From positions 1 to 61,294 of the forward strand of contig CALLUO010000020.1 of the NCBI GenBank assembly GCA_938010425.1: a stretch of DNA of 61,294 nt. The letters run 5' to 3'. How positions within the stretch are numbered: position 1 is the first letter of the stretch; every line of letters starts with the position of its first letter. Under the pieces are notes generated by a model. That model ran no database searches. It saw nothing but the letters and a program-made list of their open reading frames with translations, and was not told where the DNA came from. A program made the position numbers and the translations under genes. The stretch comes from an uncultured Elioraea sp. Lineage in GTDB: Bacteria; Pseudomonadota; Alphaproteobacteria; Acetobacterales; Acetobacteraceae. Below are positions 1 to 61,294 of the stretch, in pieces.

Positions 1-142
1 TACAAAATAAGACAAGGCGCAACTTTTGGCAAGCTCTGCGGAGGGGCGCACAGCACACCAACGCCAAGACTCGTGCACCCCCTTCGCGCAGCACGCGCTA
101 CAACACTCGCACCCTAGCGCCAAACCCAGGAAACACCGCGCC

Positions 143-2383
143 ATGCTGCCCCCCGCCAACACGGCTTTCAGAAATCCGGAAGCGAAGCAGACCGTTAGCC
201 CCGATGGGCCGCGCGTGCTTCACCTCTACCGGCGCTTCCATCCCGACTACACGGGGGACGGGATCTACTTCTCCCGTCTCATCCCGCTCATCGCCGCCCA
301 CGGCACAACCGGCGATGTGCTCGTCTACGAAACGCCACCGCCCAACGGCGTGGCCACCCTCCGCCACGACGGCTTGACCGTGCACTATCTCGCTGCGCGC
401 CAGCAGCCCACCCCCTTCACCTTGCTACGCTGGCTGGTCGCTGCCCGCGACCGTTACGACGTGCTGCACATCCATTCGCATGTCGACCGCACGCTGTTGT
501 CCTACCTTGTCATGCGGCTTCTTGGGTGGCGCGTGCTGTTCCATTGCAGCCTGGACGACAGCCCAACCGACATACTCTTAGGCTATCGCCCGCTTTACCG
601 CCCCCTCGTGCGCCTTCTGTTCAGCGCCATCGACCGTTTCGTCGTGATCAGCCCCTTGCTCCTCCGCCGTTCCCTCGAGACCGTGTCACGCGAGCGCATC
701 GTCTTCCTGCCACAGGGCGCGATCCTGCCAAAGACACTGGGAGACCGTGCCAAACGTTCGGTCACGCGTCGCTCTCTAGGACTGCCCGAGGACGCCGTCA
801 TTTTGCTGAATGTCGGGTCGGTTTCGCGGCGCAAAGGAACGGATTGGCTGATCGAGGTTCTCGGTCGCATCGCCAATCCAAAAGTGATCCTGGTCGTTGT
901 CGGCCCCGTCCTCGAGCAGGACTTCGCCGACGAGGTCCAACGAAAAATCGCCAAGCTCGGCCTCGGCGAGCGTGTCCGCCTGGCCGGCTTTTGCGCGGAC
1001 ACTGCACCTTATTACGAGGCGGCAGACGTGTTCGTCTTCGCCTCCACCGCCGAAGGGTTTGGCAACGTGCTGGTCGAGGCGATGGCGCACGGACTTCCCA
1101 TTGTTATGCGGTTCCTACCCGGGATCGCAGATTTCCTCGTCCAGCCTGGCGAGACTGGGTATCTTGCCGCGACGGAAAGCGAGTTTGCTGCGGCTGTGAC
1201 GGAGCTTGCCGCCGATCCAGGGCGGTGCCACGCCTTCGGTCTGCGAAACCGTCGCTTTGCTGAACGCAACTTCAACCTCGAGGACATGGGGCGCGGCTAC
1301 GATGCGCTCTACCGCGGCCGCACGGCGCCCCAGGTCGCGCCAGATCTCGACATTCATTTTGCCAAAGACCTCTCACGCGGCCCGACGGCGATCGGGTTGG
1401 TGGAGGTCGAGACGCCTCCGGCCTGGCGGCCTCAGCTCCTGGTCGTTATCGACACCGAAGCCGCCTTCGAGTGGGACAAAGGCACCTACACCGACATCGG
1501 CGACACCGCGCCGACGCGGGCGCTCACGCAGGGGCTCGACGTATTCCGCCGGCACGGCATTCGCCCCACCCTGGTGGTCGACCAGCCCGTCGCAACCAAT
1601 GCGGACAGTGCCGCGGTGATCCGAGCCCTCGCGGCAGAGGGTTGCGAAATCGGCGCCCACCTGCACCCTTGGAGTTCGCCGCCCACCGTCGAGCCGCGCG
1701 ATGAGTGGCACTCTTTTTCGGGCAATCTTGGGCCGCCGCTTGAGCGCGCCAAGCTCGCCGCCTTGACCGAGCATGTTGCAGCCCTGATCGGCCGTGCCCC
1801 GCTTATCTTCAAGGCCGGCCGCTACGGCCTGTCGGCGAACACCGTAGCCGCGATCGCCGGCTTGGGCTATCGAATCGACTGTTCCATCTGCCCGGCTTAC
1901 GACTATAGCCGCATCGGCGGGCCCGATTTCACCCGCTTCTCCGCCCGGCCCGGCTGGTTCCTCGGCTCAAGCGCACCGATCCTCTCGCTGCCGACCACGG
2001 CGGGACGCATGGGCTGGCTCTCCCGCTTCGCCGAAGGCAGCACGCTCTCACACCAGCGCCGGATCGGCCGCCTTGCCGCCCGGCTCAACGCCCTCTATCC
2101 CGTCCGACTATCGCCTGAAGGCGTCTCGCTCAAGGAAATGCGCCGGCTCACCCGCCAGCTGCACGCGAGGGGGATTCGGGTGTTCACCCTCTCCCTGCAC
2201 AGCCCCTCGTTGAGCCCAGGCTACACGCCCTACGCACGTACGCAAGCCGAGCGCGATGCGCTGGTGGCGCGTATCGACGCCTATCTCGAGTGGTTCCTCG
2301 GTCCCTTCGGCGGGGAGGCGACCACCCCCTCCACGCTGCATGCCAAACTGTCGCGCGAGGTGCCCCCGCCGGCTGCTCCCTGA
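143..2383 (+). CDS. Glycosyltransferase family 4 fused to NodB-like polysaccharide deacetylase
   Basis: A protein of about 746 residues with two enzyme modules. Residues ~20-395 resemble a GT-B retaining glycosyltransferase (GT4): an N-terminal strand that runs into a 'YTGDGIYFSRL' segment, and the family's E-x7-E sugar-nucleotide motif seen as EGFGNVLVEAMAHGLP near residue 304. From ~430 to the end comes a polysaccharide-deacetylase-like domain with an acidic motif (VIDTEAAFEW), a histidine motif (GAHLHPW, ~503) and a conserved FKAGRYG segment. It probably acts on a cell-surface or exopolysaccharide: one half adds a sugar, the other removes an acyl group or acts on the glycan. No signal peptide is visible, so it is likely cytoplasmic. 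The ATG at 143 is preferred over an in-frame TTG at 26 because the extra 39 residues look like noncoding composition. Upstream partners lie outside the window. Confidence 0.85.
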   Translation: MLPPANTAFRNPEAKQTVSPDGPRVLHLYRRFHPDYTGDGIYFSRLIPLIAAHGTTGDVLVYETPPPNGVATLRHDGLTVHYLAARQQPTPFTLLRWLVAARDRYDVLHIHSHVDRTLLSYLVMRLLGWRVLFHCSLDDSPTDILLGYRPLYRPLVRLLFSAIDRFVVISPLLLRRSLETVSRERIVFLPQGAILPKTLGDRAKRSVTRRSLGLPEDAVILLNVGSVSRRKGTDWLIEVLGRIANPKVILVVVGPVLEQDFADEVQRKIAKLGLGERVRLAGFCADTAPYYEAADVFVFASTAEGFGNVLVEAMAHGLPIVMRFLPGIADFLVQPGETGYLAATESEFAAAVTELAADPGRCHAFGLRNRRFAERNFNLEDMGRGYDALYRGRTAPQVAPDLDIHFAKDLSRGPTAIGLVEVETPPAWRPQLLVVIDTEAAFEWDKGTYTDIGDTAPTRALTQGLDVFRRHGIRPTLVVDQPVATNADSAAVIRALAAEGCEIGAHLHPWSSPPTVEPRDEWHSFSGNLGPPLERAKLAALTEHVAALIGRAPLIFKAGRYGLSANTVAAIAGLGYRIDCSICPAYDYSRIGGPDFTRFSARPGWFLGSSAPILSLPTTAGRMGWLSRFAEGSTLSHQRRIGRLAARLNALYPVRLSPEGVSLKEMRRLTRQLHARGIRVFTLSLHSPSLSPGYTPYARTQAERDALVARIDAYLEWFLGPFGGEATTPSTLHAKLSREVPPPAAP

Positions 2384-2406
2384 AAAGCGAAGACCGGCCA
2401 AGTGCA

Positions 2407-2493
2407 TGGTGCGGGCGGTCGGGGTCGAACCGACATGACCTTGCGGTCACCGGATTTTGAGTCCGGCGCGTCTGCCAATTCCGCCACGCCCGC
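2407..2493 (-). tRNA. tRNA-Leu (anticodon CAA)
   Basis: The minus strand folds into a class II tRNA. The 7-bp acceptor stem is GCGGGCG/CGCCCGC, the D-arm contains TTGG, and the anticodon stem CCGGA/TCCGG holds the loop CTCAAAA, giving anticodon CAA. A long variable arm (TGACC-GCAA-GGTCA) and a T-arm with TTCGACC follow. The 3' CCA is encoded. It reads UUG leucine codons. No integrase or repeat flanks it, so there is no sign that it serves as an attachment site here. Confidence 0.96.
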
Positions 2494-2546
2494 GCCTCGC
2501 TTCTCTTCTATAGCTGAGGACCACGCCGCCGCCCACACCCTCCCGC

Positions 2547-3527
2547 TTACCCGATCGGCGGGGGGGCGAAGCGGGCCAGGCGCACCGCTGTATGGCCGCG
2601 GCAGGTGCGCAAACTCGGCATCACCAGCAGGCAGTCATCGTGCGGGGTGCGAATCTCCTCCGCTCCATCCAATGCAATCAGCGTGTTGCGCGCGGGGATG
2701 ATGTCGCCGCCCCGGAACGGCTGAACGAACGCGAAATCTGAGGTGCGCGCTGTCACCGTACGCGTGACCTCGGCGTAACGCACCGCCGGTTGAGGCGATA
2801 CCTCGGCCGCGGGACACACCCGGCCTGCAGCCTCGCGGTCGATGACGCCCAGCCGAGCGAGCAGCCGCGCTGCGGTCAGCGCCATCATCTGTTCAGTTCC
2901 CGCCACCCAGTGTTGGCCAGCCTCGACCAGGACCGCCACCTTCGGGCTCTTCGGATCGGCAAAAGGGCCGTAATCGATCAGACGCCGCCCGCCCGCGTGC
3001 CCCTCGTCCCCGACAACGAGGATGGGCACGCCAAGGCGCACCGCGAAGCGACGCGCTTTGGCCACCGGGCCGGCGATCAACAGAGGATCCCCCTCCCACA
3101 ACATCGAGTGCAGGTCGAGCAGAACGTCGACCGTGTCGATCAAAGGCCGAAGAGCGCGCGCGCGCCGGCGCTCGGCGGTGTTGACAGGGCCAGCGAGCGC
3201 CTCCTCCGACCATACCCGGTTCATGTCCTCGTCCACGTAGCGGCTTGCCGTCGGTTTTGCCGGGTCGAAGCGGGCGAAGGCATCGAGATTGGCAAAGATC
3301 AGGCTCAGCCGTCCGGCACAGGGGCGAAGCCCTAGCCCAAGCAGCCGCGCGAGAAGGCGCGCCCCCGCGATCTCGTTGCCATGCACGAGCGCAACCAGGG
3401 CGACGTGCGGGCCAGGAGCGTCGGCTGCGAAGCTCCAGACGCCAGGCAAGCCAATATTGCCGACAAGCCAAGGTGCGAGGTCAGGAGCCGGGATCTCGAC
3501 CCGGCGCGGCGGCTGGTGGCCAACCAT
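2547..3527 (-). CDS. Succinylglutamate desuccinylase/aspartoacylase family hydrolase
   Basis: A protein of about 326 residues of the AstE/AspA zinc amidohydrolase family (M14-like). Visible hallmarks are the first zinc-ligand motif VHGNEIAGA, a DEDMNRVW segment typical of AstE relatives, and LLDLHSM supplying the next histidine ligand. These enzymes cleave N-acyl groups from amino-acid derivatives; the substrate here is not predictable. I start at the ATG at 3527, 22 bases after argE ends; an upstream in-frame start at 3602 would run into argE. It is probably co-transcribed with argE, making a pair of N-acyl-amino-acid hydrolases. Assigning it strictly as AstE of arginine succinyltransferase catabolism is not justified because no astABCD genes are present. 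Confidence 0.82.
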   Translation of the reverse strand: MVGHQPPRRVEIPAPDLAPWLVGNIGLPGVWSFAADAPGPHVALVALVHGNEIAGARLLARLLGLGLRPCAGRLSLIFANLDAFARFDPAKPTASRYVDEDMNRVWSEEALAGPVNTAERRRARALRPLIDTVDVLLDLHSMLWEGDPLLIAGPVAKARRFAVRLGVPILVVGDEGHAGGRRLIDYGPFADPKSPKVAVLVEAGQHWVAGTEQMMALTAARLLARLGVIDREAAGRVCPAAEVSPQPAVRYAEVTRTVTARTSDFAFVQPFRGGDIIPARNTLIALDGAEEIRTPHDDCLLVMPSLRTCRGHTAVRLARFAPPPIG

Positions 3528-3549
3528 GAGCGGCCGAGGCGAACGCGCC

Positions 3550-4746
3550 TCAAGCGGCGAGCCGGTCGGCGAGACGCTCGAGGAACCGCCCACAGGCGAC
3601 AAGCTCGCTCTCCGCTATCCACTCGTCCGGCGTGTGCGCCTGGGCGATGTCGCCAGGCCCGCAGATGATCGCCGGCATGCCGGCCGCCTCATACACGCCA
3701 CCCTCCGTGCCATAGGACACTCGGCCGGTCTCATTTGCCCCCGTCAGCCCGCGGACCATCTCCGCTAAAGGATGGTCCTCGGCAAGATCCATCCCCGGTA
3801 GCAGCGGATTGGTCTCGAACAGGATGGCCGCCTCTGGCGCCACCGCGCGCAAAGGCGGCAGCACCACCTGTTGAGCGTGGGCGCGCAACGCCTCGAGCAA
3901 AGCCAGGGGGTCATCCGTTGGCACGAACCGGTATTCGAACAAAATCTCCGCCTCTTCTGGCACAACGTTGAGCGCAGAGCCTGCCCTGAAAACACCTGCA
4001 TGAATGGTGGTCCAGGGGGGCGTAAATCGCGCATCGTGCGGGCCATCCGCGATACGGCGCGCCTGCTGGCGCACCAGCGCGGATACGATTTCGGCGCCGG
4101 CGTGTAGAGCGTTCGCCGCCCGCTCGGGATGGGCGGAGTGGCCGGTCCGGCCGCGCACCGTGCACCGCACCGAAAGCTTGCCCTTGTGGCCGAGGATCGG
4201 TCGCATCGAAGAGGGCTCGCCAACAATCACCCACTCAGGGCGGACAGGCAGGCGGCTGAGATCGGCAGCCAAAGCGCGCGCGCCGTGGCAGCCAACCTCT
4301 TCGTCGTAGGTGATGAGGAGGTGGATCGGCCGCTTCAGCCCACGCGCGGCGAACATCGGCACGGCGGCGAGACAGGAAGCGACAAACCCTTTCATATCGG
4401 CGGTGCCGCGCCCGTAAAGCCGCCCCCCCTCGCGATGCAGGCGAAACGGGTCGCGCGTCCACGCTTGCCCGTCGACGGGAACAACGTCGACATGACCTGA
4501 CAAGGCGACCCCGGCCCGGTCCTCGGGCCCGATGGTGGCGTAGAGATTGGCTTTTCGCCCCGTCGCGTCGTGGAACAGATGGCAAGCGACACCGTGCTGC
4601 GCCAAATAATCGCGGATAAAGGCGATGCAGGACAGGTTGCTGTTGCGGCTCACCGTGTCAAAGGAAACGAGGCGGTCGAGCAGGGCGATGGCTTCCGCCA
4701 GCCCTCCATTCCCCCCCTCTCCGTACTGATCACCGTTCTCCGTCAT
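3550..4746 (-). CDS. argE: Acetylornithine deacetylase (M20 peptidase family)
   Basis: About 398 residues. It should hydrolyse N-acetylornithine to ornithine in arginine biosynthesis. M20 metallohydrolase landmarks are present in order: a zinc ligand region SGHVDVVP, the GRGTADMKG motif with the bridging aspartate, the catalytic glutamate segment YDEEVGCHG, and a dimerisation domain starting near 'ILGHKGKLSVRC'. Length is normal for ArgE. The start is ambiguous between nearby ATGs (4746, 4752, 4767); I chose the one just before the conserved body. The related DapE and other M20 peptidases cannot be fully excluded, but the tract GRGTADMKGFVA fits ArgE best. The AstE-like gene follows in the same direction. 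Confidence 0.85.
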   Translation of the reverse strand: MTENGDQYGEGGNGGLAEAIALLDRLVSFDTVSRNSNLSCIAFIRDYLAQHGVACHLFHDATGRKANLYATIGPEDRAGVALSGHVDVVPVDGQAWTRDPFRLHREGGRLYGRGTADMKGFVASCLAAVPMFAARGLKRPIHLLITYDEEVGCHGARALAADLSRLPVRPEWVIVGEPSSMRPILGHKGKLSVRCTVRGRTGHSAHPERAANALHAGAEIVSALVRQQARRIADGPHDARFTPPWTTIHAGVFRAGSALNVVPEEAEILFEYRFVPTDDPLALLEALRAHAQQVVLPPLRAVAPEAAILFETNPLLPGMDLAEDHPLAEMVRGLTGANETGRVSYGTEGGVYEAAGMPAIICGPGDIAQAHTPDEWIAESELVACGRFLERLADRLAA

Positions 4747-4786
4747 GGGCATCCTCAGCGCCATCATCGGGCAGCGGACGACGCGG

Positions 4787-5746
4787 TCAACCCGACCGCG
4801 AGTGTGGGGTGCGGCGTCGTGCGAGAGGGTGGTGCTCCACGACAGCCCTCTCGATGCGGCCCTCGGCGAGATGGGTGTAGATCTCGGTGGTCGCGATGTC
4901 GGCATGGCCGAGCAGGATTTGCAGGCTGCGCAGGTCAGCGCCGCGCGCCAGCAAATGGGTGGCGAAAGCGTGACGCAGAACGTGCGGGCTGACCCGGGCG
5001 GGATCGAGCCCGGCAGCTAGCGCAACCTCTTTCAGCAGGAGGGCAAACCCCTGCCGGGTGAGATGGCCAGCGCGGGAGCGCGAGGGGAAGAGGTAACGCT
5101 CGCCCGAACCGCGTGTGGGCCGTGACGCGAGCCGGGCTAACCACGCCTCTACCGCCTGCCGCGCCACTGGCCCGAGTGGCACCAGCCTCTCCTTGCCGCC
5201 CTTGCCGCGAATCAGGATCGCCTCCGCCCCAGGCCGGATCGCGCGCCGCGGCAGCGTGACGAGCTCACTGACCCGCATGCCCGTTGCATACAAGAGTTCA
5301 AGCAGCGCGCTTGCGCGCAGACCCTCTTCATCCGGCAAACTCCGCGCTGCTGCGAGCAAGGCCGCCACCTCGCCCTCGCTCAGCACCTTGGGCAGAGGGC
5401 GACCGGGCCTTGGGCGGTCAAGAGTGTCGGTCGGATCGTCGGTACGCACCCCCTCGCGGACGAGGTATAGGTAAAACTGGCGCAACGCGGACAGGCGGCG
5501 CACCGCTGTGCGCGCAGCCACCCCCCCCGCATGCAGCGTTTGCAGATAGGCGCGCAGATCCGCGCTCGACGCCGCCAGCAGCGGCACCCGACGGCCGCTG
5601 CAAAAGCGGGCGAAGTCGAGAAGATCAGACCGGTAGGCGGAGAGCGTGTTGCGCGAGGCCCCGCGCTCGGCGGCCATCATTTCGAGAAAGGCTTCAAGCT
5701 GACGGAGGCCCGCCGGTTGCGGAGAATCGTCCGGTATCGCGCTCAT
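4787..5746 (-). CDS. xerD: Site-specific tyrosine recombinase XerD
   Basis: 319 residues, typical for Xer recombinases, which resolve chromosome dimers at dif with XerC and FtsK. An N-terminal core-binding SAM-like domain (about residues 12-95) precedes the catalytic domain. All catalytic residues are visible: Arg in ATGMRVSEL, Lys in GKGGKERLVPL, His and Arg in SPHVLRHAFATHLL, His in ILLGHADIATT and the nucleophile Tyr in EIYTHL. The same reading frame stays open upstream for more than 2 kb, but that is the antisense of aroKB; the true start is the ATG at 5746, which overlaps the stop of a small upstream gene as ATGA. XerD rather than XerC is inferred from the alphaproteobacterial xerD/aroK neighbourhood. 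Confidence 0.93.
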   Translation of the reverse strand: MSAIPDDSPQPAGLRQLEAFLEMMAAERGASRNTLSAYRSDLLDFARFCSGRRVPLLAASSADLRAYLQTLHAGGVAARTAVRRLSALRQFYLYLVREGVRTDDPTDTLDRPRPGRPLPKVLSEGEVAALLAAARSLPDEEGLRASALLELLYATGMRVSELVTLPRRAIRPGAEAILIRGKGGKERLVPLGPVARQAVEAWLARLASRPTRGSGERYLFPSRSRAGHLTRQGFALLLKEVALAAGLDPARVSPHVLRHAFATHLLARGADLRSLQILLGHADIATTEIYTHLAEGRIERAVVEHHPLARRRTPHSRSG

Positions 5747-5883
5747 CGCGGCAGGAACCGGTCGGTCGGCAGCACCTTCTCGACCGCGACCGGGCGCGGC
5801 TGGGGCGGGTGGAAGCCGACCCACAGAACGCCCGCGACGAGGAGGCCGACCAAGACAAGGAGGAGAATGAACCAGAGGCGCAA
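5743..5883 (-). CDS. Small single-pass membrane protein coupled to xerD
   Basis: A 46-residue reading frame starting with TTG. The start is backed by a strong Shine-Dalgarno run (AAGGGGG) about five bases upstream, and the stop overlaps the xerD ATG as ATGA, implying translational coupling. The protein begins with a strongly hydrophobic segment (about residues 3-23, rich in L, V, I and F with one G-V-L-W turn) followed by a proline-rich, charged tail ending DRFLPR. This fits a single-pass membrane microprotein with a short soluble tail. I do not recognise a family. It lies 58 bases from the divergent aroKB start, so both promoters must lie in that gap or overlap the genes. Confidence 0.6.
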   Translation of the reverse strand: MRLWFILLLVLVGLLVAGVLWVGFHPPQPRPVAVEKVLPTDRFLPR

Positions 5884-5941
5884 CCGACCCCCCTTCGCCG
5901 ATCCTGGTGCGGTGCTGCGCGCATGCTAGCCTTTGGTTGCC

Positions 5942-7675
5942 ATGCTGCGGGACATGCTCGCCCCATCTCAGGCCGCACCCGAGTCGCGTGCCGACCAATC
6001 TAGCCCCCGCGACCGTCCAGGCGAACCCCGGGCGGCCGTGGCCGAAGGGCGGTCGATCGTGCTGGTTGGGCTGATGGGGGCGGGCAAAAGCGCGATCGGC
6101 CGTCGCCTCGCCGCACGGCTTGGCCTGCCCTTCGTGGATTCGGATGCCGAAATCGAACGCGCGGCTGGCATGAGCATCCGGGAGATTTTCGACAGGTTCG
6201 GCGAATCCGCCTTCCGCGCCGGCGAACGGCGGGTGATCGCCCGCCTGCTCGCCGGCCCGCAAATCGTGCTTGCCACTGGCGGGGGTGCCTTCATGGACCC
6301 GGAGACGAGGGCCCTGGTGCGCGCACGGGGGCGGTCGGTCTGGCTCAAAGTTGACCTCCCGATTTTGGTGCGGCGCGTGAGCGGCCGCAACGACCGCCCC
6401 TTGCTCGCGGGCGGTGATCCGGCCTCGGTCCTCGCGGACCTCGCGCAGAAGCGCGATCCCGTCTATGCCGAGGCGGACGTGATCGTATCCTGCCGCGACG
6501 AGGCCCCTGAACAGACGACCAACCGCGTGCTGCATGCCCTTCTCGCCTATCGCCCGCCGCGACGCGTGCGCGTGCCGCTCGCCGACCGGGCGTATGACGT
6601 CATCATCGGAGCCGGTATTGCCGCCCGCGCTGGGGCGCATCTCGCACCCGTGCTGCCGTCGCGTCGCGTCGTCCTCGTCGCTGATGAGACGGTCTGGCGT
6701 CTGCACGGGGAAAAGGTGGAAGCAGGCCTGGCAGAGACCGGGTTTTCCGGGCGAGCGCTTCTGGTTCCGCCTGGTGAGGGGGCGAAGTGCTTCGCCGCCT
6801 TCCAAGACCTGATCGAGCGCATGCTGGCGGGAGGGATCGACCGCAGGACAGGCGTGATCGCTTTCGGCGGCGGCGTTATCGGCGATCTCGCTGGATTTGC
6901 CGCCGCCGTAGCTTTGCGCGGGCTGCCTTTCGCCCAGGTGCCGACCACACTGCTCGCCCAGGTGGACTCTTCTGTCGGCGGCAAGACTGGCATCAACACG
7001 GCGCATGGCAAGAACCTGGTCGGCGCCTTTCACCAGCCCCGCGCCGTGCTTTGCGACACCGCGCTTCTGGCCACCTTGCCGGTCCGAGAACTGCGCGCCG
7101 GCTATGCCGAGGTGGCAAAGTACGGGCTGATCGACGATGAGCCGTTTTTCGCGTGGTGCGAAGCGAACGGGCCAGCGGTGGTGGCCGGCGAGGCCGAAGC
7201 CCTGGCGGAGGCAGTGGCGCGGTCGGTAGCGGCAAAAGCGCGCGTGGTGGCGGCAGACGAGCGCGAGGAGGTGGCTGAAGGCGGCCGTGCTCTGCTCAAT
7301 CTTGGGCACACGTTTGCCCACGCTTTCGAGGCCGAAACGGGCTACGACGGCGCGGTTTTGCTCCATGGCGAGGCCGTCGCGCTCGGCATCGCGCTCGCCT
7401 TCCGCTTCTCCGCGCGGCTTGGGCTGTGCGAGGAGAAAGACGCTCTGCGCGTTGCGTCCCATTTCGCCGCGGTTGGCCTGCCCGTGCGGCTTTCCGACAC
7501 GGGGCGCAGGTGGGACGCGGAGAGGCTGGTTGCGCGCATGCGGCGGGACAAGAAGGCGACGGGCGGAACCCTGACCTTCGTGCTCGCCCGCGGCGTAGGC
7601 CAGGCCTTCGTTGCCCGCGATGTGGCGGAGGACGATCTGCGTGGATTTTTGCGCGAAGAAGGGGCAAGCGCGTGA
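5942..7675 (+). CDS. aroKB: Bifunctional shikimate kinase / 3-dehydroquinate synthase
   Basis: A natural fusion of about 577 residues joining two shikimate-pathway enzymes. Residues ~30-200 are shikimate kinase: P-loop GLMGAGKS (~42), the DSDAEIE substrate site, and TGGGAF, with the lid segment GRNDRPLL. From ~205 onward is 3-dehydroquinate synthase (AroB): NAD-binding [12 protein letters not shown] (~310), [13 protein letters not shown], and metal ligands in [12 protein letters not shown] and LHGEAVALG. AroB makes 3-dehydroquinate from DAHP; AroK phosphorylates shikimate, a non-consecutive step. The ATG at 5942 is chosen; a TTG three codons earlier is possible. A DUF2889 gene follows 39 bases downstream, probably in the same operon. 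Confidence 0.95.
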
Positions 7676-7714
7676 GAGAGAGCGCGCCACATTTTGCCCG
7701 AGGCTGAGGGAATT

Positions 7715-8362
7715 GTGCCGCTGAGCCCACCGCCCCCGCGCGAGAAGCTGCACACGCGCACCCTCGTGATCGAGGGCTATCGCCGCGCGGATGGCTTGTT
7801 CGACATCGAGGCGCGGCTGACCGACACCAAGAGCTATGGCTTCGCCAACGCGGATCGGGGCCGCATCGAGGCGGGCGAGCCGCTGCATGGGATGCTGATG
7901 CGCCTGACCATCGATGCCGAGATGCGGGTTGTTGCGTGTGAGGCGAACACGGAATTCGCCCCCTACGCGATCTGCCCAGCGATCACGCCGAACTTCGCTG
8001 CCCTGGCTGGTCTCAGGATCGGGCCGGGGTGGATGCGCGCGGTTCGCGATCGGGTGGGTGGGGTGAAGGGCTGCACACACCTGGTCGAGTTGCTCGGTCC
8101 GATGGCCACGGTGGCGTTCCAGACCCTGATCGTGCTCCGCCGTGAGGTGACGGAGGACGAGTCGCGCCCGCCGGCGCTGCTGAACACCTGCCACGCCTAT
8201 GCTGCGGACAGCCCTGTGGTGGCGCGGCGCTGGCCACGCTTGGCTCAGGCGGCCCGAGCGGCCTTGCCGGGAGGGCAGGGGCAGACCCAGGAGGTGTTGG
8301 AGGGAAGCGCGGACGAGAACCCACGCGATGGGCGGGCGGCGGAGGGGACGGCGAATCGGTGA
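7715..8362 (+). CDS. DUF2889 domain protein
   Basis: About 215 residues matching the DUF2889 family: HTRTLVIEGYRRADGLFDIE near the start, then DTKSYGFANADRG, an R-L-T-I-D strand and the strongly conserved VGGVKGCTHLVELLGPMAT segment. The GTG start at 7715 has a GAGGG ribosome-binding site; an in-frame TTG at 7694 is the alternative. The function of the family is not known. It lies 39 bases after aroKB in the same direction. The C-terminal ~45 residues are low-complexity (Q, E, D, G rich) and unlikely to be folded. Confidence 0.82.
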   Translation: MPLSPPPPREKLHTRTLVIEGYRRADGLFDIEARLTDTKSYGFANADRGRIEAGEPLHGMLMRLTIDAEMRVVACEANTEFAPYAICPAITPNFAALAGLRIGPGWMRAVRDRVGGVKGCTHLVELLGPMATVAFQTLIVLRREVTEDESRPPALLNTCHAYAADSPVVARRWPRLAQAARAALPGGQGQTQEVLEGSADENPRDGRAAEGTANR

Positions 8363-9295
8363 GGGTGCCGTGAGACCGGGCCATCCCGCGTTCAGCGGCC
8401 GGCCGAGGGATAGAGAGACATCGCTTGTTCAGCAGCCGGCCGAGGGATAGAGAGACAGCGCTCGTGGCGTCGGCGACCAAAGACGATAAAGACGCCCCTG
8501 GCTCAGATCGCACCGCCCACGGTAAGCCAGCCAGCGAGCCTTGAACGAGAGATCAGCCCGTCGAAGAACCACGTGCTCCCTGAACAGACGGTGACCCCAT
8601 ACGCCCTTCGGTCGCAAGAGCGGTGCCCGGCTGCTCGACCTTCCGATGCGGAAATCTGGGGCCGTGCGGTCTCTGGCCGTCGCGCCGTCGCGACAGGCGC
8701 GGCCAGGTCGCTCTCGCGTCAGCCCCTCTATGGCGTGCCTCATCCCGCGCGTGCCGCTCCACCAGCTGGGCCCGTTCCGTCCCGCTTCGGCCCGCCTGCC
8801 TCTCGCCCGAGCCGCGAGCTCACTTGTCGTACGGGCTGACGGCAGCCGGCATCTGCCGGGGAATGGGCCGCGCGCATCGCGCCTCAAACCCGCCCTACCC
8901 ATTCTGTTGGCCCCCTTCTGTTGGGCCTCCCTCCGCCGCCGATCGGCGAGGCAGCCGAAGAAGGTTACCGTCCCTGTCTGCCACGGTGATGATGCCGACG
9001 AAGACAACAGGGCCGCATTCGCTTCGCCTATCACGGTCGACCCACCGTAATCTGGGCCGCACTGCTCCTTCGACCACAGCGAGGCGACGCAGACCGCGTC
9101 AAGGGCGAGGGTCGTCAGGTGCGTTATCGGAAAGCCTTGCCCGCCTCGCAAGGCCTTGCCCGGCCTTGGCTCAGCGACCTCCCCAAAAGGCGCGCCAGAT
9201 ACGTCGCGAGGCGCGGCCAACACAACACCCCATGCGAGCCGTCGCCAGAGCCAGCGCGCGCCACCCAACGCCGCGACGGGCAACCGAACGCGCAG
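8363..9295. other. 933-base stretch without a supportable gene
   Basis: Both strands carry open frames here, but none has a recognisable domain, a convincing ribosome-binding site or natural amino-acid composition; most are rich in R, A, P and G as expected for random high-GC sequence. One minus-strand segment around 9010-9130 (GFPITHLTTLALDAV and the following ~25 residues) reads somewhat like real protein and may be a relic. The only clear structure is the 37-bp tandem repeat at 8391-8464. The stretch lies between the aroKB-DUF2889 unit and a minus-strand ribbon-helix-helix gene that points toward it. Confidence 0.5.
8391..8464. repeat. Two-copy 37-bp tandem repeat
   Basis: Two copies with a 37-base period (8391 and 8428). 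The first 30 bases of each copy, beginning TTCAGC and ending AGAGAGACA, differ at a single position (G versus A at the seventh base). The last seven bases are less similar. It lies just after the DUF2889 stop. With only two copies and a seven-base 'spacer' it is not a CRISPR array; it looks like a simple duplication. Confidence 0.85.
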
Positions 9296-9613
9296 TCAGG
9301 CAGCGGCCCGCGCTTCCCCCCCGCGTCGAGACGTGGCGCGGCGCTGGCGTTCGGCCGCCGGGCCGTGCCCCGCGGCGACATGCCCCTCCTCCGTCGCAGC
9401 GGCCCGAAAATACTGCAAGATGAACACGCGCATGGCCGAAGTGCGCCCTCCAGGAAGCCCCGAGCGCTCGAGCCGTCGGCACAGTTCTGACGGCGTGGTG
9501 CCTTCACGGCGGCAGATTTCGGCCAGCGCATCCCACAGCTCGGGCTCCAGCCGCATCGAGGTGCGACCCCGCTCGGCGACGATGTTGCGGTTGACGAGTG
9601 TGCTTCTCGGCAT
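9296..9613 (-). CDS. Ribbon-helix-helix domain protein (RHH_4-like)
   Basis: 105 residues. The N-terminal half (about 1-70) matches the alphaproteobacterial ribbon-helix-helix family often annotated RHH_4: a basic strand (STLVNRNIV), then RTSMRLEPELWDALAEI, a second helix with EGTTPSELCRRLE, and a closing TSAMRVFILQYFR. Such domains bind DNA as dimers or act as Arc-like regulators; the target is unknown. The last ~35 residues are low-complexity (A, R, G, E). The start ATG at 9613 fits the family's usual N-terminus. It is followed on the minus strand only by the gene-poor stretch. Confidence 0.75.
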   Translation of the reverse strand: MPRSTLVNRNIVAERGRTSMRLEPELWDALAEICRREGTTPSELCRRLERSGLPGGRTSAMRVFILQYFRAAATEEGHVAAGHGPAAERQRRATSRRGGEARAAA

Positions 9614-9688
9614 GAACCAACCCTCCGTCCGGATGGCATCATGCCGGCGTAAGCCTTAAACCAAGGTTGAAGCGCACCCGGTTCTGGC

Positions 9689-9991
9689 TCAGCCCTCGCC
9701 CGGCGCGCGCAGATCGAGCCCCAAGGCATGCAGGCCTGTGGCGAATTCATCGGCGAGCGCCTCATGCACCGCACGCGACCGTGCAACCTTCGGCATACCG
9801 CTGAACGAGGCCGACACCATGCGGATGCGGAAGTGAGTCTCGCCTACCTCCTGCGCTCGTCCCGGATGGTCGGCGCCGATCCTGTGCGCATGCCCTGCAT
9901 GGCGCGCGCTGTCGTCGAGGATCTCCAGCAACGATGGCGCAAACACAGCTTCCAGCCGCGACTTGATGCGCTGAGCCCGTGGTCCGTTCAT
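9689..9991 (-). CDS. bolA: BolA family protein
   Basis: 100 residues, typical of BolA. The pattern RIKSRLEAVFAPSLLEILDDS, then a histidine-containing ETHFRIRMVSASFSGMPKVARSRAVHEAL block, is the class II KH-like BolA fold; the conserved SxxF-x-G-x-x-x-V-x-R-x-R-x-V core is clear. BolA proteins pair with monothiol glutaredoxins in iron-sulfur handling and can also act in transcription. The gene is divergent from the J-domain protein 53 bases away, an arrangement common in alphaproteobacteria next to cobST. A longer upstream frame exists but is antisense to the neighbour; the ATG at 9991 is preferred. Confidence 0.88.
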   Translation of the reverse strand: MNGPRAQRIKSRLEAVFAPSLLEILDDSARHAGHAHRIGADHPGRAQEVGETHFRIRMVSASFSGMPKVARSRAVHEALADEFATGLHALGLDLRAPGEG

Positions 9992-10044
9992 CTCCTTGCG
10001 TCCCTTTTCTTGCGGCCCTTGGGGCCCGCCGCCATAAAAGAGCA

Positions 10045-10614
10045 ATGCACAGCGGTGCTGCCAGATCCCGACGCTACTACGCGCCTGACCCGCGCGCCGA
10101 GGCCGAGCCGCGCCTCTGCGACTCGCCCGGCTGCACGGCGCCCGGGCTGTTCCGCGCCCCAAAGTCCCGCGACGCGCTCGACCAATACTGGTGGTTCTGC
10201 CTGGAGCATGTGCGCGAGTACAACCGCTCCTGGGACTACTATCGGGGCATGACGCCTGCGCAGATCGAGGCCGAACTGCGTCGCGACACGACCTGGCGGC
10301 GGCCGTCTTGGCCGCTCGGGCGGCTCGGCGCGCTCGAGGACGCTGTGGCCGATCCCTTGGGCGTGCTGACGCGCCCCCGGCCTCGCCCGCAGCCGAAACG
10401 CGACGAGGCACCACCCGCGCTACGCCGCCCTCTCGCCGTGCTCGGCCTCGATTGGCCGGTGGCGCGCGAGGACGTGAAGAAGCGCTACAAGCACCTCGCC
10501 CTCGCCCATCACCCCGACCGCCATGGCGGGGCGCTGGAAGCAGAGGAGAAACTGAAGGAAATCAACGCCGCCTACGCCGCGGTGATGCGTGCGCTGCGCA
10601 CGGCGCACGAGTAA
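10045..10614 (+). CDS. J-domain protein with N-terminal Cys/His motif
   Basis: About 189 residues. The C-terminus carries a J domain (from ~130) with a helix II 'DVKKRYKHLALAHHPDRHGG' block including the essential HPD tripeptide, so it should stimulate a DnaK-type Hsp70. The N-terminal half has a conserved C-x4-C (CDSPGC) followed by WWFCLEHV, giving a likely C4/C3H zinc site, and an aromatic 'EYNRSWDYYRGM' block. It has no glycine/phenylalanine region or DnaJ zinc fingers, so it is a specialised co-chaperone, not DnaJ. The ATG at 10045 starts just before the conserved block. It lies upstream of cobS in the same direction. Confidence 0.85.
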   Translation: MHSGAARSRRYYAPDPRAEAEPRLCDSPGCTAPGLFRAPKSRDALDQYWWFCLEHVREYNRSWDYYRGMTPAQIEAELRRDTTWRRPSWPLGRLGALEDAVADPLGVLTRPRPRPQPKRDEAPPALRRPLAVLGLDWPVAREDVKKRYKHLALAHHPDRHGGALEAEEKLKEINAAYAAVMRALRTAHE

Positions 10615-10691
10615 GGCGAGCACGGCACGACCTTCGCATTCCCCAAAGCGGGGGCTAGACTGCCGTGCGTGACGACGATTGGACAGAACGC

Positions 10692-11702
10692 ATGGACACG
10701 CTAACGCAGCGCGCGGATGCACGGCCGACATCGGCCATCGACCTGCCCGACATTCGCGTGCGTGTGGATCAGACCTTCGGTTTCCCCTGCGACATGGAGG
10801 TGCCCGCCTTTTCGGTACGCACCGAACATGTGCCGGATCTCGACGAAGCGTATCGCTTTGATCGCGAGACCACACTGGCAATCCTGGCGGGCTTTGCCCA
10901 CAACCGGCGCGTCATGGTGCAGGGCTATCACGGCACCGGCAAATCCACACACATCGAGCAGGTCGCCGCCCGCCTGAACTGGCCCTGCATCCGGGTCAAT
11001 CTCGATTCCCACATCTCGCGCATCGACCTGATCGGCAAGGACGCAATCGTGCTGCGCGACGGCAAGCAGGTGACGGAGTTCCGCGAAGGCATCCTGCCCT
11101 GGGCCCTGCAGCATCCCTGCGCGCTCGTCTTCGACGAGTACGACGCCGGCCGGCCCGACGTGATGTTCGTCATCCAGCGCGTGCTGGAGGTCGAGGGCAA
11201 GCTCACGCTGCTTGATCAGAACCGGGTGATCCGCCCGCACCCAGCGTTCCGTTTGTTCGCCACCGCCAACACAGTCGGGCTCGGCGACACGACGGGGCTT
11301 TATCACGGTACGCAGCAGATCAACCAAGGCCAGATGGACCGCTGGAACATCGTCGCCACGCTCAACTACCTGCCGCAGGAGCAGGAGGTCGAGATCGTGA
11401 TGGCGAAACTGAAGATCGATCCGAACGACCAGGCGGCGAAGAAACGCATCAAGGCTATGGTGGCACTCGCCGACCTCACCCGGGCCGGCTTCATCAACGG
11501 CGACATTTCCACCGTGATGAGCCCGCGCACTGTCATCACCTGGGCGGAGAATGCGCGCATCTTCGGCGACCTCGCCTTCGCTTTCCGCGTCACTTTCCTC
11601 AACAAGTGTGACGAGGCCGAGCGCGCCACCGTGGCCGAGTACTACCAGCGTTGCTTCAACGAGGAGCTGCTGGGCGGGCTCTCGCCCCGACGGGCGGCCT
11701 GA
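10692..11702 (+). CDS. cobS: Aerobic cobaltochelatase subunit CobS
   Basis: About 336 residues of AAA+ ATPase. CobS, with CobT and CobN, inserts cobalt into hydrogenobyrinate a,c-diamide in the oxygen-dependent cobalamin pathway. Visible features are [16 protein letters not shown], the Walker A motif GYHGTGKST (~77), Walker B-like [14 protein letters not shown], and a sensor block [14 protein letters not shown]. Strong similarity to the family runs end to end. A GTG nine codons upstream (10665) is an alternative start. cobT starts eight bases after the stop. No cobN is present in this window. Confidence 0.95.
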
Positions 11703-11710
11703 CGGGAGCG

Positions 11711-13582
11711 ATGGCCGACCCGGAGACTGCCCGCGCCGAGCAATTCCGCCGTGCCACGGCGGGTGTGGTGCGGGCGATCGCACACCGTTCCGACATCGAA
11801 GTGTCCTTCGCGCCCGGCGCCGCTGCGGTCTCCGGCAAGCGGGTCCGACTGCCCGCCCCATCGCGTGCCCTATCGCCGGCCGAGATCGCACGCGTGCGCG
11901 GTGCGGCAGATGCCGTCGCGCTCAGGCTCGCTTACCACGACGAAGCCACCCACGCCCGCCTCGCCCCTGCCCGGCGTGAAGCGCGCGAGATCTACGACCT
12001 TCTCGAACAGGCGCGCTGCGAGGAGATTGGCGCCCGCGCCATGCCCGGGGTTGCCGCCAATTTGCGCGCGCGCCTCGTTGAGCAGTGCGAGGCGGAAGGC
12101 TACGACCGGATGGTGCGCAAGGAACAGCTGCCGCTGGCGCGCGCGATCGACCTTCTCGCCCGCGAGGCGCTTTCGGGCCAGCCTTTGCCCGAAGCGGCGC
12201 GCCGGGTCGTCGAGCTGTGGCGGCCGCACCTGCCAAAGAGCGCACTTACCGCGATTGCGCAGCTCGGCACCTGCGCGCTCGATCAGGATGCTTTCGCCCG
12301 GGTTGCGCGACGCCTCCTCTCCGCCCTCGATCTCGCCGAGGACATCGCAGACGCAGACGAGAAAAGCCAAGCCCAGGAAGAGGAGGATGAGGGAGAGACA
12401 GAGGGCGAGAAGCAAGACGAGGAGCAGCGCAGCGTCGGTGCGGCGGAAGCCGAATCGCTGCCCGGCGCGCGCGAGGAGGAGGCCGAAGGCGAGGCGCAGC
12501 CCATCGAGGCGGCAGAACAACGCGAGGACGAAGGCTCAGCCTCGGACGGAGACGAACGCCCAGCCGGGCCGCAGGCAAGGCGCGAACCGCCCCTCGATGC
12601 AGAGGAGACGCGCTACCGCGCCTTCACCCGCCAGTTCGACGAGGAGATCGACGCCTCCGACCTCTGCGATCCGGACGAGCTCGCCCGGCTGCGCGCCCAG
12701 CTCGACCAACAGCTGCAACACCTGCAGGGCATTGTCACCAAGCTCGCCAACCGCCTGCAAAGGCGGCTGATGGCCCAGCAGCAGCGCTCCTGGGAATTCG
12801 ACTTGGAGGAGGGGCTGCTCGACGTCTCCCGACTCGCCCGCGTGGTGGCGAACCCGATGCACTCGCTCTCCTACAAGCGCGAGCGAGATACCGACTTCCG
12901 CGACACCGTCGTCACGCTGCTGATTGACAATTCGGGCTCGATGCGCGGCAGGCCCATCACGGTGGCGGCGATGAGTGCGGACATTCTCGCCCGCACACTG
13001 GAGCGTTGCGGGGTCAAGGTCGAAATTCTCGGCTTCACCACTCGTGCTTGGAAGGGCGGGCAAAGCCGGGAGCGCTGGGTGCAGGAGGGCAAGAAGCGCA
13101 ACCCGGGGCGGCTGAATGATCTGCGTCACATCGTCTACAAAGAGGCTGACGCGCCCTGGCGTCGTGCACGCAAGAACCTTGGCCTGATGCTGCGCGAGGG
13201 GCTGCTGAAAGAGAACATCGACGGCGAGGCTCTCGAGTGGGCCTATCGCCGCCTGCTCGCCCGACCCGAGCACCGAAAAATTTTGATGGTGATCTCGGAC
13301 GGCGCGCCGGTCGACGACTCCACCCTCTCCGTCAACCCTGGCAACTATCTCGAGCGGCACCTGCGCGAGGTGATCCGCCGCGTCGATCGTGAAGGGCTGA
13401 TCGAGGTGGTTGCGATCGGGATTGGCCACGACGTCACTCGCTACTACCGTCGCGCCGTCACCATCGTCGATGCAGAGGAACTGGGCGGCACGATGATGCA
13501 GCAGCTCGCCGACCTCTTCGACGAGGACGCCGCGCGCGCTTGGCAGCGTGCGGCCTCAGAGCGTGCGCCGCTGGTCGCCTGA
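11711..13582 (+). CDS. cobT: Aerobic cobaltochelatase subunit CobT
   Basis: About 623 residues, normal for CobT. The N-terminal helical domain is followed by a strongly acidic low-complexity linker (about residues 212-300, D/E/Q rich) and a C-terminal von Willebrand A domain with the MIDAS-type DNSGSMRG motif (~403) and a late [11 protein letters not shown]. In the chelatase CobT bridges the CobS ATPase ring and the CobN substrate subunit. The ATG at 11711 is chosen; the frame upstream overlaps cobS and is spurious. Eight-base spacing implies one transcript with cobS. Confidence 0.95.
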
Positions 13583-13695
13583 CGCCGTCTTTGCGCCAGC
13601 CAGCGCGCGAGTCGTCTGACCTGGACGCGCGCGGGGCACGGGGAAATTTACGGGGACCTGGAGCGGATCGTTGCAACTTCGAAGCCCGGGGGGCG

Positions 13696-14816
13696 ATGAT
13701 GTTTGGTTTCGCGGTGCTTGGCGGCACCGCGGTTAGCGCCGCGGATGCAGTCGGCGCCGACATCGGGATCGTGGGCGGACGCATCGTCGCGCTGGCGGAA
13801 CCACAAGCGTGATCTGCGTCATGCCGCAGTTCCGCGGCCACCCGACACGGTCGATTTTCGACGACTACTGCGTGCGCGCGCGCAACGCGATGGTCGATCA
13901 CGCCTTCCATCAGATCGTCACCGACCAGACAGATACGGTGGTGGAGACAGAGCTACTCGCCCTCGTCGCGCAGGGTGTGCGCTCGTTCAACGTGTTCCTC
14001 ACCTACGACTCGCTGCATGTCGACGATGCGCAGTCTGTGCGCGTGCTCGCCAACGCGCGTCGGCTTAAGCCTACGTGAGCGTGCCTGGCGAGAACTACCA
14101 CGCGATTATTTTTCTACCAGAACGATATCTCGCGCGCAGCATGACAGCGCCGAAGTACCACGCCTGGTCGCGCCCCCCGTAGTGGAGCGCAAGGCCACCC
14201 TGCGCGCGATCGCCCCGCGTCGAGGAGGCGAAGTCCGTGTGCAGCCCCGCCCCGCTTGAGCCGGACGAACACGAGCGCCTGGCGCCCCCTCCGCACCTGC
14301 GTGCTCGACGTCCTCACTTCGGTTCATTGCGGCTTCAGCGTCGTGGGCGATCGCGGCCAGGCGCGCTGCGGCCGCGCTGCGCGGTTTCGCGACATCCCCA
14401 ACGGCATGCCGGGGCTCGCTGCACGGTTGCCCACCGTGTTCTCCGAAGGCGTGGCGAAGGAACGGATCGATCTCACCGACTTTGTGGCCCTCACCGCCAC
14501 CAACCCCGCGCGCCTGTTCGGCCTCGCCCCCCGCAAGGGCATGATCGCGATCGGGGCAGACGCTGATCTCGTGCTGCGGGATGCAACGAAGCGCGAGCGC
14601 CTCACCAACGCGCTGATGCGCCACGGCCTTGACAACACGCCCTATGAGAAGGTGTAGGTGACGGGCTGGCCGGTGGCGACGGTGCGGCGTGGCGAGGTGG
14701 TCATGCGCGAAGGCTCGCTGCAGGCAAAACAGGCTCGGGGCCCTACCTCGCGCAAGCCCTATTCGTTGCAAAAGCCGCTCATTCTCTTCCCGCACGGGTT
14801 CGACCCGCTCGGCTAA
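13696..14816 (+). pseudogene. Broken D-hydantoinase/dihydropyrimidinase
   Basis: Fragments of one hydantoinase appear in order but in shifting frames. 13696-13812 gives the N-terminal metal-hydrolase strand (VLGGTAVSAADAV then IVGGRIVAL). 13809-14078 gives the middle (AFHQIVTDQTDT then RSFNVFLTYDSL). Around 14150-14215 APKYHAWSRPP is read in one frame and VVERKATLRAIA in the next. 14380-14654 gives the C-terminal FRDIPNGMPG, LPTVFSEGV, ALTATNPARLFGL and GADADLVLRD. After a TAG at 14655 the frame resumes with GWPVATVRRGEVVMREG to a TAA at 14814. Stops, frameshifts and missing stretches leave ~1.1 kb of an expected ~1.45 kb. The zinc-ligand region near the N-terminus is missing, so it cannot be active. 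Confidence 0.9.
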
Positions 14817-14826
14817 ACGCGCCGCG

Positions 14827-16053
14827 TCAAGCGTCGAGCCGAACGCCCCATTCGGCAGCAGCCTCGCGCACGCGCCCGGCCGCGATCGCTGCTCGCACCT
14901 CGGCCATCAGCCGCATCATGAAGCGGATATTGTGCTGGGTGAGCAACCAAAGCCCGATAAGCTCGCCCGTCTTCAGCAGGTGATGGAGATAGGCGCGGGG
15001 GTAGCCACCGGCGCAGGCCGGACAGTCGCAGCCCTCTTCCAGAACGCGCGGATCGTCGCGGAAGCACGCGTTGCGCAGGTTGAGGTGATCGCGACCTTCC
15101 ACGCCCTTCTCATCCGCATGGCGCACGAGCGCCCCACCGTGGCGTGCGATCCGGGTGGGATGCACGCAGTCGAACGTGTCGATGCCGTGCGCAACCCCGT
15201 GCCAGATGTCCGCCACCTGGCCGATGCCGAGCAGGTGAATGGGCCTGTCCTCGCGCAGCAGCGGAGCCTGAAAGGCGACCACGGCGTGCATCTGCTCCCG
15301 TGTCGCGCCGAGCGAGTCACCGATGGCGTGGCCGAAGAACGCCTCGCCATTGACAAAATCCGCCGCCGCGCGACGCAGGTCTTCGTGCACGTGCCCGCCC
15401 GCAATCCCGTAAAGCGCCTGCGGGCCTTCCGTTCCCATCCCGCCCGCCTGATCGAAGGCGGCGAGGCTGCGGCGGCTCCAGCGAAAGGTGCGTTCCAGCG
15501 CATGCGCGACGTAGTCGCGGTCGGCATGGAAGGGCGTGCACTCATCCAGCACGACGACGAGATCTGCCCCGAGCGCGGCCTGGATTTGCATCGACCGTTC
15601 CGGGGTCAGCTCCTGCACGCTGCCATCGATGTAGGAGCGGAACGTCGCCCCCCGCTCCTCGATCCGGATCAGCGTCGCCTCGGCGGGTTGCGCCCGGTTG
15701 CCCTTCACCTCTGCCGCAACCCCGCCATGGCCCATGGAGAAGATCTGAAAACCACCCGAATCCGTCAGTATCGGGCCCTGCCAGCCCGTCATGCGATGAA
15801 GCCCGCCCAACCGCGCCACCCGCTCCGCCCCCGGCGCCAGCATTAAATGGTAGGTGTTGGCGAGCACGATCTGCGCGCCCAAGGCCCGCGCCTGTGGCAT
15901 CGTTGCTGCTTTTAGCGCGCCGCGCGTGGCGCACAGGATGAAGTTCGGCGTTTCCACCACGCCGTGCGGCGTCAAGAGGAGGCCAAGGCGGGCACGCGTC
16001 GCGGGATCCCGCCCAACCACCCGCCAGGAGAAGGCCGTGTAGCGCCCGCTCAT
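14827..16053 (-). CDS. tgt: tRNA-guanine transglycosylase (queuine tRNA-ribosyltransferase)
   Basis: 408 residues. It exchanges guanine-34 of GUN-anticodon tRNAs for a queuosine precursor. Visible are the NTYHLML block, the general-acid segment TDSGGFQIFS, the nucleophile segment TFDCVHPTR and the zinc site C-x-C-x2-C (EGCDCPACAGG) with a following His. The pattern reads as bacterial Tgt, though length is slightly above the E. coli enzyme and the first residues are less conserved. The ATG at 16053 overlaps the upstream yhhQ stop as ATGA, so the two are translationally coupled. It ends ten bases from the hydantoinase pseudogene, tail to tail. Confidence 0.96.
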   Translation of the reverse strand: MSGRYTAFSWRVVGRDPATRARLGLLLTPHGVVETPNFILCATRGALKAATMPQARALGAQIVLANTYHLMLAPGAERVARLGGLHRMTGWQGPILTDSGGFQIFSMGHGGVAAEVKGNRAQPAEATLIRIEERGATFRSYIDGSVQELTPERSMQIQAALGADLVVVLDECTPFHADRDYVAHALERTFRWSRRSLAAFDQAGGMGTEGPQALYGIAGGHVHEDLRRAAADFVNGEAFFGHAIGDSLGATREQMHAVVAFQAPLLREDRPIHLLGIGQVADIWHGVAHGIDTFDCVHPTRIARHGGALVRHADEKGVEGRDHLNLRNACFRDDPRVLEEGCDCPACAGGYPRAYLHHLLKTGELIGLWLLTQHNIRFMMRLMAEVRAAIAAGRVREAAAEWGVRLDA

Positions 16054-16823
16054 CCCCGCGCGATGATGGGTACCACACGCCCGCCCGCATACATGAACGG
16101 CGTATCCAGCAGCGCCAGCACCACGCGCTGCAGCCACGCACCAAAAATGTAGGAGCGAACGAGCGCGTCCCAAGGCACAGGGTCGGCGGCAAAGAGGCGG
16201 AAGGCAAGCACGGAAAAGATCGTGTTGTCGATCAGTGCCGAGACGATGGTGGAGAAGGTGTTGCGCAGCCAAAGGTGTTGCCCCCGAGTGGCCAGCCGCA
16301 AGGCACCAAACAGGCGGATGTCGAGCATCTGCGAGGTGAGGAAGGCGACGATGCCGGCAGCAAAGAGGGCCGGCGCGGGGCTAAAAATCGCCGCGAGATG
16401 GTCATGGAAGGGGAGGGCCCAGGCAAGCCCTTCCCCCGCCTCTTCAGCCGAGAGGGGACGGTAGCCGAGTGCCAGCAGCATCAGCACCGTCATCGCGAGA
16501 TGGGCGGAAAAGCCGAGCCACACGCCGGAACGCGCCTCACGCTCGCCGTAATGCTCGCTAAGCAGGTCGGTGGCGAGATAGGTGGAGGAGAACACCACTG
16601 TTCCTTCCGCCACTGGGCCGGCAAAGAGGGTGAATGGCACCACCTTCAGCACCTGCAGGTTGGCCGCGATCACCGCGACCGCGATCCACACCTTGAGCCC
16701 CGACGCGCCGCCGACCCGAAGCAGGGCGAGCGGGCCCGTGTAGGCTACGACCAGCATCATCGCCCACACCGCCTCGGGCGGCAGGGCATGCAGAGCCGCG
16801 ATCAGACCGGAAGGAGACAGCAT
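16050..16823 (-). CDS. yhhQ: Queuosine precursor transporter (VUT family)
   Basis: 257 residues with about six to seven hydrophobic segments. Family signatures of YhhQ/VUT_1 are seen in FSSTYLATDLLSEHYGEREA and in the second half with SQMLDIRLFGALR, HLWLRNTFSTIVSALIDNTIFS. These transporters import queuosine precursors such as preQ0 or preQ1. The partner tgt is directly downstream with an ATGA overlap, supporting a joint role in queuosine salvage. No queC/D/E/F genes are in the window, so the cell may depend on uptake, or the synthesis genes may be elsewhere. Its promoter should lie in 16824-16890, which also holds the rpmB terminator. Confidence 0.9.
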   Translation of the reverse strand: MLSPSGLIAALHALPPEAVWAMMLVVAYTGPLALLRVGGASGLKVWIAVAVIAANLQVLKVVPFTLFAGPVAEGTVVFSSTYLATDLLSEHYGEREARSGVWLGFSAHLAMTVLMLLALGYRPLSAEEAGEGLAWALPFHDHLAAIFSPAPALFAAGIVAFLTSQMLDIRLFGALRLATRGQHLWLRNTFSTIVSALIDNTIFSVLAFRLFAADPVPWDALVRSYIFGAWLQRVVLALLDTPFMYAGGRVVPIIARG

Positions 16824-16838
16824 GCGCGGGCGATCAAC

Positions 16839-16864
16839 GAAAATGGCCCGCGCCTAGGCGGGCC
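16839..16864 (-). terminator. Rho-independent terminator after rpmB
   Basis: On the minus strand a seven-base-pair GC stem (GGCCCGC/GCGGGCC) with a six-base loop is followed by ATTTTCG. It lies 26 bases past the rpmB stop and before yhhQ, so it probably ends the rpmB transcript and separates it from the yhhQ-tgt unit. Confidence 0.7.
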
Positions 16865-16890
16865 TGGCCGCAAAACTGCAAGGGCCTTGC

Positions 16891-17184
16891 TCAGGCCGCC
16901 CGCTTCGCCTTGGCGCGCTCGATGCGACGCTTCAGCTCCAGCGCCTCGGCTGTGAGCTTGCGGTCGGGCGTGGAGAGCAGCCAAGCGTCCAGCCCACCGT
17001 TGTGCTCGACCGTCTTGATGCCGCGCGTCGACAGCCGCAAGCGCACCGTGGTCCCCAGAATATCGCTGACCAGCGACGTCTCGTGCAGGTTGGGCAGGAA
17101 CCGGCGGCGGGTCTTGTTGTTGGCGTGGCTGACGTTGTTGCCGGTCAGCACGCCCTTGCCGGTGACGCTGCAACGACGCGCCAT
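16891..17184 (-). CDS. rpmB: 50S ribosomal protein L28
   Basis: 97 residues. It starts [20 protein letters not shown] and continues with [11 protein letters not shown], the bL28 pattern; alphaproteobacterial L28 has the same C-terminal helix rich in K, R and A ([13 protein letters not shown]). The zinc-less form is used here: there is a C5 but no paired CxxC ribbon. The ATG at 17184 matches the family N-terminus; a longer frame upstream is not supported. A terminator follows it. Confidence 0.96.
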
Positions 17185-17284
17185 CGCACACTCCTCGATC
17201 AGGTCTGATCCCAGTGAGAGAGGGGCCGGGCCCACAAACGCGGCCCGACAGAGCCTCTTTCCATACGCGGCGGCCGCCGCGCGG

Positions 17285-17551
17285 TCAAGCAGACCGGCCG
17301 TCCATCGCCCCTTCGCCTTGCAGGTCGCGCACCTCGCCAGCTCGCACGGCGGCGATGGCGTTCTCCAGCACCCGGATCACCGCGGGTTCATCGAGGCTGC
17401 GCGAGAGAATCCCAATCGCCCCCCCAAGCAGTGCGGAAGCGGCCGAGAGGGGACCAATCTTGCGCTCCATCATGGCCGCGATGGCCTGATCGACCACCGA
17501 GCCCGCCAGGCTCAGATCCTCGGGCGTCTCGCCCATCGAGTCGGCTTGCAT
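17285..17551 (-). CDS. Conserved-looking small protein, unknown function
   Basis: 88 residues with a good ribosome-binding site (GGGAGA six bases before the ATG at 17551). The sequence is mostly helical: [20 protein letters not shown], a short glycine-rich turn (LLGGAIGIL), then a helix ending [11 protein letters not shown]. The glycine/alanine stretch could be a weak membrane-associated or oligomerising helix. No family is recognised. It lies upstream of rpmB on the same strand with a 100-base gap. Confidence 0.5.
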
Positions 17552-17955
17552 CGACACACTCTCCCACACCGTGTTTGAGCAAAAAATGGGAAATGTCCTG
17601 GCCTGTCGGAACCCCCCAGCCAAGGGCTGGCGGGCTTGGCCGCACGCCGGAGCCGCCCCGTGGCGCAGCGAGGCTGAGGCCTGAGAAAGAACGCGGCGCG
17701 GTGTGGGCGATGCGGGTTAAAGAGCAACCGCCAAAGCTGTGCTCCCCCGCGGGACTCTCGGGGCAGAAGGCGCTGATCGGGGTTGAGCCCCGGCACGGTG
17801 GTGGCCTGCGCCAGCACGCATCAAGGGCGACGATCCTGCACCCCCGCCGACACTCCTCTGCCGAGGGCACGCTGCGCGCCTGGTCGCAAGCCTCACCCGC
17901 CAGCAGGCGCGCATCGTCGGCACCGCTGCCCAGCGCCGGCCGCCGCTCGTCGCGG
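17552..17955. other. 404-base stretch without a recognised gene
   Basis: Between the 88-residue gene and the Atm1-like exporter. The open frames are R, A, P and G rich with no recognisable domain. A long minus-strand frame crosses it but reads as unnatural sequence. No strong hairpin or repeat was seen. It probably holds the 3' untranslated region of the exporter and the promoter for the small gene. Confidence 0.45.
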
Positions 17956-19830
17956 TCAGTCGGCGGCCGCCGGTAGGGCGCCCTCGCCTCCCCCCACCCC
18001 TTCGCCCTCGACCGCCTCCGCCTGGCGCCGCCACATCTCGGCATAAAGCCCATCGCGCGCGAGCAGCGCCTCGTGCGTGCCGCGTTCGACGATGCGGCCG
18101 TGATCGAGCACCAAAATCTCGTCCGCGTCCATGACCGTGGAGAGGCGGTGCGCAATGACGAGCGTGGTGCGGTTGCGCGCAAGCTCCTTGAGATTGGCCT
18201 GGATCTCGCGTTCCGTGCGCGTATCCAAGGCGGAGGTCGCCTCGTCAAACATCAGGATCGGCGGGTTCTTCAGGATGGTGCGCGCGATCGCCACGCGCTG
18301 CTTCTCCCCACCCGACAGTTTAAGGCCGCGCTCGCCGACGCGGGTATCGTAGCCATCGGGAGTGGAGAGGATGAAGTCGTGGATGCGAGCGAGCTTGGCC
18401 GCCTCCTCCACTTCAGCGTCTGTCGCATCGGGACGGCCGTAGCGGATGTTGTAGCGGATCGTGTCGTTGAACAGAACGGTGTCCTGCGGCACGATTCCGA
18501 TGGCTCGGCGCAGACTGTCTTGCGTGACGCTGCGAATATCTTGCCCATCGATCAAAATCCGCCCTGACCAGACGTCATAGAAGCGGAACAAAAGCCGCGA
18601 GATCGTCGACTTTCCAGCGCCTGAGGAACCAACGATGGCAACCGTCCTGCCAGGCGGGACAACGAAGGACACGCCGTGCAGGATCTCTTGATCCGGCCGG
18701 TAGCCGAAGCGGACATCCTCGAACCGAACCTCGCCCGCCCGCACCGAGAGCGGTTGCGCATCCGCCGCGTCGGCGATCTCGCGCTCCTCAGCAAGCAGGC
18801 GGAACATCGCCTCCATGTCGACAAGGCCCTGCTTGATCTCGCGATAGGCAAAGCCGAGGAAGTTGAGTGGGATGTAAAGCTGCAGCATCACGGTGTTGGC
18901 GAGCACGAACTGGCCGACTGTGGTGGTGCCGGAAAGCACGCCAAAGGCGGCAAGCAACATCACGGCGGTGACGCCGGCGGCAATGATCGCCGCCTGACCA
19001 AGATTGAGCAGGCTGAGAGTCACCTGGCTCTTCACCGCCGCCTCCTCATACCGGCGAAGAGCGGCCTCGTAGCGGCGTGCCTCGTGCTCCTCGTTGTTGA
19101 AGTACTTCACCGTCTCGTAGTTCAGCAGCGAATCGATCGCTTTCGCGTTGGCTACCTGATCGGTTTCGTTCATCGCGCGGCGGAACTTTACCCGCCACTC
19201 CGTGACCAGCAGGGTGAAGGTGACGTAAAGGACAAGCGTGGCGAAAACGATGACGGCGAACAAAGGCCCGAGCACGGCCCAAACGACAGCTGTGGCAAGC
19301 AGGATCTCGACCAGTGTGGGAATGGTGTTGAACAGCGCAAAGCGCAGCACGGTCTCGATGCCGCGCACACCGCGCTCGACCATGCGGGAAAGGCCGCCCG
19401 TCTGACGGTCGAGATGGAAACGGAGGGAGAGCGCGTGCAGGTGGCGAAACGTAGCAAGCCCGATGGTGCGGATCGCCGCCTGCGCCACGCGCGCGAAGGC
19501 GGCATCGCGCAACTCCTGAAAGCCCGAGGCGGCAAGACGAAGAAGCCCGTAGCCGGCGACCAGGGCGAACGGCACGGCGACAAGCGGGGCATCGCGCGGC
19601 GCAAGCGCATCCACCGCGGCGGACAGCACCAGCGGCACGCCGACAGTCGCCACTTTGGCGCAAGCGAGGAAAACGAGGGCTGCGACGACGCGCAGGCGCA
19701 GCCCCGCTTCGCCCTTTGGCCAAAGATAGGGCAGCAGGGTCATGATCGTGTCGAGGTGCGACCGTTCTGGTGCACGGGCGCGGGCCGCAAGCCCGCTGGC
19801 GGTCGACCCGCCATCCTGGACGTGTTTCAC
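17956..19830 (-). CDS. ABC exporter of the Atm1/HMT type
   Basis: 624 residues, a half-transporter with one transmembrane domain (about residues 35-330, six helices) and one nucleotide-binding domain. Walker A GSSGAGKST is near 401, signature LSGGEKQRV near 505 and Walker B ILMFDEATSALD near 527; the switch histidine sits in VIAHRLSTV. The segment NETDQVANAKAIDSLLNYET followed by VKYFNNEEHE is the substrate/glutathione-linked signature of the Atm1 subfamily, which exports glutathione-related sulfur or metal-thiol compounds. The C-terminal 20 residues are G/E/A rich. The gene is divergent from the NUDIX gene (95-base gap). Confidence 0.92.
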   Translation of the reverse strand: MKHVQDGGSTASGLAARARAPERSHLDTIMTLLPYLWPKGEAGLRLRVVAALVFLACAKVATVGVPLVLSAAVDALAPRDAPLVAVPFALVAGYGLLRLAASGFQELRDAAFARVAQAAIRTIGLATFRHLHALSLRFHLDRQTGGLSRMVERGVRGIETVLRFALFNTIPTLVEILLATAVVWAVLGPLFAVIVFATLVLYVTFTLLVTEWRVKFRRAMNETDQVANAKAIDSLLNYETVKYFNNEEHEARRYEAALRRYEEAAVKSQVTLSLLNLGQAAIIAAGVTAVMLLAAFGVLSGTTTVGQFVLANTVMLQLYIPLNFLGFAYREIKQGLVDMEAMFRLLAEEREIADAADAQPLSVRAGEVRFEDVRFGYRPDQEILHGVSFVVPPGRTVAIVGSSGAGKSTISRLLFRFYDVWSGRILIDGQDIRSVTQDSLRRAIGIVPQDTVLFNDTIRYNIRYGRPDATDAEVEEAAKLARIHDFILSTPDGYDTRVGERGLKLSGGEKQRVAIARTILKNPPILMFDEATSALDTRTEREIQANLKELARNRTTLVIAHRLSTVMDADEILVLDHGRIVERGTHEALLARDGLYAEMWRRQAEAVEGEGVGGGEGALPAAAD

Positions 19831-19925
19831 GTGTGTGGCTCCGTTCCCTCTGCACCATGTCGTGCGGCGGGGGAGACCGCAAAGGGAGGAGGATGCATCC
19901 CTCCCATCGCGAATGATCCTGGCGC

Positions 19926-20837
19926 ATGGTAGTGGGGATGGATCTCGCCCCGTTTTTTCGCCACATTGCCCGCTGCAACGACCTCCCGTCGCTCGAGGGA
20001 TTCCTGCCCTTCCGCATCGGCAGCCGGCAGGTCGGCTGGGTGGCGGCCGAGATCGCGGCAGCGCTCGGCCCAGCGCGCGACATCGTGCGCGAGGGTATGA
20101 CGCTCGCCCTCACACCGGCAGCGCAGACCCCTGCCGAACGGAGCGAGGCGCTCGCCGCTCTGGCCGACCGCCTGGTCGCGCTGGGGCTGATCCCCCGCCT
20201 GCGCGGAGAGCTCTATGACGTGCGGGCTGAGGCGGGCGGAGAGAGCCTGGCGAAGATCGACCGCGCCGCCATTCCGGCCTTCGGCATCGCCGCCGAAGGG
20301 GTGCATGCCAATGGGCTGGTGCGGCAGGCGGAGGGGCTGTTCGTCTGGATTGGCGTGCGCGCAGCCGACAAGACGATTGCCCCCGGCAAGCGCGACACGC
20401 TGATCGGCGGCGGCATTGCGGCGGGCGAGACGGCGCTTTCCACGCTGGTGAAGGAAGCCTGGGAAGAAGCCTCGATTCCGGCTTCCCTGGCCGCAACCGC
20501 CCGTCCCGTAGGATCCCTTCGCTATCGCATGGCGTGGCGCGAGCCGGGCCAGGCACGGGGCATGCGGCGCGACACGCTGCACCTATTCGACCTCGAGCTG
20601 TCGGAGAATGTCCTCCCCCGCCCCAACGACGGTGAGGTGGCGCGCTTCGAGCTCCTCCCCATCTCCGAGGTGTTCCGCCTCGTTCGCGACACAGACGCGT
20701 TCAAGTTCAACATTCCCCTCGTGCTGATCGACCTGTTCCTGCGCGAGGGCCTGATTCCGCCGGGCGAGGCGGCGGGGCGGCTGCGTGCGTTGCTCAATGC
20801 CTGCCCTGGCGACGCCGAGGGCGCGCCGCTGCGTTAA
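19926..20837 (+). CDS. NUDIX hydrolase with N-terminal DUF4743 domain
   Basis: 303 residues. The N-terminal ~125 residues fit DUF4743 (FLPFRIGSRQVGWV). The NUDIX box is near residues 160-185 (GGGIAAGETALSTLVKEAWEEASI), in which lysine takes the place of the usual REUXEE arginine; the metal-binding glutamates are intact. Eukaryotic relatives are thiamine-pyrophosphokinase-associated NUDIX proteins, hence a guess at thiamine-derivative phosphate cleavage. An ATG at 19938 is an alternative start. It stands alone before the signalling gene. Confidence 0.82.
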   Translation: MVVGMDLAPFFRHIARCNDLPSLEGFLPFRIGSRQVGWVAAEIAAALGPARDIVREGMTLALTPAAQTPAERSEALAALADRLVALGLIPRLRGELYDVRAEAGGESLAKIDRAAIPAFGIAAEGVHANGLVRQAEGLFVWIGVRAADKTIAPGKRDTLIGGGIAAGETALSTLVKEAWEEASIPASLAATARPVGSLRYRMAWREPGQARGMRRDTLHLFDLELSENVLPRPNDGEVARFELLPISEVFRLVRDTDAFKFNIPLVLIDLFLREGLIPPGEAAGRLRALLNACPGDAEGAPLR

Positions 20838-20901
20838 CCATCCGTCCACTTCTGAGGCCTAGCGTCTCGCGATCAGACTAGGTCGCGCGCGAACCCAACC
20901 C

Positions 20902-23451
20902 ATGGACAGCCTCTTTGCTGCCCTGAATTACACTGCCGGCGAGCCCATCCTCGAGACCTTGCTCGAGGTGTCGGGCATTGGCGCTTGGCGGCTTGAGCTT
21001 GCCACGCAGCGCCTCTGGTGGTCGCGCATCACGCGCCGGCTGTACGAAGTGGACGACGATTTCGTCCCGACCGTGGAAGCGGCGATGGCGCATTTTCCAG
21101 GCCCATCGCACGCCACCCTTGCCGAAGCGCTCGCCCGTTCGGCGCGCGAAGGCAGTCCTTGGGATCTCGATCTCGCTTTCGTTACCGCGCGCGGTCGGCA
21201 CCTGACGGTGCGGGTACGCGGCCGCTGCCTGTTCGATGGCGACGGCCGACCACAGGCCCTCTACGGCACGATCGAAGACATCACCGAGCGGGCAGAGCGG
21301 GAACGGGATCATGCGCGGCTCGCTCTTGTTGTGCGTCAAATGCCCACGCCCGCGATCATCACCGATGCGCAAGGGCTGACGGTTTGGGTCAACCCGGCGT
21401 TTGAGCGTGTCACGGGCTATAGTTTGGCCGAGCTGATCGGCCGCACCCCCGGTTCGGTTCTGCAGGGCAAGGGCACCGATCCGGCGGCGGTCGCGTATAT
21501 GCGCGAGGCGATGCGCAGCGGTGAGGGTTTTCGCGTTGAGGTGCAGAACTACACGAAGGATGGGCGCGCCTATTGGGTTGACATCGAGGCGAGCCCAATC
21601 CGCGGCGAGGGCGGCGAACTCAAAGGCTTTATCGCCGTCGAGACCGACATCACCGCCCGCCGTGCCGCCGAGGATGCCGCCTTTGCCGAACTCTTCCGCC
21701 GCACCGAGGCGGAAACTCTGCTGCGCGAGATCATCGACACCCTGGCTTCTGGCGTCTATGTCTGCGACCCTGAGGAGCGCGTGATCCTGTGGAATCGCGC
21801 CTTCACTGAGTTCCGTCCAACCCTCGCGCCAATCCTCGCTGCCGGCACAACACTCGAGGGGCTGTTGCGCGCGGCCCTCGCGAGCGGCGACTACGCCAAT
21901 GAAATCGATCCTCATGCACCGCAAGAAGAGCGCGAAGCCTGGCTCGCGCGCCGCCTGGGCCAAATCCGCTCTGCCGGGCCGGACAGTCCAAGTCGCGAAT
22001 TCCAGATCGCCGACGGGCGTTGGCTGCAAGGGTGGGAACGGCGGTCGCGCTCCGGCCACCTCGTCTGCGTGCGCACCGACATCACCCGCCTCAAGCAAGC
22101 GGAGGCCGAGGCGCGCCGGCGCGCGGAACAGGACGATCTAACGGGTGTTGCTTCCCGCAGCGTCCTGTTCGATCGCCTCGCTGAGGCGATGGCAGCACGA
22201 CGGAGCAGCGACGCGCTTGGCGGCTGCCTCGCCTTGATCGATCTCGACCACTTCAAGTCGGTGAACGACATCTTTGGTCACCCGACGGCTGATACTGTGC
22301 TGGCGGAGGTGGCGCGCCGCATGCGCGAGGTCGTACGCGCCTCCGATGTGATTGCGCGCATGGGCGGAGACGAGTTCGCCCTGCTATTGCCCGGCCACGC
22401 CAAGGGGCCGGAGGCGTTCACGCTGCTCGAGCGGCTGCGCCGAAACATCCAACGCCCTGTCCCGTGCCAGGGCGGCGCCGTCACCCCGTCCATATCGATC
22501 GGCGCTGCCTTCTATCCCGAAGACGGCGAGACACCGGAGGCGCTGCTGCGCGCGGCGGATACGGCACTCTACGGGGCCAAGCGGGACGGTCGCAACCGCA
22601 TCGCCCTCTTCGATGCAGGGCTTGCCCAGCGCATGGCGCGCCGGGCAGCACTCGCCGAACGTTTGCGAGCGGCGCTGGCCGAAGGGCGGATCACCATCGC
22701 CCTGCAACCCAAACTCCGCCTCGCCGATCGACGCCTCGAGGGGTTTGAAGCGCTCGCGCGCTGGACGGAGGACGGAAAACCCGTCTCGCCGGCCGAGTTC
22801 GTCTCGGTGGCGGAGGAACGGGGCCTCGCCCTCGATCTCGGCTGGGCCGTGCTGAATGCTGCCCTCGCTGCCACCGCGGACTTCACCTCCTTGGGCCTCG
22901 AACCGGGGCACATCGCGGTGAATGTCTCCACGCCGCAACTCCTCGCGCCAGACGCGGCAGAGCGCATTCTCGATGCGGTCGCTGCCCATGGCTTAGCGGC
23001 CGACCGTCTGGAGATCGAGGTCACCGAAAACGTGCTGATCGACCGTGCTATCGAGCAGATCGACCCCGTCCTGCAGCGTCTGGCCACGGCCGGGGTCGGC
23101 ATTGCCTTCGACGACTTTGGCACAGGCTATGCCGCACTCTCCCACCTCACCGGCTTCCCGGTGCGAAGGCTGAAAATCGACCGCAGCTTCGTCGCCCCCA
23201 TCGACGGCACGCACCGGTCGGGCATGATCGCTCGCACCATCGTCGCGCTCGCCAAGGAGCTCGGTCTGGAGACGGTGGCCGAGGGAGTGGAGACAGATAC
23301 GCAAGCGCGCTATTTGCGCGAGATTGGCTGCGATGCAGCACAGGGGTTCCTGTTCGCCCGCCCGATGCCGGTCGCGGAGGCGATGAGGTGGCTTTCAGCT
23401 CATTCCGCGCAAGCGGCCACACCCGCTGCCGAGCCCGGCCCCGGCGGATAA
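20902..23451 (+). CDS. PAS-GGDEF-EAL cyclic-di-GMP signalling protein
   Basis: 849 residues with, in order, a PAS/PAC-like region (~15-130), a second PAS domain (~145-255, ending [10 protein letters not shown]), a third PAS-like stretch (~265-395), a diguanylate cyclase domain with intact MGGDEF (~490) and a phosphodiesterase domain with intact EAL (FEALARW, ~615), EVTEN and DDFGTGY (~737). It lacks membrane segments, so it is a soluble sensor. Both catalytic motifs are present, so it could make and break cyclic-di-GMP. The second PAS resembles LOV folds but has GRTPGSVLQ where a flavin-binding LOV has a reactive cysteine. The ATG at 20902 is clear. Confidence 0.95.
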
Positions 23452-23776
23452 GACACGCCGATATTCCCTCAGCGAATCTTCTGCCGCGCACCGGCGACCA
23501 GCGCGGGCAGAAAGCCGGGCACGCATGACCCGTCGTCCGTTTTCCCGACGTCTTCGCCAAGGTCGGTAGAATGGCAGGCAACCCCAACCTGCAGCGTTTC
23601 CAGCCTAATCCGCTGCGGGTGGAAAAAGCCGCCGTTCGCGCTCACGGCGCTGCGCGAAACCTGAACGATGGCCAGGCGGCATCGGACGGGCATGAGGGGA
23701 GGCGTGGCCGGGTCTCGCCGCGCAGGGTGTAGCCCAGCTCTCTGCATACAATGACCGGCCGGGGTGCTCGGTGCCC
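23452..23776. other. 325-base gap, possibly holding one small gene
   Basis: Between the cyclic-di-GMP gene and gluQ, which converge. The only frame with natural composition is the minus-strand 74-codon frame listed at 23469-23690. No terminator-like hairpin with a T-run was seen on either strand. Confidence 0.4.
23469..23690 (-). CDS. Possible small protein, unknown
   Basis: A 73-residue frame that reads like protein, not a GC shadow: it has few R/A/P runs, three cysteines and a closing FLPALVAGARQKIR. Third-codon positions are mostly G or C, as in the neighbours. There is no clear ribosome-binding site for the ATG at 23690, and an in-frame ATG 19 codons earlier is equally possible. It would be downstream of gluQ on the same strand. 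No family is recognised, so this is a weak call; it could also be the remnant of a longer gene. Confidence 0.25.
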   Translation of the reverse strand, partial: PVRCRLAIVQVSRSAVSANGGFFHPQRIRLETLQVGVACHSTDLGEDVGKTDDGSCVPGFLPALVAGARQKIR

Positions 23777-24640
23777 TCACGCTTCGTCCGGGAAGCCCGC
23801 CATCGCTCTCACTTCAGCTGGGCTTCGTCCCGCCGCACGAAGCGCCCGCAAGGTCATCGTACGGTCGCGTTTGGCAAGCCGCCTCCCGTCCGGCCCGGTG
23901 AGCAGAGCGTGGTGGCGCCAGCGCGGCACCGGCCAACCCATCAGCGCCTGCAGAAGCCGGTGCAGGTGGATCGCGGGCTTGAGGTCGACGCCGCGGGTGA
24001 CCAGCGTGACTCCCTGAACTGCATCATCGTGCGTCACGCAAAGGTGGTAGGAGGCTGGCGTGTCTTTGCGCGCCAGCACCACGTCTCCAAAAAGGGGGGC
24101 GGGGTTGATGGCGAAGGGTGGCTCTCCCTCCTCCTCGGCGAACACGGGGGAGGGAATGGCGGCGATGGCACGCGCGATGTCCAGCCTGAGAGCGTAGGGC
24201 TCGCCGGCGGCAATCCGCCGTGCCCGGGTCTCCTCGTCTAGCCCGCGGCAGGTGCCGGGATAGAGCGGTCCGTCGATGCCGTGAGGGGCATGGCCGATGG
24301 CCGCCACCTCGCGCGCGATCTCGGCCCGCGTGCAAAAACAGGGGTAAAGCAGGCCGCGCGCGGCTAGACGATCGAGCACAGCTCGGTACTCGGCGAAGTG
24401 TTCGGATTGCACACGCACGCCGCCGTCCCAGTCGAGCCCGAGCCAAGCCAGGTCCTCGAGGATCGCTTCCGCATATTCGGCGCGGCAGCGCGTGCGGTCG
24501 ATATCCTCAAGGCGGAGGAGGAAACGGCCGCCCGCTGCGCGTGCGATGCGCCAGGCAAAAAGAGCGCTCATCGCATGCCCGAGGTGGAGAAATCCGGTGG
24601 GAGAGGGGGCGAAGCGGGTGACGACGGTGGACCGGGTCAT
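23777..24640 (-). CDS. gluQ: Glutamyl-Q tRNA(Asp) synthetase
   Basis: 287 residues: a glutamyl-tRNA synthetase catalytic core without the anticodon-binding domain, which defines GluQ. HIGH-type motif HLGH in APSPTGFLHLGHAM (~19), zinc-site remnant YPCFCTRAEI, and a KMSKS-like RRLAKRDR near the C-terminus. It charges glutamate and transfers it onto queuosine-34 of tRNA-Asp, so it depends on Tgt activity; tgt and yhhQ lie about 8 kb away. The divergent esterase starts 26 bases from its start. Confidence 0.95.
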   Translation of the reverse strand: MTRSTVVTRFAPSPTGFLHLGHAMSALFAWRIARAAGGRFLLRLEDIDRTRCRAEYAEAILEDLAWLGLDWDGGVRVQSEHFAEYRAVLDRLAARGLLYPCFCTRAEIAREVAAIGHAPHGIDGPLYPGTCRGLDEETRARRIAAGEPYALRLDIARAIAAIPSPVFAEEEGEPPFAINPAPLFGDVVLARKDTPASYHLCVTHDDAVQGVTLVTRGVDLKPAIHLHRLLQALMGWPVPRWRHHALLTGPDGRRLAKRDRTMTLRALRAAGRSPAEVRAMAGFPDEA

Positions 24641-24666
24641 CGTGCACCGTTATGCGCTCTGGCGCG

Positions 24667-25329
24667 ATGCATGACGACCTCCCCCTCCTCGATGGGCCTC
24701 GGCTTGCGCCGCACGGCGGCGGCCGCCCGGCCTTGCTCGTCGTCCTCTGCCATGGCGTGGGGGCGGATGGGCGAGATCTCGCTGCCTTGGCGGAAGAACT
24801 CGCGCCCGACTTGCCTGAGGCAGCTTTCGCCTGCCCGAATGCGCCTGAACCCTACGCTTTGGCCCCATCCGGCCGGCAGTGGTTCCCTTTGCTCGACCTC
24901 TCGGCGGAGGCGCTGGCTGCCGGAGTGCGTCGCGCCGCGCCGTCGCTTTCCCGCTTCGTCAGTGCCGAGGCGGCGCGACTTGGGCTGCCGATGGAGCGCG
25001 TGGTGCTGGGAGGCTTCAGCCAGGGGGGCATGACGGCGCTCTACACGGGGCTTGGCATGCCTTCGCCGCCGGCCGCGATCGCCGCCTTCTCGGGGGCACT
25101 GCCCCTTCTCCCCAGCCCTTGCGCCCGCATCCCCGTCTTACTCGTGCACGGCGAGGACGACCCGGTCGTGCCCGCCGCCCTCACCCGCCAAGCCGAGGAG
25201 GTGCTGCAGCGCGCCGAGGTCCCCGTCACCGGTCTCTACCGCCCCGGCCTCGGCCACGGAATCGACGCGGCGGGGCTGGCCGCGCTCGTCGCACTTTGCC
25301 GGCCCTTTACTCGCCTGCCGCGCGCATGA
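24667..25329 (+). CDS. Phospholipase/carboxylesterase family alpha/beta hydrolase
   Basis: 220 residues. Oxyanion-hole segment VVLCHGVGADGRDL, nucleophile serine in GGFSQGGMTA (~117), an acidic residue in VHGEDDPVVP and catalytic histidine in GLGHGID. It matches the bacterial carboxylesterase/YpfH group of small cytosolic esterases, which cleave acyl esters or lysophospholipids. The ATG at 24667 is used instead of a GTG or other start five codons before. It is divergent from gluQ and followed by a strong hairpin. Confidence 0.88.
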   Translation: MHDDLPLLDGPRLAPHGGGRPALLVVLCHGVGADGRDLAALAEELAPDLPEAAFACPNAPEPYALAPSGRQWFPLLDLSAEALAAGVRRAAPSLSRFVSAEAARLGLPMERVVLGGFSQGGMTALYTGLGMPSPPAAIAAFSGALPLLPSPCARIPVLLVHGEDDPVVPAALTRQAEEVLQRAEVPVTGLYRPGLGHGIDAAGLAALVALCRPFTRLPRA

Positions 25330-25341
25330 AGCTTGCGTGAC

Positions 25342-25375
25342 GAAGGCGCGGCTTGCTGGACAGAGCCGCGCCTTC
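25342..25375 (+). terminator. Strong hairpin after the esterase gene
   Basis: A perfect 12-base-pair inverted repeat (GAAGGCGCGGCT / AGCCGCGCCTTC) with a ten-base loop, starting 13 bases after the esterase stop. There is no T-run after it, so it may terminate inefficiently or protect the 3' end. The 160 bases from here to the HNH gene hold nothing else recognisable. Confidence 0.55.
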
Positions 25376-25540
25376 TGTGCATAAGCCGTGAAGTCCACAG
25401 GCTGTGCCACATCATCTGGTGGTGGGCCGGCTGTCGTCCCGCATAAGTCTGGCGACGGCTGGGCTAGGGGGCGGCGATGAGGCCGCTCGCATCCGGATCG
25501 GTGTCAGGGGTGTGGCGCGGCAGCGACGGGAGATCGGCGC

Positions 25541-26101
25541 GTGCCGGATGGCGGTAGTCACTATCCCGCTCTCGTGTTGAACGCGGACTTCCGCCCCCTC
25601 TCCTATTTCCCCCTCTCTGTTTGGTCCTGGCAGGACGCTGTGAAAGCAGTGTTTATGGACCGCGTCTCGGTTCTCTCCGAATACGACACCGAGGTGCGCA
25701 GCCCGTCAGTCTCCATGCGGCTGCCCTCCGTCATCGCGCTGAAGGAGTATATCCCTGCCGCCCGGCGGCCGGCCTTCACGCGCTTCAACGTGTTCCTGCG
25801 CGATCGCTTCGAGTGCCAGTACTGCGGCGGATCCTTCCCAACCCAGGAGCTCACCTTCGACCACGTCATCCCCCGCTCGCGCGGGGGGCGGACGACCTGG
25901 GAAAACGTCGTCACCGCCTGTTCCTGCTGCAACCTGAAGAAAGGCAACCGGCTGCCGCGCGAGTGCCAGATGTTTCCGCGCCAGCCGCCGCGCCAGCCGA
26001 CCTCGTGGGAGCTGCAGGAGAACGGGCGCGCCTTCCCGCCGAACTATCTGCACGAGTCCTGGCGCGACTACCTCTACTGGGACAGCGAGCTCGAGGGCTG
26101 A
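25541..26101 (+). CDS. HNH endonuclease family protein
   Basis: 186 residues. An HNH domain with two zinc-ribbon CxxC pairs (CQYCG near 93, and CSCCN near 127) surrounds the FDHVIPRSRGG active-site block (~107). The N-terminal half (LVLNADFRPLSYFPLSVWSW) matches a widespread standalone HNH family in proteobacteria that is found as a housekeeping gene, not with restriction or homing elements. The GTG at 25541 is the start. Actual substrate and role are unknown. It is not linked to a methyltransferase here. Confidence 0.88.
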   Translation: MPDGGSHYPALVLNADFRPLSYFPLSVWSWQDAVKAVFMDRVSVLSEYDTEVRSPSVSMRLPSVIALKEYIPAARRPAFTRFNVFLRDRFECQYCGGSFPTQELTFDHVIPRSRGGRTTWENVVTACSCCNLKKGNRLPRECQMFPRQPPRQPTSWELQENGRAFPPNYLHESWRDYLYWDSELEG

Positions 26102-26144
26102 GGGCCCGAGCCGGGCTGAGGCGCCGGACTGGGCGCGTCAACCG

Positions 26145-28031
26145 CTACCGCGCGGTGTCAAGAGCTCGCACGGCGTCGTGGATCGCTCTTTCGGCTTGCT
26201 CGACGATGAAGCGGGGCGGAATGTTTGGCAGCTTGGCGTCGATCGTCCGCTCGACCCGGCTGTCGAGCAGGCACCAGGCGAGTCGCGACGCCGTGCGCAC
26301 GAGCCAAGACCGCTGCTTGATCCAATCCTCCACCATGCGGCGCAGCAGGCCTTTGAGCTGCGCGCCGGCGCCTCGGTCATAGAGCAACCGTGTTGCGCGT
26401 TCGGCCCGCGCCCTGATCAACGGCGTCAGGCTCGCGGGGTCGAGTGCGCCGCGCGGCCACGCGGGCAGGGGCTCGATCTCGTCTTCGTTCTGCCCCGGTG
26501 CCGGCCAAAGCCGTCCGCATAGCGGAATAATCGGCAGATGGTCGGGCGTGCCACTGCCCTCGCGCGCCACGGCCCAGCGGGCGACGTCGGAATCAGACCA
26601 GCGCGGGGTCAACTCTTTGCGGCCGAACAAGGGGTTGGAGATTGGCAGCACGAAATGGCGGCGGAGGAAGGAACGCGCGTTGCGCCGGCCCAGCATAAAG
26701 TCGTGATGGCGGTAGGCCTCGGCGAGAAAGCCCATGAAGCCGCCAAGATAGCCGGAGGCGATGGCGACCGGGGCCGACCAGCCGGGCCCGCGCGAGGGCG
26801 CGATGAGGAAGCGCGAATACGTGTCGGGTGCCGCGGCGAGGGCGAGGTCTTCGGCCTTGAACCGAGCGTTGTTGATCAGGGCGCCGAACAGGGCGGGCAG
26901 AATGGAGAGGAGCGAGGGGTCGGCGTCCAGAGCGGTCTCCTTGCGCTCGGGGAAAGGATCGACCAACACCACCGCGCGGTTGGCAAGATCGCCCCTCCGG
27001 GCGTTGCTGCCGTTCCAGCCGGCGAGTGCACGGCGGACGAGCTCCAGCGGCTCGTTGTCCATCGCCCCGCCATCAACGTAAGGCACCTGCACCGTTCCGG
27101 AGGTGATACCGCTCCAGTCGGGCAGACACTCCCGCGCCCACTCTGGCAGAGGCTCGAGCTGTTCTTGTGCTTCCAGCGCCTCAAACAGTCGGCTTCGCGG
27201 ATGCAGAGCGGCGCGGAAGGCGTAATCCTCGAGAGGTCTGGTCAGGGTGCGCGCGCGCAGAGCAATCGGAAACGCACCGGTGGCCAAGGCGGCGGCAGCA
27301 AACAGCTCTCGCGTCCGGTTCAAGTCAGGCCCAAAACGGTCGAGCACCACTTCGTCCGGCCGCGCAGCCAACCCCATCCCTTCTCGCGCCACCGCAAACC
27401 GGATGTGGTCAGCATGCAGCGACATCAGGTGGCTCAAGGCCGCCCCCTGGAAGCGCAGCGCATAGGGAACGCCCCGTAGGTTGGCCAAGGTCAGCAACAC
27501 TTCGAGACGGTCCGGCAGCCAGGCGCGTGGTCGTGTCGGCATGCTCTGCCGGCTTGTCACGGTATCGGCGACGATCCTGTCCAGCACCGTGCAATCGAGG
27601 GCGGAGCGCAGCGCCCCGCCACTGAGGTCGGACACACCGAGCAGAGGGCGGATGTCGATCTTCTGCACCCAAGCGGTGTAGAGCGGGTTCGCTGCCTTCG
27701 TGACATCGTCCGCCCCTGGCGTGACCGGAGGAAACTCCGCATCGCAGAACAGGGCGGCCAGCGCCGCGCACATCCCCCCTGCCGACGCGCCGCCGAGCAC
27801 GCTGAGAGTCACCTCGTGTAGCGGTGGCTCGCCCCGCTGGCGCCGGGACTGCTTCTCCTGCGCGAAGGCGTCCAGCGCTTCGATCAAGAGATCGAGCACG
27901 CCTGCGGTATAGGCGCCGGCGGATACCGCTCCCGCCATGCAAAGGCCGAGCTCGAAGGTGCCAACTGGCGGCGGCTCGCGGCTGGGCGGATAGCCCTTCA
28001 CCCAGGGATCGAGGCTCACGGAGCTGGACAT
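26145..28031 (-). CDS. Patatin-like phospholipase family protein
   Basis: About 628 residues. An N-terminal glycine-rich oxyanion segment (LGLCMAGAVSAGAYTAG) is followed by the nucleophile elbow GGASAGG (~80) and the catalytic Asp in VPYVDGGAMDNEPL (~320): a Ser-Asp dyad. The rest (to 628) has no recognised domain and is unusually long for patatins, matching a bacterial patatin-like subfamily with a large C-terminal extension. It should release fatty acids from lipids. The ATG at 28031 has a GAGGGCAGG ribosome-binding site; a longer frame upstream runs into the divergent helicase gene. Confidence 0.88.
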   Translation of the reverse strand: MSSSVSLDPWVKGYPPSREPPPVGTFELGLCMAGAVSAGAYTAGVLDLLIEALDAFAQEKQSRRQRGEPPLHEVTLSVLGGASAGGMCAALAALFCDAEFPPVTPGADDVTKAANPLYTAWVQKIDIRPLLGVSDLSGGALRSALDCTVLDRIVADTVTSRQSMPTRPRAWLPDRLEVLLTLANLRGVPYALRFQGAALSHLMSLHADHIRFAVAREGMGLAARPDEVVLDRFGPDLNRTRELFAAAALATGAFPIALRARTLTRPLEDYAFRAALHPRSRLFEALEAQEQLEPLPEWARECLPDWSGITSGTVQVPYVDGGAMDNEPLELVRRALAGWNGSNARRGDLANRAVVLVDPFPERKETALDADPSLLSILPALFGALINNARFKAEDLALAAAPDTYSRFLIAPSRGPGWSAPVAIASGYLGGFMGFLAEAYRHHDFMLGRRNARSFLRRHFVLPISNPLFGRKELTPRWSDSDVARWAVAREGSGTPDHLPIIPLCGRLWPAPGQNEDEIEPLPAWPRGALDPASLTPLIRARAERATRLLYDRGAGAQLKGLLRRMVEDWIKQRSWLVRTASRLAWCLLDSRVERTIDAKLPNIPPRFIVEQAERAIHDAVRALDTAR

Positions 28032-28093
28032 CCTGCCCTCGTTGACCGTTCGAGTCGGTACGTTAGCGTGCCAGTCAGGCTTTGCGCCGGCCG

Positions 28094-29953
28094 ATGCTGC
28101 CGTCAACCGTGCGTGCGTTGACACGCGCCCCCACCCTCCGGCACGCGGAAGGTGTGAGCGCTGTTCCACCTCCCGCCCGGCGACGGATCGACCAGCTCCT
28201 CTCCGGGCTTCGCGTGCCTGTTCGCCGCGAAGACGTCGCCGCTGGCCTTACCGCCCTCGCGGCTGACCCCTCGCTTGACGACATCGGGCTCGTCTCGGTG
28301 CTGGCCGAAGCGATCCGCGGCCGGCTACGCCGCGCCGAAGCGGATGGGGCGATGACGCATGCCGAACGGGCCACCGCGGAGGCGCGGCTTGAGGAGTGGC
28401 GTCGGCAGCGCCTTGCCGACCTCGCCGCCAAGGCTCGCCACCGGCATGAGGGCGAGGTGGTGGGCGCACTCACCTTGGGGCGCTGGGTGGCGTCCTTCGT
28501 TCCAGCCCGCTCGATCCGCCGGCGCATTGTCGCCTTTCTCGGCCCTACCAATTCAGGCAAAAGCCACGCTGCTTTCGACCTGCTCGCTGCTGCCCCGCGC
28601 GGCGCCTACCTTGCCCCTCTTCGCCTGCTCGCCTGGGAAGGACAGGAGCGGCTTGCCGAACGCGGCGTGCGCGCCTCTCTGCTGACCGGCGAGGAACGAC
28701 GGATCGACCCAGAGGCGACGCACGTCTCGGCCACTGTTGAGATGGCGGACCTCGTCACTCCGGTCCCCGTGGCGGTGGTGGACGAGATCCAGATGCTGGC
28801 CGATGAGGATCGCGGCTGGGCGTGGACGCAGGCGGTGGTCGGGCTGCCGGCGGAGACGCTGCTTCTAGCCGGGGCGGCGGAGGCGGAGCCGCTCATCCGC
28901 CGGCTCGCCGCACTCACCGGGGAACCGCTCGAGGTGCGGCGATTCGAGCGCATGGTGCCACTGACGGTCCTGCGCCGCCCCGTGCCGCTGGCCCGCGTCG
29001 AACCGGGGGATGCGCTGATCTGCTTCTCCCGCCGCGATGCTTTTGCCCTGCGCGAAGCGCTGATCGCGCGCGGCCGGCCGCCGGCGATGGTGTATGGCGC
29101 GCTCGGGCCCGAGGTGAGGCGGGCTGAGGCCGAACGGTTCCGCGAGGGCCGCGCACCGGTGTTGGTGGCCACGGACGCGATCGGTATGGGGCTCAACCTC
29201 CCCATCCGACGGGTTTTATTCGCCGCCACCACCAAATATGGCGGGCTCGGGCCACACCTTATTCGCCAGATCGCTGGCCGCGCCGGTCGCTACGGCATCT
29301 ATCCCGAAGGCTTTGTCGGCGTGCTCGGCGGGGAGGATCTGGAGCCGATCGCCGCCGCCATCGACCACCCCCCGCCACCGCTCGAGGGGCCGATGCGCGT
29401 GCTCCCGCGCGAAGCGCAACTGTTGGACATAGGGCGGCGGCTCGGCCAGCCTTCCTTGCTTCGCGTGTTGACGGTGGTCGCAGAGCGGTTCCGCTGGCCG
29501 GGTGCTGGCTTTGCGCTGTCTCGCCTCGACGAGGCCATCCGTCTGGCCGAGGTCTGCGCCGCCGCCCGGCTCCCTCTGCGCGAGAGCCTGGGCTATCTCG
29601 GCTGTCCGATCGACCTGCGCGACCGGCTCTCCGCCTCCGCTCTGTTGGCCTGGGCCAGGCGGCATGCGCATGGCGCTGCTGTCGCCGCGCCCGCTCCGCC
29701 GCGGCGGCTTCTTTCGCGAGGGGTGGCCGACGACCCGGCCGACCTCGCCGAAGCCGAGCGTTCTGCCAGGGCTTGCACCGCCTATCTTTGGCTCGCGCAG
29801 AAATGGTCGGAAATCTATGGTGAGGCAGAGGAGGCGCGGGCCGTTCAGGGCGAGCTCAACGCCTTCATCGAACGCAGCCTTCGGCTGGGGGCGAGTGCGC
29901 GCCTTCGCCAGCGTTGGCGAGAGGAGCAGGCAGGCGAGGGCAACCGAAGGTAG
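28094..29953 (+). CDS. Suv3-type DExH-box RNA helicase
   Basis: About 619 residues resembling mitochondrial SUPV3L1/Suv3, a 3'-5' RNA helicase, and its alphaproteobacterial relatives. Walker A FLGPTNSGKS (~149), a DEIQM Walker B (~229, the Suv3-type replacement for DEAD/DEAH), an LLLAGAAEA motif III, and motif V/VI blocks ATDAIGMGLNLPIRRVLFA and RQIAGRAGRYG. An N-terminal helical extension (1-140) is of unknown role. A 'Suv3 C-terminal' region follows. It probably unwinds RNA in turnover, perhaps with a ribonuclease. The ATG at 28094 is used; an in-frame TTG 12 bases earlier is possible. It is divergent from the patatin gene. Confidence 0.9.
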   Translation: MLPSTVRALTRAPTLRHAEGVSAVPPPARRRIDQLLSGLRVPVRREDVAAGLTALAADPSLDDIGLVSVLAEAIRGRLRRAEADGAMTHAERATAEARLEEWRRQRLADLAAKARHRHEGEVVGALTLGRWVASFVPARSIRRRIVAFLGPTNSGKSHAAFDLLAAAPRGAYLAPLRLLAWEGQERLAERGVRASLLTGEERRIDPEATHVSATVEMADLVTPVPVAVVDEIQMLADEDRGWAWTQAVVGLPAETLLLAGAAEAEPLIRRLAALTGEPLEVRRFERMVPLTVLRRPVPLARVEPGDALICFSRRDAFALREALIARGRPPAMVYGALGPEVRRAEAERFREGRAPVLVATDAIGMGLNLPIRRVLFAATTKYGGLGPHLIRQIAGRAGRYGIYPEGFVGVLGGEDLEPIAAAIDHPPPPLEGPMRVLPREAQLLDIGRRLGQPSLLRVLTVVAERFRWPGAGFALSRLDEAIRLAEVCAAARLPLRESLGYLGCPIDLRDRLSASALLAWARRHAHGAAVAAPAPPRRLLSRGVADDPADLAEAERSARACTAYLWLAQKWSEIYGEAEEARAVQGELNAFIERSLRLGASARLRQRWREEQAGEGNRR

Positions 29954-30060
29954 GTTGATGGTTAACGCAACTTTGACGCATTGTTGACGGTGCAAGACGG
30001 GGTTGCAGCCTCCGGAACGCCGGACCACGCGGCACAAACCGGACTTGGGGGAGCCTGAGC

Positions 30061-30429
30061 ATGCGTTTTCGGGAGTACCGACGGATTGACTTCGGCACGG
30101 ATCTGATCGCCGAGGCGGTGCGCGCCACGGTGGCTGACCTCATTCGGCTGGAAATGCCCGATGCTGAACTCGACAGCGTGCGGATGGCCACACCGGAGGA
30201 CGAGGTCGGCGAGGAGGCGGTGGTGGTGGCGCGCTGGCGGCGCAAGGGGGGGCTATACCGCGACTGCACGCTCGATGCCGAGGAGCTGACCGCGGTTCTG
30301 GTCGGCTGGTGCCGGCTCGCCGGCGTGCCGCTGCCGCGCACTGGCGAAAAGCTGATTGAACCGGCCGAGGATGGCGTCTCTCTCGTCATCCGCCAGCGCG
30401 GGCTGGGGCGCCCGCAGCGCCTGCACTGA
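30061..30429 (+). CDS. Conserved-looking protein of unknown function
   Basis: 122 residues, mixed alpha/beta with no membrane segment. Notable segments are REYRRIDFGTDLIAEAVRATV at the start and CRLAGVPLPRTGEKL near the end. A GGGGGAG ribosome-binding site lies seven bases before the ATG, so it is surely translated. No family is recognised. It ends eight bases before the deoxyribosyltransferase-like gene, suggesting co-transcription. The 107 bases before it contain two TTGACG-like boxes that could be part of a promoter. Confidence 0.65.
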   Translation: MRFREYRRIDFGTDLIAEAVRATVADLIRLEMPDAELDSVRMATPEDEVGEEAVVVARWRRKGGLYRDCTLDAEELTAVLVGWCRLAGVPLPRTGEKLIEPAEDGVSLVIRQRGLGRPQRLH

Positions 30430-30437
30430 CCGCGGCG

Positions 30438-31010
30438 ATGATCGTTCCCCGCCCGGCCGTGGAGTCACCGCGAATCTATCTGGCCGGGCCGGAGGTGTTC
30501 TTGCCCGATGCGGAAACCGTGCTCGCGCGCAAGAAGGCGATTTGCGCGCGGCTTGGCCTGATCGGAGTCTGTCCCCTGCTCGACGCCCCCGGCCCGGCAG
30601 CGCAAGAGCGCAGCGCGCGCGCCTTCGCCATCGCCGCTGCCAACGAGGCGCTAATCCGTTCCTGTGTCGCAATTATCGCCAACCTAACACCGTTTCGCGG
30701 CGCCTCGGCGGATGCCGGCACCGTGTACGAACTCGGCTTTGCGCGCGGCCTGGGTCTTGGCCTTTTCGCCTATACAAACGATCCGCGCGACTATGCCGCC
30801 CGCGTGCTGGATGATCCCGACCAGATGGACATCGAGGATTTTGGCCTCTCCGACAACCTCATGCTCGAGGGCGGGATCGCGGCCGCCGGGGGCGTGTTTG
30901 TGCGCGCGACAGCCGCCGCCGAAGACCTCTTCCGCGACTTGGGCGTGTTCGAGACCTGCGCCCGCGCCGCCTCCCGCCGCCTTGTGCCCGCCATCCTCGC
31001 TCCGCGCTGA
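30438..31010 (+). CDS. Nucleoside 2-deoxyribosyltransferase family protein
   Basis: 190 residues. The Rossmann-like NDT family is recognisable from RIYLAGPEVFLPDA, the central helix IRSCVAIIANLTPFRGASADAG with a family-typical D/E pair (DAGTVYELGFA) and the closing DNLML. Members transfer deoxyribosyl groups between bases, or hydrolyse deoxynucleoside monophosphates. Which one is not predictable. It is preceded closely by the 122-residue unknown gene. Confidence 0.85.
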   Translation: MIVPRPAVESPRIYLAGPEVFLPDAETVLARKKAICARLGLIGVCPLLDAPGPAAQERSARAFAIAAANEALIRSCVAIIANLTPFRGASADAGTVYELGFARGLGLGLFAYTNDPRDYAARVLDDPDQMDIEDFGLSDNLMLEGGIAAAGGVFVRATAAAEDLFRDLGVFETCARAASRRLVPAILAPR

Positions 31011-31141
31011 AAGCCCACGGCAGGCTCAAACCCGGGCTGCGGCGGGCGTTGATCGCGCCCCCCGCTTGCGCGTAAGGGAGAGTTGGTCCCCGCGCCCGGG
31101 TCGCGGGGAGGCTTCAGAGCAACCAACAGGGAGCCGCTCTT

Positions 31142-32161
31142 ATGCGCAGGACCTTGCTTGCCGCCGCGACCGCGGTCGGCCTCTCCCTCGCCGCCGCCCC
31201 CGCCTTGGCCCAGGCGCAAAGCACGTTCGACGCAGTGCGCGCCCGCGGCTTGGTGAACTGCGGTGTGAACACCGGCCTTGCCGGCTTCGCCGCGCCAGAC
31301 AGCCAGGGCGTGTGGCGCGGCCTCGATGTCGATCTCTGCCGCGCCGTCGCGGCCGCCATGTTCGGCGACGCCAGCAAGGTGCGCTACGTGCCTCTGACCG
31401 CCCAGCAGCGCTTTACCGCTCTCCAGTCGGGCGAGGTCGACATGCTGGCGCGCAACACAACCTGGACGTTCACGCGTGACACCTCGCTCGGGCTCGATTT
31501 CGTCGGTGTTAACTTCTATGACGGGCAAGGCTTCATGGTGAAGCGCTCGCTCGGCGTGAAGTCCGCCAAAGAACTGGACGGGGCGACCATTTGCGTGCAG
31601 CCCGGCACCACCACCGAGCTTAATCTGACCGACTGGTTTCGCGCCAACAGCCTCCGCTTCACACCCGTGGTGATCGAAAGACTGGAGGAGGTGAACGCCG
31701 CCTTCTTCGCCGGCCGCTGCGATGCGCTGACTACCGACGTCTCCGGCCTCGCCTCCGTGCGCGCCTCCCAAGGCCCGCGCGCTGAGGAATACGTCATCCT
31801 GCCCGAAGTCATCTCGAAGGAGCCGCTCGGCCCCGTCGTCCGCCACGGCGACAACCGCTGGGCGGATCTTGTGCGCTGGGCCCACTTCGCCATGATCGAG
31901 GCCGAAGAGCTCGGCCTCACCTCAGAGAACATCGACCAGCACCTCACCAGCACCAACCCCGCGATCCAGCGTTTCGTCGGAGCAACGGGTGGCTTCGGCC
32001 AGATGCTTGGCGTCGACAACCGCTGGGCCTACACCATCATCAAGCAGGTCGGGAATTACGGCGAAAGCTTCGAGCGCAACATCAAGCCCTTGGGCATTCA
32101 GCGCGGCATCAACGAGCTCTGGACCAAGGGCGGGCTGATGTACTCTCCGCCATTCCGCTGA
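31142..32161 (+). CDS. aapJ: Amino-acid ABC transporter periplasmic binding protein (AapJ/BztA type)
   Basis: 339 residues. A cleavable signal peptide is clear (MRRTLLAAATAVGLSLAAAP, then ALAQA). The mature protein is a type II periplasmic binding fold with VNCGVNTGLAGFAAPD, RGLDVDLCRAVAAA and SGEVDMLARNTTWT, the AapJ signature. It should bind a broad range of polar L-amino acids. The permease and ATPase genes (aapQMP) that normally follow are absent here; decayed DNA follows instead, so it must use components from elsewhere or is orphaned. A hairpin in the 131-base leader (31088-31108, CCCCGCG/CGCGGGG) is of unknown relevance. Confidence 0.9.
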   Translation: MRRTLLAAATAVGLSLAAAPALAQAQSTFDAVRARGLVNCGVNTGLAGFAAPDSQGVWRGLDVDLCRAVAAAMFGDASKVRYVPLTAQQRFTALQSGEVDMLARNTTWTFTRDTSLGLDFVGVNFYDGQGFMVKRSLGVKSAKELDGATICVQPGTTTELNLTDWFRANSLRFTPVVIERLEEVNAAFFAGRCDALTTDVSGLASVRASQGPRAEEYVILPEVISKEPLGPVVRHGDNRWADLVRWAHFAMIEAEELGLTSENIDQHLTSTNPAIQRFVGATGGFGQMLGVDNRWAYTIIKQVGNYGESFERNIKPLGIQRGINELWTKGGLMYSPPFR

Positions 32162-32187
32162 TCGGTGAGCAAGTCGCAAAAGTGTCA

Positions 32188-32284
32188 GGAGCCGCGTGAA
32201 AGGCGCCCAGCGCGGCTCCAATCATGCAAGGGCGCCCTGACTCTGCCGCTCAGCCCTCCCTTCGTCCGCAGGGCGAGGGAGGGC
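32188..32284 (+). terminator. Two consecutive stem-loops after aapJ
   Basis: Two perfect nine-base-pair stems: GGAGCCGCG/CGCGGCTCC (32188-32219) and GCCCTCCCT/AGGGAGGGC (32253-32284), each with a 14-base loop. They start 27 bases after the aapJ stop. Neither has a T-run, so they may act as weak terminators or stabilise the 3' end. In binding-protein genes a hairpin before the permease genes is common to keep the binding protein in excess; here no permease follows. Confidence 0.5.
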
Positions 32285-33477
32285 GATGCCTGTTCAGGGC
32301 GCCAAAACGCTCTGGCAGGTCTGGCGTGTTTTCCCGTTCGCGATCCTCATCGACCCGCGCGGCAGACGCCAGACCTCCCGGCAGCCCCACTCGACATCCT
32401 CCAGGCCGCCGAAAAGGTGCAGCATCAACCGCGGATGGCCGCCTTGCTGGGCGAACAGAACACCGCTGTCGCCTCCCTCGCGCGGCGCGCGTAGCCTGAT
32501 GTGCAGGGCCAACAGTGCTGGCGGGCGCGGGCGGGACTGTAAGCCCTCTGGTGCGGCGAGAGCTCCCCTCGTTCTGCCTGACGCTCGCGCGCTGCGTCTT
32601 CGCGGGGCGTGACGAGCCCGAACCCATCGCCGCCTCGGGCGCGATCATCGCCGTGAACACCTCATCCACACTCGGGTTGCGCTCGGGCATCGACGGCGTG
32701 GCCTGGGACGAGGATGATGATGCGGTGCGCGCCATGCGGCCGTTCTAGGGGCTGCATCGCGGCAGGGGCTACGAGGCGACAATCCCCTGCGCACGCATGC
32801 TGGACGGGCCCAAAACGCGCATCTTGCGGGCGCGCGATGACAAGCCCTTGCATACGCATGCTGGACCTCGCCTTTCGAAAGGGCCGAGCCTGGGAAAGCG
32901 GGGAGCAGGACGAGCGGCCCAATCCTGCGCCGCTTGCCGGTGCCGCTTGGTGCTGCCCAGAGTGGCGCGGGGATCTCGCAGCCGGCAAACGGTGTTGACA
33001 GCATCGATCTTGGCCTCTGGAGCACGGCTGCCATCGCCGTCCGCAACCACTTCCTCCAGGACAAATCGATGTGGGGCCCATGACCGAAACGATCCTGGAT
33101 CAGACCGCTGCTCGTCGTCCCGCAGAAGAGGAGGTGCGGCTCGTCACGACAGCCGTAGGCCTAATGTTAGAAAAGAGCCTCGATCCTTGCATCGTCGGGT
33201 TTCGCGCGCGCCCCTTTTCCAGACGGGCAAATCCCGCCTGGCACAGCTTCGCTAGCGCTCAACAGGCCGGTCAGCAGCATCCGAGTTGACGGGACGGAGG
33301 CGCGTCTTTCCGGCCTCGCTGTCGCAGTGGCAGGCGGAAACGGAGCCGTGAGTGTCCTGAAATCGTTCCTCGTGCGACGGCGGGGGATAACGACGCAGCG
33401 CGCGTCTCGCGCGCGGTCTGTGGCCGCCCCTTCACCCTTGCCTAGAGCCGCCCTCGAAGCGATCCTGCCTCTCCCCC
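32285..33477. other. Gene-poor region with decayed coding DNA
   Basis: No intact gene is supportable over 1.2 kb. Pieces read like protein in changing frames. One frame from ~32680 passes a TAG at 32746 and resumes with GRGYEATIPCARMLDGPKTR. Another ends LGLWSTAAIAVRNHFLQDK at 33084 with its TGA overlapping an ATG (33080) that opens a 69-codon frame (TETILDQTAARRPAEEEVRL). A further piece at ~33280-33385 reads VDGTEARLSGLAVAVAGGNG. The ATGA overlap suggests a former two-gene operon. I cannot name the genes. Confidence 0.45.
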
Positions 33478-34650
33478 TCAGGCGAGCGCCTCCATCGCCG
33501 CCGCCAGGCCGCCGCGCCCATGCGGCACGCCAAGGTCGCGCAGCGACAGTTCCACCGCGGCAAGCGTGCCAAGGATCATCGGCTCGTTGAGATCGCCTAA
33601 GTGCCCGATGCGGAACACCCGCCCCAACAGCGTGCCAAGCCCGCCGCCTAAAGAGACGTTGTAACGCGTCAGGGCATGGGAGCGCAGCGCCTCGGCGTCG
33701 TGGCCCTCCGGCATCAGCACGGCGGTGACGCTGTTAGAATACCGGGTCGGGTCGATACAGTAGAGGGAGGGCCCGTCGTTCGCTGACCAGGCGCACACGG
33801 CGGCGCGAACAGCAGCACCGAGCCGCGCATGGCGGGCATAGAGGGCCTCTAGCCCCTCCGTTTCGATCAGAGACAGCGCTTCCGCAAGCCCGTGGAACAT
33901 CTGGGTTGGGATCGTGCCGACGAAGGAGCGGTGCGGGCGAGTCAGCATAATCGACCAGTCCATGTAAAAGCGCGGCAGGCGGGCCTCGCGGTGCGCGGCC
34001 AGCGCCTTCGGGCTCGCCGCACAGAAGGCAAGGCCCGTCGGCAGCATCAGCCCTTTCTGCGAGCCCCCAACGACGAGATCGACCCGCCACGCGTCCATAC
34101 GGAAAGGAAGCGAGGCGAGAGACGAGATGGTGTCGGCGAGAAGCAGGGCCGGGTGAAGCGCGGCGTCGATCGCGGCGCGAATCTCGCCGAGCGGGATGGC
34201 AACACCTGTGGAGGTCTCGTTGTGCACCACACAGATGGCCTTGATGCGGTGCGCGGCATCGGCGCGCAGCGCGGCGGTGACCGCGTCAGGGTCGACGCCG
34301 CGGCGGCGATCAGCGGGCACGGTCTCCACCTCCAGGCCGAAGCGCCGGGCCATCTCGGTCCAGGAATCGGAGAAGTAGCCAGACTCAAGCATCAAGATGC
34401 GGTCGCCTGGGCTGAACAAGTTTACCAAAGAGGCTTCCCAGGCGCCGTGGCCTGAGCCCGTCATGAAGAACACTTCCGCCGTCGTGCTGCCGAGGATGGG
34501 GAGCAGCCGTGCGCGGCAATCAAGGACGAGGCGGATGAAGCTCCCATCCATGAAGTCCTGCGAGGGGCGGTGAAGGGCGCGAAGGACAGGGTCGGGAATG
34601 TTGGTCGGCCCGGGGTTTGCGAAGAAGGAACGGCCGACAGGGCGTGACAT
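33478..34650 (-). CDS. Class V aminotransferase (alanine/serine-glyoxylate type)
   Basis: 390 residues. Fold-type I PLP enzyme with the lysine in VGGSQKGLML (~200) and family blocks FFANPGPTNIPDPV, FFMTGSGHGAWEASL, VVHNETSTGVAIPL and DTISSLASLPFRMDAW. This pattern fits the alanine-glyoxylate/serine-glyoxylate aminotransferase group (PucG, Sga). The donor-acceptor pair is undetermined; glyoxylate detoxification, ureide or serine-cycle roles are all possible. The ATG at 34650 is the start. It runs toward the decayed region. Confidence 0.9.
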   Translation of the reverse strand: MSRPVGRSFFANPGPTNIPDPVLRALHRPSQDFMDGSFIRLVLDCRARLLPILGSTTAEVFFMTGSGHGAWEASLVNLFSPGDRILMLESGYFSDSWTEMARRFGLEVETVPADRRRGVDPDAVTAALRADAAHRIKAICVVHNETSTGVAIPLGEIRAAIDAALHPALLLADTISSLASLPFRMDAWRVDLVVGGSQKGLMLPTGLAFCAASPKALAAHREARLPRFYMDWSIMLTRPHRSFVGTIPTQMFHGLAEALSLIETEGLEALYARHARLGAAVRAAVCAWSANDGPSLYCIDPTRYSNSVTAVLMPEGHDAEALRSHALTRYNVSLGGGLGTLLGRVFRIGHLGDLNEPMILGTLAAVELSLRDLGVPHGRGGLAAAMEALA

Positions 34651-34777
34651 GGGGAACTCCGGCTCGGGACGAGGGTGTAGCGAGGCTTTGCCACAGAGCG
34701 CGGCAGCGCAAGGGCATCACAGGGTGAGAAGCGATGGCGCTGGTTGCCATGGCTGAATTTTTGTTAGTTCTGGTTGC

Positions 34778-35209
34778 ATGAGGTGGTGGGTTTTGGCCGT
34801 TTTGGCTTTGGCTATGGTGCCGCAAGCCGTGCGAGCGCAGGGTTTCTCCTCCTCTGCGCCGGGGGGGATCCATCGGGTCGTCATCCCGCCAGCCGAGGCG
34901 CCAGCTTCTGTCGCTCCAGGGTTGCAGAAGTTTGCGCCGACCGTCTGGCCGCGCCGGGCCGACCCGCCAGCCATGGCTGGAACACGGGCCGGTTCACCAA
35001 TCGGTGAGCGTAAAGCGGCCTTGCCGCCACCACCGCCGAAAGAGGAGGTGGCTGTAGCTCCGGCCGCTGTCGCAGCTGGTGCGGCGGCCTCTGGCATGGC
35101 TGTGGGCGGCCTCGGCTTTGCGCCGATCCTCGGGCTCCTGGGCTCGGCCGGGATTGGGGCTGCAGCCGCCTTATCCGGTGGCACGACCGCCACCGTCACC
35201 ACGCGCTGA
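34778..35209 (+). CDS. Small secreted or membrane-anchored protein, unknown
   Basis: 143 residues. A Sec signal peptide is clear (RWWVLAVLALAMVPQAVRAQ). A proline-rich middle (residues 70-95) leads to a glycine/alanine hydrophobic segment (about 95-130) that could cross the membrane, and a short T/R tail. No family is recognised. The composition suggests an envelope or surface protein. It is divergent from the aminotransferase (127-base gap). The ribosome-binding site is weak. Confidence 0.5.
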   Translation: MRWWVLAVLALAMVPQAVRAQGFSSSAPGGIHRVVIPPAEAPASVAPGLQKFAPTVWPRRADPPAMAGTRAGSPIGERKAALPPPPPKEEVAVAPAAVAAGAAASGMAVGGLGFAPILGLLGSAGIGAAAALSGGTTATVTTR

Positions 35210-35265
35210 GCCTCTCGCACAGAGAAAGAGAGCGTCAGAATCAAAGCCTGAGGTGAGTACAGACA

Positions 35266-35292
35266 GGCGGTGGGGCAAGCCCCAAGACCGCC
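35266..35292. terminator. GC-rich hairpin between the secreted protein and mltG
   Basis: Nested inverted repeat: outer GGCGGT/ACCGCC and inner GGGGC/GCCCC with an AA loop. It lies 57 bases after the secreted-protein stop and 111 bases past the mltG stop, in the convergent gap, so it may terminate both strands. No T-run is present. Confidence 0.4.
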
Positions 35293-35402
35293 AGCCCCCT
35301 CGCTGTACAGCGCAGTCAGACCGTAAGGAAGGGCGAGCGGAGGGGCGAAGCGCCTGGCGCGGCCGCAACGGAGGGCTGCCAAGACATCCTCGCTAAGCCC
35401 GC

Positions 35403-36434
35403 TCAGTGGCCTCCACGCCTTTCCCGCTCGATCGCCCGCCAGCGCGCCACCGCCCGATTGTGTTCCTCGAGCGTGCGCGAGAAGACGTGCCCACCCGTGC
35501 CGTCAGCCACGAAATATAGCGCGTCCGTCTCCGCTGGCCGGACGGCCGCAACAAGGCTCGCTCGCCCAGGCGCGGCGATCGGTGTCGGCGGCAGGCCGCG
35601 GTTGCGGTACGTATTGTGTGGGTGATCGGTCTCGAGATCAGAGCGCGTAAGCGGCCGGTCGAGCACACCGAGGCCCCCCGAAACGGCATAAATCACCGTC
35701 GCATCCGACTGCAGAGGCATGCCGCGCCGGAGGCGGTTGATGAACACCCCTGCCACCTTGGCGCGCTCCTCCGCTACCCCTGTTTCGCGTTCGATGATGG
35801 AGGCGAGGATCAGCGCTTCGCGGGGGGAAGAGAGTGGCAAATTTTCCGCCCTCTGCGCCCAGGCCTCGGCGAGCGCCTGGTCCATTCCCGCCCGCATGCG
35901 ACGGATGAGCGACTCGCGCGTGTCACCCCAAACATAGGCCCACGTCTCTGGCAAGAGGGACCCTTCCGGCGGAACCTCGCTCACGGTGCCGGTCAGACCT
36001 TCAGCCCGCTCAAGCAAAGCAAGGATTTGCGCCACCGTCAGCCCCTCGGGGATGGTGAGGCGGCGTTGCACCACCGGCGCGGTGCGCAGGATGGCGAGCA
36101 CGCCGGCGAGCGAGACACCTGCTGGAAAAGCGTATTCCCCTGCCCTGAGCGGCCCTGCGGTGTCCGTCAACCGGGCCGCAGGGGCAAAGGCCAGTGAGCG
36201 AAGATGGTCGAGCACGCCCGCGTCGCGCAGCCGCTCCGCGATCGCCGCCGGCCGAGCACCGCGTGGAATGACGACCGCACGCTCTTCGGCCAGTGGGCCT
36301 GGGGCGCGGTAGACATCGAGCATGGCCCGCCAGCCCGCCAAGCCTAGGGCAACTGCAACCAGACCAGGCCCAGCAAACATGGCGATCCTGCGCCATGCCC
36401 GCCCGCCCCGCCTGTCCGGGGCATCGTCCATCAC
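35403..36434 (-). CDS. mltG: Endolytic peptidoglycan transglycosylase MltG
   Basis: 343 residues. A single N-terminal transmembrane helix (about 18-40) anchors a periplasmic YceG-like catalytic domain. Active-site glutamate in ILASIIERETG (~211), plus VFINRLRRGMPLQSDATVIYA and a closing DHPHNTYRNRGLPPTPI are textbook MltG. It cleaves nascent glycan strands and sets their length. The GTG start at 36434 follows the fabF stop directly; an ATG at 36431 is the alternative. The acpP-fabF-mltG order is common across bacteria. Confidence 0.95.
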   Translation of the reverse strand: MMDDAPDRRGGRAWRRIAMFAGPGLVAVALGLAGWRAMLDVYRAPGPLAEERAVVIPRGARPAAIAERLRDAGVLDHLRSLAFAPAARLTDTAGPLRAGEYAFPAGVSLAGVLAILRTAPVVQRRLTIPEGLTVAQILALLERAEGLTGTVSEVPPEGSLLPETWAYVWGDTRESLIRRMRAGMDQALAEAWAQRAENLPLSSPREALILASIIERETGVAEERAKVAGVFINRLRRGMPLQSDATVIYAVSGGLGVLDRPLTRSDLETDHPHNTYRNRGLPPTPIAAPGRASLVAAVRPAETDALYFVADGTGGHVFSRTLEEHNRAVARWRAIERERRGGH

Positions 36435-37697
36435 TCAAGCTGCCTTCCGGAACAGGATCGAGGCGTTGGTGCCGCCGAAGCCGAAACTGTTGGACAAAGC
36501 GACGTTGATGCGGCGGCTTTGCGCTTCGTGCGCCACACGGTCGATCACGCTTGGCCTTGAGGGCTCGTCGAGATTGAGTGTGGGAGGCGCGATGTTGTCG
36601 CGCACGGCGAGGATGGAGAACACGGCCTCGATCGCCCCAGCCGCCCCCAGAAGGTGGCCGATCGCGGACTTGGTCGAACTCATCGCGAGCTTGCGCGCGG
36701 CATCGCCAAACATCCGCTCGACCGCCTGCAGTTCGAGATCATCGCCCAACGGGGTCGAGGTGCCGTGGGCGTTGATGTAGTCAACGTCCTCGGGGTTGAG
36801 GCGGCCATTGCGCAAGGCCGCCCTCATCGCGCGGAACGCGCCCTCGTGCCCTTCGGCCGGGGCGGTGATGTGGTAGGCGTCGCCTGAGAGGCCGTAGCCC
36901 GCAAACTCGGCATAGATCTCCGCGCCGCGGCGCTTCGCGTGCTCGTATTCCTCAAGAACCACCACCGCTGCTCCCTCGCCCATGACAAACCCGTCGCGGT
37001 CCTTGTCCCAGGGCCGGGAGGCGCGCGTCGGCTGATCGTTGAAATTGGTCGAGAGTGCACGCGAGGCGCAGAAGCCCGCAAGACCAAGGGGGCAAACGGC
37101 CGCCTCCGACCCTCCCGCCACCATCACGTCGGCATCACCCAACTGGATGAGCCGTGCGGCATCGCCAATGGCATGCACGCCTGTGGCACAGGCTGTCACC
37201 ACCGCATGGTTGGGCCCTTTGAACCCGTATTTGATCGAAACATGCCCGGAGGCGAGGTTGATCAGGGCCGAGGGAATGAAGAAGGGTGAGAGGCGCTTGA
37301 TCTTGCCCTCAATCACCTGCTGCGAGCCCTCGAAGATGGTTTGCAGCCCGCCGATGCCGGAGCCGATCATCACCCCGGTCGCGCAGCGGCCCTCTTCGTC
37401 CTGCGGCATCCAGCCCGAGTCCTCAACCGCCTCGGTGGCGGCGACGAGGGCGAGCTGGATGAAGCGGTCCATTTTCCGCTGATCCTTGGGCGGGATCCAC
37501 TCGTTGAGGTCGAGTTTGCCGTCCGCTTTCGAGCCTTGCGGAACCTGGCCCGCAATCTTCGACGGCAACTCTGTCACGTCGAAGTTTTGGATCGCGCGAA
37601 TGCCGGATTCGCCCGCAATCAGCCGTTTCCAGACCAACTCGGCGCCGATGCCGAGCGGGGTGACCGCGCCAAGCCCTGTGACGACGACGCGACGCAT
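36435..37697 (-). CDS. fabF: Beta-ketoacyl-ACP synthase II
   Basis: 420 residues. KAS II elongates acyl chains on ACP with malonyl-ACP. The catalytic cysteine is in VTACATGVHAIGDA (~169), the two histidines in INAHGTSTPLGD and GHLLGAAGAIEA, and the start RRVVVTGLGAVTPLG matches the family. The stop is immediately followed by the mltG start. It lies 40 bases after acpP. Confidence 0.97.
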   Translation of the reverse strand: MRRVVVTGLGAVTPLGIGAELVWKRLIAGESGIRAIQNFDVTELPSKIAGQVPQGSKADGKLDLNEWIPPKDQRKMDRFIQLALVAATEAVEDSGWMPQDEEGRCATGVMIGSGIGGLQTIFEGSQQVIEGKIKRLSPFFIPSALINLASGHVSIKYGFKGPNHAVVTACATGVHAIGDAARLIQLGDADVMVAGGSEAAVCPLGLAGFCASRALSTNFNDQPTRASRPWDKDRDGFVMGEGAAVVVLEEYEHAKRRGAEIYAEFAGYGLSGDAYHITAPAEGHEGAFRAMRAALRNGRLNPEDVDYINAHGTSTPLGDDLELQAVERMFGDAARKLAMSSTKSAIGHLLGAAGAIEAVFSILAVRDNIAPPTLNLDEPSRPSVIDRVAHEAQSRRINVALSNSFGFGGTNASILFRKAA

Positions 37698-37737
37698 CCG
37701 CCCTCCGTCTCGACTCCGCTTGCAGAAGCCGCCCGCT

Positions 37738-37986
37738 TCAGGCGGCCTTTTGCTTCACGATGTAGTCGATCGCGTCCTTGACGGTGGTGATCTTCTCGGC
37801 GGCGTCGTCCGGAATTTCGATGCTGAACTTTTCCTCGAACGCCATCACGAGCTCAACGGTATCGAGGCTGTCCGCGCCAAGATCGTCGATAAAGGAGGCG
37901 TTCTCCGTCACCTTCGATTCCTCGACGCCGAGATGTTCGACGACGATCTCCTTCACCAGCTTCGTGATTTCGGCTGTATCTGTCAT
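37738..37986 (-). CDS. acpP: Acyl carrier protein
   Basis: 82 residues, strongly acidic, with the phosphopantetheine attachment serine in [10 protein letters not shown] (Ser-40). It carries fatty-acid intermediates for FabD, FabG and FabF encoded beside it. A 175-base gap to fabG may contain an extra promoter, which is common for the abundant ACP. Confidence 0.97.
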
Positions 37987-38161
37987 TGCGCTGTCGCTCG
38001 CTCTTCGGGGTGGTCGTTCCTCGGATGAGCCGGCTCGACGCGCTCAGGGCGGCTGCGACCGACCCGCAAGCCCTCCGACGCCGGCCCTGCTCCCGGAAAC
38101 CGCGGGCGCATAGCACCCTTCGCCGGCCTTGGCCAGAAGCGCCATATCGCTTTTGTGGCGC

Positions 38162-38899
38162 TCACAGCATCGCCATCCCGCCGTTGACGTGCAGCACGGC
38201 ACCGGTGACCCAGCCCGCCTCGTCCGAGGCGAGATAGACGGCTGCCGCCGCCACGTCCTCGGGCAGACCAAGCCGGCCGAGGGGGATACGCGAGGCGAGT
38301 GCTGCGCGCTGGTCCTCGCTCAGCGCCTCGGTCATAGCGGTAGCGATAAACCCAGGCGCAATCACATTCACCGTGATCCCCCGCGCCGCGACCTCCTGGG
38401 CGAGCGCTTTGCTCATGCCAACCAGCCCTGCCTTGGCCGCGGCGTAGTTCGCTTGGCCCGAATTGCCTATAGCGCCGACGATGGAGCCGATCGAGATGAT
38501 CCGCCCCGCCCGGCGCTTGATCATGCCCTTCAACGCTGCGCGGCAGAGACGAAAGGGGGCCGAGAGGTCGACGGCGAGGACCGTCTCCCAATCCTCGTCC
38601 TTCATTCTAAGGGCCAGCGTATCGCGAGTCAGACCAGCGTTGTTGACGAGAATGTCGAGCCGTCCCATCGCCCCCTCGGCCAGAGCGACCAACGCCGCGG
38701 CCGCCGCCGGATCGGCGAGGTCAGCGGGAAGCACGTGGGCGCGATCGCCAAGCTCAGCCGCTAACGCCTCGAGTGCTTCGCGGCGGGTGCCGGAAAGACC
38801 GACCGTCGCGCCCTGCGCGTGCAGGGCGCGCGCGATCGCACCACCGATGCCGCCCGAAGCGCCCGTGATCAGCGCCGCCTTGCCGTCGAGGCGGAACAT
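38162..38899 (-). CDS. fabG: 3-oxoacyl-ACP reductase
   Basis: 245 residues. Short-chain dehydrogenase fold: NADPH-binding TGASGGIGGA, NNAG block, catalytic Ser in ISIGSIVGAIGNSGQ and YAAAK (Tyr ~151). It reduces 3-oxoacyl-ACP in fatty-acid elongation. It is 14 bases downstream of fabD and in the same operon. Confidence 0.96.
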   Translation of the reverse strand: MFRLDGKAALITGASGGIGGAIARALHAQGATVGLSGTRREALEALAAELGDRAHVLPADLADPAAAAALVALAEGAMGRLDILVNNAGLTRDTLALRMKDEDWETVLAVDLSAPFRLCRAALKGMIKRRAGRIISIGSIVGAIGNSGQANYAAAKAGLVGMSKALAQEVAARGITVNVIAPGFIATAMTEALSEDQRAALASRIPLGRLGLPEDVAAAAVYLASDEAGWVTGAVLHVNGGMAML

Positions 38900-38913
38900 G
38901 CCCCTCCTCTCCC

Positions 38914-39858
38914 TTAGACTGTCTTCAGGAACGCCTCGATCTCGGCCGGCGTGCCGACGGAGAAGGCGGTGAGGTCGGGGTCGATGCGCTTGGCAAGCCC
39001 AGCAAGAACTCGGCCGGAACCAAGCTCCACCACCGTGTCCACCCCTACCGTCCTCATCGCCGCCACACTCTCTCGCCAGCGCACCGTTCCCGTCACCTGA
39101 CGAATGAGCAGGTCGCGGATCTCCTCCGGGTCCTCCGTCGGGGTCGCGGTCACGTTCGGCACGATCGGAACGAGGGGTTTGCGCGGCGGCGTCTCGGCGA
39201 GGGCTGTTGCCATCGTCTCGGCCGCCGGCGCCATCAGCGCGCAGTGGAAAGGGGCGGAGACAGCGAGCGGCACAGCCCTCTTCACGCCGCGCGCCTTGGC
39301 CGCCGCGATTGCCCGCTCGACCGCTGCCGCCGCGCCGCTGATCACCACCTGGCCGCCGCCATTATCGTTCGCCACCTCGACCACCTCGCCAGCTTCAGCC
39401 TCGGCGCACACCGCCCGTGCCTCTTCGGGCTCAATGCCGAGCAGGGCCGCCATCGCCCCCCTGCCCGGTGCAACCGCTTTTTGCATCGCCTCGCCGCGCA
39501 GGCGCAGAAGCCGTGCCGCCTCGGTGACGGTGAATGAGTCCGCCGCGGCCAAAGCCGAGTACTCGCCAAGCGAGTGGCCAGCGACCAGCACGCAGCCGCG
39601 CGTGATGGAAAGCCCCCCCTCGCGGGCAAGAACGCGCACCACCGCAAGACTAACCGCCATCAGCGCCGGCTGCGCGTTGGCAGTGAGCATCAAGTCTTCT
39701 GCCGGCCCCTCGAACATCAGGCGCGACAAGGTCTGCTTCAGCGCCTCGTCCACCTCCTCGAAGGTCTCCCGCGCCACCGGGAAGGCCGCGGCAAGTTCCT
39801 TGCCCATGCCGACGGCCTGGCTTCCTTGGCCGGGAAAGACGAAGGCACGCACGGGCAT
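38914..39858 (-). CDS. fabD: Malonyl-CoA:ACP transacylase
   Basis: 314 residues. Starts AFVFPGQGSQAVGMGKELA; nucleophile serine in AGHSLGEYSAL (~93), histidine in SAPFHCALM, and QVTGTVRW. It loads malonyl groups on ACP. First gene of the fabD-fabG-acpP-fabF-mltG operon; its promoter must lie in the 241-base region shared with rpsF. Confidence 0.97.
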   Translation of the reverse strand: MPVRAFVFPGQGSQAVGMGKELAAAFPVARETFEEVDEALKQTLSRLMFEGPAEDLMLTANAQPALMAVSLAVVRVLAREGGLSITRGCVLVAGHSLGEYSALAAADSFTVTEAARLLRLRGEAMQKAVAPGRGAMAALLGIEPEEARAVCAEAEAGEVVEVANDNGGGQVVISGAAAAVERAIAAAKARGVKRAVPLAVSAPFHCALMAPAAETMATALAETPPRKPLVPIVPNVTATPTEDPEEIRDLLIRQVTGTVRWRESVAAMRTVGVDTVVELGSGRVLAGLAKRIDPDLTAFSVGTPAEIEAFLKTV

Positions 39859-39975
39859 TGCGGATGAGCTCCTCCCTGAGGCGGCAGGACAAAATCGGGT
39901 TCGCGCTGCTAGGCGGCTGACACCAGACTGTCAAGGAACCGGCAGCCAGGTCGCACACAGCAGCGCTTGCAAGGC

Positions 39976-40032
39976 GGGGTGCAACGCGTATAACGCGCTG
40001 CACCCCTGCCGGCCGCATGGCACGCGGCCGGC
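39976..40032 (+). promoter_or_regulatory. Two strong stem-loops in the rpsF leader
   Basis: Back-to-back hairpins: GGGGTGCA/TGCACCCC (39976-40006, closing a smaller internal stem) and the nine-base-pair GCCGGCCGC/GCGGCCGGC with a seven-base loop (40008-40032). They sit between the divergent fabD start and the S6:S18-like motif. They could be bidirectional terminator/attenuator elements or part of a leader; no T-run follows either. Confidence 0.55.
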
Positions 40033-40055
40033 TATGCCCCGTTGCGCGCCCAGGA

Positions 40056-40083
40056 TTGTCCCGTGGCCGAGGGGCTGAGACAA
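40056..40083 (+). promoter_or_regulatory. Putative S6:S18 leader motif of rpsF
   Basis: A stem TTGTC/GACAA (40056-40060 with 40079-40083) encloses a bulged CCG (40061-40063) on the 5' side and a single A on the 3' side, then a second stem TGGCC/GGCTG with loop GAGG. A bulged CCG between two stems just before rpsF is the hallmark of the known bacterial RNA bound by the S6:S18 complex, by which those proteins repress their own operon. It ends 16 bases before the rpsF ATG and leaves the GGAGGG ribosome-binding site just outside, so binding could block initiation. Based on visual folding only. Confidence 0.65.
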
Positions 40084-40099
40084 GCCGGAGGGAAACAGA

Positions 40100-40528
40100 A
40101 TGCCATTGTACGAATGCGTGTTTATCGCACGCAGCGACGCCACGCCGCAGCAGGTCGAGGCCCTCGGTGAACAGATGGCCGAGATCATCGCGCAAGGCGG
40201 CGGTAAGGTGACCAAGCGCGAGTACTGGGGCCTGCGCTCCCTCGCCTACCGGATTAAGAAAAACCGCAAGGGCCACTATATGCTGCTCAATATCGATGCG
40301 CCGTGGCCGGCGGTGGCGGAGATGGAACGCCAACTCCGCCTGAATGAAGATGTTCTGCGCTTCCTCACCGTTCGCGTCGAGGCGCTGGAGGAGGGGCCGT
40401 CAGCCGCAATCGCGCGCCCCTCGCGGGACGATCGGCCGGATCGGCTCGATCGCCCTGCCCGTGGCACGGACCGGGCACCGCGCGCCCAGCGCAGCGACCG
40501 AGCGATGCGGCCCGAACTGACGGAGTGA
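40100..40528 (+). CDS. rpsF: 30S ribosomal protein S6
   Basis: 142 residues. Matches bS6: [18 protein letters not shown] at the start and [20 protein letters not shown], a typical S6 block. The C-terminal ~40 residues form a charged R/D/P tail common in alphaproteobacteria. A GGAGGG ribosome-binding site lies upstream. First gene of a unit running to mlaF. Confidence 0.97.
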
Positions 40529-40531
40529 GCC

Positions 40532-40810
40532 ATGACCGAAATTGACAGCGTCCTGCCTGCCTCTCGCCGGGTTGCCGTCGGTGCCCGACGGCCGTTTTAC
40601 CGCCGCCGCAAATCCTGCCCTTTTTCCGGACCGAACGCGCCGGCGATCGACTACAAAGATGTAAAACTCCTGTCGCGCTACATCAGTGAACGCGGCAAGA
40701 TCGTGCCCTCGCGCATCACCGCCGTATCGGCCAAGAAGCAACGCGAACTCGCCACAGCGATCAAACGCGCGCGCTTCCTCGCTCTCCTGCCCTACGTCAT
40801 CAATACCTGA
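40532..40810 (+). CDS. rpsR: 30S ribosomal protein S18
   Basis: 92 residues. bS18 signature: [31 protein letters not shown], and the closing [20 protein letters not shown]. It forms the S6:S18 heterodimer with the gene just upstream. Three bases separate it from rpsF. The N-terminal 20 residues are longer than in E. coli. Confidence 0.97.
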
Positions 40811-40853
40811 ACCGGGAGACCCGGGCGGAGCGCAATGCAGGGCGGGGTGGCGC

Positions 40854-41789
40854 TTGCCGAACGCGCGCACAACGGCGATCCTCGCCGCAGGGATTCTCTC
40901 TGCGCTTGCCGCGCTCGTCGCGTTGCGCGGCCTGCCACTCGGTACGGTCGCTTTCTGGTTCTCGGCCGTGCCCCTGTTCGCGGCAGGCTTTGCCTTCGGC
41001 ACCAGTGCAGCAGCGCAGGCGGCGGCGGTCGGGGTGCTGGTCTCGCTGATCTCTGCTGGGCTTGCCGGTTCGGCCGTCCATCTGCTCCTGTTCGGATTGC
41101 CGGTAAGCCTGATGCTGTCGGCGGCTCTGCCGCGATCGACCGGCGCACCGTTAGCACTAGCCTGGCCGTTCGCCCTGCTTGCACTTTGGCCGGCAGGGCT
41201 TCTGGTCGCTGCCGAAATCGCCTTGGCTGGCCAGCCCGGCGGGCTTTCAGGCGTGCTGCGCCAGGCGGTGGGGCAGGCGCTCGAGCGCATGGGGCCGCCG
41301 CCGCAACTCGACATCAACGAGTTTGCGGCGATGATCGTTCGTCTCAAGCCGCTCGCCTTCGCGTTGTGGTTCGCGCTGGTGATGTCGACAAACGCCGCGA
41401 TTGCGCAGCGTCTGGTCGCGTCACGGGGGCTGATGGCAGCCGCGCCGGCGCAATGGTCGATGGCGGCACTGCCGACCTGGTACTGGCCGATTGCGCTGGC
41501 TGCCGCGGTCGCCTCGCTGTTCGTGCCCGGCGAAGCGGGTTTTGTGGTGCGTGGCCTCGCGATGATGCTCGCCGTGCCACTCATCCTGCAGGGGCTTGCT
41601 GTGCTGCACGTTATCAGCCGGGGTCGGCCTGCGCGCCCCGCGCTGCTGGCGGGAGTCTATGTCGGCCTTATCCTGTTTTTCGCTCCCGCCGCTCTCGCCC
41701 TCGCGTGCTTGGGCATTGCGGAGCACTTTCTCAATCTGCGCGGCCGCAAGCCGCCGCCTGGAACCGGGCTTAGGCCCGCGGAGGACTGA
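40854..41789 (+). CDS. DUF2232 multi-pass membrane protein
   Basis: About 311 residues with roughly eight hydrophobic segments, matching the DUF2232 family, often sited between rpsR and rplI in alphaproteobacteria. The start is uncertain: in the gap after rpsR there is no in-frame ATG or GTG, so I used the TTG at 40854, preceded by GGCGGGG about eight bases upstream. The frame stays open upstream through rpsR but that is shadow. Function is unknown; its location suggests expression with ribosomal proteins. Confidence 0.75.
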
Positions 41790-41790
41790 A

Positions 41791-42363
41791 ATGGACGTCA
41801 TTCTTTTGCAGCGCGTCGAAAAGCTCGGCCAAATGGGCGACGTGGTGAAGGTTAAGCCCGGCTACGCTCGCAACTATCTTCTGCCGCAGAAGAAGGCCGT
41901 GCGGGCGACAAAGGAAAACCTCGCCCGCTTCGAAGCCGAGCGGGCGCGGCTCGAGGCGCAGAACCTGAAGCGCCGCGAGGAGGCGGAGCGCGTGGCGGAG
42001 CGCGTGGCAGGGCTCGCCGTCGTGCTGCTCCGTCAAGCGGGCGAAAGCGGTCAGCTCTACGGTTCGGTCAGCGCGCGCGACATCGCCGACGCGACGACCA
42101 AGGCGGGCCTGACCATCACACGCCAGCAGGTCGTGCTCGACCGACCGATCAAAGCTTTGGGGCTCTACCAAGTCAGAATCGTGCTCCATCCGGAGGTGGT
42201 GATCGCGATCACCATCAACGTCGCCCGCACCCTCGAGGAGGCGGAGAAGCAGGCGCGCGGGGAGAGGGTTACGGCGCCAGACGCAGAGGAGCGTGCCAAT
42301 CTGGCCCAATTGTTCGACGGGGCAGCCCCCTTGCCCGGGACCGGCGAACAGCCGGACGTCTGA
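41791..42363 (+). CDS. rplI: 50S ribosomal protein L9
   Basis: 190 residues. bL9 pattern: [20 protein letters not shown], then [19 protein letters not shown], a long charged helix and a C-terminal RNA-binding domain with [13 protein letters not shown]. The ATG at 41791 follows the DUF2232 stop by one base. A Q/D/G-rich tail is slightly longer than in E. coli. Confidence 0.97.
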
Positions 42364-42491
42364 TCGGTCATCACGTCCCTTCCCTCGCGGCGCCGTGGCC
42401 CTTTAGAGTTTCGGCGGCGCGCCGAGGAGAGGCGGCAGAAACTCAAGCCGGGCGACGCTTCCTCCCCAGATCGCGCGCCAGGGAGGTGGGC

Positions 42492-43739
42492 ATGATGATC
42501 GAACGCCTGCTGCGTGACATCATCTCGGCAGGCCGACTCGAACTCCTTTGGCCCGATGGCAGATGCAGCGATTTCGTCGGCCGCGACCCTGGTCCTTTGG
42601 TGCGTGTTCGTGTCCGCGATGCCACGAAAATGCGCCGCATCGCCCTCAATCCCTCCTTGCGCTTCGGCGAGGCGTGGATGGATCACGCCTTCGAGGTCGA
42701 AGACGGGTCGATCTACGACCTGCTTGATCTCTTGCTGCTCAATCGCGCCCGCGGTGCCCGTTCGCCGGCTGGCGCTTGGCTTGAGCGGGTGGAGATGTGG
42801 TTTCGTCGCCTGCAGCAGCACAACCCTGTTTGGCGGGCCAAGCGCAACGTCGCCCACCACTACGACCTCTCGGGGCGTCTTTATGCCCTCTTCCTCGATC
42901 GCGACCGCCAATACTCCTGCGCCTATTTCCGCACGGGAGGCGAGACGCTCGAGCAGGCGCAGGCGGCGAAGAAACGGCACATCGCGGCCAAGCTCGTGTT
43001 GAATCGTCCAGGGCTGCGTGTACTCGACATCGGGTCGGGCTGGGGAGGGCTCGCGCTTACTCTCGCCATGGACTATGGCGCCGAGGTCACCGGCATCACG
43101 CTGTCCGAGGAACAGCATCGCGAGGCGACCGCACGTGTTGCTGCTGCAGGACTTGGCGATCGCGTGCGCTTTTTTCTGCAGGACTATCGCGAGGTGAGCG
43201 GGACCTTCGACCGCATCGTCTCGGTCGGTATGTTCGAACATGTTGGCGTGCCGCACTACGATGTGTTCTTCCGCCGCGTCGCGCACTTGCTGGCCCCCGA
43301 CGGGGTCGCGCTGATCCACGCCATCGGCCGCCCAGAGGGCCCAGGAGTCACCAACGCCTGGCTGCGCAAATACATCTTCCCCGGTGGCTATTCGCCGGCG
43401 CTTTCTGAGGTGTTGCCGTCGATCGAACGGTCCGGCCTGTTGCTGACTGACCTCGAAATCCTTCGCCTCCACTACGCCTTCACGCTCAGGCATTGGCGCG
43501 AACGGTTCCAGCGCAATCGCGACGCCATCGCCGCCCTCTACGACGAGCGCTTCTGTCGCATGTGGGAGTTTTATCTCGCCGCCTGCGAACTCGCCTTCCG
43601 TCATCAGGCGCATTTCGTTTGGCAGGCGCAGCTCGCGCACCGGCAGGATGCCGTGCCGCTGACCCGCGATTACATCACGCATGCGCACGAGGGGGCGGCG
43701 GCTCAGCAAGACGTGTCCCCGCTATCCACAGGGGTGTGA
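42492..43739 (+). CDS. cfa: Cyclopropane-fatty-acyl-phospholipid synthase family protein
   Basis: About 415 residues. SAM-binding motif LDIGSGWGGLAL (~177), CFA blocks NVAHHYDLSGRLYALFLD and YSCAYFRTGGETLEQAQ, and IFPGGYSPALSE. It adds a methylene group across double bonds of membrane lipids. The SAM-methyltransferase core is complete. An AGGGAGG ribosome-binding site precedes the ATG at 42492. The 122-base gap after rplI may hold its own promoter. Confidence 0.92.
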   Translation: MMIERLLRDIISAGRLELLWPDGRCSDFVGRDPGPLVRVRVRDATKMRRIALNPSLRFGEAWMDHAFEVEDGSIYDLLDLLLLNRARGARSPAGAWLERVEMWFRRLQQHNPVWRAKRNVAHHYDLSGRLYALFLDRDRQYSCAYFRTGGETLEQAQAAKKRHIAAKLVLNRPGLRVLDIGSGWGGLALTLAMDYGAEVTGITLSEEQHREATARVAAAGLGDRVRFFLQDYREVSGTFDRIVSVGMFEHVGVPHYDVFFRRVAHLLAPDGVALIHAIGRPEGPGVTNAWLRKYIFPGGYSPALSEVLPSIERSGLLLTDLEILRLHYAFTLRHWRERFQRNRDAIAALYDERFCRMWEFYLAACELAFRHQAHFVWQAQLAHRQDAVPLTRDYITHAHEGAAAQQDVSPLSTGV

Positions 43740-43810
43740 GCGCGCCCGCCCCTCGCGCAGGCGGCGAAGCGCGCTAATCTCGCGTGGTCGTTGCAGGGGA
43801 CCGATTCCGC

Positions 43811-45334
43811 ATGCCGCCATCCATCGCGCCGCCGCGCCCGCATGGCTTTGCTGACGATCCGCTCTCCCTGCTAAAGTTGAGGACTCCGCCGCAGAACCTT
43901 GAAGCCGAACAGGCGCTGCTGGGTGCCTTGCTCGTCAACAACAAGGCTTATGAGCGGGTGGCGGACTTCCTCGCCCCGCAGCATTTCGCTGACCCCGTGC
44001 ACGCGCGCATCTTCGAGGCGATCGTGCGCCGGATCGAGCGCGGCCAGCTCGCCGACGCGGTGACTTTGAAGTCAGATCTTGAGCACGACGGGTTGCTCGA
44101 GGAAGTGGGCGGCACGGCCTATCTTGCCCAACTCGTCGCCGCCACTGTCGGCGTGATCAATGCCGGTGACTATGGGCGAGCGATCCACGACGCCTATCTG
44201 CGTCGTCAGCTGATCGACATCGGCGAGGAGATCGTCAATCGCGCGTTCGGCGACCCTGAGGGGCTCGATGGCGCGGCGCAGATCGAGGCGGCCGAGCAGG
44301 CGCTGTTCGAGATTGCGACGGAAGGTGTCGCCGATCGTAGCTTCATCCCCTTCGATCTCGCCCTGTCCCGCGCCATCGACGCTGCCGAACGCGCCTTCCG
44401 CTCGCCAGGCGGCGTGTCCGGGCTCGCCACAGGGTTTCGCGATCTCGACCAGAAGATGGGCGGGCTGCACGCCTCAGACCTCATCATCCTCGCCGGCCGA
44501 CCGGGCATGGGCAAGACGGCCTTCGCCACTTGCCTTGCCTTCAATGCTGCGCGCGCGGTTGCAGAGGAAGCCGCGCGCACGGGGGCGAAGCGCGCACCGG
44601 CAGTCGCGCTTTTTTCGCTCGAAATGAGCGCAGAGCAGCTTGCCACCCGCCTGCTCGCTGAGCAGGCGCGCGTGAGTTCCGACCGCATCCGCCGCGGCGA
44701 TGTACGGGCAGAGGATTTCGACCGGTTCGTCGAGGCCGCGCGCCGCATCGCCGCCCTGCCGATCCAAATCGACGATACGCCAGCGCTGTCTATTTCCGCG
44801 CTGCGCACGCGCTGTCGGCGGCTGAAGCGCACGCAGGGGCTTGCCCTTGTCGTCGTCGACTACCTGCAACTGCTTCGTCCGGCACCGGGGTCGCGGCCGG
44901 AGAACCGCGTGCTCGAAATCAGCCAGATCACGCAAGGACTGAAGGCGATCGCGAAGGAACTCCATGTTCCGGTGCTCGCTTTGTCGCAGCTCTCGCGCGC
45001 GGTGGAAAACCGCGAGGACAAGCGGCCGCAACTCGCCGATCTGCGCGAATCGGGCACCATCGAGCAAGATGCTGACGTGGTGATGTTTCTTTATCGCGAC
45101 GAATACTATCTCGGCGCGCGAGAACCGAAACTGATGAGCTTCGACAACCAGGCGAAGTTCGAAGAGGCGCACGCGAAGTGGCTATCCGACATGGAGCGCG
45201 TGCACAACGTCGCCGAGCTCATCCTCGCCAAGCAGCGTCACGGGCCGACCGGCAAGATCGAACTCTTTTTCGAGGCCGAGTTCACCCGTTTCGCCGATCT
45301 GGACCGCCAGCATCGTGGCCTTGACGCCGGTTGA
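43811..45334 (+). CDS. dnaB: Replicative DNA helicase
   Basis: About 507 residues. N-terminal primase-interacting domain starts near PPQNLEAEQALLGALL; RecA-like core has Walker A GRPGMGKTAFA (~230), SLEMSAEQLATRLL and VVVDYLQLLRP, and the late SRAVENREDKRPQLADLRESG. Family length. The alr start lies inside its last codons (20-base overlap). A GTG nine codons earlier is an alternative start. Confidence 0.97.
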   Translation: MPPSIAPPRPHGFADDPLSLLKLRTPPQNLEAEQALLGALLVNNKAYERVADFLAPQHFADPVHARIFEAIVRRIERGQLADAVTLKSDLEHDGLLEEVGGTAYLAQLVAATVGVINAGDYGRAIHDAYLRRQLIDIGEEIVNRAFGDPEGLDGAAQIEAAEQALFEIATEGVADRSFIPFDLALSRAIDAAERAFRSPGGVSGLATGFRDLDQKMGGLHASDLIILAGRPGMGKTAFATCLAFNAARAVAEEAARTGAKRAPAVALFSLEMSAEQLATRLLAEQARVSSDRIRRGDVRAEDFDRFVEAARRIAALPIQIDDTPALSISALRTRCRRLKRTQGLALVVVDYLQLLRPAPGSRPENRVLEISQITQGLKAIAKELHVPVLALSQLSRAVENREDKRPQLADLRESGTIEQDADVVMFLYRDEYYLGAREPKLMSFDNQAKFEEAHAKWLSDMERVHNVAELILAKQRHGPTGKIELFFEAEFTRFADLDRQHRGLDAG

Positions 45335-46427
45335 GGCGCTCCCCCCCTCGCAACTGATCGTCGATCTCGATGCGGTGGCAGCGAATTGGCGTCATCTCGA
45401 CGCGCTCGCAGCACCGGGTCGCGCGGCGGCAGTGGTCAAGGCAAATGCTTATGGGCTTGGTGCCGTGCCAGTGGTGCGGAGACTGCTGCGGGAGGGCGTG
45501 CGCCATCTCTTTGTGGCGCGCTTAGAAGAAGCCCTCGCCTTGCGCCCCGAGGTTCCGCCGGAGGTGATGATCGGCGTGCTCAACGGACTTTGTCCGGGCG
45601 AGGAGACAGTGGCAGCGGAAGCTCGGCTTGTTCCGGTCCTAAACGATCTGGGTGCGATCGAACGCTGGGGCGCCGTCGCGTCTGCGCGCGAGACGCGGCT
45701 TCCCGCCATTCTTCATCTTGACACGGGTATGAACCGGCTCGGCCTTGACGGTCGAGAGTTGCAACGGCTCGCGCAAGACCCAAGGCGGCTTGCAGCGATC
45801 GACCTCCGCTTCGTGATGACCCACTTCGTGTCGGCGGATTGTGCAGACGATCCGCGCAATGCGGAGCAGGTCGCGCTGTTTCATGCACGGCGCGCTCTGC
45901 TTCCGCCGTGCCGTGCCTCGATCGCGAACTCGTCGGGGATCTTTCTCGGCTCCATCGCGGCATCCGATCTCGCCCGCCCTGGCGCCGCGCTCTATGGGCT
46001 TAATCCGACACCAGGGCGGCCAAACCCGATGCAGCCTGTGGTTACGGTCGAGGCTCGCATCCTGCAGATGCGCGACATCGAAGCGGGCGAGACGGTCGGT
46101 TACAACGCCACCTGGCGGGCCGAGCGCGCAAGCCGGATCGCCACCATTGCCGCGGGCTATGCTGACGGCTATCAGCGGGTTCTCTCCAATCGCGGCGTAG
46201 GCTGGCTTGCCGGTCGTCGCGTGCGGATCGTGGGCCGAGTTTCCATGGACCTTGTCACTCTCGATGTCACCGATGTCCCTGAGGCCGCGCCTGGTGCCGT
46301 CGTGCAACTGATCGGGCCGGAAATTCCGCCCGACGAGGTTGCCGCTGCCGCTGGCACCAACGGCTACGAGATTCTGACCGCTCTTGGCGCCGCGCGGCAC
46401 CGGCGCGTGTACGTTGGCGCGACGTGA
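45315..46427 (+). CDS. alr: Alanine racemase
   Basis: 370 residues. PLP lysine in VVKANAYGLG (~42), tyrosine in VGYNATWRAE (~262) and ANSSGIFLG/RPGAALYG segments are the alr pattern. It makes D-alanine for peptidoglycan. The GTG start overlaps the end of dnaB by 20 bases, and its stop overlaps the mlaE start as GTGA, so the three are probably translationally coupled. Confidence 0.95.
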   Translation: MALTPVEALPPSQLIVDLDAVAANWRHLDALAAPGRAAAVVKANAYGLGAVPVVRRLLREGVRHLFVARLEEALALRPEVPPEVMIGVLNGLCPGEETVAAEARLVPVLNDLGAIERWGAVASARETRLPAILHLDTGMNRLGLDGRELQRLAQDPRRLAAIDLRFVMTHFVSADCADDPRNAEQVALFHARRALLPPCRASIANSSGIFLGSIAASDLARPGAALYGLNPTPGRPNPMQPVVTVEARILQMRDIEAGETVGYNATWRAERASRIATIAAGYADGYQRVLSNRGVGWLAGRRVRIVGRVSMDLVTLDVTDVPEAAPGAVVQLIGPEIPPDEVAAAAGTNGYEILTALGAARHRRVYVGAT

Positions 46428-47209
46428 CCGTGCTCCTCGATCTGCTGGCTGCCATCGGCCGCGGTGCGTTGGGGCTTGTTTCCGCGGCGGGGTCGGTGGC
46501 CGTTTTTGGTGCCGTCGCCCTCAGCCACGTCGTCCGCCCGCCCTTCTATCCGCGCCTGCTTGCGCGGCAGATGATGGAGATCGGTTATTTCTCCCTGCCC
46601 GTGGTCGCCCTCACCGCGATTTTCTCCGGCATGGTGCTGGCGCTACAGTCCTACACGGGCTTCGCGCGCTTCTCGGCCGAAGGCGCGATCGCCACCGTCG
46701 TCGTGCTCTCCATCACGCGTGAACTGGGCCCCGTGCTCGCCGGGCTGATGGTGGCCGGGCGCATCGGGGCGGCGATTGCGGCTGAACTCGGCACCATGCG
46801 CGTGACCGACCAGATCGACGCTCTGACGACCTTGTCGACGAACCCGATCAAGTACCTGGTCGTGCCGCGCCTCGTCGCAGCGACGATCGTGCTGCCGCTG
46901 CTCGTCATCGTCGCTGACATCCTGGGTGTGCTGGGGGGTTTTATCGTCGGCGTGGCGAAACTCGAGTTTAATCCCGCCACCTACATGCAGCGCACTTGGG
47001 AATTCTTGGAAGTGCAGGACGTCGTCTCCGGGCTCGTCAAGGCAGCGGTGTTCGGCTTCATCATCGCTCTGATGGGCTGCTACCAGGGCTACCATTCGCG
47101 CGGCGGTGCGCAGGGCGTGGGCGCGGCGACGACGAACGCGGTCGTTTCCGCCTCCATCCTCATCCTCACCTTCAACTACGTGATCACTGAACTCTTTTTC
47201 GCACGATGA
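46424..47209 (+). CDS. mlaE: MlaE-type lipid ABC transporter permease
   Basis: 261 residues with five or six membrane helices. YrbE/MlaE pattern: VALSHVVRPPFYPRLLARQM, MEIGYFSLPVVALTAIFSGM, GLMVAGRIGAAIAAELGTMR and VTDQIDALTTLSTNPIKYLV. It is the permease of the system that moves phospholipids across the envelope to maintain outer-membrane asymmetry. It overlaps alr upstream and mlaF downstream (ATGA). Confidence 0.93.
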   Translation: MTVLLDLLAAIGRGALGLVSAAGSVAVFGAVALSHVVRPPFYPRLLARQMMEIGYFSLPVVALTAIFSGMVLALQSYTGFARFSAEGAIATVVVLSITRELGPVLAGLMVAGRIGAAIAAELGTMRVTDQIDALTTLSTNPIKYLVVPRLVAATIVLPLLVIVADILGVLGGFIVGVAKLEFNPATYMQRTWEFLEVQDVVSGLVKAAVFGFIIALMGCYQGYHSRGGAQGVGAATTNAVVSASILILTFNYVITELFFAR

Positions 47210-47982
47210 GCGAGGCCCCACCGAAGATCCGAATCCGCGGCCTAAGCAAGGCATTCGGCGCGAAAATAGTGCTCGACTCCCTCGATCTCGACGTGCCGGC
47301 GGGACGGGGCTTCGTCGTCATCGGCGGCTCTGGGTCGGGCAAGTCGGTGCTGATCAAGTGTATTCTCGGCTTAATCGAGCCCGATGCGGGCACGATCGAA
47401 ATCGATGGCCGGAATGTTCTTGCTATGCACCGTTCCGAACGGGAAACCGTGAACACCCGAATTGGCATGCTGTTTCAGCAAGGCGCGCTGTTCGACAGCC
47501 TGCCGGTGTGGGAGAATGTGGCGTTTGGCTTACTGGCGCGCAAGATGATGCGCCGGGCCGAGGCCAAACCCCGCGCGATCGAGATCCTGGCCCAGGTTGG
47601 CCTGGGTTCCGATGTTGCCGATCTCTACCCGTCCGAACTGTCGGGAGGGATGCAGAAGCGAGTGGCTCTCGCGCGCGCCATCGCCGCCCGGCCAGACCTG
47701 ATTTTCTTCGACGAACCCACAACGGGGCTTGATCCGATCATGGGCGCGATTATCGACGCATTGATCGTGGAACAGGTGGAACGGCTCGGCGCGACGGCCT
47801 TCTCCATCACACACGATATGGCCTCAGCGCAGCGGATCGGCAACGAAATCGCGATGATCCACAAAGGGAAGATCATCTGGCAGGGCCCCGCTGAGCGAAT
47901 CTACGACAGCGGCAACCCCTATGTTGACCAGTTCGTGCGCGGAAAGAGTGAAGGCCCGATCACCATGGAGGTGCGGGGCTGA
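47206..47982 (+). CDS. mlaF: MlaF-type lipid ABC transporter ATPase
   Basis: 258 residues. ABC ATPase with Walker A GGSGSGKSVL (~41), signature LSGGMQKRVALARAI and Walker B IFFDEPTTGLDP. The pair MlaE-MlaF normally works with an MCE substrate-binding protein (MlaD) that would be expected downstream; here a seven-codon stub and then a convergent gene follow. Confidence 0.94.
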   Translation: MSEAPPKIRIRGLSKAFGAKIVLDSLDLDVPAGRGFVVIGGSGSGKSVLIKCILGLIEPDAGTIEIDGRNVLAMHRSERETVNTRIGMLFQQGALFDSLPVWENVAFGLLARKMMRRAEAKPRAIEILAQVGLGSDVADLYPSELSGGMQKRVALARAIAARPDLIFFDEPTTGLDPIMGAIIDALIVEQVERLGATAFSITHDMASAQRIGNEIAMIHKGKIIWQGPAERIYDSGNPYVDQFVRGKSEGPITMEVRG

Positions 47983-48005
47983 TGGCGAACAGCACGCTCA
48001 GGTGA
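47982..48005 (+). pseudogene. Seven-codon open frame after mlaF, possible stub of a lost gene
   Basis: The mlaF stop overlaps an ATG (TGATG) that opens ATG-GCG-AAC-AGC-ACG-CTC-AGG and then TGA: a frame of only seven residues (MANSTLR). The stop region is shared with the end of the convergent usp gene. RadA repair proteins often begin MA[K/R]S-T-L/T-R before a zinc-finger, and radA is a common follower of this gene block, so I suspect a truncated radA start, not a functional peptide. Alternatively it is chance. Confidence 0.3.
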
Positions 48006-48501
48006 CAGTCTCCAATTCCTGGTCGCTAAGGCTCCCCGGCACGATGACGAGCGGTGTGCGCAAGAGGCGGTTGTAGCGGCCTGTCAGCGCCGTGATCAGG
48101 GGCCCTGGTCCATCAGAGGAGGTGGAGGAGGCAAGAACAAGCACGCTGATCGCGGGTTCCTCCGCCAGAAGTTTCATCAGCTCGTCGCGTGCTTCGCCCT
48201 CGCGCACGTAAAGGATGGGAACGGACCCCGCGATCCGGTTCACCTCTGCGGCAAGGCCCTGCAGCAGCTGTTCGGCCTCGGCACGCCGTTCTTCGCGCAT
48301 CATTTCGGCCACTCCGGCCCATTCGGTTTGCCCTGGAGGTTCAACGACCCGCAGGAGGGCGACCCGTCCCCCGCCGCGCGCTGCCGCCAAGGCGGCGTAG
48401 CGCAGCGCGACAGCGCGTTCAGGGCTGTCGTCGACAACGACGAGGAACAGCCGTTCCCGCCGCCCTACCTCCTGTCGTTCACGCCCCGCCTCCTCGCTCA
48501 T
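47998..48501 (-). CDS. Universal stress protein (UspA family)
   Basis: 167 residues. The UspA alpha/beta fold is seen in FLVVVDDSPERAVALRYAALAA, RVALLRVVEP, and the final LIVVIVP-like strand (RTPLVIVPGS). Typical ATP-binding G-x2-G-x9-G-S/T is only partly preserved (TGRYNRLLRT), so nucleotide binding is uncertain. The first 15 residues are charged and unlike the core. It converges with mlaF and lies 22 bases downstream of the TIGR02186 gene. Confidence 0.82.
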   Translation of the reverse strand: MSEEAGRERQEVGRRERLFLVVVDDSPERAVALRYAALAAARGGGRVALLRVVEPPGQTEWAGVAEMMREERRAEAEQLLQGLAAEVNRIAGSVPILYVREGEARDELMKLLAEEPAISVLVLASSTSSDGPGPLITALTGRYNRLLRTPLVIVPGSLSDQELETVT

Positions 48502-48523
48502 CTCTCCCCCAGCCTACACGGCT

Positions 48524-49246
48524 TCAGCCGCGGCGAAACACCACACTGCCGGCCCAGCCAACCACGGCGGCGGCGACCACAGCGGCAAAGCCGTACAGCC
48601 AGGGATAAGCGTGGGCAAACCGCCAGATTTCGGCCGAGGTTCCCACCCGGCGGACATTGAAGGCGAGGTCACGCGAGGCGACGACACGTCCACCCTGAAC
48701 CCCGAGCACGTCAACAAGATAGAGCCCTGGCGGGACGGTCGGTGGCAGGAGGATCCGGGTGGCGAACAGGCGTTCGCCGGTCACACTCACCCCGCTCTCC
48801 GCTTGCCGATAAAGGCCGCGGTCGCGCTTGAGCTCGATCAGGGCGTGCCGAAACCCGTCCCCAAGATCCGGTTCGCTCGCCCGCAGCGGAAGCAGATCGA
48901 GGCCGAGGCGAAGACGCCGTCGTTCCGCCTCCGACAGGAGTTCGGCGAGCGGTCGGGTCGAGGCGACAGCATAGTATCCAGGCGCGGTGTCGAAGCGTAC
49001 CGATGTTCCGTTCAGCCAAATGCCCGCAACGCGCCGACGCTGCCGAACGACAACCGGCGCCTGTGGCCCGCGCACGGCGACCACGATGTCGGCTGGGATC
49101 GTATCCTTCGCCCCGTAAACGATCAGCTCTGCCCCGGTGAAGCCGGTGCTGACAGCGATCTCCCGCTGCGACAGCTCGGCAACTAGGGCGCGCGCGGGCA
49201 GGGCGCCGAGCAGCAAGCCGAGAAGGGCGAGCACGACCCGCGTCAT
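48524..49246 (-). CDS. TIGR02186 family membrane-anchored protein
   Basis: 240 residues, with a signal-like N-terminus (ALLGLLLGALPARALVAEL), a conserved beta-rich domain (YGAKDTIPADIVVAVRGPQAP, VRQRRRVAGIWLNG) and a C-terminal transmembrane helix (about 210-235). This matches the TIGR02186/Alph_Pro_TM family, which is almost always next to a TauE/SafE permease. Its start overlaps the TauE stop as ATGA. Role unknown, presumably an accessory of that permease. Confidence 0.9.
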   Translation of the reverse strand: MTRVVLALLGLLLGALPARALVAELSQREIAVSTGFTGAELIVYGAKDTIPADIVVAVRGPQAPVVVRQRRRVAGIWLNGTSVRFDTAPGYYAVASTRPLAELLSEAERRRLRLGLDLLPLRASEPDLGDGFRHALIELKRDRGLYRQAESGVSVTGERLFATRILLPPTVPPGLYLVDVLGVQGGRVVASRDLAFNVRRVGTSAEIWRFAHAYPWLYGFAAVVAAAVVGWAGSVVFRRG

Positions 49247-50151
49247 CGGATCGGTTCCAGCACGAACATCGCCTCCGGCGTGCGCACCAGCGTGTAGCCG
49301 AGGCCGATTGCGACCGCGAGCACGAGAAGGCCCAACAGCCCCCTCGTCTCCTCGCCGCGCAGGCGCGATCCCATCGACGCGCCGAACTGCGCCCCTGCCA
49401 CCGCACCCACCATCAGCAACAAAGACAGGATGACATCGACCGACTGCGTGCTGACCGATTGCAGCACGGTAACGGCAGCAGTGACAAACACCACCTGAAA
49501 CAGGGAGGTGCCGATGACCACACTCGTCGGCATCCCCAGCAGGTAGATCATCGCAGGGACAAGGATGAACCCCCCACCCACCCCCATAATGGCGGAGAGG
49601 AAGCCGATGCCGAAACCGATGGCAACGGGCGGGACGACGCTGATGTAAAGACGGCTTTTGCGGAAGCGCATCTTCATCGGCAGGCCGTGCATCCAGAAAT
49701 GCTCGTGCAGTCGCCGCGGAATCTTGCGCCGGCGCCTCAGCCAGGCCCGCGCGCTTTCCGCCGCCATCAGCGCTCCGAGAATGCCCAGCACGACGACGTA
49801 GAAGACAGAGACCACGAGGTCGAGTTGGCCGACGCGTCTGACGAGGGCAAACACCTGCACGCCGAACCCCGAACCAGCGAGCCCGGCGAGCGTGAGCACC
49901 ATGCCCATCTTGCCGTCCACGTTTCCACGCCGCCAATGCGCCATAAGGCCCGAGATCGAGGCCCCCATGGTCTGGTTCGCCGAAGTCGCCACCGCAACCG
50001 CCGAAGGCAGGCCGATGAAGATGAGGAGCGGCGTCATCAGAAAGCCGCCGCCCACCCCGAACAGCCCGGACAGCAGGCCGACAGCGAGCCCGATGCCCAC
50101 GATCAGCAGACCGTCGACCGACATCTCGGCGATGGGCAGATAGACCTGCAT
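49243..50151 (-). CDS. TauE/SafE family permease (first copy)
   Basis: About 302 residues with roughly eight membrane helices. The family motif FGVGGGFLMTPLLIF and its second half repeat MGVGGGFILVPAMIYLLG are clear. TauE/SafE proteins export sulfite or organosulfonates. The ATG at 50151 starts before the first helix; an upstream in-frame ATG would add a basic, unlikely segment. It precedes TIGR02186 in one coupled pair. The loop between helices is long and basic. Confidence 0.9.
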   Translation of the reverse strand: MQVYLPIAEMSVDGLLIVGIGLAVGLLSGLFGVGGGFLMTPLLIFIGLPSAVAVATSANQTMGASISGLMAHWRRGNVDGKMGMVLTLAGLAGSGFGVQVFALVRRVGQLDLVVSVFYVVVLGILGALMAAESARAWLRRRRKIPRRLHEHFWMHGLPMKMRFRKSRLYISVVPPVAIGFGIGFLSAIMGVGGGFILVPAMIYLLGMPTSVVIGTSLFQVVFVTAAVTVLQSVSTQSVDVILSLLLMVGAVAGAQFGASMGSRLRGEETRGLLGLLVLAVAIGLGYTLVRTPEAMFVLEPIR

Positions 50152-50311
50152 CGACCCCGACCCCTGCCCGGCTGCGTCCCTACGCGACCGCGGACGCAAC
50201 GCAACACCTAATCAGGGCAACACGAAGGAGAGGTTGACGACGTTCGCAATCTTGCGATGCGCAGGCCGCACGACTGGCCCGCCCTACCGTCAACCCCTTC
50301 GCCCCGGCCGG

Positions 50312-51331
50312 TTAGAGGCGGATGAAGCCGACCGTCTCCTGGACCTCGGCCATCGTCGGCGCGGCCAGGGCCGCCGCTCGCTCGGCGCCACGCCTCAGCA
50401 CTGCCTCGATCGCACCCCGGTCAGCGAGCAGCCGGCGCATCTCGGCCGCAATCGGGCTCAAAGCGGCGACCAGCAGGTCAGTCAGCGCCGCCTTGAAGGC
50501 AGAGAAGGGTTTGCCACCGTGTTCAGCCAGCACGGCGCTGTGATCAAGGTCGGCGAGTGCCGCGTAAATGCCGACGAGGTTGCGCGCTTCGGGCCTTCCC
50601 GCGAGTCCCGCCACGTCGTGTGGCAGCGGCTCAGGGTCGGTCTTGGCGCGGCGGATCTTTAGCGCGATCGCATCCGCATCGTCGGTAAGGTTGATGCGCG
50701 ACTGATCGGAGGCGTCCGACTTGCTCATCTTTTTCGTCCCGTCGCGCAGGCTCATCACGCGCGCAGCCGGGCCGAGGATCAGCGGCTCGATTTGCGGGAA
50801 AACGGCGCGGCCGTAATCGTGGTTGAACTTCTGCGCGATGTCATTGGCAAGTTCGAGATGCTGCTTCTGGTCCTCGCCTACGGGAACGCGCGTTGCCTTG
50901 TAGAGCAGGATGTCGGCCGCCATGAGGTTGGGATAGGCATAGAGCCCGACAGAAGCGTTCTCGCGGTCCTTGCCCGCCTTCTCTTTGAACTGTGTCATGC
51001 GGTTGAGCCAGCCGATGCGGGCGACGCAGTTGAATATCCAGGCGAGCTCGGCGTGCGCCGGCACGGCGGACTGATGGAACACGACGTGCTTCTCCGCATC
51101 GATGCCACAGGCGATCAGCGCGGCGGCGACCTCGAGGGTGGCGCGACGAAGCTCGGCCGGCTCCTGCCACACGGTGATGGCATGCAGGTCGACGACGCAG
51201 AACAGGCACTCATGGTCGCGCTGCAGACGCACCCAGTTGCGGATGGCGCCGAGATAGTTGCCCAAGTGCAAGTTTCCGGTCGGTTGCACGCCGGAGAAGA
51301 TGCGCGCGAGCGGCTTGGCGTGGCTGGTCAC
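50312..51331 (-). CDS. trpS: Tryptophanyl-tRNA synthetase
   Basis: 339 residues. Class I synthetase: [19 protein letters not shown] with the HIGH-like signature, and a full KMSKS loop (~202). The frame is open well upstream but the protein start is the GTG at 51331, based on family length and alignment of the first motif. It sits between murJ and the TauE pair, an order found in Rhodospirillales. Confidence 0.95.
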
Positions 51332-51396
51332 GTCGCTTGGTCCGTCCTGATGGAGGGGATGGGTGGGAAGCCTGATCGGGCCGAGCGGTCGCGCGG

Positions 51397-52941
51397 TCAA
51401 GCCCTGCGGGCGCGGATCTGCCGCAGAACCTCGCGCGGCTCGGCCAGCCCAAGCGCTATGGCGGCGAGGGCAAAGGCGCCGACCCCGCACGCGATCAGCC
51501 CGGCAAGCCCAGCCCAGCGCAGGCCGCGCGCGGCAAGGAGGTCGGTAAAGAACATGCTCTCCCCCGCCCAAACAACCCCGCCCATGGCGACCGAGGCCAC
51601 ACCCAGGCGGGAGATGAAGCGCATGAGCCTGCGGTCGGGCACAAACTGGCCGCGACAGGAGAGGCGCCAGCCGAGCAAGGCCGCGTTCACCCAAGCGGAG
51701 ATGACGGTGGCAAGCGCGATACCGACATGGCCGAAAGGCCCGATCAAAGCGAAGTTAAGCGCGATGTTGAGCACCACGCACAGCGCCGCGATCTCGACAG
51801 GGCTGCGCGTGTCGCCGCGGGCGAAGAAGCCCGGGGCGAGAACCTTCACCAGCACATAGGCGGGAAGCCCCGCAGCGTAGGCGGCAAGGGCAGCGGCGGT
51901 GGCGGCGATGTCCCCCTCGCCGAAGGCGCCGCGGCCGAACAGCACAGCGATGATCGGCCCGGCGGCGATGCCAAGGCCAACAGCGGCTGGCACAGTGAGC
52001 AGCAACGCCAGTTCGATCGCGCGGTTCAGCGTTGCGACCGCCGCCGTCGCCTCGCCTGCTCTCACCTCCCGCGACAGCCTAGGCAGCACGGCCGTGCCCA
52101 CCGCAGTGCCAATGACGCCAAGCGGGAGTTGGTTCACCCGATCGGCGTAGTAGAGAAAGGCGATCGCGCCTGCCGGCAAGAAGGAGGCGATGATCACATC
52201 CACCATCAGATTGATTTGCGTGACCCCGGCACCGATCGCGCCCGGTCCCATGCGGCGGAGCAGGAGGCGCACCTCCGGGGTAAGGCGCGGCAGCGGAAGG
52301 CCGAGCGGCAGGCCGGCGCGATCGAGCGCCACGGCGAGGGCGACCAACTGCAGCACCCCCGCCGCCGCCACGCCCCACGCGAGCCCGTGCGCCACGGACC
52401 CGCCGGTTCCTTGCGCAATGAGAACGCCGCCGATAAGCGCGAGATTGAACAGGATTGGCGCCGCAGCAGCAGCGGCAAAACGATCGAGCCCGTTCAGCAC
52501 GCCCGACATCGCCGCAACCAAGCAAACGAGCAGCAAATAGGGGAAGGTGATGCGCGTCAGTTCGACAGCGAGCGGAAAGCGCACCGGATCGTCCAGGAAG
52601 CCGGGGGCAAGCAGCATCATCGCCTGCGGCATGAACAGAATGGCGATAAGCGTGAGCAGGCTGAGGGCGAAAACCAGCGCGGCGAGCGCGCCTTCCGCCA
52701 CACCACGCGCCGCCTCCCGGCCCTCGGCGGCAAGCGTGCCGGCAAACAGCGGCACAAACGCGGCGGCAAACGCGCCCTCGCCAAAGAGGCGGCGGAAGAA
52801 GTTGGGCAGCTTGAGGGCAACGAAGAATGCATCCGCCGCCGGCCCGGCGCCGAGCGCGGCGGCGACCAGGATGTCGCGCACGAAACCGAGAACGCGCGAG
52901 GCGGCGGTCCAGCCACCGACGGTGACGACGGCGCGGATCAT
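51397..52941 (-). CDS. murJ: Lipid II flippase
   Basis: 514 residues with about 14 hydrophobic helices. MurJ/MviN blocks: [40 protein letters not shown] and [15 protein letters not shown]. It flips lipid II across the inner membrane. It is 24 bases downstream of glnD. Confidence 0.95.
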
Positions 52942-52965
52942 CCGGGGACCTAGCGTCCGAAGCGG

Positions 52966-55773
52966 TCAGGCGGCGCTGCGCTCAGCTGAGTCCGCTGCCT
53001 GCTGCGCTGGCGGTTCGAGCGCGGCAAGCAGAGCCTCTTTAAGTTGAGCGAGCTTGCGCTCGTTCTCGATTTTTAACCCGAACACATCCTTGACGTAGAA
53101 CACGTCGACCGCGCGCACGCCAAAAGTGGTGACGTGGGCGGAAGCGATCTGTAGCCCCTGTTCGCTCATCGCGGCGGTGATGTCGTGCAACAGCCCCGGC
53201 CGGTCGCGCCCGTTTACCTCGACCACAGTGTGGGTAGCAGAAGCGTGATTGTCGATGACGACACGCGGCGGCACGTGGATGGCGCGCGTGCGCGGCGAAG
53301 GCGGGCGCGCTTTGCGGATTTCTTCAGCAACGCGCAGACGACCCGAGAGGGCTTGTTCGATCAGCACGCTCATCCGCGCCAGCCGATGCGGCGCATCGAA
53401 AGCCCCTCCTGAAACGTCCTGAATCCAGAACGTGTCGAGCGCCATGCCGTTGGTCATGGTGTGGATGCGCGCATCGACAATCGAAGCACCGGCAAGCGCG
53501 AGAGCCCCCGCAATCTTGCTGAACAGACCAGGATGGTCGGTGGTGTAGACAGTGACCTCGCTCACGCCGCGGTCTGGCAGCACGCAGGTGGTGACGGTGA
53601 GCTTTGAGCCGGACGCTTCCGCCTCGCGGATGATGCGGGCGTGGCGCACATGTGTCGCTGGGTCGAAACCGAGCCAATAGGCCGGATATCCGAGGGAGAG
53701 GTAGTGGCGGCGATCGGCCTCCGACCAGCCTTCGGCAGAAAGTGCAGCATCAGCAGCCTCGCGGGCGCGGGCCACGCGGAGGTCGCGTTCGGGCACGTTG
53801 AGCCCGCCTGCCAGAACCTCCGCCACTCGCCAGTAGATCTCGCGCAGGAGTGTCGCCTTCCAGTTGTTCCACACCTTGGGAGAAACGGCGCGGATGTCAG
53901 CCACTGTCAAAGCGAGCAGGAGGCGAAGGCGCTCGGGGCTTTGCACGAGTTCGGCGAGGTCGAGGATGGTTTTCGGGTCGTCGATATCGCGGCGGAAGGC
54001 GGTCTGGCTTAGCACCAGGTGGTGCAGCACGAGCCAGGAGACCGTCTCCGTCTCCTCGGCGGTGAGTCCCAGCCTCGGCCCGAGTTCTTGCGCGATCTGC
54101 GCGCCAAGTTCGGAATGGTCCCCACCGCGGCCCTTGGCGATGTCGTGCAGCAGCATCGCGACATAGAGCGCGCGCCGCGACTGGACCTGGCCGATGACGG
54201 CGGTGGCCACGGGAGCAATGGCGGAAAGCTCGCCGCGTTCGAGCTGGTTGAGCACGCGTACCGCTTCAACCGTATGCTCGTCCACAGTGTAGGTGTGATA
54301 ACTGTCGAACTGCATCTGCCCGACGATGCGGCGCCAATCCGGTATAAAAGCGCCAAGCAGGCCTGTGAGGTTCATGGTGGCGAGCCAGTTCGCCCCATCC
54401 GCCTTCGGCGAACTCAGAAGATTGAGGAACAACGCGTTCGCCTCCGCATCCTGGCGCAAACGGGCGGCGAGTCGGGCCTGCTGCACCATGCTGCGCAGAG
54501 CAAGCGGGTGGATTTCGCGCCCCGAGTCGCGCGCGGCGGCGAGGATTCGGAACAGCAACAGCGGTTCGGTGGCGAAACTCCTGCCTTCGGCGAGGGTGAT
54601 CTTGCCCTCCTCAAGCGCGAAGCCCTGGGCGGCAAGGGCCGGCGGAGTCTCGTGACGCACTGCCGGCGGGCCGAACGCCACGCGCGCCACCACCGGTTCG
54701 ATGGTCAAGCTGAGGCGGCCGACCTCGCGCACCGTGAGGAAGTAGTGCTTCATGAAGCGCTCCACCCCCTGCTGTGACCCGTGCCGGGTGTAGCCCATGG
54801 CCGCGCCGATCACCGGCTGCAGGTCGAAGGTGAGGCGTTCCTCGGCGCGCCCCGTCGCGTAATGGAGGTGAAAGCGCACCGCCCACAGGAAGTTTGCCGC
54901 GCGACGCCACACACACACCTCGTCCTCGGTCATCAACGGACCGCACGGCAGGGACGGGTCGGCGGCGTCTTCGAAGCGCGCGATGCCGCAGGTGTGCCGC
55001 ATCATCCAAAACAAGGTCTGCAGGTCGCGCAGGCCTCCCTTGCCGTCCTTGACGTTGGGCTCAAGCAGGAAGGCCGAATCGCCAAAGCGGCGATGGCGTT
55101 CGGCGCGCTCAGCGCGCTTCGCGGCGAAGAAGGTGGCGGCACCGGCAGAAGCGCAATCAGCGCGGAACCGTTCCGAGAACGCGTCGAACACAGCTTGGTC
55201 GCCGGCCAAAAAGCGGGCATCGAGCAATGAGGTGCGCACGGTCTGGTCACTGCGCGCCTGCGCCATGCACTCGTCCACCGATCGCGTGGCGTGGCCAACC
55301 TTTAGCCCGAGATCCCATAGGAAGTAGAGCATGAACTCGACCACCTGTTCGTGGCGCGGCGTTTCTTTCCACGGTGTGATGAACAGGAGGTCGAGGTCGG
55401 AGAAGGGGGCGAGCACGCCGCGGCCGAAGCCGCCGGTGGCCGCAACTGCCAGTGCCTCGCCTGAGGAGACGATGCCAGGGGGGAAGACGTGTTCGGTCAC
55501 CCAGTCGTGTAGCGTCCGCGTGAGTTCAGCCATCCGCGCCGCAAGCAGGCGCGCAGCCTCAAGACCGCGCAAGCCAGCCTCGAAGCGCGCCTTGGTGTCA
55601 GCTTGAATCCGCCCAAGCGCACGGCGAAAGAGGGCAAGGGCACGGTCGCGCGGCGCCCCGCTGTCTGACCAACGGAGCGTGGCGAGTTCGGCCCGAAGGT
55701 CGTCGCAGACGAGGCGGCCCGCGGGGTCGGCCGCGTCGGCAGTGGCAACGAAACCGCCCACACTCTGATCCAT
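52966..55773 (-). CDS. glnD: Bifunctional PII uridylyltransferase/uridylyl-removing enzyme
   Basis: 935 residues. Nucleotidyltransferase motif GFGRGVLAPFSDLDLLFI (~114), a central HD domain (LHDIAKGRGGDHSELGA, ~541), and two C-terminal ACT domains (~734 and ~858) that sense glutamine. It uridylylates PII proteins under nitrogen limitation and removes the groups under excess. The first ~25 residues carry no match. It is 52 bases downstream of mutS. Confidence 0.96.
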   Translation of the reverse strand: MDQSVGGFVATADAADPAGRLVCDDLRAELATLRWSDSGAPRDRALALFRRALGRIQADTKARFEAGLRGLEAARLLAARMAELTRTLHDWVTEHVFPPGIVSSGEALAVAATGGFGRGVLAPFSDLDLLFITPWKETPRHEQVVEFMLYFLWDLGLKVGHATRSVDECMAQARSDQTVRTSLLDARFLAGDQAVFDAFSERFRADCASAGAATFFAAKRAERAERHRRFGDSAFLLEPNVKDGKGGLRDLQTLFWMMRHTCGIARFEDAADPSLPCGPLMTEDEVCVWRRAANFLWAVRFHLHYATGRAEERLTFDLQPVIGAAMGYTRHGSQQGVERFMKHYFLTVREVGRLSLTIEPVVARVAFGPPAVRHETPPALAAQGFALEEGKITLAEGRSFATEPLLLFRILAAARDSGREIHPLALRSMVQQARLAARLRQDAEANALFLNLLSSPKADGANWLATMNLTGLLGAFIPDWRRIVGQMQFDSYHTYTVDEHTVEAVRVLNQLERGELSAIAPVATAVIGQVQSRRALYVAMLLHDIAKGRGGDHSELGAQIAQELGPRLGLTAEETETVSWLVLHHLVLSQTAFRRDIDDPKTILDLAELVQSPERLRLLLALTVADIRAVSPKVWNNWKATLLREIYWRVAEVLAGGLNVPERDLRVARAREAADAALSAEGWSEADRRHYLSLGYPAYWLGFDPATHVRHARIIREAEASGSKLTVTTCVLPDRGVSEVTVYTTDHPGLFSKIAGALALAGASIVDARIHTMTNGMALDTFWIQDVSGGAFDAPHRLARMSVLIEQALSGRLRVAEEIRKARPPSPRTRAIHVPPRVVIDNHASATHTVVEVNGRDRPGLLHDITAAMSEQGLQIASAHVTTFGVRAVDVFYVKDVFGLKIENERKLAQLKEALLAALEPPAQQAADSAERSAA

Positions 55774-55825
55774 ACGCCACTGTAGACTGATTTCGCGATC
55801 GCGAAGAAGGGGGAGAGACAGGGGC

Positions 55826-58417
55826 TCAGCCAGCGAGCGCCTTCAACCGCACGAGAAGCGCATGCGCCTCGCGGGGGCTGAGCGTGTCTGGATCCGTCTC
55901 GGCGAGAATGCGCCTGATCTCGTCAGGCTGGGCAGGGACCGCGGCCGGACGGATGGCGAACAGCGGCAGTTCCTCGGCGAGCGGAGCAAGCCCGCGCGCC
56001 CTCTCCTCCAGCGCCGAGAGCACAGCCTGCGCTCTTGCCACCACCTCGCGCGGAACCCCGGCTAGGCGCGCCACATGCAACCCGTAGGAGCGGTCGGCAG
56101 CACCCTCTTCTACCTGGTGAAGAAACACCACCTCGCCGCGCCACTCCTTGATCCTAAGGCGCACGAGCTTCAGTTCCGGCAAGCGCGGAGCAAGCGCGGT
56201 GAGTTCGTGGAAATGGGTTGCGAACAGGGCACGGCAGCGCAGCCGGTCGTGGATCGCCTCCAGCACCGCCCAAGCGAGCGCGAGCCCGTCCCAGGTCGCG
56301 GTGCCGCGGCCTAACTCGTCGAGGATGACGAGCGAACGCGGCGTGGCCTGGTTGAGGATGGTGGCCGTCTCCACCATCTCAACCATGAAGGTCGATCGCC
56401 CGCGGGCGAGATCGTCCGCCGCCCCGACTCGGCAAAAGAGGCGATCGACGATGCCCAGGCGGGCTGAGGCCGCCGGCACATAAAGCCCGGCCTGGGCGAG
56501 CACAGCGAGGATGGCGGCTTGGCGAAGAAAGGTCGACTTGCCCGCCATGTTCGGCCCTGTTACCAGCCAGAGGCGCGACCCCGGCGAGAGGTCGACCCCG
56601 TTGGCGATGAATGTGCCGCCTGCCTTGCGCACCGCCGCCTCGACCACCGGATGGCGGCCGGCTGCGACGGCGAAGCGCGTGTCCTCGGTGATCTCGGGCC
56701 GAACCCAGCCCTCGCGTTCCGCCAGTTCGGCGGTGGCACCGGCGAGGTCGAGTGCTGCGAGCGCTTCGGCGCAGGCGGCGATCGGCTCCGCCTCAGCCTG
56801 CACAGCAGCGGCAAGCTCGGCGAGGATGGCTGCCTCGCGCGCCTCGGCCTCAGCGCCGGCTTCGACGATACGGCGATCGAGAGCAGCGAGCTCCTCGGTG
56901 GTAAAGCGCATCGTTCCCGCCATGGTCTGGCGATGGGCAAGCCCTGGAAGAGCAGGCGGGGGGCTCTCGCGCAGCCGCAAACCGACGGCTTCGGGAACCT
57001 CCAGGAAATAGCCGAGCTGGACGGTATGGCGGATCTTCAGTGCGGCGATACCCGTCGCCGCCCTCAGCTCGCCTTCCATAGCGGCAATGACTTTGCGGCT
57101 GTCGTCGCGCAAAGCACGCGCGCGGTCGAGAGCGGGATCGAACCCGGCGTTGATCGCTCCCCCTTCCCCCGCACGGGCCGGAGGGCGTGGCACGAGCGCG
57201 CGGGTCAGGCGCTCGGCGAGGGCTGGGGCAGGGTCAAGGGCGCGTTCAGCCGAGGCGATAAGGGGCGGACGCGGCAGGGCGGCCTCAGCCAAGGCGGAGG
57301 CGACCGCGCGGGCGGCAGCGAGTCCGTCGCGGATGGCGGCGAGATCAGCCGGTGAGCCTCGGCCGAGACCGATCCGCGCCAGTGCCCGCGCCATGTCGGG
57401 AGCGCCTTTCAGCACCCCCCGCATCTTAGCCCGGCAAAAGGGGGCGGCGAGGAAAAAGCCAGCCGCATCCAGCCGCGCCTCGATCACCGCCCGCAGTGTG
57501 GACGGGGCGGAGAGCCGGGAGGCGAGAAGCCTCGCCCCGGCTGCGGTCACCGTACGGTCGATCGCGGCGAGCAGACTGTCGGGCGCGGAAGGGTCGAGGC
57601 CGAGGTTGCGCCGGGTTGCGGCGTCGATCGCCATCGTCGTGCCGTCGGCCTCGCGGACGAGCGGGGCAAGCCTGGGCAGCGCCCCCCCTTGGGTCGCGCG
57701 CACATAGTCCACCAACGCGCCGGCAGCTGCGAGCTCGTCTGGCCCGAAGCTTCCCATCGCGTCCAAGGTGGCCAGGCCATACGCTGCCTCGAGCGCGCGT
57801 TGCCCTAGATCGGCGCGGAAACGCGCTGGCGGCAGGGCGACGCAACGGTCACGCCATTCGGCAAGCAGAGGGTCAGAAAGCAAAGTGTCGGGAACCAAAA
57901 GTTCGGCCGGATCGCGCGCGGCAAGAGCAGCAGCGAGGGCCTGGCCTGCCGCCGAACGCACGCCGAAGCTTCCCGTCGAGATGTCAAGCCAAGCCAGCGC
58001 CGCCCCATTCGTCGCCGCGAGCCAGTTGGGCCGCGCCCCCTCCAGAATGGTCTCCTCGACCACCGTTCCGGGGGTGACGAGCCGCACCACGGCCCGAGGC
58101 AAAGGGCCCTTTACCTTGGCCCGCCGTGCCTCCTCGGGGGTCATCGTCTGCTCGACGATGGCCACCCGAAACCCTTTGCGAATCAGTCTTGCCAAATAAG
58201 GCTCGTGGTTGACGACCGGCACGCCGCACATGGGAATCGGACGACCCGCGTGCTCGCCGCGTGTGGTCAGCGCGATGTCGAGAGCGGCGGCCGCCCGTTC
58301 GGCATCCTCGAAAAAGAGCTCGTAAAAGTCTCCCATGCGGAAGAAGAGCAGAGCGTCCGGGTGGTCGGCCTTGGCGGCGAACCACTGGGCGAGCATGGGA
58401 GACGGGGTGACAGACAT
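55826..58417 (-). CDS. mutS: DNA mismatch repair protein MutS
   Basis: 863 residues. Mismatch-recognition F-x-E in GDFYELFFEDA (~30), Walker A GPNMAGKSTFLRQ (~619), Walker B DELGRGTATWDGLA (~704) and SYGLHVARLAGVP. The ATG at 58417 is used because upstream residues look unnatural (basic and cysteine-rich). The clamp and connector domains are all present by length. Confidence 0.96.
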   Translation of the reverse strand: MSVTPSPMLAQWFAAKADHPDALLFFRMGDFYELFFEDAERAAAALDIALTTRGEHAGRPIPMCGVPVVNHEPYLARLIRKGFRVAIVEQTMTPEEARRAKVKGPLPRAVVRLVTPGTVVEETILEGARPNWLAATNGAALAWLDISTGSFGVRSAAGQALAAALAARDPAELLVPDTLLSDPLLAEWRDRCVALPPARFRADLGQRALEAAYGLATLDAMGSFGPDELAAAGALVDYVRATQGGALPRLAPLVREADGTTMAIDAATRRNLGLDPSAPDSLLAAIDRTVTAAGARLLASRLSAPSTLRAVIEARLDAAGFFLAAPFCRAKMRGVLKGAPDMARALARIGLGRGSPADLAAIRDGLAAARAVASALAEAALPRPPLIASAERALDPAPALAERLTRALVPRPPARAGEGGAINAGFDPALDRARALRDDSRKVIAAMEGELRAATGIAALKIRHTVQLGYFLEVPEAVGLRLRESPPPALPGLAHRQTMAGTMRFTTEELAALDRRIVEAGAEAEAREAAILAELAAAVQAEAEPIAACAEALAALDLAGATAELAEREGWVRPEITEDTRFAVAAGRHPVVEAAVRKAGGTFIANGVDLSPGSRLWLVTGPNMAGKSTFLRQAAILAVLAQAGLYVPAASARLGIVDRLFCRVGAADDLARGRSTFMVEMVETATILNQATPRSLVILDELGRGTATWDGLALAWAVLEAIHDRLRCRALFATHFHELTALAPRLPELKLVRLRIKEWRGEVVFLHQVEEGAADRSYGLHVARLAGVPREVVARAQAVLSALEERARGLAPLAEELPLFAIRPAAVPAQPDEIRRILAETDPDTLSPREAHALLVRLKALAG

Positions 58418-58466
58418 CCGCGCTCGACGCTCCCCTTGCCCGGCCGCACTGCGACAGCCGCCAGGC

Positions 58467-58823
58467 TCAGGCGATCGGTTTTGCGACGATGGTATCGGGC
58501 AACGCCAGCAGAAGCGCCACCCCGCCGTCAAAGGCCCTCAGCTTTTTCAGCGCCTTCCGCGGAAGCTTGATCGAGCGCGCAAGGCACTCGCGGATCAGCA
58601 CAGCGGCGAGTTCGGTCTCCTCCACCACCGTCTGCCGCGGCTTGGCCCCGGGCAGGTGCACCTCGATGCGAAGTTGTACCGGCTCGCGCGAGGCGATGGC
58701 AATGTCGCCGACCTGACCCGAAGGCGGCAGGCTTGGCGGGCTGACGGCGGCAAGATGGGCATTGAGGGCGCAGCGCAGCGCTTCGATGTCGAACCGAATT
58801 TCCCGGTATTCGGTGATAGGCAC
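58467..58823 (-). CDS. Unknown protein between TauE2 and mutS
   Basis: 118 residues from the GTG at 58823 (GGGGGAA about eight bases upstream). Mostly alpha/beta: RFDIEALRCALNAHLAAV, a strand-turn RIEVHLPGAKPRQTVV, and a late helix LIRECLARSIKLP. No membrane segments. Not recognised, although the acidic ETELAAVLIREC followed by KLPRKALKKL gives it a regulator-like look. It lies 49 bases ahead of mutS on the same strand and may share its transcript. Confidence 0.55.
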   Translation of the reverse strand: MPITEYREIRFDIEALRCALNAHLAAVSPPSLPPSGQVGDIAIASREPVQLRIEVHLPGAKPRQTVVEETELAAVLIRECLARSIKLPRKALKKLRAFDGGVALLLALPDTIVAKPIA

Positions 58824-58891
58824 GCCCAGGTTCCCCCTTCGACGAGACTGAGGCTCCTGTAGCACAACCGGCCAAGCCACACGGTAGGCGC

Positions 58892-59680
58892 TTAGCGCTG
58901 CGCCGAGACCCAGGCGGCGGCGAGCAGGACGAGGCCAAGCAAAACCTTGAGCGAAGAGGACGGAGCGAAAGCCGCCAACGCCGCGCCAGAGGCGGCGCCA
59001 GCGATGCTGCCGAGCCCCATCGGTGCACCAATGCCGACCACATGATCGCGGGAAGGAAGCCGACCCAGAACACGGTAGCGCAGCAGGGCAAAGGCGACGA
59101 CGACCATGGAGATGGCGAGGCTCGCACTCCCCGCCACCTTCACGTCGAGCCCATGGATGAAGACGAGGGTAGGGATCATGAGCTCCCCGCCCGCCACACC
59201 GAGAAGGGTCGCGATCAGGCCGATGACGGCCCCGAGCCCGACCCCGACGAGGATCCTCGCCACGTTGTTGTCAGGCAGCACGCCAAGGCGGATATCCGCT
59301 GACGCCAACCCCTCGACCACGAGCAGAAGCCCGAGGCCGACGAGAAGCACCAGAATGGCCTGATGCAGACGATGGTCTGACAGCCGTGCCACCAGCCCCG
59401 CCCCCACGAGGGCAGAGACCAGGCCGCCGGCGGTTAGCGCCGCGATGTCGGCGAGGTGCGGCAGGAGGGGGCTGAGGCTTAAGCTGCCGGCCCGAAACAC
59501 AAGCGAGGAACAGAGGGTAATAAGGCTAATGACGCTGTTCAGCGGCACCACCGTGCTGGGCGCAAGGCCAAAGCGGCGCAAGAGCACGGGAATGCGGAAC
59601 TCGCCGCCACCGAGCCCGATCAGGCCGCCGAGGAAACCGACCGGCACCCCCCAAGCGGTTGCTTCCATCAGCCCTTTCAT
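58892..59680 (-). CDS. TauE/SafE family permease (second copy)
   Basis: 262 residues, about eight helices, with [21 protein letters not shown] and a second half repeat [16 protein letters not shown]. This copy is shorter than the first and has the GGGE/GGELM variant. Its start overlaps the modC stop as ATGA, linking it to the molybdate operon. It could export an oxyanion such as sulfite or thiosulfate; a role in molybdate balance is only suggested by context. Confidence 0.87.
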
Positions 59681-60825
59681 GCGCCGGGAACGGTGACTGC
59701 GACCGACTTCACGAGCGCGACAACAGGGCGGCCCGGTGCCAGACCAAGTCGCGCCACCGCATCCTCCATCACCTGGGCGCGGAGAAGCGCATTGCCGACC
59801 GCGACCGCGACATCCGCCACGGCTCCCGGTCGCGGCGCGATCTCAGCCACCGTGCCGTGGAGAGCGTTATGCACGGAAAGGCCCTCCGGCACACGGTCGG
59901 CCAGGATCACGTCGCGGGAGGGAATGCGGACGCGAAGCCGCGCGCCGGGTGCAGCATCGAACAGCGGGGCGAGAAGCCGCCCCGCCGGGGTGTCAAGCAC
60001 GGCAAGGCGCCTCTCCTGCAGCACCTCGACGAGGGTGGCGACCAGCACCGTGCCGGCCTCAGCGGCGGCGGCGATGATCGGGATGTCAGCGCGCGCGGAG
60101 ATCGTGCCAACATCGCCCTCGGCAATCATCCGCCCCCGCTGCAGCACAATCACCCGGTCAGCGAGCCGCGCCACTTCCTCGAAGTCATGTGTGACGAGAA
60201 CGATCGGGCAAGCGAGCCGGGTTCGGAGAGCCTCGATCTCCCGATACAGCGCAACGCGCACGGCACGATCGAGAGCCGAGAAAGGTTCATCCAGCAGAAG
60301 CACCTCGGGGTCGCGGGCCAGAGCGCGCGCCACCGCCACGCGCTGCTTCTGCCCGCCCGAGAGTTCTGCCGGCCGTCTCTGTTCGAACCCCTGAAGACCG
60401 ACAAGCGCGAGCAAAGCCCGCGCTCTTGCCTCGCGCTCCGCCTTGGGCAGATGGGTCAGCGCTGCTGCTACGTTCGCAGCTGTCGTCATGTGCGGAAAAA
60501 GCGCGTAGTCCTGAAAAACGAGCCCCACTCTGCGCCGGTGCGGCGGGACGTGGATCCGGCGTTCGGAGTCGTACCAAACGACTCTGTTGCACGTTACACG
60601 CGCTCTGGCTGGACACCACAGGCCCGCAATGGTGCGCAAAATCGTGGTCTTGCCAGACCCGGAGGCGCCGAACAGGCCAGTCACTTCGCCCGCGCGCAAG
60701 GAGAAGGCGAGGTCGAGCGGGATCGGGCTCGCCGTGCGCGCCTCGAACGTGACAACCTCGCGGCCCGTCTCGGCACAGACAGCCAGGCGTTCAGAGGAGA
60801 GAGTGTCAGCCACGGCGTCTGCCAA
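59677..60825 (-). CDS. modC: Molybdate ABC transporter ATPase
   Basis: 382 residues. ABC ATPase with Walker [12 protein letters not shown] (~54), signature [15 protein letters not shown] (~157) and Walker [12 protein letters not shown], followed by a C-terminal TOBE/Mop-like domain (~300-380) with repeated V-G-N/V-R-strand pattern. The Mop domain distinguishes ModC from sulfate CysA. Its start overlaps the modB end by 20 bases, and its stop overlaps the TauE2 start. Confidence 0.9.
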
Positions 60826-61294
60826 TCCGGCGCGAGAGCGTGTTGGTGATACCCAGCGCAGCGATGGACACGCAAAGAAGGGTCAGAGCCATGATGTTGG
60901 CGGAACGATCATCGAAAGCCTGCACGCGGTCGTAGATCGCAATCGCAATCGTCTTCGTCTCGCCTGGGATCGACCCCCCCACCATCAGCACCACGCCGAA
61001 CTCGCCCACAGTATGGGCGAAGGTAAGGACAAGGGCGGTCACGATTCCTGGCCACGCAAGCGGCAGTTCGATGCGCAGGAACACCTGCCGAGGCGACAAG
61101 CCGCACACGGCGCCCGCTTCGCGCACCGAGGGCTCAATATTCTCGAACGCGCGCTGGATCGGCTGGAACGAGAACGGAATGTTCACCAGCATCAAGGCGA
61201 CGAGAAGCCCCTCAAAGGAGAAGGCGAGCAAATGCCCAGTCAGCGCCTCGAAGCCCTGGCCCAGAGGCGAGTACCGGCCGAAGGCCTGCAGCAG
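60806..61294 (-). CDS. modB: Molybdate ABC transporter permease (partial)
   Basis: C-terminal part only (162 residues); the gene continues past the window end. Binding-protein-dependent permease domain with the EAA loop [25 protein letters not shown] and [14 protein letters not shown], which match ModB. About four helices are visible. The 5' end is missing, so the start cannot be assessed. Confidence 0.9.

Follow-up and report, generated by a model that had tools for sequence, protein, structure and literature searches.

Gene organisation and predicted leader at the rpsF locus

The window analysed here, a stretch of 61,294 nucleotides, is one contig of a source genome of 2.39 Mb that is 88.6% complete. 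It contains the gene for ribosomal protein S6, rpsF, followed on the same strand by rpsR, which encodes ribosomal protein S18; the initial annotation had named both genes in this order, and Pfam matches back the two assignments (Table 1). A DUF2232-like membrane protein gene and rplI, the gene for L9, follow (40854 to 42363) and are likely to make up the rest of the core operon after rpsF-rpsR, while on the other side a divergently transcribed acyl transferase gene, fabD-like according to Pfam, lies upstream of the rpsF leader region. When the S18 protein of the window is aligned with E. coli S18, the AIKRAR segment, which holds E. coli residues K60, R61 and R63, is seen to be kept, as is the Y23-K24 pair. 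The sole Rfam match above gathering score in the window is a tRNA gene on the minus strand at positions 2410 to 2493. The source genome can be placed in Acetobacteraceae, since two of its family members, L017 and L026, have rpsF leaders that over 75 nt do not differ from those of L032 (Acetobacteraceae bacterium) and L041 (Plastoroseomonas arctica).

The conserved element upstream of rpsF comprises the whole predicted leader, from about 40001 to 40092. In the MFE fold of this stretch a short helix, H1, has its 3′ arm in the Shine-Dalgarno sequence of rpsF; inside it lie hairpins A and B and, on the 3′ side, a bulge of 13 unpaired nt. H1 has only four pairs in the window (CCCU with AGGG); in many relatives its 5′ arm reads UUCCCU or CUCCUU. 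The loop of hairpin A carries the sequence GGCA (40019-40022). The folding energy of the whole predicted leader does not stand out (z −0.75; equalled by 51 of 200 shuffles).

Table 1. Coordinates of genes and predicted leader features in the window
Feature	Position	Strand	Basis or remark
Probable promoter: −35 CTTGCA 39966-39971, 17-nt spacer, −10 TATAAC 39989-39994	39966..39994	+	Sequence
H1 5′ arm CCCU, predicted to pair with the Shine-Dalgarno	40004..40007	+	MFE fold, RNAalifold without given structure, pair counts
Hairpin A: 40008-16 pairs with 40024-32	40008..40032	+	MFE fold, RNAalifold, pair counts
UAU linker, hairpins A to B	40033..40035	+	Same in all 43 rows of the family alignment
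Hairpin B: GCCCC 40036-40 pairs with GGGGC 40071-75	40036..40075	+	Covariation; apical part variable
Single-stranded bulge UGAGACAAGCCGG	40076..40088	+	CC 40085-86 (+G 40087), putative S18 contact
Shine-Dalgarno GGAGGGA	40087..40093	+	Sequence; 40089-92 is the H1 3′ arm
rpsF, ribosomal protein S6	40100..40528	+	Pfam PF01250, 107.7 bits
rpsR, ribosomal protein S18	40532..40810	+	Pfam PF01084, 90.6 bits
DUF2232-like membrane protein gene	40854..41789	+	24.5 bits, under cut-off 27.8
rplI, L9	41791..42363	+	Pfam
cfa-like (cyclopropane-synthase-like) gene	42486..43739	+	Pfam
dnaB	43784..45334	+	Pfam
alr	45315..46427	+	Pfam
mlaE	46424..47209	+	Pfam

Upstream of the leader, a probable promoter would place the transcription start near 40001, so that the H1 5′ arm would be among the first bases of the transcript. 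A loose −10 pattern is present in 33 of the 51 family leaders, a count made without a chance control and with several of the upstream stretches shortened, and in 28 of the 51, again without a chance control, it lies 13-16 nt upstream of the CCC of the 5′ arm. The boxes at 39966-39994 were not picked up by a strict consensus scan for promoters and terminators, which returned about as many matches as in shuffles.

Conservation and covariation of the leader

Stretches preceding rpsF were taken from 111 S6-gene sequences, including the window and two copies from its own genome. Candidate leaders were chosen by sequence anchors (GGCTA, CCCTG and similar strings), and 51 of 56 candidates entered alignment A1; those left out were the own-genome copies L001 and L002, the duplicates L032 and L041, and L092, which has no anchor. 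Every one of the 28 loci of the same genus or family that carry an S6 gene in an initial locus set is present in A1; L008 is without an S6 gene. The family alignment A2 has 43 rows and omits L019, L030, L033, L036, L067, L086, L095 and L097 as short, long or doubtfully aligned forms, all eight of which are matched by the covariance model R1. This model was built from 43 leaders with the window among them, and the 87 bits that the window obtains with R1 are therefore reached by construction. A second model, R2, was built from 32 diverse R1 matches. Alignments A4 and A8 were fitted to models and therefore favour the structure.

Family leaders share a 5′ arm with the sequence UUCCCUGCC or a near form, a GC-rich hairpin, the sequence GGCUAUGCCC and a variable hairpin, followed in the 3′ part by a GGGCUGAGACAGCC(A/G)-like stretch and then AGGGAG ahead of the start codon. 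RNAalifold analysis of a MAFFT alignment of the 51 leaders, to which no structure had been given, returned the same three helices as the MFE fold, comprising 15 pairs, 8 of which show changes on both sides. Across 43 family leaders the structure is 96.4% paired and contains 63 double-change cells compared with 17.0 in shuffles (0/500), and versions of the structure slid along the alignment are 34.4-59.6% paired. In the 93-leader class alignment, which was fitted to the model, pairing reaches 95.6% and double-change cells number 241, versus 66.0 in shuffled alignments (0/500), with both-side changes at all nine pairs of hairpin A. Six same-genus leaders are 97.2% paired in this structure, a value equalled in 33 of 500 shuffles; on their own these leaders are not decisive because they vary too little.

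The helices differ in the way that they vary. Within the genus, the hairpin B pair 40037/40074 occurs both as C-G and as U-A, and in the family changes from G-C to A-U and from C-G to U-A are found in this hairpin. H1 hardly varies within the family; among the 32 diverse leaders one of its pairs is UA, CG or UG. The linker between the hairpins is UAA in L030 and UAG or another sequence in many more distant leaders. GGCA or GGC is found in the hairpin A loop of nearly all family leaders in alignment A2, and the loop GGCA is the complement of UGCC in the junction. At the 3′ end of the bulge, the sequence CC followed by a purine is present in every leader, both in the family (51/51; A in 28, G in 23) and in the class (93/93; A in 75, G in 18). 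The window has CCG at this place (40085-87), and the distribution of the third base suggests that the bulge tolerates CCA.

Distribution of the leader in Alphaproteobacteria

R1 matches 188 of 200 family genomes, with one match in each among the matches listed, and a further R1 search covered 52 sources. In all 29 newly fetched family loci with an R1 match the S6 gene lies directly downstream, as established by script for 27 and by hand for L143 and L154, loci that end at a contig end. Twelve of the 200 family genomes gave no R1 match; the one inspected among these twelve, a small-genome family member (G035), retains H1, hairpin A and CCA in its leader (L173), which has a stretch of well over 100 nt where hairpin B would stand. 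At the level of the class, R1 matches 20 of 289 alphaproteobacterial genomes and R2 matches 93, once in each genome and across approximately 60 family labels (by hand count), leaving 196 of the 289 without an R2 match. All 93 R2 matches are located on the strand of the S6 gene and end between −2 and +7 nt from the S6 start, and S18 was found in 89 of the 93 matched stretches, most of which are only about 1 kb in length. In a sample of the phylum, R1 matched 4 of 200 genomes, all of them Alphaproteobacteria, but the class was known for 24 of the 200 rows, so that this count implies nothing for other classes.

Named Hyphomicrobiales loci that were searched with R1 gave no match at the leader. 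Thirteen Hyphomicrobiales leaders (alignment A7: L058, L071, L080, L083, L088, L089, L098, L101-L105 and L110) have another conserved core in common, AGTCGnnGAGGCTTAGC(C)GCCG, and carry a TCCTTTCTTC-like arm that is complementary to the Shine-Dalgarno region. R1 had no match in the six of these 13 loci that were searched (L058, L071, L083, L101, L103 and L104). The Hyphomicrobiales element is possibly a second alphaproteobacterial type of S6:S18 leader.

Comparison with known S6:S18 binding RNAs

Ribosomal-protein switches of the S6:S18 type are described as having a very wide distribution. The E. coli rpsF leader, which scores 110.1 bits against the Rfam model RF02893, consists of a stem that holds the Shine-Dalgarno sequence, one hairpin and a 12-nt bulge on the 3′ side, UGAAUAAUCCGU. 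PMC4647458 reports that translation of rpsF in E. coli is repressed by S6 and S18 jointly and that two conserved cytosines are needed, names K60, R61 and R63 as the S18 contact residues for CC, and gives K60 and R63 of E. coli S18 as those expected to contact the conserved cytosines. The leader described here resembles the E. coli leader in several respects: both are situated directly upstream of rpsF with the start codon a few nt after, both have an H1 helix whose 3′ arm contains the Shine-Dalgarno sequence and whose 5′ arm is CCUUGCC-like, with the hairpin beginning at its GCC, and both have a 12-13-nt 3′ bulge with CC adjoining the Shine-Dalgarno. The bulge of the window, UGAGACAAGCCGG, can be aligned with that of E. 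coli, UGAAUAAUCCGU, and both open with UGA; the alphaproteobacterial leader L243 has UCUGAUUAUCCGUAAGGAGCA where E. coli has CUGAAUAAUCCGUAAGGAGCA. The two leaders differ in that the E. coli form has a single hairpin, whereas the alphaproteobacterial form adds hairpin B and the linker, and in that E. coli has CCG, whereas 75 of the 93 class leaders have CCA. Because it has two hairpins, both with compensatory changes, the alphaproteobacterial leader represents a variant and not the E. coli form itself. The predicted structure makes it a device of the E. coli rpsF-leader kind, in which the extra hairpin creates a three-way junction.

When E. coli sequence was searched with the models, the rpsF leader was the best match both for R1 (11.2 bits, E 0.0065 in 481 nt) and for R2 (14.3 bits, E 0.0042 in 1901 nt), although these are weak matches with rough E values, and in a larger search R1 placed the E. 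coli leader at E 4. In the R1 and R2 matches alike, the E. coli sequence ends at the AUG of rpsF, its hairpin aligns with hairpin A, and hairpin B is a deletion. In the opposite direction, RF02893 (gathering score 37 bits), the scoring of which had been proposed in the initial annotation, has no match in the window and, with E values of up to 1 allowed, none in 13 related loci, and it places 0 of 289 class genomes above its cut-off, the single weak match (L166) being in a locus with no S6 gene. Among 14 control genomes the model matched E. coli only and missed B. subtilis, so RF02893 is a narrow model. The B. subtilis leader is itself said in PMC4647458 to bind S6:S18.

A second known binding site is that of 16S rRNA, which PMC4647458 locates in the loop adjoining helix 23a, with C719 and C720. 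The leader shares with this site an unpaired CC next to a helix, contacted by S18 in the rRNA according to the same paper. A 16S-like segment, identified by a short pattern alone, was found in 3 of 30 genomes; it reads ACCGG in all three, whereas their leaders have CCA, and the leader therefore does not copy the rRNA site base by base. These three genomes give no sign of co-variation between the third base of the leader and 16S rRNA. A longer 16S pattern matched 0 of 200 in each of two runs, either because it is wrong for the family, as is probable, or because the sequences searched lack the rRNA. The Chlorobi S6:S18 r-leader, as characterised in PMC7247131, is a lineage-specific element before rpsF that is thought to bind S6:S18 and is reported as unlike rRNA. 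By description, the alphaproteobacterial leader can be likened to it in place and lineage-specificity; whereas the Chlorobi leader is presented there as unlike rRNA, the alphaproteobacterial leader resembles the widespread E. coli type.

A candidate S6:S18-responsive switch and its alternatives

Taken together, our analysis makes it very probable that the rpsF-rpsR leader (approximately 40001-40092) acts as an S6:S18-responsive translational switch that hides the rpsF Shine-Dalgarno sequence, and the leader is likely to carry a docking site for S6:S18. Support comes from the predicted structure, the covariation, the place before rpsF and the likeness to the E. coli leader. In the mechanism that we infer, with respect to S6:S18 binding and translational repression as well as the transcription start, the first nucleotides of the mRNA would pair with the rpsF Shine-Dalgarno to form H1. 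When S6:S18 exceeds free 16S rRNA, the heterodimer would bind the bulge through S18, contacting CC, and bound S6:S18 would stabilise H1 and block initiation of rpsF translation. Repression of rpsR, and perhaps of rplI, would follow from coupling to rpsF.

An alternative that we consider improbable is that the structure is real but has a ligand other than the S6:S18 pair, for example L9, or S6 or S18 alone, or that it has no ligand and the hidden Shine-Dalgarno sequence just sets a low basal level of translation. Binding of the leader by S6:S18 is a deduction, L9 is encoded in the same operon and the third base differs from that of E. coli in most class leaders, all of which would fit such an arrangement; on the other hand, the CC between the hairpin and H1 is invariant as in the E. 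coli element, which needs both S6 and S18 according to PMC4647458, and the S18 contact residues are conserved, which favours the S6:S18 pair as the ligand.

The initial annotation had also placed an S6:S18-type regulatory RNA before rpsF, and the class of element that it proposed is well supported, although a different and longer structure carries that support. It had described a 28-base element at 40056-40083 that folds into two stems with a binding bulge, CCG, on the 5′ side. The letters and positions are as described, with TTGTC (40056-60), CCG (40061-63), TGGCC (40064-68) and a loop of GAGG followed on the 3′ side by GGCTG (40073-77), a bulged A78 and GACAA (40079-83), and the element ends 16 bases upstream of the rpsF ATG at 40100. 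The two-stem fold is formed by an isolated 53-nt stretch, but its energy is ordinary (z −0.57; 56 of 200 shuffles as good) and it does not appear when the whole leader is folded; two of its ten pairs are G-U. Conservation of the two stems, to be sought by aligning the leaders of relatives, did not emerge: they are 77.6% paired in the six same-genus leaders, with 208 of 500 shuffles as high, and 46.7% paired in the 43 family leaders, with 319 of 500 shuffles as high, so that the pairs are no better kept than in shuffles. These pair counts in genus and family rule out the 28-nt hairpin as a conserved RNA. The proposed binding bulge at 40061-63 is already CTG in the same-genus leader L004, and the conserved CC(G) sits instead on the 3′ side, adjoining the Shine-Dalgarno sequence as in the E. 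coli leader. The GACAA arm falls within the conserved single-stranded bulge. It is thus highly unlikely that this local hairpin, with its CCG, is the S6:S18 site: the letters are present and a short stretch does fold in this way, but the unconserved pairs, the change in L004, the fold of the whole leader and a CCG on the side opposite to that of the E. coli leader all speak against it. The comparative sequence evidence indicates that a conserved RNA at this place is real, but that it is other than the 28-base hairpin.

Least credible of all is the possibility that the conserved letters represent promoter or other DNA-level elements with incidental pairing, since, even though GGCTAT (40030-35) resembles a −10 box and the region separates two divergent genes, the fabD-like one and rpsF, the helices contain compensatory changes and there is a separate promoter-like box pair upstream. 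GGCTAT was rejected as a −10 box because of this upstream box pair and the compensation in the helices on either side of it.

Downstream genes and implications

The cfa-like gene, dnaB, alr and mlaE are co-directional with the core operon, and their membership in the regulated transcript, for which gene order is the basis, is unproven, as is the reach of the control to dnaB, alr and mlaEF that the initial annotation had raised as a possibility. In the stretches fetched from six relatives, cfa follows rplI in five, and dnaB, alr and mlaE are present in four. The rplI and cfa reading frames in the window are separated by a gap of 122 nt (42364-42485), within which there is an inverted repeat, GAGTTTC...GAAACTC. 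This repeat could be a processing or attenuation site.

The legend to Fig. 1 of PMC7247131 (2020) remarks on the "conspicuous absence of a S6:S18 r-leader in Alphaproteobacteria", and adds that promising alphaproteobacterial motifs had been seen and were unpublished. We found no later description of an alphaproteobacterial S6:S18 leader among the papers listed in searches of the open literature, which did not extend to the founding studies (Matelska 2013; Fu 2014). On balance we favour the view that the missing alphaproteobacterial leader is a widespread three-way-junction form, in which S18 would read CC-purine rather than CCG and to which two parts have been added, hairpin A, whose GGCA/GGC loop is conserved in the family, and a hairpin B that grows freely. 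The E. coli leader and this one would then derive from one proteobacterial ancestor, with a hairpin gained or lost. Now that a structure is defined and R2 finds it in 93 of 289 sampled class genomes, always before rpsF, the alphaproteobacterial gap becomes testable. The leader also shows how a switch of this type can keep its predicted binding bulge while the surrounding architecture changes.
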